From Hymenopellis radicata (lineage: Eukaryota > Basidiomycota > Agaricomycetes > Agaricales > Physalacriaceae), in contig JADNRX010000046.1 of NCBI GenBank assembly GCA_015501595.1, forward strand, positions 1-64,000: a DNA stretch of 64,000 nt, given 5' to 3'. This document shows positions 1 through 64,000 of this stretch, one piece after another. The stretch's first letter is position 1, and every line of letters starts with the position of its first letter. A program made the translations under genes and the position numbers. The notes below the pieces were generated by a model. The model ran no database searches. It was not told the DNA's origin and worked only from the letters and a program-made list of their open reading frames with translations.

Positions 1-1453
1 CAGGACTCGTAGAAGATAATGTACAGCCCCGTGCCGTCAAACACGCGGATAACTCGACCACCTCTCTGTGTACTGTCAGATACATCCGAGGGTAGGCCTG
101 AATTGCAGACAATCACGACGTCCCGAAAGTCGACACCCTATTAGAGTATACTTGTCAACAAGTAGAAATTCGGAAACACGAGATGAAGAACATACTGTTG
201 ACTCGCCAGACGTCGCACAGAGAATCCTACAACAGCCATCGGGCTCAGTAAAGGCCTTGTGGGCAAGCCGAAGGTGCTCGGGCGATAATCCACCGTGATA
301 TGTCATGATGATGTTCTTCTTCTGAAGATCTGGAGGAAGAGAGGCGGTCAACGCCTTTGCGATGCGTCGGCACAGCTTTTTATTATCAAAGAAGATGAGC
401 ACGCGAGGTTGGGAGGCAGGATTGATGGGATCCAGAAAGCATTGATAGTTCTGTGCATCACCCAGCGACCCGACCACCTGATGAGTTGCGTAAATAGTAT
501 TCGGTCGGTTAACTGAGATGCGCTGTGTCGTGTACCCTGGGCGAAGAATCGAAAGACGGTCGAGAGACTGCTGCACATGCTTTGGGCACGTTGCAGTAAG
601 TCCCATCCACGGTACAGTGCTCGGGAAGAGGGATTTGATTTCGCTCAACCGTCCCCAACACTTCCTGAATGCGGGGAGGCCATAGCGGCTGGTGCCGGCG
701 TAGTGGGCGGTGTGGATCTCGTCGATGAACACATATTTGACATGCTGTCGGTACACATACTGTCGAATGTATTGCCCCATGCGTGGGAGGTGACCCGTAT
801 CCTGCGTGAAGAATTGTTCGGGTGTAACAATCAAATGACCGGACGATCCTAGCTTTCGCTGCAATGGATTGAAGATTCTAGTCTGATATACGATGAGAGT
901 TGGTTCTAAGCTATGCGAGCGACGCGACGTACATGCCAAAAATCATCCGTACGTGGTGTATCTTCATTGATGGACTCTGTGCGTATGCCATACTTCACAT
1001 TGAAAAGATCTGCCTGAGAAACATTTATATTAGTACGAAGGACCACGTCGATAAGGCATCACTCACTTGACTGACTTGAAGCCGCTTCAATGGAGATATC
1101 GTGATGCAAACCGAGGGCGAACCCATAAGGAGAAGCATCAAGAGGACGCCTATCAATGTCTTTCCGGACCCAGTTCCAGCAATGATCAACAGATCCCTGT
1201 CGGATGCGTACATGGAAAGCACTGCTTCCAGCTGGTTTTCACGAGGAATCTCTTTGTGATCCGAGACCTCCCATGCAAGGATGCAGCATTTGTAGGCAAT
1301 AGACTTGGTTGCATTATCAAGGGAGTTAATGTACGAGAATGGAATGAGTGCTGGCGGTAGCAAGTAGAACTCGCGTTCGAGAATTTCGGAGGTGGCATCA
1401 AGTATGGAACGAAGACGGATTTCGATCGTAGAAATAGAAATGCGTGTAGACAT
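1..1453 (-). CDS. RecQ-like DEAH-type helicase, 5' part (truncated by window edge)
   Basis: Superfamily 2 helicase expected to unwind DNA with ATP in the nucleus. The first exon starts at ATG 1453 and carries Walker A AGTGSGKT and the downstream TISPLKRLQVSQ segment. Later exons give FIDEIH (motif II), WMGLTATC (motif III), LIFFDNKK, and ILCATSGEST. After an intron at about 144-205 the frame resumes as GVDFRDVVIVCNSGLPS and reaches QRGGRVIR (motif VI) just before the left edge. Other introns lie near 1040-1074 and 873-932. These motifs match a RecQ-like family that is strongly expanded in Agaricomycete genomes, often near repeats (established knowledge). It is transcribed divergently from the P450 at 1806. 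No frame break was seen in the visible part. The C-terminal RQC/HRDC region, if present, lies outside the window. Confidence 0.85.
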
Positions 1454-1805
1454 AAGAGTTAAATGAGTTGTATCGGTTTATATCAATGATTTGAGGCCGC
1501 CTACGGCCATGAAGCGATGCGGAGAGATAGAGGGAAAGCAAAAGCACCATATATGGTATATAGGAAGTCGGACCGTCCTGATCCGACCTGCCAAACATGT
1601 ACAAAACATGTTCACGCCAAATTTTCGACGAGCTTTACCTAGCCTCCTACATCGCGCTTGCTCATGTTTCAAAGGAGGCTTGGTTACCTAGCTATGGTGG
1701 AGCTTCTCCGCACGCGACTGTGGTGCCGTTGAATTACTTTCCGTTATATAGTATGCATGCCATACATAATTGCTGCCAGTTTGTTACCGCCACCCTCTCC
1801 CAGCC
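1454..1805. promoter_or_regulatory. Divergent intergenic promoter region with a TATA box
   Basis: This spacer separates the divergent helicase and P450 starts. TATATAG at 1745-1751 on the plus strand lies about 55 bases upstream of the P450 ATG and is the likely core promoter. No other gene was seen here. Confidence 0.5.
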
Positions 1806-4068
1806 ATGTTATCGCCGATTATCGTGCTGGTGGGTCTCCTCCTCTGGGCACTCGCTGCCATTTTTCGAACTGGACGAAGGGATAGAGGTTTACCGCCTGG
1901 TACGCATCCGCCTCGTCTTCTCTCCCCGAAATGTAACCTTTTTCCAGGGCCACCGACTCTTCCTATCATCGGCAACCTTCATGTGTTTCCGAATAGTGCC
2001 AAGATACACCTCAAGTTCGAATCCATCGTATCACACCTTGAGGGATCTGAATTGCTTCTAGATTCGCTGAATGGGCAAGCCAATATGGGGATGTCTTTTC
2101 GGTACGTCGTCTACTATACGAACTTGTCTCAAAGCTTACCGACTCTTTTATAGCTGAAGGCGGCCTCCCAGACCATGATCGTCATCTCAGGGGCTACCGC
2201 CATCCGTGATATCGTCGACAAGACAGGCTGGATTGCGAGCGGGCGTCCACATCTCTACCTGGCGAACCTTTATGCCGGAGACAAGTACCTTCTTTGGATG
2301 TCGGATTGTGAGGGTTTCAATCTGCTTCGGGATAATTACAAGACCTTTATTTTATGTCGACAGCACCTGAACTCAGAGCAATTCGTAACACCGTGGCAGT
2401 TTTCTTTTCAAAACAAAATGCTTTTAAATGGAGGTCTGTTGTCTCTGCGGAGAGCACCCAGCTGCTCCTCGAAATCATGGAGAACCCTGCCGTTTGTTCC
2501 TCCGTTCCTCGTGCCTCCCCGTACACCTTATCGCTTTCTAGAATCTCGAAGTGTGCGTCAAGCGTTATATATTCTCGGTGATCAAGGTCATTCATCGCAA
2601 CTCATCACCTCTTCTAGCCATACTGATCGTTCGCAGACTCTGTCATACGGCCAACGAGCTCCGCGCTACGATGCTGCTGATGTCAAGAAGTATTTTGAGG
2701 TTTGTGGCTTTCTCAAGAGCGGTGGTTCTTCTAAATCAATCTTGTAGACGTTTGGAGAAGTATCTCGTATCATGTCGCCGGGCAGCTATCCACCCATCGA
2801 TTTGATTCCTGTCCTCAAGTATCTTCCCGAATGGCTTGCTCCCTGGCACTCCGCTACTCGTGCTGTGAAGAAGGAGCGGGATATGCTTCACGCGAAAATG
2901 CGTGGCTCGGCAGAAAAGCGTGCCGTCAATGGGGCAACTCACGAAGTGTCGCGCTGTTTCCTCGACGAGGTCTTGCAGCCCGACGAGAACACACAATTGG
3001 ATCGAGATCTATCATCGTGAGTTGCCGTGCATGCTGTTTAGTCGCCTGTGCATAAACCCTATGGTGTCCGCTAGGTACACCGCCCTCGTTCTCCTCGATG
3101 GAGGTTCCGACGTATCCGCCATGTTCATCTTGACGTTCATCCTTGTTCTGGCCTCAGACGAGGAGCTTCAGGCGCGTGTTTGGAAGGAACTCAACTCAGT
3201 CGTTGACAATAATAGACTTCCGGACTACGAGGATTTGAAGAAGATGCCCGTTCTCCAGGCGGTAGCAAAAGAGATTCATCGGTTACGATCGCCCGTACCC
3301 TTAGGCATACCTCATAGCATATGCGAGGATGTTCACGTGCGTCGTCTTCCTCTGTGGCGCTGAGTGGGTTACTGACTTTGAGAAGTACAAAGGATATGTC
3401 CTTCCGAAGGGGAGCACAGTCATGCTCAATACTTGTACGTACGCTGAGTATGGGGTTCATTTCGCTTATGGTTATGACTTTCAGACGGCATGAACCACGA
3501 TCCGAGCGTTTTTGAAAATCCAGAGCTGTTTGATCCAGAGAGATTCCTGCGCTCGGAGTTCGGAGTCTCATCTGCAGAGAAAGAGAAAGACTTTCGGGAT
3601 AGCTTTATGTTCGGAGGAGGCAGGGTACGCTCGCGCATTTCGCTATGATTGTGTCGTGCTCATACTGGCACAGAGAGTATGCCCTGGACAATGGCTCGCG
3701 CGAGACGAAATGGTAATGGTCTCTCACATCGAATAGCACGTTGCGCTTACAGGGTAAACTCTATGTAGGACCTTGCAGTCATGCGTCTAGTGTGGGCCTT
3801 CGAGTATAGCAGTCCCATTGATGCCCAGACCAAACAGCATATTCCTTGTGGTCTTCCGCCTCAGGCATTTAACTGGGTACGTCCCACAGCTTGTCTCCCA
3901 ATCCAGATTCTACAGTGTACCTGACTTCCAATATTACAGGAGATAGTGACGACGCCAAAGCCCTTTCAATGTACGGTCAAAACAAGGCACGGAGTGGATC
4001 GTGCCGTAAAAGATACATTTCTTTCCGCCATGGAAGAATTACAGAAGTACGAAGCAGACCTAGGATGA
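1806..4068 (+). CDS. Cytochrome P450, family I (O-methylsterigmatocystin oxidoreductase-like), intact
   Basis: Membrane-anchored heme monooxygenase; substrate unknown. The N-terminus MLSPIIVLVGLLLWALAAIF is a signal anchor, followed by a basic RTGRRDRG stretch and a PPTLPIIGNLHVFP hinge split by an intron. Further along are KEIHRLR (the ExxR motif), the PERF-type FDPERFLRSEFG, and the heme-binding loop FGGGR-RVCPGQWLA joined across an intron, giving the Cys ligand. About 12 introns with GT...AG borders keep one open frame to TGA at 4068. The I-helix reads DGGSDVSA, so the position that is usually Thr after the acidic residue is Val. It is a paralogue of the loci at 37340 and 53864. The closest known type is the fungal OrdA/CYP64-like group; exact CYP family not assigned. 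Confidence 0.88.
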
Positions 4069-4137
4069 AAGAATTGGAGATGACGTCGAAGCTTTCCTGA
4101 TTTCACATTATATCCTACAAACTACTCACTCAATGGT

Positions 4138-4892
4138 CTAAGTACGTCCTCTCAGCCAACGGTGCCCTACAATTTTGTCATGTTCTCCCATCTTCTTTTC
4201 CAACCCATCACGAATAATCCGCCGCAACGAAGCCTCATCCTGTACCTCGTGGCTCATTAGACGTGCACCCAGTGTACCCATAAAGGCGTCCAACACCTTC
4301 ATACACGCGTCCTTGTCTAATTCTGCCGTGTATCCCATATACTTGACTGCATCCGCGACCACTTCCTTGACCCCTTTTGATGTATGCGCATACATATATT
4401 CTCCAGGATTGTCAAAAGCGGCAGCATATGCATAGCCACTTTTCAACTTTGCGGCAGCGTGTTTGCTGTTCCAGGCGTCGGGAGCGCCATAATCCAGAAA
4501 AATGGCGTTCTTCTCGGAGCGAGATTCCCCGACAAGTACCTGCAGCATGTCCACCAGTGATCGGCGTGGATGTCGAGGCACTTTGGCGATGATTTACAGC
4601 CTGGGGAGGCTGGGGGAGAGATGACCATAGCGACCCAAGCTTCGGACAAGTTGAAACCGGATTCATATGCGCCGTCTAGGCGTTCTATTTTCTGGCCTAT
4701 CGAGGGGTCGCAGACAGAGATATTGGATGCGAAGGGTTGGAGAAAGTCGGGAAGACGGGCACGGAGAGCAGTGGTTTCCTCTTCGAGCTTTTGCTTGCGG
4801 ATCACCCACCCTCGGTCGTCGGCAGAGAGTGCTGAAAAGCTTTTCAGGACTGCTTCCTTGCTGACGGTTGTCGCTTCTGATGTTGGCTGCAT
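4138..4892 (-). CDS. Unrecognised protein, probably two exons or frameshifted
   Basis: The N-terminal part begins MQPTSEATTVSKEAVLKSF and is helix-rich with a charged stretch (KLEEETTALRARL). The C-terminal part (from about 4580 down to 4138) contains ESRSEKNAIFLDYGAPDAW and ends KIVGHRWLRGRT. The parts are in different frames and must be joined near 4580-4660. A 77-nt intron with a weak GTTTCA donor and AAAG acceptor would do this; otherwise one base has been lost. TATATA at about 5076-5082 on this strand could be its promoter, leaving room for a leader. I do not recognise the family. It points the same way as the next gene and converges on the P450. Confidence 0.55.
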
Positions 4893-5163
4893 GACAATGG
4901 AAGAAGTTCGATGGTGAGACTGGTGGTGATGGTGGTCCGGGTGAATGAGACAGCGCCGAATCTTCTCGACACTGGCACGTGCAGTAGAAAAATAGAAAAC
5001 ATTGAACAATCCGCTATCAACCGGGCGAAAAGGAGAGAAAGAAGAGTTGAAGGTGAAGCCACCATCATGTCGCATCGTATATAGTAACGACAAACAAACA
5101 TCAGTGGATTCAATTCTTAAAGGAGCATAATGCCAAATGCTAAATCATGTACAAGTTCTGTGG

Positions 5164-6365
5164 TTAATCGTCCTTGAGACCCAGTACGGTGCCCATCTCT
5201 ACACCGTTTAAAAGCGCCTCTGGATCGCTGGGGTAGAGATCAGGCAGAAGGAGGCCTAAGCCGGTAAGATTACTCGACGTGAACAACCATAGAAGGAGAC
5301 GCCTCATTCTCTGGCGCTTGGCTGGCTGCAAATTGTCTTCTGCGAACCATTGTGCGATGCTCATTAGATCTGGTGCCAACTGTGACCACACGTCGCGCTC
5401 TTGGACTAACGAAAAGTCATTTAATACACGTGCAGTTCGTCATAGATGGTGGACTTACAAAGATACCATGTTCGATACGACCCTAGTAGAGGGGCAACAA
5501 ATGCATGATAGGCACCTGACTTGCGCATGGGGAACGGGCCTGCCAACAAGCCACATAGAACATCGCGCGCCATGACGAAGAACCTTGCATGTGTATCATT
5601 CGGATAATACACCGTGTCCTTTGTTTCCTTGCGTAGAGAAATATAAAAATCCCGGAGCCTCTCCGCAGGTACATGCCGAGGATTTAGGTAGAAGGCATTC
5701 AGCGCGTGGAATATGTCATAGATCATGGCGATCTCTCGTTCCGGCGTAAGCGGCTTCGCGGGCTGCGTCGATGCAGAGCTAGGTGACCAGGGTGGCAGTT
5801 GGAAGAAAGCACGGAAGGCGTTGCAGATCTCGTCCGCGCGTTCCTGCGTCACTGGCGCGGTATCTAGGCTTCCTCTGACATCTCTGAGGAGTGTTGATAT
5901 TGTCGACGCGCGCTCTGAGTCCATTCCAACGAATGGCTCGGCCAGCACGTCGACTAATGCCACTTGAAAGTCGTGCCGCTCACCCCTTGCCAGGTGTTCG
6001 ATCAACGTCGCCTGACGCTCCCGAGGGGAAAAAAGAGTTCGTCTCCTCAGCGCATTGAGAGATACGAGGCTCTCGTATCTGGACTTCAATCCCATGCGTC
6101 CAAGATCTGCCTCGTACTTGGCGATCTCCCATGGCGTGATGTAGAGAGAAAGAAGCCGGAAGCGTTGGAGGAAGAAGTCTTCCGGATGGACGCCGCGATG
6201 GAGGTGGTTGATGGCAATGAAGCAGTCATGCACCAAAGCGAGGATCATTTGGGCTGCGCTGTCGTCGGTGCGCTCGAGCAAAGGGATGACGTGTTCGCCT
6301 GGAACTTGTCCGAGGCTTCGGTCTTGGGGTGGATTGAAGGCGTCACCGAGGCCGTAGAAGGCCAT
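5164..6365 (-). CDS. Unrecognised protein, two exons
   Basis: The start at 6365 (MAFYGLGDAFNPPQDRSLGQ) was preferred over upstream in-frame codons, which add low-complexity sequence; a TATAAAT-like element lies about 105 bases upstream. Exon 1 is a long helical region with many Arg and Glu residues. A clean intron (GTAAGT...GTTAG, about 5414-5454) joins it to the last exon, which contains RDVWSQLAPDLMSIAQWFAE and ends EMGTVLGLKDD. No transmembrane segment or catalytic motif was recognised. The uninterrupted frame and good splice sites argue that it is a real gene. Confidence 0.65.
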
Positions 6366-7306
6366 TGTATGAGAGTGATGTGAGTTGAAGAGATGCGAGA
6401 AGACGTGTAAGCAGTGAGATCCCGTGCAGAGAGTGTCAGGATGAATGAGCAGCAAACACTTCGAAGATTTATAGTTGTCATTGGCCATCACGATGACAAT
6501 AGAGCATGGTCGTAGTTGATGGTCTTCAATTGTTCCGCCAAACCCAATTGTTCATTGTGTGGTCCGACAGAGCAATAAAAGCATAGCAACCGGTCCGTTT
6601 TCAGTCAAGCTGGGAAACTGCACGTAAGTATATTCAAGCGGAGAAGATGGGCGTTTGTTTTTGGTGACAAATTGCCCCTGCCCGCCTTTTTGGGACGAGT
6701 AATCTAATCAGCGACTTCCTCCGATTCCGGACTTGACTCGGTCCGAGGTGTTCCGAACATTCTTGCCTTCTACTTTTATGACCGAGGTCATCACTAAAGC
6801 CGTGCACACAGGTATAGGCAACTGGAATCCCCGGAGCCACTCAGATGGACAAAAATTCTCAACTGTAGGACGAGGTGCGCGGACCCGAATAAACGAACAA
6901 AGGCAGTGGATCATGTTCTCCCGGTGTTTGCGTCCTGCGGTCCAAGGATTCTCCATGGGATCCCCCGAAATGTAAGTCGCCTATCATTTTATCGCACTGT
7001 CTGCTGTAAAAGTGTACTTGGCGCGCGCACCGTAATCTCTGGAGGGGATCTCAACGCGAGCAGAATCTTTCCACACCCTTCAATACTTATCTGAAAAACC
7101 CCGGGACTGTCGGTGGCGGAGTTGTGTAGTACCCGACGATGCTTCATCGCATACAGTCACAGTGTACACAGTGTTCATTCTGGTGGTGTTGATCCGTCGT
7201 GCAGATCAATTGCGTCAAGCAATGTCACCTTGCATTCCCCGGTTAACGGTATATAAGAGCTTGGGCGTCAGCGCTGAAAGATTCTATATCTCCTCTTTCT
7301 CCTGCT
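6366..7306. promoter_or_regulatory. Intergenic region with TATA box before the P450:reductase fusion
   Basis: About 0.9 kb without a supported gene lies between divergent genes. TATATAAG at 7250-7257 sits about 50 bases before ATG 7307 and is a convincing core promoter. Small open frames elsewhere in the stretch show no recognisable protein pattern. Confidence 0.6.
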
Positions 7307-10300
7307 ATGACGACGCCTATACCCCAACCTCCCTCTATACCTCTTCTTGGAAACATCGCGGTCCTAGATCGAGGTTGGTTGAACTCTGTTGGGTTTCTTC
7401 TCTGTTTCTGACTGCTTCCAGAACTACCGACACGAGGATTTCACAACCTTTCCCAGCAGTACGGCGAGATATACCAGTTGAACCTTGTCGGTAAGGTTGT
7501 TTACTTAAATTCTAGTTCTTCCTTTCTAATCAAATGTTTAGGGCGTGTCGTTGTCTTCGCTAGCTCGTATGCGTTAGTCAATGAGCTTTCCGATGACACC
7601 AGGTTTCGCAAGTCTGTCGGTCAGTTTATAGTTCCGGATAACTGCGACTGGACTGACGATCACCCTAATCCAGGCGGTGCTCTCAAAGAGACCCGAAATC
7701 TGGTCTTTGATGGAATATTTACTGTTCGTGGCTCCCCATACCTCCGACGTGTGCTGACCTCTCTCAGGCTTTCAATGACGAGCCCAGTTGGGCTATCGCT
7801 CGTACGTCGCTATTTGTGCCTCGTACCATGTCCCTCGGGCTAACAGAGTTCGTGATAGACCGTTTATTGATGCCTGCCTTCGGTATGTCGTCAGACACGC
7901 CCTATACTAAGTGACTGACAGAATGTTAGGCGCTGTGCCTATACGTGACATGTTCGAAGACATGCGCGATATTACCGAACAGCTTATACTGAAGTGGGAG
8001 AGGTAACTAATCTTGTTTTCTCGTGTAAATGTTCTGATCATTATCAGGTTCGGCCCCAATCTCGCTATCGACCCCACGGACGATTTAACGCGCGTTGCGC
8101 TTGATACTATCGCGTTATGCTCTATGAGCTATAGACTCAATTCATTTTACACGGTCCGTCGTTCGAACTTCCTGCGTGCAGCGTTTGACGCTTGCACTTG
8201 TGACAGGCGACACAGCCTGCCTTCGTTAGCGCCATGATGGACTTCCTACGCGAATGTAATCTTCGGGCGAACCGACCATCGATTGTGCAGTCCTTCATGA
8301 AGAATACCAACGACAAGTACGCGGCTGATATCAAGCTCCTGCGAGAAACTGCCGATCAAAGTCAGTGTCGCTCGTCCCCTGTTGCATTGTTATTCATTGC
8401 TACAGTTGTCGCCGAACGCCGTCGATACCCGTCAGACAAGAAGGACATCCTGAATTCAATGCTCCAAGACAAGGATCTGAAAACGGGCCAGCAGATGTCG
8501 GACAAGAGCATCACTGACAACGTGCGTTGACATTCCTCCACTTTTCATCAAGATTAACCTGAACTCGCTTCTAGCTTTTGACGTTCTTGATTGCGGGTAC
8601 GTCTCCTATTCACCTACGTCCATTCTATCCTGACGGTTGATTTTCAGGCCATGAAACGACATCAGGTATGTACCGGGACCCCCTACAAGATAAATCTTAA
8701 AGTTCAAACATTGAATTAACAGGCGTGCTCTGCTTCGTTCTGTACTACCTCATCAAGTACCCAGACGTCATGCAGAGGCTGAGGAACGAAGTTGACGAAG
8801 TCCTGGGAGATCAACCGGCCCAGATGAGTGACTTTCCGAAAATGCCCTACCTCAACGGTACGTCCAGTGATTTGGCTTCTACCCGCCGCGCTAATCAAGG
8901 ACCAGCTATTCTTCGAGAAACGATGCGACTTCAGCCTACAGCCGCGATTCGGGTCGTCTACCCGCTTGAAGATACAACACTCGGTCGCGGAAAGTATTTC
9001 GTCAAGGCCGGTCAGCCTATCGCGCTACAGATCTGGGACAGCCACCGGGATAAAGACGTTTGGGGTGATGATGTGCGTTGGTTCTCTTCTTGCCATTCAA
9101 GCTTGACTGACCGCACCAATCGGTAGGCCGAGATGTTCCGCCCCGAACGTATGATGGATGGAGGCTTTGAATCTGCACCTGTGAGTCGGGCTTCACGTTC
9201 AATTCAACTTACTGAACATAGTTCTTCACTGTAGCACAATGCCTGGCAACCAGTGAGTCGCCTTCATTTGTTCGCCTCAACCGATCTGACAGTTTCATTT
9301 TAGTTTGGCTACGGACTTCGAGGCTGCATCGGTCGCCCATTCTCCTGGCAAGAAGTACGCGGCCTTCATTCGCTGTCTACTGGGTTTAACTTGATCCTGA
9401 CAGATGTCTCTCGTCATCACAAGCATCGTACAGCGCCTAGATCTCCAACTCGTTGACCCGAATTACGAGTTGGAGATCATGCAGGCGATAACGATCAAAC
9501 CGAAGGACTTCAGGATTTACGCTAAGCCAAGGGAAGGCGCACCGACATTCAAAGGATTCCGGCCGCCGAAGCCCGCAGGATATCGGTCGCAGTGAAACCA
9601 GTTATACCGTCGGCGTCGGCGGACGACTCGCAAGGGCAGCCCATGTACGTTTTCTATGGATCAAATATGGGCAGCTCGGAGGGCTTCGCGAAACGAATTG
9701 CAGCAGAAGCGTCTTTGTATGGTAAGCTTCCTGTCGTTCCGACTGCCGATCCGAAATGCTCAATAACTCTACGCTTAGGTTTTTCTTCGAAATTGAACAC
9801 TCTTGATTCGACTACGGAAAAGCTGCCGACTGATGGGCCTATTGTTATCGTCACGGCTTCCTTCGAAGGTGAGGGATTTTGAGGTCCATCTCCGGAGTCC
9901 ACACTCACATAAATAACAGGCGAACCAGCTGACAATGCAGCTCGTTTCGTTCCGTGGCTGTCAAGTCTTTCCGGCGACGAGCTTGTCGGTGTCAAGTTCG
10001 CTGTATTTGGATGTGGAAACCATGAATGGCCGAAGACGTACCAGCGCATACCCAAGCTATGCGATGACTTGTTAGAGACGCACGGAGGGACACGTCTAGT
10101 TCAGAGAGGTGTGGGAGACGCAGCAGATGGGACGATGTTTGACGAGTTTGAGAAGTTCAAGAAGAGATTGTGGGACACATTGTGCAAGGTTTGTTTGTTT
10201 CCTTCGTGTCGCTGGGCATTCTAACAGTGTCGCGTAGGCTTACCACACAAGTATTTCTCCGAGTTCACCGATTTTATCTCTCGAGATGGAAAAGGATCAA

Positions 10301-11713
10301 CGTTCGGCGGTGTTGGGCCTTGACGGTCTTACTATGGGCACCGTTGGAGAAAGCTACGTGCTCAGTCGCCCTGGGGTACCAGTGAAGCGACATATTGGTA
10401 TGTCGACAAGCCACCAGAATTAAGTTTTATTCTAACCAACCGTCCAGAGATCGAGCTGCCTCAAGATGCGACCTACAGGTGTGGCGACTATATGTCTATG
10501 TATGTCCGAATTCATTCATGTGTGCAGTCTGCTGAGGTTGTCTAGACTCCCCCTCAACCCTCCTCGTGACGTTCAACGCGTCCTGTCATATTTTCATCTC
10601 ACTCAGGACCAAGAGGTGTGTTTCTCTGTTCTCAAGAAGGCCTGCAGGTTCTAAATGTGCTTAGATTACACTGGCGTCTCCTGGTCCCACCACCCTTCCT
10701 ACTGGACGTCCAATATCGATATATGCGTTACTCAGCGGTTACGTTGAGCTCTCCCAGTTAGCAAGTCAAGGCAATCTTTCAGCTTTGGCCAAGCATGCGA
10801 CATCTATTGCTGCGAAGCAATATATCGATAACCGAATAGCAAACTACAGGACCACGATCACGAACGAGCGGACAAGCGTCCTCGATATCCTCGAACTATT
10901 CCCGCATGACATCACCGTACCCTTATCCACATACCTTGGTATGCTCCCTCCGATGCGCGCGCGCCAATACTCCATATCGTCTTCACCGGTGTGGAACTCC
11001 CATCGTGTTACTCTCACGTACAGCGTGCTGGACTCCCCTCCCCTCTCATCATCGAAGCCCCACAACTTCCTCGGTGTCGCCACGAACTACATGGCCAACC
11101 TACAACCTGGTGTGGCCATCCTGATGAACGTACGCCAGTCAACTGTTGACTACCGTGTGATGTCCGACGTCAGTCGGCCCATCGTCATGATCTGCGCTGG
11201 ATCTGGGTTTGCGCCCATGCGAGGGTTCCTGCAGGAAAGGGCCATTAGTGGAGGGGCTTTGGGGAAGGTGTTGCTGTTCTTTGGGTGTAGGCGCCCGGAT
11301 GGCGATTTGCTTTATGCGGATGAGCTGACTCAGTGGGTGAAGGAGGGTGTTGTTGATCTGCGTCCTACGTACTCGAGAGCAAGGGAGCAGTCGGCTGGGT
11401 GCCGGTATGTCCAAGAGTGAGTCCGATTTGTCTGTCGATCTGCTTTGTTGTGTTGATTGGTTCCAGGCGATTACGACTTGACCAAGACGAAGTGAGGGAA
11501 GCCTATCATCAGGATGCTTTGGTGAGATCTCGTCTACTTCTGAGAGCGTGCAGTTCGTTACTTACTTTGTGGCAGTTCTTTGTTTGTGGCTTCCAGCACG
11601 TCGTGAGTTCGGTGAAGGAAACGTTGCTGGATATCTTGGGCCAGTCGAAGGACGCTGAGACAAACCTTGATCATTTACTTGTCGGACGATACTTTGCCGA
11701 CGTTTTGGAGTAA
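7307..11713 (+). CDS. CYP505-type cytochrome P450:NADPH-P450 reductase fusion (fatty-acid hydroxylase type), with a frame break in the linker
   Basis: Self-sufficient P450 in which a C-terminal reductase feeds electrons to the heme domain; the known family (P450foxy, CYP102-like) hydroxylates fatty acids near the omega end. Heme domain: start MTTPIPQPPSIPLLGNI, I-helix AGHETTSG, ExxR as ETMR, and heme loop FGYGLRGCIG. Reductase: FMN site YGSNMGSSEGFAKRI, FAD-binding ARQYSISSSP, NADPH-binding CAGSGFAPMRGFL, and C-terminus GRYFADVLE. More than 15 introns splice cleanly and in phase on both sides. At 9593 the P450 frame meets TGA, and the FMN domain continues one base out of phase from about 9592. 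I found no GT...AG intron that rescues the frame. It is either a frameshift allele, an assembly error, or two separately translated halves (an ATG at 9642 begins the FMN fold). Confidence 0.85.
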
Positions 11714-14006
11714 GAACAGTTTCGTTCGATAACTTATCCAGGTATAATGTGGAAAGAATGTACATACATGTAATCGTAATAATTTACGTTGGACTTAATC
11801 TCCTCAGCTGCACGTCGGCGATCTCGAAAGTAATAGGAACGTGAAGGACTTGTAAGCACCATGTCAGATAATGGTATCGCAGGAGAGGAAGAGTGGGTGG
11901 CGCAGCAGCTGAGTTAGACACAATGAATGAGCGTGGCGTCTCGACCTCACGGTTGCCCTGTTTCATCAGAGACAGTTGCCAAATTGGTGATATTTAACTC
12001 AGTTCGCAATCCTTCTTACTTATACCTGCAGCTTGAAACAGACTGGGCGACCACAGGGACGGATACATCGGTCCGGCACGGCACACGGAGTGCGGCATGC
12101 GCATGCCTTTTTGGAACACGCGCGTTGTTTTCTTACCATCACTGCCACGACCTACATCGCCATACTATCTCTATTAGTATCAGGCGCGTCAAAGGTTCCC
12201 GCAGTTTCCATACGCTTTACCGAATCGAGAATCGGAATCTCCTCCGCAGACTTTCTTACTCCCAGCGCCACTCTGTTTGTCTGTGTTCATCTGATGATCA
12301 TGGATCAGACTGTCTACTGAGCTAACTGAATACATCCGCAGTACTTGAAATTTACAGGGAGGATGTGGATAACACTGGCTCTATGTCTTCGAGCAAGGCG
12401 CCATGCTGACGTTATGGTATGACCATCCGGTACCCGAGCAGGCCTGTTTCCAATGCCGCCACACGAAATCGAGACAAATGTTTTCTCCGCAATCTGTGCA
12501 GATGGATCCTCCTACCATGCCACGTGGGCCGCGAATCACGAGCGAGCGTGCTGGGATTCAAAATCTGTCAGGGTCTATTCTCGAGCAGAAGGTTCAAGAT
12601 GCAACACTTGATGCGCCACCGCCCTTCAAAGAACGTCTTCGGGCTACGTCGGACGTGTGACTGGGTCTGCTGAACGACTGTACATTTGTAATTTCTTGGG
12701 CAACTTTTTGCAGTTACAGGATAGGGTCTTCAGGCAGATACACAGAGGACCATCATGTATCCGTAGGTCGCCGGGTGCGTCCTTCGCTTATGCCCTCTTC
12801 AACGTTACTGGGTAAACCTACCATCTGCGTCTCCTCGAAATCTGAGATATCTCACGCATCTAGGTCCTTAAAGAGAGCTTGATGGGAATATGACATTCCG
12901 TTCACGTGGCGTTGGGCGCGCTGTAATTTGTCGGATTCCAACAAATGTATTTCACTTTCTCGACATCCAGCGTCCCGCTGCGAGGGCGGATGATGATCGC
13001 GTTCCCATCCCCGCATTTTTTGTCGCCGGTGCAGAATGAACGTTATCACAATCGGCGCCAATACCTAAATCATCCACTACAGTTCTGATGGTAGCACCTG
13101 GTCCGCGGAGTCCACCAACGTCGATATCAAAGAGCGTGTACACGGATGCTAAGGCCTTTTGGGACACGTAAGGTCATGCTGAGGTTTATGCCGATGTTGT
13201 CGGCGCAGAGCTTGGAGATGTGTGGGTCTTGGTGAACTTGCGACCCGCAGTAGTCGCCCACAATGATGGTGGATGTTTCCGATTCTGATCAGTGCTCGAA
13301 ACCTCCGTATAGTAACATTTAATCTCTGATGGTTTGATAGGTTAAAGTTCGTTAGGCTGTTCAAATGTCAACGGCAATTGTCAAGGTACTTCACTTCAAT
13401 AGCCCATCCTTACCCGAAGGCATGCACTGATAGATACCAGCGATCGTTCCTGTATGCCTTTCGGTGTATTCTCGAAGTCTCCGTACTGAGCGGTGAGCAC
13501 TAGAGCTTTTCTCCTTCATTTTCTCCGACTCGCCACCGAGTTTTCCCTGCACTATGAACAGCTTGGGATCCTTACTTTTCTGCGAGATCCGGCTGCGGTT
13601 TTCTGTCGTCAGATAGCTTCGATAATTTTGGCTATGACCGAGGTGGAATGAATGTTGGACGGTTACACTATTAATTGTGGCGTCGTCGGCGTCTAGTTAT
13701 GGGTGCGATTACAACAGACGATATCTCCGCGTAGAGAATCGCATAGAGGACTCGTGTGCTACAATTACTATAAAGAAAGCCTGATACGGTTTCTCGTGAC
13801 GGGGGCCAGTCCCGCCTTGATGTTACCTTTCTAGCAGGAGCAGCAACAGGCTATATATAGCAATACTTATTCTCATCTTCAGCAGAACAGAATAATATCA
13901 ACTCTGGAAACTTGTAGTAGTAACGGTATATACCAAGAGCTCTCTAATCAGAATAGACGACTCCACAAGAAGAACAGATCGTATACGTACTGAGATATTG
14001 GTGTGA
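11714..14006. other. Long intergenic stretch, no firmly supported gene
   Basis: No protein family or RNA gene was recognised. One weak possibility on the plus strand joins 12033-12278 to 12341-12416 through a GTCTGT...CGCAG intron to give a short peptide with a hydrophobic stretch. It has no recognised relative and is left unannotated. The rest is AT-balanced sequence with only short random open frames. Confidence 0.4.
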
Positions 14007-15970
14007 TCAAGCCATTTTTCCGTACTCCTTCGCCAGCGACTTTCGTGCAACCCATTCGGCCTTTTCTAACATCCGCTTACGACCGAAGACATAGTTCGAA
14101 GGAGGACAAGTATTCGGGGGATAGAGAAGTCCCTCCAGTTCTGCAAGGGAAGATAGTGCTTCGAGCGGCACATCGCTCAATTTAGTGTGCTCCATCACAC
14201 GAGGATGATATCGGCCCTGGATGAGCTCCGCAGGAACTAATGTTTCGAAGCCATCCATAATCATAGGATGGAATGCATAGCCAATTGGCGCGTCTGGTAG
14301 GACAGGTTCAGATTGTTGGTTATTCGCCGAGGTGGAGATTCGCTGCGTGTCTGGTAGGACAGGTTCAGATTGTTGGGTATTCGCCGAGGCAGGAATCTCC
14401 ACCTCGACAAATTCATCCGAGGTCTGCGTTCCCTGCTGGCTGTGCTGACTGGATGGACCAGCTTCGGAAATGTCGATCTCGACAAAATCATCCACGACAT
14501 TCTCCTCTGCGCGCTCGTTACACAATTCGTAGAGCATCCCTGCGAATACAAGTTTCGATTGACCAGCCCCCCGCACCAAGATGCGATTGATTCCCAGGAA
14601 CAGGGTGCATTCTCTGTTACCGGACACCGCAGAGACGGTTTCAGAGTGAGTAGCACCGGACAAGAAGACATCACGCCTCCCAACATTCAGGCGGACAAAG
14701 TCTCCAACCACAAGTTTTTCTGCTCCCCACCACACGCCAGTGATTGGAGAACTGCCGGTAGCGAAAGGATCATCTGCGAGACAGCGACTATTAAGTGCCA
14801 GGGAAGAGATAGACCAAGGACGAGTCAGCTCACCACTTATTGGAGACCAAAAAGTTTTCAGAACCGCGGCAATGCGTACTGCATATGCGAAAGGTTCAAT
14901 CACCCGTTCCCACGAAATCGGTATCTGGCCAAGCAGATCGTCTGCTCCAAGGATAGGCGGAATGGTGAAGTTGGTCCTGCCCTGTGAAAGACCGGTATTC
15001 ATTAGTGTCTCTGAAGTCGACACCGCATTGTAAGGAAGGAGATCCGTTAAGGGGACGCGATGCTTCCCTTCAACCTGTAATAGCTGGATATCGACCCGAG
15101 AGGAAGAATCGGGAGGAGTGACTAACATCGCAGGCCAGACGGCGTGCAAAGTGCTATGAGTGTTGTGCGCTGACATTGTATGGTTGAGAAACATCCAGGC
15201 GAGGTCACCTTCCTGGAGTGACACGCCAGATGTACTATACGCCAATGGAATCCCTCTGTGACTTTGGCATGCGATGATCTGGATAACGGAGCACAACATT
15301 TGCGTAAGACAGTTTTGTATTTCTAGAGGAAGCTCCGAGAGATAACTCACGATGCGCCGAGAGGAGTGTTCATTCCGTAAATGAGCAGTAACAGGCATTT
15401 TAGAGGATCCATCGCTGCGTTTCTTCTGTTTCTGAATAGAGGCTGAGCAATATCGACATGTACAGTTCTGTCTGTTCTCTGTCGAGTCGAATTGTAACCA
15501 GAGCGCGTGCGGAATGAAATCATTCGCGGATCGATAGTGTCCTGACCCTTTGTTTGGAACGCCTGTATATAGATCAACACTTGGACATCCACAAGCATAG
15601 CAAGGCGCACCATAGAGATACATGTCGGCCACATGATGTGAGCTGCTTGTCGCTTTCCGACGGCAAGCAAAAAGCTGATATCCTGACGGCCAATCTAACA
15701 GAATATGGTGCTTATACCCAGCTGAAACGTTGTCGGTTATTATACTTCATACACTGACACCAGATGCTTACATCCTTGAGACGCATGTTTGGCAAGAGCA
15801 GTTCCTATGACGGTTCGCCAACGAATGGCGGACGGATGGTCAAGGGGTAAAACCTCGCGTGAATCGGTTTTTGCAGGCCATAACGAGGCGTCTCCATCTC
15901 CCCGTCGTATAGAGAGCGGAATAGGTCTCTGACCAGAAGTTAAATGCGAAGTGCGAGCCGATTGCACCAT
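14007..15970 (-). CDS. Clr2-like transcription-silencing protein, paralogue 1
   Basis: Clr2 in fission yeast is a subunit of the SHREC histone deacetylase/remodelling complex acting in heterochromatin silencing; the nuclear role here is by family. Exon 1 begins MVQSARTSHLTSGQRPIPLS at 15970. A GTAAGC...TTTCAG intron (about 15714-15767) leads to HILLDWPSGYQLFACRRK, then DMYLYGAP, FIPHALWL and the Cys cluster CTCRYCS. The C-terminal half has GVWWGAEKLVVGDFVRLNV, FAGMLYELCNERAEE, and IQGRYHPRV near the end. A short peptide around QQSEPVLPD is tandemly duplicated (about 14295-14395). The order and motifs match the gene at 23837, so both are full-length Clr2-like proteins. The only intron seen is the first. 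Confidence 0.85.
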
Positions 15971-17910
15971 AAATCACAGTCTCTGCTGTAGTTAGAGGCA
16001 AGAGGGAGGAGACACAGTAGGCGACGTTCTCAGATGGAGCTTCTTAGGATATGTGAGATCCACTTGTCGCCTTACAAGCTTTAAGGTAGAAGAAGTCCAT
16101 GAACCTGGCAACTCGGATAGGGTTCTGGTAGTGCCAACGAGGTTGAGCAGAGTCCCTCCAAGCGAAGGCGAATACGAAGTTGAGGGATTTGTTAATAGTA
16201 AGGCCTTGACTTGACTTCATCGCGGACTCGAGCGACGCAGAACGCTACATTGACGAATGTCAAAGAGTACAAGCTTAAGAGTGTTATTAATAAGCAACAC
16301 CCAAATCAACGGGCCGGGATGCCGGACGCGTTTTCCTCGTTGCCAACACGTTGTTGACTTCACACGACATGCTGCCAACGCCACTGGAAGATACCTGCAT
16401 TTATGGATGTTCTGAATCGCTCGAGTCTGGATATCTACCAAGACGGTTCTGTGTTCACTCGTTGCTGCGCATTTTCTACTGTATCCTTAGGCTGGCTGTT
16501 ACCTGTTTTGAATTTCGCCCTCTAGATCTGTTCACGCAAGAAATGCGTGACGCCGGAAAGATCCATCTCTATTGTACTGCTTCTTCTAGACTTCTATCAT
16601 CCTAACAACACGTTTGAACCCCAAAACCATCTTCGGTGGCGCCGTGATCTTGCTACCTCTGGAGGATTGTAAATGGCGTTGAATACAGGGCCTTCCTTGC
16701 CTATATTGGTAGCGTCAAGGAGATGCGCCAATGCTATGGTTCTTTGATGAACGCCTCCAACCCAGCGGCTGAGCGCTTCTTAGGTTCGATGCACAGGGTT
16801 CGACTATGCATCGATTTCGGCCAATGGCCATTCACGGAATCTTCTATCGGCTTCAACTTGCCCGTTGCTCTCGAGTCATCTATGACCAGCCGGAGAGCAG
16901 ACCACGACGGAAAGATAGCCTACGGTATTGCATGTGTGAGCAATGAAGAATCGAGCAGTTGAGTTCGACAAGACGGAAATCCGCTGGGAATCCTAGTGTT
17001 TGGTGTTTCGCCGGCATATGGTTGCAGACGGATTGAGTTCTTTCTGTTGGCGTTCGTCTCGCTCGCAAGATGTTTGTCTCCCAGTAAGGCCTTTTGTCCA
17101 AACTTGACCTGATTCCTAGCTCAACTACGTTTACTCGAGGGCAACCTTAACCCGCTGGCTTCTCAATATGCCTCTCATCCATGGAAGCAACCGAGACCGA
17201 AGCACTTTACATGGATCTTACCATACTTAGCAGGTCGTGTGCTGGTTCTTGTGACTTGTTCTTGGCCATCCGCAGTTTAGGTTATAGCAGGGTTCAGTGC
17301 ATGGCCCTTTCGATCTCGACGCTATGTCCCAACGTTATTTCTATCATGTTTCTGGAAGCATGTCCACTACTTGAGATGTGAATTGCCGCCTGTGAGCGCC
17401 GCGCTGACGGGTCAGAACACATATCGTGAGGCCGCGTGAGGATCCACCCCGAAGGCGCGGATAGGGCTGAGGGAACACGTTGACTGCAGGCGGATTATTG
17501 ACTGCCGAAAGTAAGAGTGACGCGAGGCGCGACATGCGTCGACAGTCGTGTATGTCAAATACGTCGCGACCAAGGGTCTATTTCCAACGACGCAGGACAT
17601 ACGCATTCCAAACGACGTACAGGCTCGTATAGGATCGCAAAATTAATTTTGCAGATTTCAAACGGAGACATACAATGTAGAATACGATAATGATACTGGT
17701 AGGCACCTGGTCCAATAGTTGCAAAGACTATGATAGCAATATATAGCTCGAAAGGAAAGCAGGTTGCAGAAAGACAAGCAAGATTATAAGGTCGTACTAG
17801 TAACGGCGAAAATGGTAAGTATACAGCAGGAGATCGAAATCGAAAGCATATGTCAAATAAAACGGCAAGGGTTCCGCGATTTCGTTTGAAAACTTCTTGG
17901 TGGTGAAATT
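15971..17910. other. Intergenic stretch, no supported gene
   Basis: About 1.9 kb between the Clr2-like gene and the 3' end of the APSES gene. Short open frames exist on both strands, but none shows a recognisable motif or a spliceable continuation. No repeat or RNA gene was recognised. Confidence 0.4.
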
Positions 17911-19571
17911 TCACCACGGTCGGACTAGTTGACGCTCCTCCAAATGCCCAATCTCGGCCGAGCGATATGGTGACGCCTGTTCCCGCATGTGTTCGAGTAC
18001 GGGGAGAGGCACAAGTCCGAGATCACTAAATTTAGCGGGAAGTTGATGTGAAAAAGACGTCTGGGGAGTGGCAGGCGAGATTGGAGATGGGTTGGTGGAC
18101 GTCGAGTTGCTCGAGGCGGAGGAGGGAATGGAAAGGTGTATAGCCTGAGGCATCCTACGCTCATATGGTCCGAAGTTTGGTGCAAGTCTGTTATAAACTA
18201 ATCAGTACAAGTCGAATACCTGCAGAGATACGGGTGTACTCACTGTGAAGGCGGGACGGAAAAAGATCGTGTGCGTTCTCGCATTCGTTCTGCAACTTGG
18301 CGATCCGGCTCGGCGTAAGCAATGTCGTCGTCGCTGTCAGATCTTAGCCTTCGAAGTACAGCCGCGGTATCACTGGCGCTGATCCCCCGTAAATCTTCCA
18401 GTGCCGAGATAGGAGGTAAAGCAAACGCGGCTGGTGCTGACGTAGATAGTTTCGAGCGGTGGACGGACTGTATGGGAGGAGAACAATCTGGCTTGAAGGC
18501 CGTGAGGTAAGGGTTGCACGGGGTGATTCGTGTCGGGAGTTGTGATGCGACGAACGGGTTAGATGAGAGTTCACAGGTGATGTTGGCGGATACGGGGCGT
18601 AGCGAGGGGAGGAGGAGGGAAGGATGTTCCGCATAGCGTGACGGTCCGGATGTTGGAAATCCATGAATATCCGCTTCCGGTTGGCGATACGGGGAATAGG
18701 TGGGGAGATGACGGTGGTCAACACGGTTCTCTTCACGATGCAGTTCTGTCGTGACATTCCACTTCCCATATTGCTCGGTCGAAACACGGGTTTGGGTCTG
18801 TGTATTGCGACGCGCTCGGCGCTTGTTTTGTGACGGCACGACCTGTCCGAACCCAGGCTGATCTGGGGACAGGCAAGTACTCGGAAATGTTGGTCTAAAG
18901 AAAGAATGAGTTTTACATGTATCGCAAGAGGACGTGTTGAACGCACCCAAATAGAGGAACCAAATCGTCGCGAATCGACCAAGCGACTCTAACATCATCA
19001 GGACAGGGAAGCACTCTGTAATGCTTCAGGCTCACCTTCTCGACAAACGTAGAGCGACCTAGACAAAATTGTAAGCTTTTACGACATTGACTTTCGGCAC
19101 GACGAACCTCGTAAGGCATCCAAGTGCCCTGTATCTTAAGATATCCGCCTCTCACCCGCCGTATGAGGGGTGCGAGGTCTGGTTGAGAGTCAACCATTTT
19201 AACAATGTCCGCTACGAACAAAAATGAGTCAAGTGCACTCTAAGAGAGACTCGAAGCGAACCCTTTGAATGTCCAAGTGCTTTGAACGGCAAGATTAGTA
19301 TCCCAACCACCAGCCAGGCGAAGGAAACGGACCTTTCCAAATGCCCGTCCACAAAATATAGCCATCATCGATGTCCATCATAATCCATTGCCCGTTGAGC
19401 GGGTACTCATAGACTGGTCTGCGCAGATGAGAGTAGGCTTGAGGAGGTGCGGAGACCGACATACATATAGCCTCGAGCGTCATTACTTGTGATATAGCGG
19501 CCCTTTGTTACATGATGATTAGGACTTGCATACGGTCGAAAGCGAGGTGTGGAGAGCGGTTGGGATTGCAT
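17911..19571 (-). CDS. APSES/KilA-N-type DNA-binding transcription regulator (Xbp1-like)
   Basis: Nuclear sequence-specific regulator. It is hidden in short exons. Exon 1 starts at 19571 (MQSQPLSTPRFRPYASPNHH). After intron GTATGT...GCGCAG come VYEYPLNGQWIMMDIDDGYI and LWTGIWKALGHSKADIVKM, joined across two introns, then RGGYLKIQGTWMPYEV, ALRLSRRVAWSIRDDLVPLF, and finally GPTFPSTCLSPDQPGFGQVV. Together these form a complete APSES fold of roughly 100 residues. The rest is a disordered Pro/Ser/Thr/Arg-rich tail, ending after one more intron (about 18186-18242) with HLEERQLVRPW. All seven introns restore one frame. It lies between two inverted Clr2-like genes. The Xbp1-like subtype is a guess from domain wording; the APSES call itself is firm. 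Confidence 0.85.
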
Positions 19572-22500
19572 GGTTTCCTGAGCAAGGAGTAGAAGGTCAG
19601 AGTGGTTGAAGAAGAACACTCGGAAGGTTGACGCACCTGATGCATTTCGGCGGCAACAACGCGCTTGAGAAGGCGGAATAGATGTAGTCCGGTCGCGAGA
19701 CACGATAATACGCGAGAAAGTAGGGTATAATTAGGAAGGCAAGCACACAAGCGCCAGAATTAGATTGTGGTCGGAGGGGTGAAAAGGAGAAAGGAAAAGG
19801 ATGGAACTGGTACCGATTTCGGAGGCCAATTTCGAAGCCGCATATCAAAGTTGAACAGACGGCTGTACCACGCGTAAACAGGTCTCCATGAATACCCCAA
19901 AGAGGTAAGAAACTATAAGAAAACATTTGACGGCGTCGGCCCGGCATCATACTTAGACCAGGGACGGTAGATTCGATCTATATCAGTTCGCGGGGACTTG
20001 CTCCACGATGTGCGAGGTTAGTGTCACCATTCCGTTGGTTTTCTCGGCCGTATCTGGTCCGTTGCCTCTCAAGACTGAAGAATCCGCGTGTAGCTTGATG
20101 TCTGGGAGGCTGGTTGCGAATCGGAATAGATGGAGTACTGGTGCGGCACGGACTGGGTACGGTGTAAAGTGCAAGACCGGCAGCGGTCCTCAAGCATCTA
20201 TTCCCTCTAAATCCCCATTGAGCAGAAGCGTTGTCGAGCGCCGTCAATGCACCCGAAGACAAAAGGTCATGTCTTCGATCATGACGAGAGTTTGTAGTTC
20301 CTGGATCCTCGATCGAGCCTGAGAGCAGGTGCGAAATGTCGGACCACAGATGGAAGACTTTTCTAGAAACCGCTGATATCGCAGGCCCTGTCGGTACCGA
20401 ACCATGTGCGCCTCACATAAGCCGCTGCCATGCGTTGACAAACCTTGAACTTGCAGGTCGACTCTGAATCGTTGTCTTGCCTTCAACAGATGGTTCGTGA
20501 ATGCCGACTGATTGCGCGAAGCAGGAAGCGGACCCTAGTTTTCAAGTCAAGAAGAGAATCCTTCGCCTTCAGTTCCAGATAGTCCGAGGCCGTCCTCGCC
20601 ATATGAGACGTAACAAAATGGTATACGTCGGTCCGAGTCCTTAGACGGCGCTTAAACTTCAGATTAGTTGATTTACTCCATGTTCTGATATCCGTTATGT
20701 GGTTGTCTCAGCGTGTATAGATCTATTTCAGTGCAAATAGAGCCAGAGTTAGCGTACGTGTTCAAGTCACGGTTCAAAGCGAAACCAATCTCGTTACCTC
20801 TTGAAAGTGTACGTGAGGGGGTGTTGCAAGGGTGTTGAAGAGACTTGAAAAGCTTTGAAGATCTTGAATTTTTGGATATAGAATTAATCCAGCGAGCACT
20901 CTGACCGAGCGGCCTGTGCGCCGTCAGCGTCAAGATCAAGCAGTGATGGTGAGAAGAGAACAGATTTCCACTAAAGCGAGTGCCATCTCACGGTTCACCC
21001 ACTTCGCCCAAGCACTTCATCCCACCTGATTTGAGGAGTGTGATGCCCCACGGAGCTCCTCTACCACACTTGCCTCGTCCTATAATAGGAATCCACGCAT
21101 GAAAGTATCATTCTTCTTCGTCTTATACATCCGAGTCCTCTCCGGGACGAAGCGCGGACCTAAGACCCTTCATCCGCAGCAAAATTGATATCATCATACC
21201 TTTCTAAGTAGTTGTTCTCGTCGCCACTCACGACGCCCACCTCCGCTCATCAGGGCTGTTCATCAGTTTTCGAGATCATTCCTCCAATCACTCGATGCGG
21301 CTGAAGAAGGCGATCACCCCACCCTCGTCCTCGAGGTTAAAAATCTTGACAGTACAGGGTCTTTGAGGGTACCTATTTTGGAAGGAAGTCAAGTCTGGAC
21401 GTGTATGATGCATTTCTTTTCTTCGTCAATTCTACGCAGTTCTACACGTTGCGCCGCATCACGTTGGCAGTGTCAGAACAGGCACGAGCCTTCACACACA
21501 ATCGCCAGAACGACCGTCTTCAATTGTCGATGTCTGGTCATGGACCAAGTCACGTACAACTTGTCTCTTTGACAGGACTGGTGCCTTCATCGCTTTCACA
21601 TTCGGGCACTCGGAGAGGAGAGTTGTTTTATTTAATACCCCCGCACCACGTCATTCCCCCTCCCCGGTTTCGCGCCTGCCATTTATATATGGCACCGGAG
21701 CTCGACAACCGTCCTCTTCTTTGTTCACCGATTGCTCACCATATGCATCGAAACCTAATGTTCATGACGCTAGCGCTCCAGGTTAGGAATGGTGGCGTAA
21801 ACATTATGTACGTCGTGGCATAAATATGAAGTTGAAGGTACGATATTCACGCGCAATGTAGAGCCGTCGCGACAACATAGTAACGGACGATATCGTGGAA
21901 AGTTCGGAAGTGACATTGTGTCGAAGTTCGACGAAGACGAAGACCTGAAAGACGTTCATTAATCGAAAACGTTCAAAGCGGCGACATGTCAAGGGCCACG
22001 ACTACATAATAACGTTACACGCACCAGCGTTGCATCAGAGATGATCTGCCAACGTAGGTTGAACGATTCCTCGAGGTTGCGGGCTCTCATCCGCCTCAGA
22101 AGTCCCATCATCGACCCATCATTGGTGGCCAGATCGCCAATCTTTCCTACTCTGCACTCGGTGGAGGTGTGGAGATGCCGCCTTGTTCTGTTCCTTGTCT
22201 CCGTCACTTCAATCGATGGCGGAACTCAGGCCTCGATCAAAGAAGCACCATCGTAAGACGCGGTCACAGGGCGAACCAGATTGGGATAGACGAAGAATGC
22301 AGAGAACTCGACGTCGACGCGCTTCAGGTGGCCAGCAATACACAACCAATAGTCCTGCCTAGACACGCCGGGCCGCAATGCACGACCTGATGTATGTAGG
22401 AAAGGGGCAGCTCTTGTCTCACTAGCAAGGGTGCTGCGCGCGTGCACACTTGGTGTCCACCATCACGTTGAGGCGGGAACGGCGGGGAGAAGGGGAAGAA

Positions 22501-23836
22501 CTAAATGGGTTAGCTTGGAAATCGGCAAAGTAAGAGTTGAAACCGGAACTCACGTGAATGTTGGGTTGTGAAGCACGCGATGAGGCCTTGGGAAAAAGGG
22601 AGAGCTTGATGATCACAGGCGCGGTGTCAAAAGTGCTGTATTGCCAGTTCCCGAAGATGATGGACATGAAGAAAATAAATGAATAGCTTCGGAGTGAATT
22701 ATACTGGCTGACAAATGGTTGTTATCCAGAGCAGAAATCTAGTTCCCGGAGAGCGATATCGGGTGTAGGCGTGCGAATATGCGCGAAGAAAAACAGCCCG
22801 CGCATCGAGGTGGGAGGTTTCAAGGGTCGGGCGGCTATGGCGGGCTGGTAAATTACGTTGGATGACAGCGATCGTCTATATGGCAAACGGCGGTGATGGG
22901 CATACTGAAGGGGTGAAATATGCTCGTGGTGTGTGCTGAGAGCGAAGAAATGGCCCTTCCAGGGCATTTAAGACCTTAGGTGCGTCTGCAGAGTAGAAGA
23001 GCGACCGGCTGTTGTTCAATGGTTGTTACACGTCGAGAAATGTCGCGGGAGGTGCACGATGACGAGAGTGAGCACTGATATTTCCGGTAGCAATACAATG
23101 ATAACAGGCGAGAAGCACCTTGTGTATTAGTTCGAGATGAGTCCTAAGTCCTTAAGTCAATTTGCGAGTTCTGGAGCTGGTATGTGCTCCCTATGAGCCG
23201 TAATTTCCACGTCAGCCCTGAGAATATGAGGCATAATTCCTGACATAGGATGCCGTGGCGCTGAAGTTGTCCAAGAGTTGGGAGTGCAATTGAATGGGGT
23301 GCAGTTGAGTTGCCTGAGCCTGGCCGCCATAGAAGGAGTAAATGAAGAGAAGCAGTGATAACGAGATCGAGGCCGAGGTTGTGCACTCAGCGACGAAATA
23401 TCCTGTCGCAGTGGGTGACTGAATCAGTTGAAAGCGCTGCTCGGAAGATGCCGCGACAAATTTAGTATTCAATCTCGGCCCGGATTTCCGCACCTTGCTC
23501 TCTGACCACGAGTAAGATTCTTGGAGTGACAGTCAACCTCTCATCATGGCCTGCGCTGGCAATTCCTCAAATTAATGTCAATTTTCCGACTCTGCTTTTG
23601 CCGGATCTAACTGCCTAGCGTCTGCAATAACCCTCCTTCATAAGGGGTTTCGGACACCGGTCTTACGGCCTCACTGGCCTTGAAACATACTGAACTCCAG
23701 CCTAGTTCCTTCTTCCAATTTTACGGGGCGCTACTACTGTCCCCACCTTGATCGGAACGGGAAGACGGAAGCTAGTACAGGTATGTAATGGCTCCCGATC
23801 AATACTTACTTGGCCTTATTTTGACCTAGTGTAGAT
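19572..23836. other. 4.3-kb intergenic region, no supported gene
   Basis: The largest gene-free stretch in the window. Open frames are short (mostly under 150 codons) and on both strands, and I could not join any of them into a recognised protein. No tandem repeat, tRNA-like clover or transposon terminus was recognised by eye. It probably contains the promoter of the APSES gene and decayed sequence. Confidence 0.4.
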
Positions 23837-25859
23837 ATGGACAACTGTGTCGGCATATCTCTGCGACGCACTGATGGCAATAACTCTCGGCGTCCCACAC
23901 TGCCCACGTACGAGTGTGTGCCGTTGGAGCATGTTACATCGCTGAAATGGAGAAGAGCTATTGCCACCGCTTTGGTCAAGCAAACGGCCGGTCAATGTAC
24001 GTGCCCGGAAACACCTCTCTTGGCCTCGTCTCAGTGCCTTCGGCAGCCAATGGCAACTACATCTTGTCAGAATGGCCTGAAGGTTATTCCTTGTATTATC
24101 ACACCAGGGCAAAACAACCTGAAGGCGCAGATAAGCCTTTACGACGTGACACGTATCTCATCGGTAGGCTTTCATTCAACGACACGTAATGCGCGTGGAT
24201 TGACGCGTGTCCAGGTGGTCCTCGCACGTTTCGCACTCCCGCAGAGTTCATACCTCATGCGATTTATCTGAACTCAGACTCGCCTCTTGGGAAGGAGCAC
24301 TGTCAATGTCGCTACTGCTCTGGGCGACCACAGAAAATTGTCTCGACGCAGCTGGTCAATGATGGTCTTCTTCCTCAAAACTCTACTACAACATCCGCGT
24401 CTCCTCCTGTACCGCGAGTAAAAGTGCAACCCATATCCCTCAGTCATAGCTTGCCCCCTCCGCCGTCGGCGTCTATCACAGCGCCTGCTCCATCTCTCTT
24501 TTCTCCACAGGCTGAACGTACCCATAACACTCCCCTTCTCACCGTCTATGCATCGATCCCGTATCCTTATCGCTAGTACCCCATACTCTTCCTCTGAGCG
24601 CTTCGTCCCAACCTCATCAGCCCACCAATGCGACCCCTTCATCTAAATTCTCTATCGCCCTCAGACCCTCGTCACAAGTGACTGCTCGGATTCCGAGTGC
24701 GCCACACACCCACATCACTTTTCCGACTCAAGGCGGATCACAGCAGCTTTGTGCCTCGACCCTCTATCCTGGGTGTGTCCCAATGCAGGTGGCAACCCAG
24801 TTTACTGTTTCCGTCCAACGAATGACACCCACTTCCGAACGGCTTCCAAATCTTGACCACAGATTCCGACAGGGCGACATTGTATGGACAGCTCTATCTA
24901 TCCCACTCCCTGGCCTATATGGGGCTGTGGATTCAATTCGCTTCTGGCCCGGCATGGTGTCGACCAGCGAGTCCTCATTCGGTACATATGAAGTCGAGCT
25001 GTTCACAGCCGGAACACGCACCATACCGAGGCGCATGATTATTCCGTATCATGTTGTCCCACTAAGCGACGCGCTCATGACCTCCATTGGGAGATTTACG
25101 ACTGGCTCCTTTCCTATAGAAATGAAATATCTCCCGTCATGCGATCCTCGTTCCCTCCTACCGTGTAGCACGTGGGAGCAGAGTATGAGTGCATTCATTT
25201 CGGCTTCCCAGATGGCATCAACCGTCAGCAAGCACTGGGCCCCCATCAGCGGTACGAACATCCCAAATTCGCGTGCATCCAGTCGTAACTTATAGACTTT
25301 AGCCCTAGATAACAGCGAGCGTGCGAATGGTCCCTTGTTCAGCGGGATGTGGTGGGGAACCGAAACAATAATTCCCGGAGATATCGTTCGCCTTAACGTT
25401 CCCCGGAAGCAGCTGGCTTCTAGTCTGTATATTGTCCCGCCCGCTGGTCCTGGCCCTGCTGTGCATCGTGCCTTTCAGGAAAATATGCTCGTGGCAGATG
25501 AACTGCTGGGAGGAGCCAATGAACGCGTGGTTTTGATGCGGATTCATCGACTTCTTCCAATGTCACAGACAGGTGGCAGAACTCATCATATCTTCGTCGG
25601 CGCGCTGTACGAACTGGCGGATAAAGACTGGGAGGATTTCTCCAAACACCCAATGCCCGCGAATACGCTTCACCACACAACGCCACTCACGCCTGCCCCG
25701 AGCGGGTACAGGTTCCGACCAATTTTGCAGCCTGGGTTTGAAGCTTTGATCCATCCGGCTTTTATTCAAGGTCGTTACTACAGCCGTCTGAGCGACTCAG
25801 CAATGATCCCCGATGCGCCATCGCGCTCTTCAGCGCGCATTGCAGAGATGGAGGGCTGA
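23837..25859 (+). CDS. Clr2-like transcription-silencing protein, paralogue 2
   Basis: Same family and domain order as 14007-15970. Exon 1 from ATG 23837 includes VGISLRRTDGNNSRRPTLPT and VTSLKWRRAIATALVKQTAG. A GTACGT...GGCAG intron leads to NGNYILSEWPEGYSLYYHTR, a second (GTAGGC...TCCAG) to FRTPAEFIPHAIYL and CQCRYCS. A third intron of 59 nt (about 24516-24574, GTACCC...GCTAG) is needed to cross an apparent stop, and a fourth (about 25252-25302, GTACGA...TTTAG) leads to GMWWGTETIIPGDIVRLNV and FVGALYELADKDWED. It ends RIAEMEG. Introns 3 and 4 were inferred because they restore one frame. Paralogue 1 has fewer introns, so structure has diverged. Role by family: heterochromatin silencing in the nucleus. 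Confidence 0.83.
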
Positions 25860-26502
25860 CTGTCCCGAAGGAGATTCACTTACCGACCATTTATTCAAGC
25901 AGTCGGCGGATGATGGTAGATCAAGCTGCGTTGGACGCACACGAGAATTCGAGGCGTAGAAATCAGGCTCGATCAGCTCGTATCACTCGATGACCTGTCA
26001 GCGGCTTCTAAAACTTGTTTGGCTCTTATGTGCTATTCAGTGACGGCGTTGTCCATAATTTATTCTGCTCAATTGAGCATTGATTGCAGAGCTATTTCAT
26101 TTCATAAGCAGTCGCCTTCAGGCCAAAACCGGATCGCGCCTTGTTCGTTGCCAAGTGTTACTCAAAAGCACAAGCAATGTTGGCGGAAACTCTTCACAAC
26201 TCTCTCGAGGATATTCATATTCGGCGCTCCATTGACCGACACTGTGCTCTGGGACTGTTCCACAACGTAGATATGAAACTGTGCCGAAAGAAACTTTGAG
26301 GTCGCCCGTCCACACACCGTGTCGAGTTCGTCCATTCAACTCCGTCACGTACAGTTTTGGAACATCATTTACCAATTCGGACAATGCGATTACTACTTTG
26401 GTTGCTTTGGTCAGCTACCGCCATTGTCTTTGAAGTGGACTGTGGACCATGGCCTTTTTCGAGTGGCAGTCAACGAACAATGGTCTGTCGACCCTGGGGG
26501 GG

Positions 26503-26509
26503 TATATAA
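26503..26509 (+). promoter_or_regulatory. TATA box of the first F-box gene
   Basis: TATATAA follows a G-run and lies about 200 bases upstream of ATG 26706. A GTAAGT...GCTAG intron (about 26640-26694) sits in the 5' leader, which explains the distance. Confidence 0.55.
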
Positions 26510-26705
26510 CCAGGGCTACGATTGCGAGTTCGACCACAGAACATTCAACCCCGCAACTCTCATTCATACCTTCAAGGCCTGTCCTGGTGACAATCCTCAC
26601 TTTCCTCTAATCCCAGAAAACAATCTTCCGCTCTAAAATGTAAGTGCACTTCCTCTCCGTCTGCTTCCAGTTCACTAATTACAATTGATGCTAGCTTCAT
26701 AAAAC

Positions 26706-28541
26706 ATGACCAACATAGTAGCATATGCCGTCGCTCACCTTCAACGCAAGGCCCCCATTCTTTCACTTCCTCTCGAAATTGTCCTCCTAGTCTTTCGCTA
26801 TATCCTAGCGTCCTACCCCGCTCGTTCCCGCATGCGCATCCTCTTTAAACTCTGCTCTATCTACCGTCCATGGGGAGACGCCGTTATCCAAGATGGCTCC
26901 CTCTGGACGGACATTACCATCGAAGTCGCCAACCTAGTCAACCTCAGCATCCCTTCCTCCGATCCCAAGCGCCTCTTCACCGTGACGTACTGCGCTCTTA
27001 CGCGTACCAAAGAATACCCCCTCGACATAACCATTGTTCTCCCAGATGTCGAGTCACCCGAGACCCTCACACGGGAGCATTGTACCGCCCTCGCTTGCCT
27101 TCTCATCCCTTATGCGCACCGCATCCGCTCGCTCAAGCTTAAGGGGAACCACTGGCCTTTCCACGTCGCCGTGATGGAGATGTTCTCCTACGTCAACTTG
27201 CCCATGCTGCAGTCGTTTGTCGTCACGCTTAACGAAAACACGTTGCTCAACTCGTTCGATGACTTGATCGAACCACACACACGCCTCCCCATGTTCCATT
27301 ATCCGTATGGGGAAGTCACCAAGGCTAATCGTCAAGCGGCGAGGGCTTGGGCGCGAGAGAAGTACCCTGCGCTTCAATCCGTGGGTATTACGGGCGCCCC
27401 GTATACATGGACACACTTTGCCATCCATAATCTGTCGGAGCTGCGGCTAGTACATCAACCTGCTATGTCCCGGCCCAGCCATACTACCGTACAGAACATC
27501 TTAAGTGCTGTCCAAAACACGTTGGAACTTCTCGCAGTCGACAACTATCTAGACCATGCCGACCCCGACACAATGGGTATCGTTACCCCAGTTGTTCTCT
27601 CAAAACTTCGCAGCCTTGTTATAGGCTACAGCGAACCAGGCGAAGTCGCAACATTCCTGGAATACATCGAAGTTCCTAGCCTTTCCCACCTCTCCCTTGT
27701 TGACAAATATGTCTGGCAGCAAGCTCTAACCGGGTCGCACGTCGCCCCGCTTCCAACGGACAACATGCTCCTAGCCATGTTGCACCGTTTGCCTCTATCC
27801 CAGCTCAAGTCCCTCTCCCTCGACTACGTCCTATTCGAGTCCGATTCGGCAGTGAATGACGTCGACAGAGAGTACCTGTATTGGGGCTTGTACGAGGAGC
27901 GCAACCTCAGGCTGCCTGTTCTCCTTCAATTCATTCAGCGCCTCGTCTCCCTGGAAGATCTCAGAATCAGGGGCTACGGTCGAGATTTCTTGAAGTTCAT
28001 GAATTATCCCGCCGATCGTGGCAAGCTCATGAGCCCATTGAAGCACGGTCGCAAGAATTTGTACAACTTGAAGACGGTGCGCCTTGAGAAGCTCCGGAAG
28101 GCGTGCGATCCAATACAGCACATGACCACCCGCGCGATTCCGCTGTATGGATCCGCAGAGGAGCCCGAATACCAAGTCCAGTGTGGGCGAGCCTTGGACT
28201 CGCTGGTCATCATAGGGCGTTCTTCAATGCCCGAGGAAGACGACTGGCGCTTGCCCATTTTAAAGCGGTTGTGTCCCACATTGCATATTTCCCTTTTTGC
28301 AGACGATGCACAATCAGAGACAGCTACCGAGGTTGACGAGGAGGAGGAGTGGGATGACTTTGATGAGGATGATTGGGAGCTTGAACAGGATTCGGACGAT
28401 GGCTATAGTGATGAGGATGATGATGAGTTGGAGTACAGCAACGACGAGTTCGTATCGGCGTTCCATTCTGCTTTCTACTATGACTTTACAGACGACTCCG
28501 CAGTGTATTTAGAACGTCTAGCACACTCGCTAGGTATTTAG
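26706..28541 (+). CDS. F-box-like protein with leucine-rich region and acidic tail (copy A)
   Basis: Probable substrate-recognition subunit of an SCF ubiquitin ligase. A single uninterrupted exon of 611 codons. The F-box-like segment is near residues 15-60 (ILSLPLEIVLLVFRYIL, then a GDAVIQDGSLWTDITI region typical of basidiomycete F-box proteins). It is followed by irregular leucine-rich repeats. The last 80 residues contain a run of Asp/Glu (EEEEWDDFDEDDWELEQD), then a short hydrophobic end. The start at 26706 follows a leader intron. The same layout (leucine-rich region after SLWTDI and a HCTALACLLIPYAHRIRSLK block) is seen at 48677, so this is one half of a duplicated gene pair. Target unknown. 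Confidence 0.85.
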   Translation: MTNIVAYAVAHLQRKAPILSLPLEIVLLVFRYILASYPARSRMRILFKLCSIYRPWGDAVIQDGSLWTDITIEVANLVNLSIPSSDPKRLFTVTYCALTRTKEYPLDITIVLPDVESPETLTREHCTALACLLIPYAHRIRSLKLKGNHWPFHVAVMEMFSYVNLPMLQSFVVTLNENTLLNSFDDLIEPHTRLPMFHYPYGEVTKANRQAARAWAREKYPALQSVGITGAPYTWTHFAIHNLSELRLVHQPAMSRPSHTTVQNILSAVQNTLELLAVDNYLDHADPDTMGIVTPVVLSKLRSLVIGYSEPGEVATFLEYIEVPSLSHLSLVDKYVWQQALTGSHVAPLPTDNMLLAMLHRLPLSQLKSLSLDYVLFESDSAVNDVDREYLYWGLYEERNLRLPVLLQFIQRLVSLEDLRIRGYGRDFLKFMNYPADRGKLMSPLKHGRKNLYNLKTVRLEKLRKACDPIQHMTTRAIPLYGSAEEPEYQVQCGRALDSLVIIGRSSMPEEDDWRLPILKRLCPTLHISLFADDAQSETATEVDEEEEWDDFDEDDWELEQDSDDGYSDEDDDELEYSNDEFVSAFHSAFYYDFTDDSAVYLERLAHSLGI

Positions 28542-28660
28542 TAGTAGCCCAATATTTTGCGTATTACGCGTGTTTCAATTGATAGATGTACTTAAATATT
28601 AGTGCGTGTCCGCATGAATGCTCAACATTGATACATACTCCCAACAGCACCAGTCCAAAA

Positions 28661-30752
28661 TCAAACATGTGTCACCCTCAACGGCACATACGCCCCTTCC
28701 GCACCAATCTCCTTCGGCCGGGGCAATAACGACGGAAACTTGCCCAGCTCCATATCCGTCTTGCCCTCATCAAACTCAAACCGGTAATTCCTAATCAACA
28801 CCGATAGCACCGCCTACAAAACCCCATCAGCATTCGTTCACATTCCCCGATACCAACGCATGTGAATGCTGACCTTAAACTCCGTAATGGCAAACTGCTT
28901 CCCCAAACACGTCCTCGGCCCATCAATGAACGTCAACAAATGCGATGCCCTTGGATCACATTCTTGCTCTGCGCGTCCTCAGCCAGCCAGCGCTCCGGAT
29001 TGAACGCCTTCGCGTCGGGGCCCCATACCTCCTCTGACCGGTTCAGAGCGCGGATGGGCGTGGACACGACGGAGCCCTTGGCGATGAACAGACTCGTCAC
29101 TGTCTCGCCCGTCTTCGTCTTCATTGGGGAGGATAGCGGTATAAAGTCGTCTTCCGCTGCCACACGAGGTGACTCTTCGACGGGTGGATGCGTCCGGAGG
29201 GTTTCGTGCACGATGGCATCGAGGTATGGTAGTCCGGTATTGAGCTGCTCGTATGTCGGGTCGGAGGTACTGAACTGAGAAAGCTCTTCACGAAGGCGAT
29301 CTTGGAGTTCCTGCTGTCGACATAACTCAATCAAACACCACTACGAGTCGGGGTGAGGATACGAGTAGATCCTTGTATGAATGGAACTTGCCGTTAGGCT
29401 GACTGTCGAGTGGTCAATTAAAGAACTCGCCGATGAATGAACGACGACTCACTGCTGGTTGTTTCATATCCAGCCAGCAACAACACGTTCTAAAAATGAT
29501 AAATAGACGTACTCAGTCACAAGAGAACTGCGTACCATCTGTGCAATGATCTCTTCACGCGACATATGGAAAGTCGAATCATCGCTTTCTGTCCTTACTA
29601 CATCAGAGATGAGTATCATGCCCATCATAAGCAAATCGAATGACACTTACACAGCATCCCAATGATACTCTTATCCTCCGCCAAGCCACCCTCTTTCCCC
29701 TTCTTCAACAAATCATCCGCCACCTTAGTCAACTGGCCTTTTAAGCCCCTCATCATCGTCATCCGCTGGTTGGGCAGCTTCCCGACAATGGGAAATTGCG
29801 ATGCGAATATGATGAACAGCCCAAACGCGACTGCACCAGTCGCAAAGTCCATAGAATCGAAGACATTCGGCACATCTTCGAGTGCGCTGAAGTCGTGCGA
29901 GAAGCCGGCGATACCGATGGAGTCCAGACTTCGTTGCGTAACAGTTACATAGATGGGCGAGCTTCACTGATTTGGAATACACTTACGACACTTTATTCAT
30001 CCTGTCAGAATTGTTAACATTACTCAGAGCGTTGAGTGAATAGATTTGACCTACCATTTCTGCACTTCAATCACCTGTGACCCGTCGGGAGAGCCCTCGA
30101 GAATAACATTCCATTTAAGTGTCAACTACGGAATGTCGTAAATCCTCGACCGCATGTGGACGTGGCACCGGGCCTCACCTTGTAAGCTGTGTCAAAGAAC
30201 ACAGACGTCAAATTGCGGATAGCGGCATTGCTGAACGCCGGAGTGAGTGCTTTCGTTGCCTGTTTGAAGGACGCGTTAATCATAATGAATCACACCAATT
30301 CAAGGAATGAACGTACCGCCGGTGCAACTCTCCCTCGGCCCAAAGCACACCACGTCCGAACTAGAACATTGCTCAGCGTCAGTTCGCTGCGAACGCGATC
30401 CACATACCAGCGTCTCGATAAACTCTCTCGACAACTTCGTCTTATTGTACCCAAACCCTTCCCGCGCATAAAAATGCGTTATCGCCTTGGGATCGTGTAA
30501 CATCGTCTTGCTCGTTCCAAACGGCGCCGGGACACTATACACAGGCCCATACTGAGATGCCCACTTCTCGTAAAACAAGCTGGCGTCTGGCGCCTCCCGT
30601 AAGACCGTGGAAGCACCAAAGATGATACTTTCCCGCGCCGGGCCAAATAGAGGTGTCGTCTTGGAACGTCTGGACAGAGAGCGGACGAGCTTGTAAAAGA
30701 GGAAGCAAGCGACGAGAAGGAGGCTGGTGTCGACGGTTGAAAGATTGGTCAT
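28661..30752 (-). CDS. Cytochrome P450, family II (CYP4-clan-like), copy A
   Basis: Membrane-anchored monooxygenase of unknown substrate, tail-to-tail with the F-box gene. Start at 30752 (MTNLSTVDTSLLLVACFLFY, a membrane anchor), with a TATATATA palindrome at 30810-30817 about 60 bases upstream. Key motifs: WASQYGPVYSVPAPFGTSK, the intron-spanning FGRGVLWAEGELHRRQRKAL, I-helix LAGYETTSS, ExxR as ETLRTHP, FNPERWLAED, and heme loop FIDGPRTCLGKQFAI (the first residues of the loop are supplied by the adjacent frame after splicing). It ends YVPLRVTHV. Multiple small introns splice in phase; no disabling change found. Closest relative in the window is 50325-52474. Confidence 0.87.
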
Positions 30753-31100
30753 GGTAGAGATGTGGATGTGGGGCGAAGAATCAATTGATGATGGCGATGG
30801 TGACGTTGGTATATATACCGGAGAAATCTCCCGGATTTCTGTATATGCTCTAGCGTGGCACAATGGGGGGGATCGCGGACGTCCCATGATGGAGCACCAT
30901 CGGAATATCCGGAGCCTGCGAAATCGAAGTTTATTCCCATTTGCACCGCCGGAGGAAGACACTACTCGTAAGAATTATTTGAAGACGACCAGATGCGCGC
31001 CGAGAAGGCTGGGAATAGAGGGATCGCTGAGCTGGACAATGAGCTCCGGAAGCTGAGTCTCGACATACACGGTTCGCAGCCGACCTATATGCGAATTAGC

Positions 31101-31957
31101 GCGCTTTAGGTGCGTCTTCTCTTTTCCTCCATCTCCTCTTCGCCTCAGTGCGGTCTACCGTGTGGACGTCTTCGCGGGTCCTCTTTTGGGAGTTGACATT
31201 TAATCGTAAGTCATGATCGACAAGAAACATACGTCGCACATTCACAACATGTACTGTGGTCGGGTACGGGTTGGGTACGGGTGTACTTGTCACGGAGGAT
31301 GGATCCACTATGTGATCGCAGGTAGCAAACCACTGGCAGTGCTCCTGCGAAAGAGAAATCAGTAGAATTGACCGACGCCATATCATGTTAGACTCACTCG
31401 AGCTCGAAGTAGCGCGACATATCATAGGCAGCTTCCCGGAATGCATCTCTGAACATCGTTTCTTACCCAGACGACGACCGTAGAGGCAAAGAAGTTATAC
31501 TCCCCAGGCGGCAAGTGACTCCAAGTGTAAATTCTCGATTGCAATTGTTATAGAAGCTCCCCTTGCAAGACATCATTTTATAACAAGCCGGCGAACTTCG
31601 ATACATTGTCGATCCAACGTCAAAGGCTCAGAAGGGATGCTGCAGGGTAGACGCGATGATTTCGTTGGATACACACGAGACAGACAAAGACCCTCCAGTA
31701 CGTATCGTCTTAGATCGTCTTATATTGATAGAGAAAAGACAGTCCACCTTGACAGAAGCGTCCTCTCCGTCGTCGGAAACAACTATAGCGGGTTCGGGTG
31801 CGGTAGCGGTGCGAGATGAACTGGCTTGGAATTTCGGGGGAATGGGCACTAGCTTTCGGGAAGAAGGGGCATCCATTTGCAGGAGAAGAATGGCGAGTGA
31901 GCAAATACGGACTGGAGAGGGTTGTAGTGCAGGATGTCCAACAAAACCACTAGACAC
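31101..31957 (-). CDS. Possible small multi-exon gene, unrecognised
   Basis: Minus-strand frames contain a plausible first exon beginning MDAPSSRKLVPIPPKFQASS with an acidic VVSDDGEDAS stretch, and a last exon with KRTREDVHTVDRTEAKRRWR, a strongly basic end. The middle exons could not be placed: the sequence around 31440-31620 offers splice sites (GGTAAG, TTTCGCAG), but I could not close a single frame. It may be a real gene of unknown function or decayed sequence. Confidence 0.25.
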
Positions 31958-32460
31958 ACATTCCGGTAACGCAATGAGGAGTCGCTCAACCGACTTCCCT
32001 TGCCAAAGTCGTGGGAAGGAGGCTTAACCGGCAAATGCCGATGAACTTTGATTTCCGCGTATCCGCTACCCTTGGACTCCTTCTACCATCACCGTCGACG
32101 ACCAAGTACTCACTGCCAATCCAGCCGCTTCCGCCGTCGCCCCATCACGGTCAATGCGCTATGAGTCGTACAACAAATACATGTCTTCCCTTGATCCCTG
32201 CCAGACAAAGTGCTAGACAAAGTACTTCCTGCCCTTGGACCAGCCATCATTATCATATGACCGCCTTGGACCATGAGCCAGCATTGACCGGGCTGGCGCT
32301 TGCTCGAAGGCATGATTCCATACAAATAGCCGCGAGATGGCCAAGTTTCCCCCATCTTTGCTATCTGCATTCGAGCCACGCTACATTCATCACTTTAGTT
32401 GGTACGTCTACCAGGCATTTAGACTGAGGTGCACTTCTGACTGCGAAACTAGCATCAATA

Positions 32461-34165
32461 TGCCCGCTTCATACCGCTACGTGTATACACCTCTAGGACT
32501 TTCTGTTCAGGTACTTGTTCTTTTGTCACCAAGATCTTCATTCAACACATTTGTTTTCAGAATCGGCGTTACAACACACCGTACACGCGCCTCAACGACC
32601 AGCTCCAATCCATGTATCTTCCCATGTTCGTCGCCTTCCTTCCTCGCCCACTCTTCGCGCTCACACGTCTGCAGGCGGAATACAACGCGCTCACCGCCAG
32701 TGAACGTGCTCGAGTCAAATTCCCTGACACTCTGCGTCGCCAATATTCTCCCCACCCGCCCCTGTTCAGGCTCCCTCCCTAAACGCGCTGCTTCTCCCAC
32801 TCCCATTCCCTCCGAACCCCAACCCAAGCGTTCTCGCGCGGTGTCTCCTGATCCTCACGACCAGTACATCCACAAACTAAAACTGCTCGTAGCGCGATCA
32901 AGATGAGGAACGGGCCCAGATGCAGAAGAAAATCAACTGGCTGCGCGGCATGGTCGTCGCTAGCGAATCAATCTCCCGTCTATTTTCGCATGAAAACAAG
33001 GCTTGGAGAAACAGGTTATCGTCATGGCGAACGAGCTGCAGTACTCGCACAGGGCCATTGCTGATATAAAGCGAGGTGTGCGCTGGAAGTTGACGAGGCG
33101 AACGACGCTGCTTTTAAGCGTTCGGAAGCTAGGGAGGAGGCGTTTAGGGGCGAGAGGCGTCAATTGGAGAAAGATATAGAGGCGTTTGAGGAGGAGAAAC
33201 GACAGGCGAGTTTCTATTTCTATTGCTTGATTCCTAGTCTAATGCGTTTTGTAGATCCGAAACCAATTGGAGTTAGCGAAAGATCTCGCTAATCAACGTG
33301 GCCACCGAAATGAAGCTATTAGCGCCGAGAACCACGACCTAAAAGCTGAGTTGGCTGAGAAGGACCAGGAGATCGCGGCGCTCAAGGCGTCTGTCCAAGT
33401 CGAACCCCAGCCATCGCCCACATACACCTCCCCATTCCCAGAGATGCAATCCCAGCAGTCATTCTACTCTGAGCCAACACCCACCTACTCCTCTCCTTAC
33501 TCCAGACACAGCCCCAGCAATTATTCCATTCTGAACCAACACCGACCTACTTTTCCCCTTACACTCAGGCGCAGCCCCGCTACTCTGAACCCTTTTACTC
33601 TTTCGCTCATCTTGCGCAAAACCCAGCATCGGCGTTCAGCTACGAGCCACGCCAAGCTTATTCCGAGCCGCCTCACCATGTGCATTCTGAACCGCCTCAG
33701 CATGCAGACTCCGAACCGCCTCGTCATGCGGACTCCGAATCGTCTCAGGAGACAGACTCTGAACCGCCTCGTCGCGTGTACTCCAAGCTGCCTCGTCGTA
33801 ATGTGTACGCCGAGCCGCCTAAGCCTGTGTACTCCGAGCCACCACCTCAGGCCTCCTCCCCCAAGCCTAAATCCTCTGAACGGGCCGATGAAATCTTCGA
33901 TGGCGGACGCGCCATTGAAGAAGAGGCAGCACGGGCTAAAGCAGCGCGTGCCGCCGAGCAAGCAGCCCAGGAAGCCTTGGTTGCTGCTAAACAGGAGGCG
34001 CTTAAAGCACAGTTGGCAGCTGAAGCTCTGAACGGGTTCGCGGACACTGCTGTCCCGCCACCAGAGTTCTCTGCGCCGTCATCTGGGAGTGTAGCGAAGA
34101 AGAGGATGTCGGCGAAAGAGAGGGCTGCGAGGCAGGCCAAGGGAATGCCTAGGCGGAAGTTCTAG
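32461..34165 (+). pseudogene. Coiled-coil, repeat-tailed protein gene with several frameshifts
   Basis: Coding-like sequence starts MPASYRYVYTPLGLSVQ, continues after a GTACTT...TTTCAG intron (32512-32570) with NRRYNTPYTRLNDQLQSMYL, then changes frame at about 32760 (SLPKRAASPTPIPS), 32900 (EERAQMQKKINWLRGMVVAS), 33010, 33085 (EVDEANDAAFKRSEAREEAF) and about 33505. The middle is a coiled coil (heptad-rich RNQLELAKDLANQ, KAELAEKDQEIAALKA). The tail holds SEPPxHAD/SEPPxxVY repeats of about 24-27 nt (33680-33850) and an Ala-rich helix, ending AKGMPRRKF. Each change is single-base and none is explained by an obvious intron, so I call it a pseudogene or indel-damaged copy. The family is not recognised. 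Confidence 0.6.
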
Positions 34166-34241
34166 GAAGGGTTAGGGAGAAGGGAGAAGGGAGGAAAGAG
34201 AGAAAGAGAAGGGAGAAAGAGAGAAAAGGACAAAAGAAGGA

Positions 34242-34958
34242 GCAAGAGAGACTTGACGACGCCCCAGCCATTCTGGGGTAGGACAGCGATACGCGGGATT
34301 ACGATGTCACCAGTCCTGATGTGTGTCGCTGTCCTCCAAGGTCGTCAGAATACCACCCGAGTCTGAGCACTCGAACAACTCGCTCTCTTGCATCCTTCCA
34401 CATGGCCACTACGAACGCAACCGATCGGACGATTAACGAGGCGACACGAGAGACTTGACGACGCCCTTCGCAGGGTAGGGCAGCGACGTGCGGGATTACG
34501 ACGCCATCAGTCCTGATGTGCGCCGCTGCCCTCTAGGCCGTCAGAATACCATCCAAGTTTATACTTGAACAACTTCTCTCTCGTGTTGACCTCATTCATC
34601 CGACACTCACCGCAGGACCAACCAACTATACCGATTCCACTGGACGTAGAGGGACTTGACGACGCCCCAGACATCCTGGGGTAGGGCAGCGACGTGCGGG
34701 ATTGCCACGCCATCAGTCCTGATGTGCGCCGCTGCCCTCCAGGTCGCCAGAACACCATCCAGGTTTTATACCTGATCAACTTACCTCTCGTGTTCCGCCA
34801 TTTTCCACCACCGCCAACCATTCCCATTCCCACTCGACTCGACATACGAGGGACTTAACGACGCCCCAGATATCCTGGGGTAGGGCAGCGTTACACCGCC
34901 CTCCAGGTCGTCAGAACACCATCCAAGTCCGTGTGGACTTGATCAACTCCCCTCTCGT
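34242..34958. repeat. Four-unit array of multi-branched foldback elements (candidate structured RNA)
   Basis: Units at 34242-34391, 34444-34586, 34644-34791 and 34846-34958 repeat every 200-202 bp; linkers between them differ. Each unit has the same nested complementarity: outer stem P1 (GCAAGAGAG/CTCTCTTGC in unit 1; ACACGAGAGA/TCTCTCGTGT in unit 2), P2 (GACGAC/GTCGTC), hairpin P3 (CCCCAG-loop-CTGGGG), long stem P4 (GGACAGCG/CGCTGTCC in unit 1; GGGCAGCG/CGCTGCCC in unit 2) capped by CATCAGTCCTGATG, and 3' hairpin P6 (CGAGT/ACTCG, CAAGT/ACTTG, CAGGT/ACCTG, CAAGTCC/GGACTTG in units 1-4). Paired positions change together between units. Unit 4 lacks most of the P4 loop but keeps the other stems. 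Strand of any transcript unknown. It could be a foldback transposon family, a ncRNA array or both. Confidence 0.75.
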
Positions 34959-35099
34959 GTGTTGTTGTCGCCCAAGCAGGAAACCCCGACAGGAATAGGA
35001 TCGCAATGCCGATCCTCGTGCAGCCCAGCAATGTAAACAGCGCTGTAGACTCTAATCTTCGGTTGGAGTCGTCGGGGATTCTTTTGGCCTGAAGGTGCA

Positions 35100-35490
35100 A
35101 TGTCACCTTTATCAGGGGGACTCAGGTTAGGTTTGGTTTGGCTGGATTGTCTGGTTCGAAAGGGTTTTACTTCTAGTAGCTCGTCGCTTGTCGGTTGTTC
35201 GTCGCCTCCTTTCTCTTGCCTCTCGTCGTTTTATATTTGTATCTATATTTCTCCACTACTAGACCGTCTCGCTATTGGTGTTGCATTGTATTTTGCTCTC
35301 TGTTTCTGTGTCCTGTCTCCGTCTTGCTCAGTTGTATTTAATCGTATTGTTTGGTTGTAGACGTCGGTGTCTGCATGCTTTGATGTTTGCGTTCTTAAGA
35401 CTTCAATTCTGAGGTAGGTCGTAACTTCCTCTTCATCTTGTCTAAATCTTCACGATCGGGTTAATGTGGCGCAGCTCCAAGTCACCGATA
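35100..35490. other. T-rich intergenic stretch, no supported gene
   Basis: The plus strand is rich in T and TTG. A short open frame exists at 35100-35360, but its hydrophobic composition follows from base skew and it has no recognised family. Nothing else was seen. Confidence 0.35.
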
Positions 35491-35600
35491 GTTTGGATAT
35501 AGTCTGTATGGAAGGAAGACGAATGGCCTCCTATAGTTCACATTGCATTGGGCGCCAGTCTCTAATCCGTGTTGCAGCGCCGATTGCTTGACGAAGGAGT
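35490..35600. repeat. Dispersed repeat, copy 1 (short)
   Basis: Contains GATATAGTCTGTAT, GAAGGAAGACGAA and CATTGGGCGCCAGTC followed by CCGTGTTGCAGCGCCGATT. The same ordered blocks recur at 35820-36085 and 47490-47715. This copy stops after CTTGAC and lacks the 3' part. Confidence 0.6.
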
Positions 35601-35819
35601 AGGTACTTACTAGCGCTCTTGCTATTGGTCAGATAGGTTTCACGATACCTTAGACGCTTACCGTGAATGAGGAAAAAAAGAAAGGCGCCTTAGCGGATAG
35701 TAAATTGAGATCTTAGTAGTAGAGAAGCAAAGTTGCAGAACGTGGAGCCTCGACATCGGTACGCCACAACGTGACCCACTCGATGCCGACGAGGGTAGGT
35801 GTCATTGAACCATTCAAAA

Positions 35820-36085
35820 ATACAGACCAAGGATAGTTTTGTAGATAGATTGGATATGGCGTTGATAGGTTGAAGGCAGGTTGTATTCGAAGGAAGAAGC
35901 AGGCCTCGCGCCGTCCACACTGCATTGGGCTCCGGGTTCTAACCCGTGTTGCAGCGCCGATTACTTGACTCTGCAGCGTCCCGTAGACAGACCTCCCACC
36001 TTCCTCTACGTGTATAGAATGCAACTCGACACGTAAGCCATCGCGACTTGTGAAACTTGCAGGGAGTCGAAGAACAGGAGAGACT
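35820..36085. repeat. Dispersed repeat, copy 2
   Basis: Ordered blocks GAAGGAAGAAG, CACTGCATTGGGC, GGGTTCTAACCCGTGTTGCA and CTCTACGTGTATAGAATGCA match copy 3 at 47.5 kb over about 200 bases. GGGTTCTAACCC forms a small hairpin. No coding frame is conserved. It may be a short non-autonomous retroposon, but tail and borders are unclear. Confidence 0.6.
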
Positions 36086-36122
36086 AATGATCAAGAAAAA
36101 AAAAAAAAGAGACTAATGATCA
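36080..36122. repeat. A-tract flanked by a 14-bp direct repeat
   Basis: GAGACTAATGATCA occurs at 36080-36093 and again at 36109-36122, separated only by an almost pure run of A. This is the layout of a target-site duplication around a poly(A) remnant, though replication slippage could also give it. Confidence 0.55.
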
Positions 36123-36125
36123 ATG

Positions 36126-36280
36126 CAAGACCGACATCGTGTTCTGTTTGAGTGTACAATCAAGTCGCCTCAGGATCGTGCGCAGGCGTTGAAAGACAAT
36201 TATTTAAATTGCGGCACTAGGTGGATTGTAGAACTTGGTTCAAAGTGGATTTGGTCCCACAGTGCGCAAGGTTAGAGTCA
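36126..36280 (+). pseudogene. C-terminal shard of a family I cytochrome P450
   Basis: Translation gives FECTIKSPQDRAQALKDNY, matching the last exon of the P450 at 37340 (FECMIKPRPDRAQALKDNY) and of 53864 (FECTIEARPDRAQAIRDNY). Nucleotide similarity continues through GCGGCACT and AAGTGGATTTGGTCCC against the equivalent GCGGCACT and AAGTGGACTTGCTTCCC, but small indels destroy the frame. No heme loop or other exon lies upstream, so only the 3' end survives. It marks an extra, now lost, tandem P450 copy. Confidence 0.7.
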
Positions 36281-37300
36281 AAACGGCCGGGTAGGGCCGC
36301 TACTGCATGCCGGCTGACAGCTGACTGCCAGCGAACGCTCCTGAAAGCCACTCGAATGCAGCTTCATGGTCATTGGACTGCCTCTACAGGATGATGTCGA
36401 ATTCGGCGAACATGCAAACGACCTCGGTTATTTCGGCCCGCACTCCGATTGTTGTTTTCTCACCCTCAACTGCTCGTCTATCTTCGGCGCTGGGTACTCG
36501 GTTGTCAGCCGACTCCCGAGGAAATGGTCTTGGATATCAAGCCTCCTTACAGCATCTGTTAGAAATCGAGATGGACGCGTCGATGTTTGGGTGAGTTGAG
36601 AACTTGGCAGGACTGTAAAGGTGCGGAAAACCCGCAAATTCGAAACTGACTTGTACTGACTACTTACAGGGCTTTCATACTCTAGAAGTGTGTACCATAA
36701 ATAACAATCGGAGAATGACAAGTCTACGGAGGGAATGGTGGCGAGTCGGTGGTGATGGCACCGGTGGCATGGAAGTACCGGTATCGAGTGCAGCGATGCG
36801 CTTGATCTTCCAACAGCATCAATATGACCGCCTATACGTGATTGTCTCCTTCACGTGTTCGCCTGGGAAATCGCTTCCACTTATTCTCACTTTCAATGAT
36901 GAGACCGATCAACTGAGCGGAATTTTGGAGAAAGGAAGCTGCTGACAGCGGATTGCAAAACGATAGGCCTGTTCTGGTCGCGACGTGGTGATGGGGGAGT
37001 GTGAAATATGTGGCGGCTGGAACCTTCCTATGCCCGCCGTGGCCTCCATGTCAATATTGAATGTGTATCTAATATACTAGTTGCTTCCCTATGTATCGTA
37101 TAGCTTCTGCATTTTCTTCGGCGAGAACAATATGTCTAGCTGGAGACTCTTGCAGAGAGCCGAGCTCGCCGGCCGAAGTCATACAAGCCAGATTTTGTAA
37201 CTCCGCAATCACCACCTCGCGACCACAACACGCCTATCGTTTTGCAAATCCGCTGGAATGAATTGGGCCCCTTTCCATCAACGAATCGTGTGGAGGACCA
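36281..37300. other. Intergenic stretch upstream of the frameshifted P450
   Basis: Two short plus-strand frames (36373-36594 and 36688-36945) could be weak exons, but neither has a recognised domain. The remainder looks like ordinary promoter-proximal sequence ending in the TATA box at 37301. Confidence 0.35.
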
Positions 37301-37308
37301 TATAATAA
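37301..37308 (+). promoter_or_regulatory. TATA box of the P450 locus at 37340
   Basis: TATAATAA lies about 32 bases before ATG 37340, so the promoter of this damaged gene is still recognisable. The related gene at 53864-56185 has a similar TATAATA at about 56223-56230 on the minus strand. Confidence 0.5.
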
Positions 37309-37339
37309 CTAGACAGCACCTTGTTTCTTCATCTCCATC

Positions 37340-39705
37340 ATGGTCTCCCAGCTAGCCACGGTTGTGGGGGGTCTCCTTATCTGCGCATTACTCGTACTTT
37401 CTCAGACGGGCAGACGAGACAGGGCCTTACCTCCAGGTAATCGCACAGCGCATCTAGGGTATCGTCAATGCGCTGACCGGGTTGTTCAACATCCTCAGGA
37501 CCGCCTACTCTACCAGTAATTGGGAATCTCCACGTCTTTCCGAAGAAGGTCGGCGAAATGCCTTTCAAGTATGCACATTCAATTCGTATTTGATTCGAAG
37601 TCGTCTAATGATCGCTACAGATTTTCTGAATTGGCACGTCAATACGGCGACATCATCTCTGTATGCATCATGCGACGTTTTCCTCCGCACAAGGTTCCGT
37701 TCTGATCAAATATCTTCTAGTTAAAGACCATGTCGCAGACGATGGTCATTCTATCCAGCGCAACAGCTGTTCGCGAAGTTGTTGACAAGACAGGATGGAT
37801 CGGCAGTTCGCGCAACTCTAACTACCTGGTTCATCTTTTCACGGGAGGTATAGATCACCTCGTGTTCGCTGGTGATAGTAAGTCTTGTTCGACAAGAAAA
37901 CGCTGTCACACATGACCACTTCCGTATCATTTAGCACCGCAGGTGAGGGTTATGAGGAAGGTGCTTGGATCGTTCTTCTCCAAACAGAATGCACTGAAGA
38001 ACTCGCCTGTCCCGTCGGAAAGTGTGCAGTTGCTATATGAACTCATGGAGAACCATCGGTACGTCCCACATACTTCAGTCACACACTCAGCAAAATGGTT
38101 TCCCGTTCGCTTAGGGTTTCAATGCTTCTGTTCGGCGCTTCAGCCATTCTGTTGTGAAGGTAACGATTCGCTACCTCTGCTCTCTCCTAATAAACTGGTG
38201 TTCGATTTCTCAAAGATACTCATATGTGGGCAACGGGCACCTGTCTCTAACTCTCCCGACGTCATCCAATACTACAAAGTCAGTCCTCTGCCGTCTCATA
38301 CTTTCATGGCGCTCATGATCTAGGACCTGGACAACATGGCTCACGTCGTAGCGCCTGGTGCTTTCCCCCCGATTGACTTAATCCCTATTCTCAAGCTCGT
38401 TCCGACGTGCTTCGCGCCGTGGATTCCCGCAACCCGCGCCATCTATGATATGCGAGATCCTATTCACAGGCAGCTTTACTCTAATGTTCGCCAGCGCGCC
38501 CAACGACGGACGAGGAAGAGAAGAGAGAGGACGGGAATGCGACGTGTCTCATGGAAGTGGTCATGAATCAGCCAGAACTAGATCCAGATTTTGCTTCGTT
38601 CGTGTATTCCTCACACTTCGGCTTGGAGTCCGTAGAATGACTTCTCGCCAGATATAATAGTCTTGTCTCGCTCGACGGCGGGTCTGACTCCAGCGGCGCA
38701 TTCCTTCTGTCTGTCATACTGACCCTTGCTTCGAACCCAGAACACGAAGAGCGCGCATGGAGAGAGGTCGATTCCGTCGTCGGCGAGCGACTGCCAGAAT
38801 ACGACGATCTTGAAAGGATGCCATTCGTAAAGGCCTTGATTAAGGAGATCCAGAGGATGCGACCACCATTCCCGGTTGGGTTTCCGCATGCGGTGACGCA
38901 GGATGTTCGTGTAAGCTTCATTTCGCACATCCAGACTGTGAGGCATCTCTGATTGGCGTTCGAGCAGTATAAAGACTACGTGATTCCAAAAGGCACCAGC
39001 GTGGTTTTGAACAATTGTACGTCGTGTAGCCCTAGAGGAGCTGTCTCTGACGTTTGGTTTGATACTATAGATGCCATCACAAACGATCCTGAAGTCTTCG
39101 AGAATCCAGACGAGTTCAACCCAGATAGGTTTCTCCAGACGGAGTTCGGAACGATTCCGGAAAAGACAAGGACTTTCGCGATAGTTTCCTTTTCGGCGGT
39201 GGCAGAGTAAGATGGTCTTCATCTTGCATGTTCAAGCTTGTACTGAATGCCGTGACAGAGAATTTGCCCTGGCCAGTGGGTCGCGCGGTATACCATGGTT
39301 AGGAGTTCTTTGCCCGCCATCCCGCTCAGTATGCTCATGCAAACCGACTAGGAGCTGACGACTATGCGCCTCATATGGGCCTTTCAGTTCCGTGATGCCA
39401 TCGCGTCCGATTCCAAGAAACTGATACAACCGGGTATCGCCGCGGAGTATTTCGACTGGGTATGCTACTGATCCTAGTCAATCCTTGTTTTATTGCGGAC
39501 TGACCCCATGTAGGAACAAGTAGTAATGCCACATGCCTTCGAATGCATGATCAAGCCACGTCCAGATCGTGCACAGGCCTTGAAAGATAACTACATCGCG
39601 GCACTGAGCGAATTACAGAAGTTCGAAGTGGACTTGCTTCCCTCGGACGGGGAAAGGATGGAGACTTTGAGGAAGGAGCTCCAGTGTCAATCTGAGAGGG
39701 CATGA
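37340..39705 (+). pseudogene. Family I cytochrome P450 with at least three frameshifts
   Basis: Nearly every exon of the intact paralogue at 53864-56185 is present: N-terminal anchor MVSQLATVVGGLLICALLVL, PPTLPVIGNLHVFPKK, TGWIGSSRNSNYLVHLFTGG, FPPIDLIPILKLVP, KEIQRMRPPFPVGFPHA (ExxR), FENPDEFNPDRFLQTEFG, heme loop halves FGGGR and ICPGQWVAR, and FECMIKPRPDRAQALKDNY. Compared with the intact copy, single-base losses change frame near 38055 (after ELMEN), near 38510 (before TDEEEKREDGNATCLMEVV) and near 39165 (in PEKDKDFRDSFLFGGGR). Splice sites are still good. Called a young pseudogene unless the indels are assembly errors. Confidence 0.75.
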
Positions 39706-39954
39706 AAAGTCGTTCGACAGACCTCAGAATAGCACCACAGTAAACAACAAACATGTCACAGCCTGGGAAACATGTCAAATATAATACCCAGTCGTTCACG
39801 CGTCTCTTCAGCAAGTCTTAAAGGCGAAAGAACATAATTCCGGTACAATACAATACGATAGAGAATGTATACAACACTATTGAACATAAAGACGACGACG
39901 GACGTATCAACGTTGATACTGATAATAGAATATAGAAGATAATGATAGTGTGCG

Positions 39955-41048
39955 TCAGGTGTGCCGCTGCCGGAAATAATGGAAGGGCCAGGATACAGCC
40001 CGCCACATCCACGACAGCACGTCATTCAATCGTCGGCGCTTCCGCCGACGTGCGTCCTGACCATCATCTCCCTCCGACTCCTCAGCTACCTCTTCTCGAG
40101 CGCGCTTCCGTCCAGCGCCTTCAACTTGCACGGACCTCGTACTACCTTGAGGATCTTGGGAACCTGATGCCCTGGCCGCGGAGACAGTAGAATCCTCCCT
40201 TTCCTCTTCCCTCTTCCGGATCACCCTCCTTGTACCAGCAGCAGGCGTCCGCGATTCGAGGTCCGCATAGTTCGTGACCGACGACGGAGCTGGATTCGGG
40301 TCAACATCGGACACCGCAGTACCTGATAGCGGATTGTCGTCTACGGTTGCGGATGTGTCATTAGAGGTGGTAAAATGATCGGGGACGTCGTGTTGCACGG
40401 TGTTTTCAGTCTGTTGGTCCAGTCCTGTTCTTGGAGGAAGCGAAGTCGGAAGCACTGGCGAAAGGGCGGCGGATCTGTGGTCCAAAATAGCAAGAGAGAC
40501 CGGAATGTGCTCGGGAGAATGAATAACATCGGCGTCGTTGAATGCATGTTCGCGTTCATCAAGGTGCCTGTCTTCTGCAGCGCGGGCCTCCTGGTCAGGA
40601 ACGGACATTGGGGCAAGGTCACTTTTCTTCTCGTTGTCCAGCTGATAAAATAGCGATAACCGAGCGTGATATTCGCGAACTAGCGCTTCTGGTAGTCCGC
40701 AGTAGGACTTTTGAGAGAGACTAACCATCTGGTACTCCGAATCGTTGAATGGAAGGGAGTCAAGGACAGCAGGCAGTTTCTCCTGAGGTACAACGAGCCG
40801 CTTCCGACAAACAGACGACCATCACGTAAAGAGACGACTTCATTCCGCCGGCGAAATAAGAATGAGTCAGGGAGAGGAACATTTCTTGAGAGCGCCTCTG
40901 CGGCAATATTGTAATCTTCTTGGGAAACGACGAGCGCACGGTTTTCGGGACATCTAAGAAAATGCCCGACTGCGATGGAAGGCAATTCAGAGCGAAGCGG
41001 CAGACCGGGCGAGAGACTGGCAGACGAACTGGACGTCGACGGTTCCAT
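39955..41048 (-). pseudogene. Unknown-domain protein, copy P2, with nuclear-type basic tail; one frame break
   Basis: Starts MEPSTSSSSASLSPGLPLRS and carries a domain also seen in P1 and P3: VGHFLRCPENRALVVSQEDY, then a block around DGRLFVGSGSL, then PAVLDSLPFNDSEYQMVSLS and YCGLPEALVREYHARL. The frame changes by one base at about 40806, just after GSGSL; the other two copies read straight through this point. The C-terminus has basic clusters (RKRAREEVAEESEG, ARRRKRRRLNDVLSW) compatible with nuclear import, and ends FHYFRQRHT. I do not recognise the family. It immediately follows P1 on the same strand, so the two may once have been one two-domain gene. Confidence 0.5.
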
Positions 41049-41602
41049 TGCGCGTTCGTACGGCGTGTCAGACAAGATGGTGTTATTGTGGGAGGCGCTT
41101 TGTCTAGGTGAGACGCGAAGGCGGATGTAGGGTGAGAAGTCGTGACATTCCCAGGAGGGACGTTCTCTTTGTCGTTGTGATACTGTGAGAGGTGGACATG
41201 CCAAACCCTCACCAGGGACTCTGGGACGCCTACGAACCGATCCGCTACATCCAAAACCATGTGCGCAACGTTGTGGCGGTAAGGCAGTGTGGCTAGGACC
41301 TGTGCTAGGTCCTTTACCGGGACAAGACGGGCCTTGCCTACGAAGACGTCGCCATTCCGGAAGTACGCCTTTGGGTAAAGGGAGCTGAACGCGTGTTGAA
41401 GGTGTTGGAGAGAATCCCGGTCTCCTTCTAGAAAACCGACCAACGCGCAGTAGTCCTCTTGGTTGATGACGAGGTGGCGGTTTTCGGGCGATTCGAGGTA
41501 ATCGGCCACGATGTGGCGGGCGAGCGGCAGAATGCCTTTGGGCGAGGCGTTGATTGTGCTTGGATACGAAGAAGAGAGTGTGATAGGGCTAGTGGAGGAC
41601 AT
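41049..41602 (-). CDS. Unknown-domain protein, copy P1
   Basis: Begins MSSTSPITLSSSYPSTINAS. Domain core: ARHIVADYLESPENRHLVIN, EDYCALVGFLEGDRDSL, PKAYFRNGDVFVGKARLVPV and FVGVPESLVRVWHVHLSQYH. These four blocks occur in the same order in P2 and P3, which establishes the family; no known domain was recognised. The open frame runs on to 40760, but beyond about 41100 it overlaps P2 in another frame, so the natural end or splice site was not resolved. Confidence 0.5.
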
Positions 41603-41749
41603 CGAGGCGGTAGGCTGAGCGAGAAGAGTGTTATGAATTGGCTATGAAGATGCGTCAGCGTATCATTTACAGTATCAACAAGGCACTCACATAGTAGAAC
41701 TGATAGGCTTCGAAGAAAGACAGTCGCGCCAGAAAAGAGAGGGAGGTAG

Positions 41750-42130
41750 TGAGTTATGAGTTATGAGTTATGAGGAAGGTAATACACCCGACGGCCGAGT
41801 TCTTACGGCAACCGGGCCCCGCGTACCGCCACGCCGGCTCTGGCAGCCACGGGCCACTGTAGCGGACAGCGCTTCGTGGCGACAAAACTAGTTGTCGGCT
41901 CACGCGTCCCACTCAGCAGGTGACGAATACAACCTGCGCTACCTTCCACGCAGGGTTCCAATTCCCGGCGCTCGACACTCGGCTCGACGTGCACTCTGGA
42001 GATGCTTGCATGCCTGAGGAGCATTGTCTCAGAATGTCTCACATTCCACCACCAGCAACAATCCCCATTTCTGAGGCAAACAAGCAGATGAGACCCATAA
42101 CCCGTAACCCATAACCCATAACTCGTAACA
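41750..42130. repeat. Inverted GTTATGAG / CCCATAAC heptamer clusters
   Basis: About three copies of GAGTTAT(GA) at 41751-41776 face a cluster of CCCATAAC and CCCGTAAC at 42090-42126, which is its imperfect reverse complement. Roughly 310 bases lie between them. The right cluster superficially resembles telomeric CCCTAA, but the unit is different. Confidence 0.45.
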
Positions 42131-42379
42131 ACATAACAACGTAACCGCAGAACAGCATAACAAAGTCATGATGGTGATGATGGTCAGAATCAAAGGGCGA
42201 TCATGGTGATGGGAAAAGGAAAGAGGCGTGATGGTATAGAAGCAACGTATCCTGTCCGATTTGGGATGGCGCGCTTCCCCATAAGCCGGCTCGATCGATC
42301 CTTGTGTGGTGTTCGAGCTTCGATATGATATGGACATGGTCGCCCACACATGGGTGCCGCAGTGCGAGCTCAGGCGAGC

Positions 42380-42890
42380 TCTCCAGCATTCAGCATCGCT
42401 TCTTTCGCATAACTTATGGAACTCGGACTCAGCAACTTCCCCATGCGATCATGGATTTGGCTCACCGCCGCCATTCCCCTACTTCCTCGACCGCCGCCAT
42501 CAGCACCCTCCACCTCCTGCTCTAGCACATAGGGTACTCGACCCTTTAGGTCCTCCAGAAAACGTAAAGGCTAGCTCATGGCCAAGCCTTGCCCTAAGCT
42601 TATCAGAGGAGGAAGACGAGGGTCTGGGCCCAGATGCTGAAGCAAGAACAGGCGAGGTTCAGAGTACCGAGCATAATGAAGTGTAATGTTCAGGCCTTGC
42701 TTCTGTCCTTGAAAGAAGTACAACCACACACTATCGACAAACTATCCAACCACACACTATCGACAAACTATCCAACTATCCACTATCCACTATCATGTTG
42801 ACTTTTTCTCGCATAGTCGCACAATTTTCAGGCTAAGCAATGGATAGGTATGTCCTCCTTTACTGAAATCATAGATACTTAACCGTGTTC
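42380..42890 (+). repeat. Left arm of a large inverted repeat
   Basis: Nearly every block is found again, reverse-complemented, at 43785-44265: CATTCAGCATCGCTTC, ATGGATTTGGCTCACCGCCG, GTCTGGGCCCAGATGCTGAA, GAGCATAATGAAGTGTAA, and AATCATAGATACTTAACCGT. The arm encodes an acidic end, SLSEEEDEGLGPDAEARTG, before a stop at about 42686. It also has a 26-nt tandem duplication (CACACACTATCGACAAACTA) at about 42725-42778 that the right arm lacks. Confidence 0.8.
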
Positions 42891-43539
42891 GGTCTGAATA
42901 TATGCGCCTTGAAGTCAGTCTGTCGATATATAGATGCGCACCCGATGCAGTCGATCCTGACGGATCGACACGACATTGCCTTTTGACCGCCGACCACCAC
43001 CTTCTCTCAAATCTGCCAACGCGATATACCATTTTGCCGTGTAATTTCCCTGTACCATATCCGTTTCCAATGTCCTTTTCATTGCGACCTTGGACAGCAT
43101 GCCCGCCATTCGCTCCCGCCGACCGTCAAAGACGCCTTACAAACGCTCAATGAAGGAAATATTCATTCATGACGAGGGAACACACGCCTTTTTAGATGGC
43201 CCGCCTTTATCTGTTAGTATTTAACGTGTTTCCTCCCTCGTCAGTCTCCTCCGCCGCCAGCATCCTCTCGCCGGCCACAGATGTCTCCACGACTATCACC
43301 ACCAACGACGATGTCGATGGAGATTCGGACGGCCCTGCCGTCTCATCGCGTCCCGACGATCTTTATGCGCCGCCCGAACTGGCCTATGATAATCCAGCTG
43401 TCTAGGTTGGAGGTCCTGGATATCACGAAACGATACACTCACCTGACGCGCTCATCAAGTTGATTCCTTTCAATCGGTCATCTTATCACCCTACCTTCAT
43501 GGTTCTTGTACAAACATGGATACTGCATACTGAGGAATT

Positions 43540-43731
43540 CAAGCCATCGTTGTCGAGCAAAGCGAGCTGGACCAGCGATTGGCGCACGCAGTAGAGGAGG
43601 CGGCGAAGGCGAAGGAGGCAGCCGAGTTGACTCTTGGCGTGAAGGTCGTGGTCCCTGAGGATGCTGAGGCTGCTGATGAGGAAGAATCGCGTGAATGGCA
43701 AGATGTGTCTATGCCGGGTGGTTTTTCATGA
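43540..43731 (+). CDS. Small acidic coiled-coil coding exon between the inverted arms
   Basis: The plus frame reads AIVVEQSELDQRLAHAVEEA, AKAKEAAELTLGVKVVVPED and ends EWQDVSMPGGFS with TGA at 43731. Composition (Ala/Glu/Lys heptads, then acidic) and the stop suggest a last exon. A candidate upstream exon at about 43217-43405 ends PPELAYDNPAV, but I could not join the two with certainty. Function unknown. Confidence 0.35.
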   Translation, partial: QAIVVEQSELDQRLAHAVEEAAKAKEAAELTLGVKVVVPEDAEAADEEESREWQDVSMPGGFS

Positions 43732-43784
43732 TCCTCGGTTTGGATTTATGATTCGGTTTCTTTAGATTTCTTGGATTGTATAAA

Positions 43785-44265
43785 CACGGTTAAGTATCTA
43801 TGATTTAAACACGGTTAAGTATCTATGATTTCAGTGTAGGAGGACATACCTATCCATTGCTAAAGTATGCGAGAAAAAAGTCAACATGATAGTGGATAGT
43901 TGGATAGTTTGTTGATAGTGCGTAGTTGTACTTCTTTCAAGGACGAAGCAAGGCCTGAACTTTACACTTCATTATGCTCGGTAATCTGAACCCGCCTGTT
44001 CTTCCTTCAGCATCCGGGCCCAGACCCTCGTCTTCCTCCTCTGACAAGCTTAGGGCAAGGCTTGTCCATGAGCTAACCTTTACGTTTTCTGCAGGACCTC
44101 AAGGGTCGAATATCCTATGTGCTAGATCAGGAGGTGGAGGGTGCTGATGGCGGCGGTCGAGGAAGTAGGGGAATGGCGGCGGTGAGTCAAATCCATGATG
44201 GCATGGGGTTGCTGAGTACAAGTCCCGTAAGTCATGCGAAGGAAGCGATGCTGAATGCCGGAGTG
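43785..44265 (-). repeat. Right arm of a large inverted repeat
   Basis: Reverse complement of 42380-42890 with scattered substitutions and small indels; the two arms face each other across about 0.9 kb. The inner edge carries a 25-nt tandem duplication around AAACACGGTTAAGTATCT at 43785-43830. The acidic peptide of the left arm is also readable here, with changes after EEEDEGLGPDAEGRTG. Confidence 0.8.
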
Positions 44266-44399
44266 TGCTCGATTAATGCGAACGTCACCCACAAGGTCTC
44301 CGCACCCCGGACAACACAAAAGTTGACCCTCTTCCAGATAGGGTATTGAGCTTTGCGCGATAGCCATCGGCGGAGAGTCGATCATCACCATGATCTTGC

Positions 44400-45650
44400 A
44401 AGGAAAACGAATTCAATGCAAGCATCTCCGCGTCAAAATGAATATGCCTGCGTGGATTATAACAACGGGGACGACATCGGAAGCAGCAAGTGACAAAAGT
44501 GGAAAAAGAGAGGACGGACGTCCTCGCTAGAAGAACGGAGAACGCATCCCAGGGCGCCTGTCCTTTGATCCCCCTCTTGCTCATGATCCTATGGTCGCTC
44601 GGAAGGAATAAAGGAGGTGTACATTGTTCAACGTTCAACCCACACGAGTAGATATTATTGGTTAGCCAGGTACCATACTGCACATGAATTGGAAAGCTCG
44701 TTGCATGGCATGAGAGGTATTCGGTGAATGTTATCAAACTGCATGTGAATAAGCATGACAACCAACACAACCGGATTGTGACATACCTGAGGCGATAGCG
44801 ACGAGCAAATATGTCAGCGGGGTCTTGCATCGCGAGTAACTTTGATGAAGAATCAGTAACATGGAATAAAATAGAAGCAAGGAGGAGGAAGGTCAGACGA
44901 TAAGTTTGTCCGTCACGTAGATTCGGACATATGCTTGTATATTTTGGAACATCATCTTACAGGAAGGAAAGACGACTTACCTTCAACCATCTCCAGAAAT
45001 ACGATGAACCAAGCCTAAAGAAGAGTAGAGGTAAGTTCGGGTTCGGAAAAGATGAAAAAAGAGTCGAGAGGAGAAGAAGGTCAGAGGGTGGTGTGTGCAT
45101 ATGTATTGTTAGCAACACGGGCCCAGCACGCGTAGTGTGTCGCCCGCCAACGTTTCATCTCGTCGACGAAGTAGGAGAGGAACGTACCATTCTGAAAACG
45201 CGAGTTTTGTAGACACGATCTTTATATTGTATTCTTACTCGACGCCTGGAGAATATAGTCAGCAAACTGGAAACCGTAAAGAAATGCTAAAGAAAAAGAA
45301 AAAGATCAGTTGGTGATGCATGTTACGAGTATGGCTCATCGGAGACCGTCGCCGACTCGGTATGGATGGGTATCATCAGGGAGAAGGAGCGAGAGGAAAT
45401 GGTGCACACCTTTCCGAATGTCAGTGCCAATACATTCCGAAGGCGTTCATGACCGATGCCAGAGAAGAAACCCAGATGGCGAAGACGAAAAGCTAGAAAT
45501 CATTCAGACCGTGAATAAATAACGAGTAGAATAGAATAGAGGTCGTACCCGTTCATCGTGCCTCCCTCGCTGGAATCGGTATCGAATCTCTAGCCCATCA
45601 GGGTACCACGACGACGAAGCATAGCCAAGAGCTGGCAGATGACTGGTCAT
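44400..45650 (-). CDS. Possible multi-exon gene, unrecognised
   Basis: Minus-strand exon-like blocks with matching splice sites: start at 45650 with LPALGYASSSWYPDGLEIRY and RFQRGRHDER before GTACGA; LFVFAIWVSSLASVMNAFGM after TTTCTAG; RRVRIQYKDRVYKTRVFRM before GTACGT; LGSSYFWRWLKLLAMQDPAD and IFARRYRLR between TTTAG and GTATGT; then YGTWLTNNIYSCGLNVEQC. One exon has a hydrophobic stretch that could cross a membrane. Phases between blocks were not fully closed, so exon number is uncertain. No family recognised. Confidence 0.35.
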
Positions 45651-46071
45651 GTCCTACATTCACTGTCAAAAGGGAACCTGCGTACAAGACCCTCATCGTC
45701 GGTCGACGCCGGATGTAAACGCGTCCTGGGGTTCAGAAGAGGTCAACGGTATGCCTGCGTCGTCATGGTCGTCGCGGATGAGCTCGACGCTGTGCCCGGC
45801 GACCTGCTCATCGTGGTCGGAAAGGAAAAGTTTTCGCGACCTGGCCGATGTCGGCACATACTATGCTGTCAGCGGCATCCCGGCATCATCGACACGCTCT
45901 CGGAAATCAATCGGAAATCATTTGTGAGGAGCGTTGTCAAGTTATCCATGAAGATAGTATTGTAGAGTAGAGTACATGCAACAAGGAAGGATCCAAATCA
46001 AATCTACATGCTAAAGAAGTATAATAATAGGCTGAAAATTCCACAGAAATATCCAAATACAAAAGAACATC

Positions 46072-47122
46072 TCAATGATCCTCCACCAACATGGCTACTT
46101 CAACCCACTCCCCAAACTCCTCATCGTCTACCGGATCTCTGTTATTCACCAACATATCTGCCAATTCCCCAATCTCCCTCTCCTCAATCTCATCCTCCAC
46201 TGCCCGAACCACGGACGGCAAATCACCTTCTTCCACCAGTCGAGCTGTCCTTTGTTTTCAGTCGTGACAGAAGCAGTTGTAACGTTATAGACGACGTGTA
46301 GAATCGCCATGAAAGTCGACTATAGACTCGATGTCGACGGAAAATGTATGGCTCTGACCTTATCATCGTAGAGAGAGGCCGCTGGCAGTTGCGGTTCAGG
46401 CTCGTATTCCACGAAGGACTTGAAGCTAGGTCCGTCAGTCCATACGGCAGGAGGTGCGTTCATCCTTTGCGGTCTGGCGATGATCGTGTGTTCTTCACTG
46501 GAAGGAATCGGAGGAATACGAGGCGGCGTAATATGCGGGATAGGGTTGAACGTAGCAGGATTGCTTTTTATCTTCGAGCGAGCTTTCCGGTAAGACCGTG
46601 TGTCTGCCACTTTGGCGTCGAGAGCATTCGCAGGAAATACACCGTCTTCATGCAGATACCCGTGCTGTGAGACGTAGGCGTGCCAGATCTTAACTAGAGC
46701 GTCTGGGACGCCTATAAAACGGTCCTCTACATCCGCGACCATGTGTACGACGTTGCTGCGGAATGGCAATGCCGCCAGAGTTTTCGCAAGGTCGGTTTCT
46801 GGGACGACATGAGCCTTACCAACAAGAATTCCACCATTGTGCCAGTACGCCTTTGTGCACAGGGAGCGGAGTTCCTTCCGGACGCGTTCAAGGGCGCTCT
46901 GGCATTCAAGAGGGCGGCGATCGTAGCATAGTCACCGGTGTTTACGAGGAGGCAGCGGTTTTCGGGGACCTCGAGGAATATTGATAGAGCGCGCTGGGCG
47001 AGGAAGAGAATTCGGTTGGGCGAGGTCTTGGATGAGCCGGATGAAGAAGAGGAAGTAGTAGGGCGGTCGTAGGGCGATGACGCGCTTATACGAGGACGGT
47101 AGCGAGAGGATAATACAGGCAT
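46072..47122 (-). pseudogene. Unknown-domain protein, copy P3, with a frame break
   Basis: Begins MPVLSSRYRPRISASSPYDR. The shared domain is present: LSIFLEVPENRCLLVNTGDY, then, one base out of frame from about 46912, SALERVRKELRSLCTKAYWH, NGGILVGKAHVVPETDLAKT and VADVEDRFIGVPDALVKIWH. P1 reads through this point in one frame, so a single base is missing here. The middle is Pro-rich, and a last acidic exon ends EEFGEWVEVAMLVEDH at 46072; its splice junction was not closed. Family unknown. Confidence 0.5.
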
Positions 47123-47429
47123 GCTATGAAGATTGTTAGGACTGCTAATGCATGGGAATAAGGAATGCGCTTACAACGAATAAAAGACGCCGGGCGGGAA
47201 AAGAGAGAAAGAGATGGTGGTGGTAGAGAAGCAAGTGTAATCGCGCCCTATTCGGCGCACAACGTCTACCGCCATAATTTGACGCACTCAACTCCGCCAT
47301 TCTTGTAAACGCTCTCTAGCCGTTAACCGAAGTCAGCGCCCGTCTGTTCAAAAGCTATACCACAATCAACGACAATTAGATGAACTCGAAGTGTAGAGCA
47401 AGAATTCCTGGCTAATCAAAAAATCAGTC

Positions 47430-47510
47430 TACTAAGGATAGTTGATAGTTTGAATAGGTTGTTGATAGTTGGATAGATTGAATGAGTTGTTGATAGTTTG
47501 AATATAGTCT
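47430..47510. repeat. Short minisatellite with TTGATAGTT units
   Basis: Four or five degenerate copies of (G)TTGATAGTTTGAAT. The same motif is present at the inner ends of both arms of the 42.4-44.3 kb inverted repeat and at about 35488, linking these places. Confidence 0.45.
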
Positions 47511-47715
47511 GTATTGAAGGAAGACGAAGGGCCTCCTTCGTTAACACTGCTTTGGGCGCCGGTTTCTAACCCGTGTTGCAGCCAATTGCTTTACGCTGCA
47601 GCTTCCCGCGACAGGCCCTCCGTACTCTTCCTCTACAATGCATAGACCACAACCGAACGGCGTGTAAGTCATTGAGAATTATCAAAATCGTGAAGAGTAG
47701 AAAAATAGGAGAGAC
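47490..47715. repeat. Dispersed repeat, copy 3
   Basis: Shares GTCTGTATTGAAGGAAGACG and TTTCTAACCCGTGTTGCAG with copies 1 and 2, and GCTGCAGC, CTCTAC, TAGAC and GGAGAGAC farther on with copy 2. It lies upstream of the second F-box gene. Confidence 0.6.
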
Positions 47716-48527
47716 CGTGGTGAGCGGCGTATGCATCGGCGGCGAAATTACAGGTGCCAGTGTACAGGAGAATGAAGTACTTACCGATGAATACGGAAGC
47801 GGCGGAAGGACACGGGAAAGAAGGGTTGGAGTCTCAAGAAGAGGAGGCGGGTCGCGCGGCGTGATATGAAGGGGCCGGTTCGTTCAAGATTCGTTAGAGC
47901 TCCCAGAGCCTTACACAAACACTGCAGAAATGGTGTGTGATTGAAGCAGGAACGTGATAGCAGGAAGAGGGCAGCCTGCAGGGTTGATCGGATCACAAAA
48001 TTGAATTGATCCGTTTCAACTTGGAAGATGACCACCATGATCCACAGCACGTTCAGAAGGAAGCTATCGTCCGGCGACGCCTGGAATTTCTTAGTCCAGG
48101 GTAACACTGTCCTCGGACAGTTCTGTTCCTGACGTCTCCGGCCACATGGAGGATCAAGCTAACCCTGACTGGTCCACAAGATTAAACTCGCCAGGTTTCT
48201 CCTTAAACATCCAGGACAATGCCAATTACGATGGTCTTGTCATTCTTATTGTTATCTAAATTTGGAGGTAAGTATCTCTCCAAAATGCCCCGTATCGCAA
48301 ACTTTCGTACGCGACGCACCTCCCCAATCATATTATACGACGCCTCACTTGCCCTGCGACGACTTGCAGGAGTCTCTGGCAATCTTAGCTGCGGCCACGT
48401 TACTACGTAATGGCTACCCGTTTTGGTAGGCTGCCATTGAACAATGGGCTCCCAAAACGTCGAACAAACAAACGCGTCCACAGCCTAGCTCCATGCGGTC
48501 TGATTCCAGGACCTGGCGAGTCTGGCG
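47716..48527. other. Intergenic stretch upstream of the second F-box gene
   Basis: No supported gene. A hydrophobic minus-strand frame at 47781-48107 has no partner exon or start context. Confidence 0.35.
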
Positions 48528-48535
48528 TATATAAT
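48528..48535 (+). promoter_or_regulatory. TATA box of the second F-box gene
   Basis: TATATAAT about 150 bases upstream of ATG 48677. A leader intron (GTAAGT at 48615 to GGCAG at 48673) ends four bases before the start codon, as also inferred for the first F-box gene. Confidence 0.55.
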
Positions 48536-48676
48536 CATCGCCTCTGCTATTCCTCTCCCCATCACACACACTCTCTCACAGCACTACGAACTGCATTTCG
48601 ATCCGACAATCTCAGTAAGTCTCCAACTCGCGTTCATGCCACATTCTTCAAACTGACAGCTTGTTCAAGGCAGACA

Positions 48677-49960
48677 ATGTCGATGTCTACCCTCACCGCC
48701 AGTCCTACGCCATCTCTTCTGGGCATGCCCAACGAGATTCTTTCCGAAATAATCCGCCTCGTTCCCGCTGTCTCTGACTTACCGGTCGAGAAGGCCCTGC
48801 TCCGTCTCGGCGCCGTCTGCAAAGACATCAATATGTTGACAAAGGAGACACCATCGCTGTGGTCGACCATCCAGGTCGGTTGGACAACACCCAATTACCG
48901 TATCCCCCTCACAGACACCAACGTCTTCCTGACGACGAAGCTGGCACTCGTCCTTTCCGGCACAAAGCCTCTCGACATCGAGTTTACTGTCCCACTCGAC
49001 AGCGACAAGGAAGCAGTCGAATTATTTAGTGTCGACCACTGCGAGGCCCTGATGAGCCTTCTCCTCACACACTCCAGTCGCATCCGCTCCTTCCATCTAA
49101 AGGGGACGTCCTGGACGCATCACGTCGCTGTCGCCATCATGCTCAAGCAGTGCCATGCTCTCCCCAGTCTTCGGCGCTGGGAGCAGGAGTGTGTTCGCTC
49201 TGATAGTCTTCCCAGAGAAGTCAGTTTCCTGATGGCGGGATATACACACTGGAACCACAAGGCGCCCTTCCTAACCGCCGCTAACGACGAGCTGGCATAT
49301 GTTCCCCCATCTCTCGAGGTGGTATCGATCAGTGCGAGTTCTTATTCCTGGTCGAAGTTCTCGTGCCAGTTGAATGTCACGGAACTCCGTCTCAGCAACA
49401 TCCCTTGCTGGGATAGGCCGACAAACATCCAGCTGATCGGCATTCTAGCGGGTAGCAAGGACACGCTTAGGAAGCTGGAACTCTCGTACATGCTTCAGAC
49501 CCTTTTTATCGAAGCACCGGCGCCTCCCGTTGAGCCTCTCATTCTCTCGTCACTCGTCACTCTGCACCTCGCGTACACAACACCTAGCGAAGTTACCACA
49601 TTCCTTCCACACATCGCGACACCAAAACTCCGCCGCCTATGGGTGACCGCCCATCCCGAGGCCCACAGACAGGACGTCGAGTCGGAGACCAAGGAACTGT
49701 TGCAAACTATTATGGCCGTTATCCCTCTAGAGCGACTCAACTTTCTGGGGTTAAAGAGGACCCCCTTCGGGGACTTTGCTCCCACTGCTCCGCTCTCACT
49801 GGAGCAGATGGTGAAGTCCAAGATCCCAGAATACGACCTTCCCCTCACCCTGCAGTTCGTGCGGCGTCTCAAGAATAAGAAAATCCTCATGCATATACCA
49901 GATGTACCCCCCGCATTCAGGAATTATCTTGGGTACCCGATGGTTATCAACAGTAGATGA
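48677..49960 (+). CDS. F-box protein with leucine-rich region (copy B)
   Basis: Probable SCF ubiquitin-ligase substrate adaptor. The start at 48677 (MSMSTLTASPTPSLLGMPNE) was chosen because the leader intron ends just before it, although the frame is open upstream. F-box near residues 14-60: LGMPNEILSEIIRLV, then CKDINMLTKETPSLWSTI. The block VDHCEALMSLLLTHSSRIRS plus FHLKGTSWTHHVAV matches copy A (EHCTALACLLIPYAHRIRSL, KLKGNHWPFHVAV). It lacks the long acidic tail of copy A and ends GYPMVINSR. A family II P450 follows tail-to-tail, as for copy A. Confidence 0.85.
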   Translation: MSMSTLTASPTPSLLGMPNEILSEIIRLVPAVSDLPVEKALLRLGAVCKDINMLTKETPSLWSTIQVGWTTPNYRIPLTDTNVFLTTKLALVLSGTKPLDIEFTVPLDSDKEAVELFSVDHCEALMSLLLTHSSRIRSFHLKGTSWTHHVAVAIMLKQCHALPSLRRWEQECVRSDSLPREVSFLMAGYTHWNHKAPFLTAANDELAYVPPSLEVVSISASSYSWSKFSCQLNVTELRLSNIPCWDRPTNIQLIGILAGSKDTLRKLELSYMLQTLFIEAPAPPVEPLILSSLVTLHLAYTTPSEVTTFLPHIATPKLRRLWVTAHPEAHRQDVESETKELLQTIMAVIPLERLNFLGLKRTPFGDFAPTAPLSLEQMVKSKIPEYDLPLTLQFVRRLKNKKILMHIPDVPPAFRNYLGYPMVINSR

Positions 49961-50324
49961 GGCGCTGGCCGCGCTTTACTGCTTCGCCGGAGAGGATCCT
50001 CCTTGGATCGCACTTGGGCCGGATTAACGCTTCAGAGGATCTTCACTCGATATTCTCCACAAACATTTGGTTTGACTTCACATTCATTACCTCGATATTT
50101 CCTATTATCTACATCTACATCTACCCCATACCTATAGACACATGCATTCATCTACATCTACTTATTTATGTTTTATGCTACTTACTCACTGTTGATCAAC
50201 TCTCCATGATTCCTTGCCAAGTATGAAACGTGAACATTATGCAGAAGTCCTAACTTGAAATATACAAGCCCACCCAGCTATCAACGTGGCGTCATATCAA
50301 AACAGACAAGTCGTCCATCCTCGA

Positions 50325-52474
50325 TCACACATGCCTCACCCTCAGCGGCACATACGGCCCATCCGCCGACATCTCCTTCGGCCTATCAATCAACCCCGGG
50401 AACTTGCCCAAATCCATATCCTCCTTCCCCGACTCGAAATCAAATTTGTAATTCCGAATCAATACCGACAGCGCCGCCTACATGTCACTGCCATCAGCAC
50501 CTTTCCCGCACACACAAGCTCAAAGTGCTCACCTTGAACTCGATAATAGCGAATTGCTTCCCCAAACACGTCCTTGGCCCATCAATAAATGTCAACAAAT
50601 GCCTATGCCCTTGCATCGCGTTCTTGCTCAGCACATCCTCGGCCAGCCACCGCTCAGGATTGAACACCTTCGCGTCCGCGCCCCAGATCTCCTCCGACCT
50701 ATTCAAACCGCGGATGGGGATGGAGATGACCGTGCCTTTGGCGATGAATATGCTCGTAACGGTGTCTCCGTTCTTAGTCTTGATGGGGGCGGAGAGCGGT
50801 ACAATGTCATCTTCAGCCGCCTGAAGCACGTGTTGAGACGAGGTGAAAATGAAGAGGAACGAATGAACGTACCATACGATTTGTTTCCTCTACGGCGGGA
50901 TGAGTGCGCAGAGTCTCGTGCACGACCGCGTCGAGATATGGCAGCGCAGAAGTGAGCTGCTCGTACGTCGGGTCGGCTGAACTGAACTGAGACAGCTCTT
51001 CCCGAAGGCGGTCTTGAATACCCTGATTGCGACACAGCTCGATTAGACACCACTGCGCGTTTAAGTCATTGGTATGCAGGCCAATATGGAATCCAAGGAA
51101 CTTGCCGTCATGCTGGCTAGACAAGAGGTTTAAGTCAAGACTGAATCTATTCAGATAACGACTCACTGCTCGTCGTCTCGTATCCCGCGAGGAGTAATAG
51201 ACTCTACAAAACGATGAGCGACGATACGAAAGATATGATGCAGCTCACCATCTGTGCAATAACATCTTCCCGTGCCATACGATAGTCTGAATCCCCACTC
51301 TCCGCTTTGACTATACCCATTGTCAGTCATGGTTCTCCGACCCATGGAGACGAACTATACTCACGCAGTAGTCCAATAATGCTCTTATCATGCTCCAGGC
51401 CCCCCTCCTTGCCCTTCTTCAACAATTGGTCTGCGACTTTACTGAGCTCGACCTTCAGCTGCTTCATCATCGAATTGCGCTTGTTCGGTATCTTCATCGC
51501 AATAGGAAGCTGCGAAGCAACCATGACTATGAGACCGAAGACGGCTGCTCCAGACGCGAAGTTTATAGAGTCCAAAACGGTGGGTACACCCTCGAGCGAG
51601 CGAAAATCGTAGGAGAAGCCAGCAATGCCGATGGAATCTAGACTGAAAGGCGGTGAGATTAATACGCTCGCAGAAGACGATCATAGCGGAAGACCAACGC
51701 AATGCCGTTCATCCTACCGAAGAGGGTCAACACGCGCATTCAAGTATTCCTCCAAAAGATCGACTGACCACTTCTGCACTTCGATAACCTTCGAGCCATC
51801 GGCGGAGCTCTCTAATATCGCGTCCCACTTTGATCCCACCTGAGCGATGTCATGAGTCCGTAATCCAAGTAGATGAAAAAGACTTTAGAGTTCACCTTAT
51901 ATGCCGAGTCGAAAAACACGGACGTCAAGTTCCGGATGGCAGCATTGCTGAACGCCGGCGTGAGAGCTTTACGCTGACTGTTTCCAAAGCATCAGCATAG
52001 ATAACAATGGAAGTTCAAGAAACCTACCGACGATGCATCTCTCCTTCGGCCCAAAGAACATTCCGCCCAAACTGTTACCTTGTAAGCTTTATCCAATACG
52101 CCAGCAGAAGAAACAATGCCAACCCAAGCCTTAATAACTGCTCTCGAACTCTCTAGTTTCACATATCCAAACCCCTCCTTCGCATAAAAGTGTGCTATCG
52201 CCTTTGGATCGCACAACACCGTCTTGCTAGTCCCAAATGGCGTTGGTACGCTATACACCTGCCCATATTGTGTGGCCCATTGCTCGTAGATTGGAGACGC
52301 ATCAGACGCATCGTGTAGTGTCTTGGAGGCACCTAAGAAGATATTCTGGCGAGGTGGGCCTGACAACGGCGTCGTACGAGGGCGTGCAGCGCGAGAGACA
52401 ATGAATTTATACGCGATAAAGCAGAAGAGCAGGAGGAAGGCGAAATCCACCGTGGTCAACCTAGACTCGGACAT
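50325..52474 (-). CDS. Cytochrome P450, family II (CYP4-clan-like), copy B
   Basis: Starts MSESRLTTVDFAFLLLFCFI (membrane anchor), with TATATAAG at 52522-52530 about 50 bases upstream. Motifs parallel copy A: WATQYGQVYSVPTPFGTSK; FGRNVLWAEGEMHRR across a 51-nt intron at about 52073-52123; I-helix LAGYETTSS; ExxR as ETLRTHP; FNPERWLAEDVLSKN; heme loop FIDGPRTCLGKQFAIIEFK; end YVPLRVRHV. All introns seen keep the frame. Substrate unknown. Overall layout and order relative to the F-box gene repeat those at 26.7-30.8 kb. Confidence 0.87.
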
Positions 52475-52530
52475 GCTTGTTGGGGATATGAGAGTAAAGT
52501 GATAACCGTTGCCGCTCGATACTTATATAA

Positions 52531-53863
52531 ACCCAGCGAGAAATGCCAAGGACTTGTCGTATCCATCTATGACACGTCCGCGCGTCAGATGCGATGCTCA
52601 CGATAATGCCATGACGTGAGCGGGCCGTGTTTTTGCAGCCAGCTCAAGGTCTCTGTGTCGTTCCCGTCGGTTTCGCTCAAACTGGTGGTCGTAGTAGTCG
52701 CGGAACCCAACTTTATATAGACTTTATAGGGGATGCGAAGACAATCGTTCACCTCTTGGTCGTAAGTAGGTCCGTTGGAAGCAAAATGATGATTTGAAGA
52801 GCCGGAAAGGAGCATGTTCAGCTGATCAGAAATCTCTCATTAAGCAACTGGTAGCATTCAAGTAGTACATTGGGAGCCTACCTCATGACACCAACCTTGC
52901 GCAAGCTCCCCAGCGCGGGGGAGGGGTTCCATACATGATTCGGTCGTTTTCCAGGCTGGCGATAATGAAGGCGATGGCGCGTCCATGGTCCATTTGCAAA
53001 GTGCTAATATGTGCACACGGAGCGCGCCCGTCCCGCAGGAATTCGCGAAATTGTCACATCGCGCCGGCGTCGACGAAACTGTTCACTGTGCAGAAAGATC
53101 CACGAGTCGAATCGCCTTGCGTTGTGCTGTGAATTCTGTTGATTAATCGCTGTTAGCCAGAAGAGAAAGCGAACTGAGATACGGCGCACCTCCGACAGCA
53201 TTTTTGCACTGCGGCCTGCTTGGCGTAAAAATGTCATTGTACGCGTCGTCTTCTCCAAGATTTCTTCCCCGAGCCAATCCGTAGATGCTGCAAGGCATGG
53301 CGGGTAGCGCGCGCGCGAGGGAGATTGAACATGATGGTGAGAAAGCAAGGTGTAGCGAAAGTTGATGGCGCGCGTGGCTCGGCATTTCGCTTTCCTTTTA
53401 AAAGCCACTTGTCAACCACTTGTAATATTGTGCTAGCCACCACGACGACGATGTGTCACTACGAATACTATCGTTGACAATTCGGTACGAAAGAGAAAAA
53501 ATGCAAGGATAATGGCGGGAGTGCGATGTATGTTAGACTTGAAGATGACGAATAAAATCATCTCAATATTCATCTGGGACCCTTCCTCGTCCAGCGAGCA
53601 GAAAGTCCGCCTAAAGAATCTCCTCCTAGAGGGTGGTTCCCGTTGAACGAGACTATCTGACCTGCGTCGCTATCTGGAACGAAGGGGCGGGTTGATTTCT
53701 GGACCAAAGAGTGTCTTTCCTACGAGTTTCATGGTTGATAATATCCGTATATATTCACTTGACACAATGAAGAGGCGCATGAACGAATGAGTATTCTGAG
53801 TAGCATGTTACCGTGCGGTAGACGTCTTTGTCTGAGGTCTGTCAAACGACTTTTCATGCCCTC
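52531..53863. other. Intergenic region, no firm gene
   Basis: A minus-strand frame at 52585-52815 (76 codons) could be a small gene but has no recognised partner or motif. A GCGCGCGCG run is at about 53308-53317. Nothing else was recognised. Confidence 0.35.
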
Positions 53864-56185
53864 TCAGATTAACTGGAGCTCCTTCCTCAACGTCTCCATC
53901 CTTTCCTGGTCCGAGGGAAGCAAGTCAACTTCGAACTTCTGCAATTCGCTCAGTGCCGCAATGTAATTATCCCTTATGGCCTGCGCACGGTCTGGACGTG
54001 CCTCGATCGTACACTCGAATGGATGTGGTCGTGTAACGAGTTCCTATTCGCAGTGAGACGAGGATATGGCACTGGATTCGACCACTTACCCAGTTGAAGT
54101 ACTCTGCAGCTATTCCCGGTGGGATCGGCCTTTTGGACTTGGACTCGATAGCGTCGCTGAATTGGAAGGCCCAGATGAGGCGCATGGTTGTGAGATCCTA
54201 CTTAATTTGCATAAGTTAAATGGCATCAGGAAGGAGAAGTCCTAACCATTGTATAGCGCGCGACCCACTGGCCAGGGCAAATTCTCTGTCAAGGATGCTC
54301 AGTTGAAGGTCAACTATGCATGAGGGTTGACTTACTCTGCCGCCACCGAACATGTAGCTATCCCGAAAGTCCTTGTCCTTTCCTGGAATCGTTCCAAACT
54401 CCGTTTTGAGAAACCTATCTGGGTTGAACTCTTCTGGATTTTCGAAGATTTCCGGATCGTTCGTAATCGCGTCTTTCAAACAGCAAGGTAAGCCGCTGCA
54501 CAGACGCACTCGCTTCAAGGGACGTACAGTTGTTCAAAATTACAGAGGTGCCCTTCGGAATCAAGAAGTCTTTATACTAGTCAAACATCAACCAACGCCA
54601 CGGTCATGACAGGCAAACTTACACGAATATCCTTCGTTGTGGCGTGTGGGAACCCGATTGGGAATGGCGCGCGCATCCTCTGGATCTCCTTGATCAGGGC
54701 CTTCACGAATGGCATCCTCTCAATATCGTCAGATTCCGGCAATCGTCCACCAACAACCGAGTCAAGTTCTCTCCATGCGCGCTCTTGTTGTATCGGATTC
54801 GAAGCAAGTGCCAAAATAATGGATAACAGCAATGAACTGCTGGAATCAGAGCCGCCGTCGATAGAGACAAGGGCGGTGTATCTGGCGATAAGTCAGTCCA
54901 CCGAGGTTAAGGCAGACGTAGGGCAGTGCACAGACGAAACAAATTCCTGGTCTAGCTCGGGCTGGTTGTTGACGGTCTCCAAGAAACATCTTGTGTTTCC
55001 TTCCTCTCCCTTCTCTTCCTCCATCCGCTTCTGCGACCTCCTCTGAACATCGGCATACATTTTCCTATGGATGAGCTCTCGCTCCTTCTGAAGGGCGCGA
55101 GCTGCGGGAATCCATGGCGCAAGGCGCTTAGGGATGAACTTGAGGACAGGGATCAAGTCGATCGGCGGGAAGACACCTGGCGACAGTATGTGCTCAAGTT
55201 GGGCCATGGTCTGATGAATGAGCATCGTGAGGTCGGCCAATGGAGAAGTACGAACCTTGAAGAACTGAGCAACATCGGGGGAGTTAAAGACTGGCGCTCG
55301 TTGCCCATATATAAGCGTCTACCAGGTCGAGCGTAAGACGATTGTTGGAATATGGATACGATAGCCTGCCACCTTAATAATTGAGTGCGTGAAGCGCCGC
55401 ACGGAATCCCTGAAATCCTGAGTACCCTGTCAATCACAAACTTTGAAGTCGTGCAGCTGGCATACCGCGGGATCCTCCATAAGGTCATACAGCAGCTGGG
55501 CACTTTCTGACAAGATAGGCAAGTTCTTAGAAGTGTTCTGCTTGGAGAAGAAAGACCCAAGCGCCTTCCTCATGGCTTTCAGTTGTGGTGCTAAAAGTAG
55601 TCCTGCATGAGAGTGCTGTCTTCTAAAAGAAAGGACTTACTATCGCCGGTGAACAAAATGTGATCTACGCCTCCCGCACAAAGATCGACCAGATAGCTAG
55701 GATTGCGTGAACCGCTTATCCAACCTGTCTTGTCAATAACTTCGCGAACAGCAGTTGCGCTGGATAGAATGATCATCGTCTGCGACATGGTCTTCACCTG
55801 TGAATTGGATCAGAATCGCGGCTGGTGGCATAAGTATTCGATATCGGAGTGGCATACAGAGATAATGTCGCCGTATTGACGCGCCCATTCAGTGAATCTG
55901 CACTCACAACGATGAGCTTATATGAACTGTGTTCACGTCGAACGTACGTACTTGAAAGGCACTGTCTCGCCAATTTTTTTGGGGAAGACGTGAAGATTCC
56001 CAATGACTGGGAGAGTTGGTGGTCCTGAAGAGGATAAATGACCTAGTCAGCACGTTCGTGACGAACTCGACGCGTTTGCACGTACCAGGCGGTAGAAACC
56101 ATTCTCTTCTTCCCGACCGAACGACCATGAACAACCCGCCTAGAAGCAGACCGCCCACTATTATCAGGACTTGCTGGGAGGACAT
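53864..56185 (-). CDS. Cytochrome P450, family I, intact copy
   Basis: Membrane-anchored monooxygenase. Begins MSSQQVLIIVGGLLLGGLFM, with a basic RSGRREWFLPPG hinge, then PPTLPVIGNLHVFPKK. Internal blocks include KALGSFFSKQNTSKNLPILS, FPPIDLIPVLKFIPKRLAPW, I-helix DGGSDSSSS, KEIQRMRAPFPIGFPHA (ExxR), EEFNPDRFLKTEFGTIP, heme loop FGGGR-RICPGQWVA across an intron, and FECTIEARPDRAQAIRDNY near the end. All splice phases that I checked are consistent, so this copy is coding. It is the closest relative of the damaged locus at 37340. TATAATA lies about 38 bases upstream of the start. The adjacent NRPS-like gene points the same way. Confidence 0.88.
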
Positions 56186-56759
56186 GATGGTGAGGACCCA
56201 ACACCGACATTAGTGCGTTGTCTATTATAAGTATTCTGCTTCCCAAAGCAGCTTCATTTTCTCCATGTGTTCGTATGATGAGTAAGGACGGAGGCTTGCC
56301 GAACGAATGAGCGCAACAGACTAAAAACGCCGCCGACACTGAAGTTCTTGGCATGCGAGTTATGTTTCAGCAAATTGCAAAAAAGTGGGAGGTGATACTC
56401 ACCGCGACCCGGCCAGATCGACAATTCAAACTCCGCCCACACAACAGCAGTTCTGGACCTGCCTATCGTTTTGCAGTTTGCTGTTATATGCGGTCAGATA
56501 GATAGATAGATTTATGGGCGGCCATGTCCATATCGTATTCAGGCTCCAACTTGAAGTTTACCCCGAGTAGGAACAGAGCGGCAGGCAACACGGTAGCCTG
56601 CACTGTTACTACTACACGGGCGCTCACGGCCATCAATCACATATCCCGTTGAGTATTTCTTGAGTTGTAGCAACCTCTGGAAGGACATATACATGTTATT
56701 CATGGTTATTTCTATGCTACACAAGGCGCAATAGCTATGAGAATGATCAAAATGGGTGA

Positions 56760-57002
56760 GTTTTGGTGCTTGGCCGTGTGGGCCCTAGGACGTGTGACAC
56801 TGGGCCGGCGTGTACATTCAACACGGTAGTAAACATGGTCACACTGCCACCACGGTAGACACGGCCAGGACAGTGACACGGCCACGGCCCCATTGCCACA
56901 CGTCCAAGCGCCACGGCTAATATGGCTACGTCCAGGGACGGTACACGGTCGAGACTCGACACGGTAGCGTTACTTTAGCGTGACGATGGAGTGACACGGC
57001 TA
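56760..57002. repeat. Degenerate GACACGG-rich tract
   Basis: GACACGG, CCACGG and ACACGGTAG recur irregularly more than ten times. No open frame follows the period. It lies between the start of the P450 at 56185 and the end of the NRPS-like gene at 57572. The remaining sequence to 57571 contains nothing recognised. Confidence 0.5.
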
Positions 57003-57571
57003 TCCTCCCTGCTGAAGTCCTGATCTATTTAACAGGGATAGGTCATTTTGTTCCCTAGTATGATTGACAATCCTATAATGTACTGCACATGAATGACAGA
57101 ATCTGAACTCTCTAGAAAATTTGTTACGTGTCGATGTCATCCCGGGACCCGAATTGGATTGCCTTTTGCTTTGAAGAACTTGCCATTCACTGGTCGAGCC
57201 ATGTGTCCCGGTTCTTTGCACTGAAGCACTTTCCCGCAGCGCAAAGCTCGTCATTTTCCTTCTCTGAGAGTTCTACACGTGGTTGCGGTCGCGTTGAACT
57301 CCCGTTTGCTGATGTTGATGGTCCCGAGTGATGATGCGAGCGGTGAGGATTGAGGTTACGCAGACAGTGAGCGAGAAAAGTTCAACATAGTGGTGGGAAT
57401 TTGGAACCAGCGTTCGGGAGTCGGGCCGGCTCAAGTGTGATTCGAGTCTTCCTCGAGCTTGCATTGTCAAGTCAAGTTTCCCTTTGTAATGAATCAAATC
57501 CAAGTCCTTAAATGAACAGCCCTATACGATACAAGTCCTTTGAATGTGGTACAGTAACATAACTCAAGCTG

Positions 57572-60500
57572 TCAAGAACTCTTCCTTTCAAGGAAACCAA
57601 CACGCGTCCAATAATCCAACCACGCCGCAACTTCCTCCGATGTTATCGGCTTTGCCTGCTTCAAATGCACAGAGAACGCCTTCGCCACCTCACATTCTAG
57701 AGGAGGAATCCCAAGTGCCTCGTACCCCTCCGCCTCATTCGCCAACCCAGCTCTGAAGAAGTCGAGTAACTTCAATGCCGGTACATCCTCTCCGTCCGCT
57801 TGTAACGACCTCGCCTCCAACTTGGACAGCCAGGCGCTGTAAGGCACAAGTGGTAGATCCAGTCGTTCCCCGATGACTTCGGAGATCTCGCTCGACATCC
57901 GAGGATACGGGTGTACCAAATGCGCAGTGTCAATCCTTTCGTCCGAGTTCCGCAAATTAAGAATCGCGCAAGCAGCGACGTTCAATGGTAGCCATGAGCA
58001 TTGCTAGACAAAGTAATCGTAAGCGGCATGAAAACAAACAGTAAGCCGAAGCCGAAGACAAACCCCATGAAATCTAGGCAGGCATCCTAGCGAGACACTC
58101 GACTTAACAATGGCCGGTACCCAATCCGACGTATTCCACCCCCCATTGACACCGCCGGCAATTTGCCCAACGCGCAATATCAAGGGCCGGAGACTCGTCT
58201 CCCTCGACGCCCTATACAGCATCTGTTCCCCAATCCACTTTGACTCGCTGTATCCTTGTCCAACGGCGATCTCGGGATCATCAAGACACTTCTCGGGTAC
58301 CGATACGCCAGGCATGACTCCTTCACCCAACCTGTCAGAACGGTATCTGCGGAAAGATGGCAGACGTACTCCGTAACACCCCCACCGAGCTAGTAAATAT
58401 AAACCGAGGGGTACGCGGTTGAGGCGACGTCAACGCCACGTCAACGAGCGTCCGCATAGCCTTGAGGATATTCTCGTATGATGACAGCGTCAGGTTGAAG
58501 TCAACGCGCCACGCGATGTGAATGATATGGGTGACACTGTGGCGGATCTATCAAGCTCATCATTAGTTCCCATCGGTTCAATAAGCGATTCCATCAAGAT
58601 CGTTACCTCCCGTTCCAGAGACGCATTCACGCCTAATCCGTCCTCCGTGATATCCGCCTCCAGGAGAACAACTTTGGAAGAACACGCGAGAGCAGCATCG
58701 TAGCCCTTGCTGTCTAACACGTGTTTCTGCCTCTCCAGTAAACTCCTCCCTGATCCCTTGACCGGCCGATTCAAAGCGTAGATCTTGTGAACCGACTTTG
58801 ATTCGACGAGCTTGGCGAGTGTGGCAGCACCAAGGCCTCCTGTGGTACCCGTAATGAGGACAACGTCGCCCGAAGGGAACAAGAAGTTGACTGGGGAGTA
58901 ATATGACGCGGCGCGGTAGATGGAGGATAACACGCTGGCGGGCTTTGGCGTTGCAACGCGAGAAAATGAACCGGGAGATGCCAGCTTGTCCATCATCGCG
59001 GTCATGGCCTGAACTGGTGCCCGGCCCTCCTTGGGTGGAGGTTCGGCCAAGAAGCTTGCTATGGAAGATATACGCGGGTGCTCGTAGACGAAGTTCATCC
59101 CTATTGACCTGGCTTTCGCGGGGTCTCTGTCGCGGAGAGCATGAATGATAGTGTTCCGTATCCAAGTAGATTGTAAGCTGGCAAGCCATTAACATCAATG
59201 TTCACTGAAAAGCCGACTGGATCTTACCTATCACAACCACATTCAAAAATATCGTCGTTGTCCTTCGCCGGATGGTGAAGGTTCCTGTTTACGGTCGTTC
59301 TGACAAACGCCAAAGAAGCCTCCAAAGTCCATACCGCCGGATGCTCCTCGACAATCTGTTCCTGCACGGTCTTATACAGAGCTTCGATCTCTCTGTCGTA
59401 TTCTGTGAGTATGATAGAACGCCGGGGCGAGCCCTTTGCATTATATGAAAATGGCTTCGAGGGACGGGCAAATATAATCATCTGACAACAAAATGAGCGA
59501 AATCAATGTCGCAATAAGGGACTCGCGAACCTCTTTGAAAAGCCTGGAGTGACTGGGCGCGAACTCGTTCATCTTCTCGATACTGGGCCATATCAGCGAG
59601 CGATACTTGACGACGGACTCTTCATCATCCGCATCAAACACGAACTGGGGCTTGAGCTGAATGAGGATTCCGTTCTGGAATCGACCACGACCGAACATCA
59701 AGCCAGCAGCAACGTAGGAGTCCTGGCGCAAGATGGCTTCTAAAGAAACCGTTAGTTGTGTCCGCGTTGCAAGTCCATATGATTCTCACCTAGTGGAGTC
59801 GGATTAGTCTACGACGAAGTTAGTAGTGACCTTGTTTAGTAACATATATTTTACTCGAACCTTTTCACCTGTCGAGAGCGTAAGCTGGTCATCCTTTCGC
59901 CCAATCAATTTCCAGCGGTCCTCCAATGTTGGATGCGGGATGAAGACGTCGTTAGTCGCGTAGGCATCCTCTTTGTCCCATCTCGTGTTCACAATGTGTA
60001 TTTCAGTACTCGGTTTCGACTAACAAACAAATTCACGAATATGGCTTCGGCAGATATTCACGAGAATACTCACTATGACAATCAGCTCGAACGTTCCATC
60101 ATTCTGAGGGGCGAACGCAGTCGAAAGTCCAGGATTGATCTGGATATACTCCCAGTCCATCCGGGGCGGCTCTATTCAGAATTGATAAACTGAAGCGTGT
60201 AGGACAAGAATAGATGTACCTGGGAAATGACTACACAGCACGCCAGCTTCTGTGCTGGAGGAAGATCAACATCAGTCTTCGAAACGTAGACACGATGAAG
60301 GAGAGATACGTACATTCCATAAAGACTATACAAAGTACACCCCTCTTCAGCTAGGTAATGGCCCATTGCTTTGCTTAAAGGAGCACCTCCGAAGACCTGC
60401 GCAGAACATTAGGAAGCGTAGAAGTATAAGCAGCTGCTACATGGCTCACAAGGCCTCCTTCTAGTCTCTTGAGAAAGGCGACTTTCTCCAAGTCTTTACT

Positions 60501-61693
60501 CCACATCTGTCGAATATTCCAGTGATTGACGCGACCGACATGACAAGTCCCTTACCTCAAAGAATATCGGCGGCGCGAAAAGATATGCAGGTCCAGTCAC
60601 GAGCGCGCCTCCCCACACGTTATCGAAGGAAGGTATGGTCGCAGGCGACGACGGAGGGAAGACAGCCAATGTCAGACCTGTCGTCGACTAGCACGAATGA
60701 GTTCGTAGCCAACTCAGATTGCAGACCAAAGAACATACAATCCAATTCATGAAATTGATCCCAATCCCATGATACATGGCGACACAGTGAGCGGCAAAAA
60801 CTTTCCCGACGTGACTCCTCTTTCCGTACCCTAAAATATATCAAGCTCAGCTGAACACAGAGTGAAAACGAGCGTACAGGGTGCCATGGCCGCTTGACCA
60901 CATGTTCTGTCGTTCCAATGAATAGGCTTGGGAAACGAAGTTGAACCTAAAATCACAATCAACACAATTCGCCAATACGACTTGACCGGTAAAACTCACC
61001 AGACGAGTGGACGATGATTCTCGTCGCATCCAGGTCTTGGGGTCTCGGCGGCAGTGGTACAAACTCCTTCGCACCCGTGTAGATATCCTCATAGACAGGC
61101 ATCATAGCCACGCTCGGTCTTTCCTCCGCTTCCATATCCAGCAGCTTCATCGAGTCATCCAAAAGCTCACGCATCGCCGCATCGGCACTGACGAAGACGT
61201 GCGTCGGGTGCGTCGTCTTGAGTAGGTGCGCTATAGCCGCCGGAGAATTTCTGGGAGAGATAGGTAGAAAGGGGATCCCACCCCGGAGCATGCCGACGAA
61301 AGTTGTAAAGAATGTGATCGTATCTACAAATCAACATCTACCCATCAGCACATCCTACAGGTCCAACAAGAGTTAGGACTTACCACTTGTGGCTAATACA
61401 GCCACGCACGGACGCACATGAGGGCTAGCGCTGTGGTCAAAGTTTGTTATCCGGGTAACGAACCAACCAGCGCGGTGCGCTGCTGGTACGAGTTCCGCGA
61501 ACCGGATATGCGCAAGGCCTGAGCCATCGGGTTTCGCGTAGACGAAAACTGGGTGGGTGGGGTTGTGAGCGTAGTGAAAGTCGTATAGCTCGGGCACGCC
61601 GAGGGATCCGTCAATGGGTGGTATCGTCCAGCCTTCCGCGTGATGTAGATGAAGGTTCGGCGGGGTGGCGATGAAGGTGAAAGGCGAAGACAT
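57572..61693 (-). CDS. NRPS-like adenylation-carrier-reductase enzyme (A-T-R)
   Basis: Single-module enzyme that would activate a carboxylic acid as adenylate, load it on a carrier thiol and release it reductively (aryl/amino-acid reductase type). Start at 61693 (MSSPFTFIATPPNLHLHHAE), with TATATAA on this strand at about 61725-61732. A domain: VPLPPRPQDLDATRIIVHSS joined by an intron to GSTSFPKPIHW (core A3), NVWGGALVTGPAYLFAPPIF, and GRKDDQLTLSTGEKV (core A8). Carrier: DDIFECGCDSLQSTWIRN, with the phosphopantetheine Ser restored across the intron at about 59177-59227. Reductase: VVLITGTTGGLGAATLAKLV (NADPH loop), SVTHIIHIAWRVDFN and GYSESKWIGE (YxxxK). End: YWTRVGFLERKSS. Junctions near 58390 and 58570 needed introns that fit in phase. 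No condensation domain. Product unknown. Confidence 0.87.
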
Positions 61694-63452
61694 GGTACAG
61701 CTGGATCGGAAAGTGCTGTGCGGGTTATATATGGTCAGCAGCCTTAGCTTCGCTGAGAGCTTTTGTTCTTCCATCGACCTTTCAATCAGATTGATTTTAG
61801 TGATGAAATGCAGAAGGCATGCAGAAGGTGCATGACGCCCGTTTGAGCACTGATACACATAGCCAGGGCTTGATTGAATGCGTATCAGTGATAGTATCAG
61901 TGAAAAGAACTCCCCATACTGAGACGCGTTTCCGGGAAGATTCAAATACGGTGCCTCGACTATGATGCTCGGACGTTCAAAGGGGACGGAAACGTGACGG
62001 GGTGGACGTGTGCAGCGGTCAGGCAGCGGTGGAGGTTGCCAGAACGTCGGAATGGGAATAATAACAGAGCCTCATCCAAAAGGAAAAGGATGTCAATCAC
62101 GAGAAGTCGATGGGATCAGTCAAGCAGAACGATCGTTCCATAACGATACGGTGAGAGGCACGAAGGTTTGGTGCATTCTGCCATGGGTAGCCGTATGGGG
62201 ATGAACAGCGTGCGAAGGCGAGTACCGCGTCCGGCGAGCAAAGATATGTCTCTCTACGTCTTTGCAGGTGAATATTACGAGAGGACAAGGTCGCGCTGAG
62301 CGAAAATGGTGGAAAAAGAATCAAAGTGATGGTGAGTCGTGACGAGCTGCCGCCGCCGGCGGCCGGTTCATCCCCATTGATGGGAGCGGGCCGAGCTCCG
62401 TTGACTTGCCTTGGTACCACAAAATTGTCACAAATCTCTAGTCTCGCGACTTGCTTCCCGTAAACAGGGATCTTCCCTGGATAAACAGGTGGCTGTCGTT
62501 TACCTTGGGTACAACAGCAAGCTTGGTTTCTGTCCCTCTTGTTCGCAAACAGTGTTTTCTCCGGCGATATCTTCTTCAAGCTCCTCAGGCTGTTCTTTCA
62601 GAACGTTATCAAAGGGAAATTGCATTCAGTCGGAAAGGGTGCAACGTTATGGATGGCAGTGATACAATGGCACTGAGCCTGGAATTGTTCCTCACTGCCA
62701 GAGCACAAGCACCCGCGTCGATGACGCCTGTATTCTCCAGTGCTGCATGTCATTCTTATTCCTCCGGCCTCAAAGCCTTGTCAACGTTTCTGCGGCGCAT
62801 CGGACGCCTCGTCCTCTCCATCTTCTACCTGGTTTAGTCTTCGACTCTCAGACTGTGGACAGATCGGTTTATACTGTGACCTACGCACCCGCTGTCCTGA
62901 CGTCCTTGTTCCTCTTCGAACATAAGGAATCCTCCTCGACATGACTACTATCTGCATTAGACACAATACGCCTTTCTTCCCAATCAGTCACTTTCTCATC
63001 GGGTCCTCAGAAAACAAGGCAAATCAAGCCGCATGACGTCATGTTCTTGTTCTCATCCTAGTGTTCGCCTGCCTTGTACGCGAAGCGTTAGTGCCTGCAC
63101 ATTCAAGCGGAATAGGTACAATGGTATAGGACGGCACTGATAAAACGGCGCTAGGTCCAAGATATATTCTTTACTGCCAGAGCTCAAGCACCCGCGTCGA
63201 CGTGTGCCAGCGAGTCGTCTGGGTTGTATTCTCTGCTGCATGTCACAATCTCGCTGGTGTCCTCTCTTTTTATTTGCCCTCGTGGCCCACAGCTCGTTAC
63301 TTGTTACCTTTTTTTTGGTATGTCACCGTTACAGATTGGAAAAACTCGATTTGCTGATAATACATAGGTTCTGTCAAAGGAGCTCTAGGTCTAGGTAGTT
63401 GCCTTGGGGGCGCGGCAGCCTAGTCTCCGACATCGGAAGAAACTCATCCAGG
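61694..63452. other. Intergenic region between the NRPS-like gene and the right-edge gene
   Basis: No supported gene. It contains the NRPS-like promoter and a degenerate direct repeat (see 62660-63250). Short open frames around 62450-62940 follow base composition and lack recognisable motifs. Confidence 0.35.
62660..63250. repeat. Two degenerate direct repeats about 480 bp apart
   Basis: CACTGCCAGAGCACAAGCAC with CCGCGTCGA and TGCTGCATGTCA at 62692-62755 recurs as TACTGCCAGAGCTCAAGCAC, CCGCGTCGA and TGCTGCATGTCA at 63173-63246, in the same orientation. The flanking GGCAGTGATA/GGCACTGATAAA and GCACTGAGCC/GGCGCTAGGTCC are weaker matches. Confidence 0.55.
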
Positions 63453-64000
63453 TCAATGACATATCCCATAAATGTGGTCTGTCGGGTGTTCCCACCCCGG
63501 CTGCCACTGGTACTTCAATTTCTCCTCCTGCTTTCGGACGTGTTCTGTCGCCTGCTCCCCTACCCAGATTCTAAACTCTTTGTCACCCCAACACTGCCCT
63601 CTGGCGCGTCTTCGGATGTTGTTCGGAAACGCCGTTCGGACATGCTTGTGGATCTTCAGCATGTCGTGAATAAGGCAGTCGACCGTGGTGACTTCAGGGT
63701 GTCGTCTCTGGTACGAGATGAAACGACTCTTGATTGTTTTTACGTCTCTATATCTTGATGGTCAGTGTTATCTCCAATGTGGGGACAGTTGATTGACTTG
63801 CAATTTAGACTCGAAGGATATGATATTAAGCCAGGTTTCGCGGGGCATAGTGTCCAATTGCTCCGCGATGGCATCTATGACCGAGTACCATATTTGGGTA
63901 TGGCACTTTGGGCATAGCTGGAACTCGAGGCTTTGTTCTCCATAGCGCCAACTGTGGAGAGTATCGGCCCTTGTTCTTTGTTGGACTCCTGACCGCCGCC
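63453..64000 (-). CDS. Unrecognised protein, 3' part (5' end outside window)
   Basis: The minus strand reads in from the right edge as RADTLHSWRYGEQSLEFQLC, PKCHTQIWYSVIDAIAEQLD and TMPRETWLNIISF. A GTCTAA...ATATAG intron (about 63754-63810) leads, in phase, to EDVKTIKSRFISYQRRHPEV, HDMLKIHKHVRTAFPNNIRR, FRIWVGEQATEHVRKQEEKL and the end HPTDHIYGICH. The continuous frame across a clean intron, and the Trp/Cys/His-rich composition, show real coding sequence. A CPKC pair could be half of a zinc site. No family recognised. Confidence 0.6.

Follow-up and report, generated by a model that had tools for sequence, protein, structure and literature searches.

We analyzed a window of 64,000 nucleotides from Hymenopellis radicata and found in it, at positions 34242 to 34962 of the + strand, an array of four units spaced 202, 201, and 199 bp apart that share one fold. 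Selection on this RNA fold, which a preliminary description of the array had proposed, is supported by compensatory change that in aggregate exceeds a tree-based null, by the recurrence of the element, with 25 units at seven genomic places, by low divergence of the units between two of these places (D and E), and by G-U states outnumbering A-C states. We consider the odds about even (probability roughly 0.5) that the array is a set of tandem structured elements in an mRNA 3′-untranslated region (3′-UTR), multivalent and bound by an RNA-binding protein.

The preliminary description gave four units at a spacing of 200 to 202 bp, a common fold, and base changes that keep the pairing, and in these respects our results agree with it. 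The outer stem (CAAGAGAG/CTCTCTTG for unit 1, CACGAGAG/CTCTCGTG for unit 2), the variants of the long stem (GGACAGCG/CGCTGTCC and GGGCAGCG/CGCTGCCC), and the 3′ hairpins (CGAGT/ACTCG, CAAGT/ACTTG, CAGGT/ACCTG, and CAAGTCC/GGACTTG) that it named are all seen in the sequence. Two of its points did not hold. A long stem is not common to all units: the cap CATCAG..CTGATG is exact only in units 2 and 3, with CACCAG in unit 1, and unit 4 is without the extension. Nor does the array end at 34958; the 3′ end of unit 4 lies at ~34960 to 34962, just past that position. The coordinates of the units, the linkers, and the upstream gene are listed in Table 1.

Table 1. Units, helices, linkers, and upstream coding features of the array in the window
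Feature	Position	Strand	P1	P2	P3	P4	P5	Remarks
Coiled-coil stretch of upstream gene	33255..33602	+						..AEKDQEIAALKA..; tblastn E 1e-3 to 1.3e-5
Last open frame of upstream gene	33680..34165	+						Distance from end of stop codon to P1 of unit 1, 76 nt
Unit 1	34242..34391	+	34242-34250/34383-34391	34253-34260/34341-34348	34261-34267/34273-34279	34280-34287/34328-34335, with apical extension 34288-34327	34358-34363/34368-34373	J1/2 34251-34252; J2/5 34349-34357; J5/1 34374-34382
Linker 1-2	34392..34443	+						35% C, 20% G (46 nt measured); predicted almost without structure
Unit 2	34444..34587	+	34444-34452/34578-34586	34455-34462/34537-34544	34463-34467/34470-34476	34477-34484/34525-34532, with apical extension 34485-34524	34554-34559/34562-34567	
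Linker 2-3	34588..34644	+						C-rich, G-poor: 42% C, 10% G (50 nt); predicted almost without structure
Unit 3	34645..34794	+	34645-34653/34785-34793, partial pairing	34656-34663/34743-34750, absent from minimum-energy fold	34664-34670/34676-34682	34683-34690/34731-34738, with apical extension 34691-34730	34760-34765/34769-34774	
Linker 3-4	34795..34843	+						C-rich, G-poor: 50% C, 5% G (42 nt); predicted without structure
Unit 4	34844..34962	+	34844-34852/34952-34960	34855-34862/34907-34914	34863-34869/34875-34881	34882-34889/34895-34902	34924-34929/34936-34941	Short form, without P4 extension

To find further copies, the 75.5-Mb assembly (1,405 contigs) was searched with patterns and DNA searches, and candidate loci were scored with a covariance model that, as the preliminary description had suggested, was built from the four window units. 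This yielded 25 units at seven places, each of them in sense orientation downstream of a coiled-coil gene or of what remains of one, with E-values from 2.5e-50 to 6.9e-13 under a model that was itself built from the four window units. Besides the window (W, four units), the places are A, B, and C on contig C974 (three, three, and two units), D on C380 and E on C976 (six units each), and F on C309 (one unit). Two candidates from a second model, a weak remnant (C309; E = 0.042) and a doubtful match (C904, locus L115; E = 0.5), were left uncounted; the count of 25 is that of the best candidates scored, and degenerate or diverged copies may be missed. Core patterns with 0 or 1 mismatch revealed no unit in the 12 off-array loci examined (L046, L050 to L052, L058, L060, L061, and L067 to L071). 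With up to 3 mismatches, the first core pattern had 700 matches versus 474 in the reversed control; because of this difference, and because the first places alone were resolved, further degenerate copies may exist. A gapped pattern matched at 24 places, of which 20 lie in the known arrays; of the other 4 (on C248, C1132, C548, and C746), the two examined, C248 and C1132, had no unit. In IMG/VR, a 15-mer scan picked out 26 stretches, on which the model made only two matches, both at chance level (best E = 4.1). An 18-mer scan gave 3 stretches, none with a unit at E ≤ 1; prokaryote genomes had 0 matches in a 23-mer scan, and a tRNA/tmRNA scan found none. DNA searches of the H. radicata genome with three of the arrays matched only the known places, behind two gene families. 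The preliminary description had allowed for a mobile foldback family. As far as these searches reach, a foldback or MITE origin is not supported, since the seven places found all lie behind the two gene families or their remains and are not dispersed away from genes.

The unit consensus, ~110 to 150 nt long, consists of two nested three-way junctions with variable terminal loops. P1 (9 pairs) closes the unit; the outer junction joins P1, P2 (8 pairs), and P5 (6 pairs), and the inner junction joins P2, P3 (7 pairs), and P4 (8 pairs). In the outer junction, J1/2 is AC in 25/25 units, J2/5 is AAYACCAYC and 9 nt long in 24/25, and J5/1 is AACRACTCG, 9 nt long in 22/25 and 10 nt in window units 2 to 4. 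Mean column entropy is lowest for J1/2 (0.00 bits), P2 (0.14), and the P4 stem (0.22), intermediate (0.45 to 0.61) for P3, P1 (0.47), J2/5 (0.48), P5 (0.50), and J5/1 (0.61), and highest (1.18 to 1.65) across L3 (1.39), L5 (1.65), and the flanks. Since their entropies are similar, J2/5 and J5/1 are conserved about as well as P1 and P5. A miRNA-like long-hairpin precursor was rejected, as the helices are short and lie at two nested junctions.

We also asked how often the consensus helices form in free minimum-energy folds, counting a helix as present when 3 or more of its pairs occurred. Among the 21 non-window units, P1 formed in 20, P2 in 19, P3 in 21, P4 in 20, and P5 in 18, and every missing helix belonged to C2, E6, or F1. 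In window unit 3, P2 did not form as drawn. P2 (TTGACGAC/GTCGTCAG), which is not among the helices of the preliminary description, has an A-C left uncompensated in units 2, 3, and 4 of the window array. In the minimum-energy folds of units 1 to 3, GGGAUU pairs with AGUCCU, displacing CATCAG/CTGATG. An additional helix, GTCGT/ACGAC, pairs in 85.6% of cells with one double-change pair, and 31/500 shuffles reach its paired percentage; we set it aside as possible but without covariation support.

Compensatory change was measured on a MAFFT alignment of the 25 units, all from a single genome, that was not fitted to the structure. Of 913 cells at the 38 structure pairs, 93.1% pair canonically, compared to 33.7 to 44.9% in slid-partner controls, a percentage that is favored because the structure was drawn from the same sequences that were tested. 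Double changes occur at 11/38 pairs, in 41 cells. Related sequences inflate such counts; hence, we simulated a null column by column, independently along the tree. For the 25 units, this null gave means of 86.1% paired, 5.3 double-change pairs, and 11.3 cells, and the observed values were reached in 0/1,000 simulations. When E was left out, the percentage, the double-change pairs, and the cells were reached in 0, 1, and 0 of 1,000; with W, D, and F, or with one array per family (14 units), the numbers were 0, 2, and 0. The four window units, on which the preliminary description had based its claim of changes on both sides of pairs, were also taken on their own: 6/38 pairs are changed on both sides, versus a null mean of 2.0, and 1, 1, and 1 of 1,000 simulations reached the percentage, the double-change pairs, and the cells.

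Individual pairs were assessed with a pair-by-pair test of our own rather than R-scape. Among 5,778 column pairs, none had E < 0.05 (lowest, 1.97). Three of the top four covarying pairs (126-142, 49-98, and 30-42) belong to the structure, and their E-values are 0.012 to 0.015 if only the 35 tested structure pairs are counted. The count of further standard pair types was not in excess of shuffles, 380/500 of which were at least as high. G-U states outnumber A-C states by 91 to 21, or by 46 to 21 without two near-fixed wobbles (columns 19-115 and 27-45). This excess favors the + strand as the one that acts as RNA.

Folding energies of the window units were compared with those of dinucleotide shuffles (200 each). 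The z-scores of units 1 to 4 were −6.14, −4.37, −3.91, and −2.18; 0, 0, 0, and 4 of 200 shuffles folded at least as well, so that unit 4 is weak taken alone. For the whole array, the z-scores were −9.1 (+ strand) and −7.0 (− strand), from 20 shuffles per strand. The preliminary description had found no conservation of pairing in the linkers, and none of the three window linker pairs scored above the best of 200 shuffles.

Arrays D and E are 96% identical, and E is an allele or recent duplicate of D. We compared the two by region. Their units differ at 8/683 aligned positions, compared to 26/492 in the between-unit sequence, including a 220-nt gap (Fisher 5.5e-5 versus units), and 39/911 in the last coding exon (Fisher 2.4e-4 versus units). 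We conclude that the lower divergence of the units is a line of evidence independent of pairing. Between A and B, 11/347 unit positions and 21/75 linker positions differ, the latter in a poor alignment. Between A and C, the unit rate (9/236) is not below that of the single shared linker (1/32) and gives no support for constraint.

In a tree of the units, W1, D1/E1, D4/E4, and F1 cluster (support, 0.962) and W4 goes with D6/E6 (0.927), while D3 goes with D5, not with W4, and W2 goes with W3. Because units group across loci, the arrays are older than the split of these loci, with no strict one-to-one order. In D and E, units 3 and 4 are ~220 nt apart, and units 1 and 4 both cluster with first units; the six-unit arrays look like two three-unit arrays. 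The gap between units 3 and 4 (L044, positions 1550 to 1780) contains an open stretch, ..IDIEELEDTHRWDRTELARMQIRTIG.., that may be what is left of a second host gene. Only window units 1 to 3 have the apical extension of P4, and unit 1 otherwise groups with the first units of other loci. This confinement suggests gene conversion or local spread inside the array.

The arrays follow genes of two families, a link to a preceding same-strand gene that is absent from the preliminary description. Those before A, B, and C encode proteins of 322, 317, and 311 residues (P0006 to P0008), and our spliced model for the A gene equals the deposited protein P0006. D, E, W, and F follow the second family (P0002 and relatives), F behind a decayed copy and W by a weak coiled-coil match: the stretch listed in Table 1 is weakly similar to P0001 to P0004, the family of the gene before D and E. 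Coding matches in the window's upstream gene (32400 to 34165) are scattered over different frames, which may reflect decay or assembly indels. The host proteins of A and D have no significant similarity to each other (BLASTP E = 1.1). The stop codon lies 72 bases before the first aligned unit in W, 186 in A, 187 in B, and 31 in E. In D, the distance is 31 bases in the frame that is open in E; the deposited protein ends in a different frame, 234 nt from the first unit. C and C309 have no clean distance because of an insertion at the coding end in the former and a decayed gene in the latter.

Protein homologues numbered 4 (D-type gene) and 6 (A-type gene), the named ones being from Hymenopellis radicata and Mucidula mucida. 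Both families have relatives in Mucidula mucida; the host genome, that of Hymenopellis radicata, belongs to the Physalacriaceae. The last open reading frame of the window's upstream gene had no protein homologues, none of six host proteins matched a Pfam family above the cutoff, and a search of PDB with P0006 returned nothing. No accepted unit was seen in the 2.5 to 2.7 kb examined at the A-type paralogues on C904, C1074, and C519, the doubtful C904 match aside, or at fragments on C974, so the array is tied to some, not all, copies. The C904, C1074, and C519 copies (L115, L116, and L120) share a near-identical A-type gene end and ~2 kb of downstream sequence with another open frame and no array; this looks like a dispersed repeat carrying a piece of the gene. 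The gene before C (L042, ~90 to 1250; C974:143232 onward) has, read by eye, an insertion of ~1.1 kb close to the end of its coding part; the insertion has inverted termini (AGTGAATAG/CTATTCACT) resembling those of a DNA transposon, and the two units behind it are intact.

How might such an array act? In the reading that we prefer, it would be transcribed as part of the 3′-UTR, with each unit sealed by P1 around its two nested three-way junctions and the units arranged like beads along C-rich linkers mostly without structure. The junction strands AC, AAYACCAYC, and AACRACTCG, not the variable loops, would be the recognition surface; one RNA-binding protein, as candidate partner, would bind several units together; and binding would control the localization, stability, or translation of the mRNA. 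Sense orientation, proximity to stop codons, reuse by two families, fixed-length junction strands, and C-rich linkers all fit an mRNA-borne platform for multivalent binding. Because the two gene families show no detectable similarity, the array looks like an undescribed mRNA control element, and one trans-acting factor is suggested by its presence after genes that are unrelated. The places differ naturally in unit number, from 1 to 6, and in the gene ahead of the array, which offers a test of how unit number tunes mRNA fate.

Other explanations were weighed against this binding platform. The array might be a polycistronic precursor from which P1-closed units are processed, their linkers trimmed, to act as separate noncoding RNAs. 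Closure of each unit by its own P1, linkers that are mostly unstructured and diverge faster between D and E, and a unit number that differs between loci would all suit a precursor. However, an independent noncoding RNA gene would not need to lie in sense orientation behind two gene families, and no Rfam family, snoRNA families included, matched; we rate processing of this kind as unlikely. Cleavage by Dicer or RNase III into small RNAs is the least probable explanation considered here. The extended P4 arm of window units 1 to 3 (~20 pairs with interruptions) could serve as a substrate, but the hairpin arms P3 to P5 of the other 22 units have at most ~10 pairs, and P1, which in some reaches ~19 pairs with a bulge, closes a junction and not a hairpin. 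That the repeats have no RNA function and arose by duplication or gene conversion, with compensation by chance, would agree with all copies being paralogues in one genome, with the P4 extension shared by units 1 to 3, as gene conversion would produce, and with the lack of unit constraint between A and C. We give this a very slim chance, given that the observed pairing was not reached in 1,000 tree simulations, that the units of D and E diverge less than their linkers and coding exon, and that the clusters of W1, D1, D4, and F1 and of W4 and D6 place the order within arrays before the split of the loci.

Two further explanations concern RNA elements with known precedents. Flaviviral xrRNAs are tandem three-way-junction elements in a 3′-UTR (PMC5760640), as the units here would be. 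The units could similarly stop a 5′-3′ exoribonuclease so that stable 3′ fragments persist; in favor of this, they stand in tandem behind stop codons, and in each of them three-way junctions precede another hairpin. The viral elements, however, depend on pseudoknots with downstream sequence (PMC5760640), whereas P1 encloses the whole unit here and loop-junction pseudoknots within the unit gave no clear signal in the 25 units relative to shuffles. At least 4 contiguous pairs were possible between L4 and J5/1 in 3/25 units (shuffled mean, 8.0) and between L4 and J2/5 in 6/25 (shuffled mean, 5.2); seven other loop/junction combinations reached at most 4/25, four of them at or below the shuffled mean and three slightly above. 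We regard exoribonuclease resistance as improbable. A small-molecule aptamer in each unit, with tandem copies giving a graded or cooperative riboswitch-like response, seems to us no more probable. Conserved junction strands beside varying terminal loops would be expected of an aptamer, and 5′ ACTTG could switch to pairing with the 5′ arm of P5 (CAAGT) in 98.4% of cells. This alternative helix is possible but without covariation support: it has no double change, and its paired percentage is reached by 500/500 shuffles; in addition, the host proteins are not recognizable metabolic enzymes, and two fungal 3′-UTR structures tested as riboswitches gave evidence against that function (PMC8216456). 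A broader and doubtful idea is a portable 3′-UTR module, an undescribed aptamer or ribonucleoprotein scaffold recognized through its junction strands and gained in tandem by unrelated genes, with a ligand or protein response proportional to unit number. In its boldest version, it would amount to a eukaryotic riboswitch-like system other than the TPP type.

Box elements of H/ACA snoRNAs were also looked for. Such RNAs have an H box (ANANNA) between two hairpins and an ACA box near the 3′ end. An H-box-like AGAAYA is present at columns 114 to 119 in 25/25 units, with two of its bases paired in P2. The strand after P5 is mostly AACGAC and continues into P1, AACAAC occurring only in W1 and W2, and an ACA box near the 3′ end was not found.

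The preliminary description knew of no described family with this layout, and database searches bear this out. Rfam release 15 (4,227 families) gave no match to the whole window at the gathering score; at a permissive E, the array gave two chance-level matches (E = 8.5 and 9.2), and none with E ≤ 5 was found in L036 and L047 (arrays A and D). A literature search of open-license PMC papers, mostly by title or the start of the abstract, found no such element described. Yeast ASH1 zip-code elements, which offer an analogy only, are not known to be near-identical tandem copies. The ASH1 mRNA contains four of these cis-acting elements, to which She2p binds (PMC3079584). Gao, Jones, and Rivas (2021; PMC8216456) reported conserved structures in fungal mRNA 3′-UTRs from screens of five ascomycetes. 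Like the units here, these are covarying multistem RNAs, the GLY1 structure having four stems around a multistem junction. They are predominantly single copy per genome, and the string “tandem” is absent from the main text of that paper, whereas the element here forms mostly tandem arrays of 2 to 6 in a basidiomycete, behind two gene families. We regard it as a putative structured 3′-UTR element, set apart by its tandem arrangement and by its occurrence behind unrelated genes. Structured mRNA elements of basidiomycetes seem little charted, the covariation screen that we found having covered five ascomycetes only (PMC8216456).

Approximately 400 nt 3′ of the array, a 29-nt stretch (35360 to 35388; GACGTCGGTGTCTGCATGCTTTGATGTTT) has 86 to 90% identity to a stretch 3′ of arrays D and E. 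It is the sole match at E ≤ 0.01 between the downstream flanks of the window array and of D and E, and it is perhaps a 3′-end signal.
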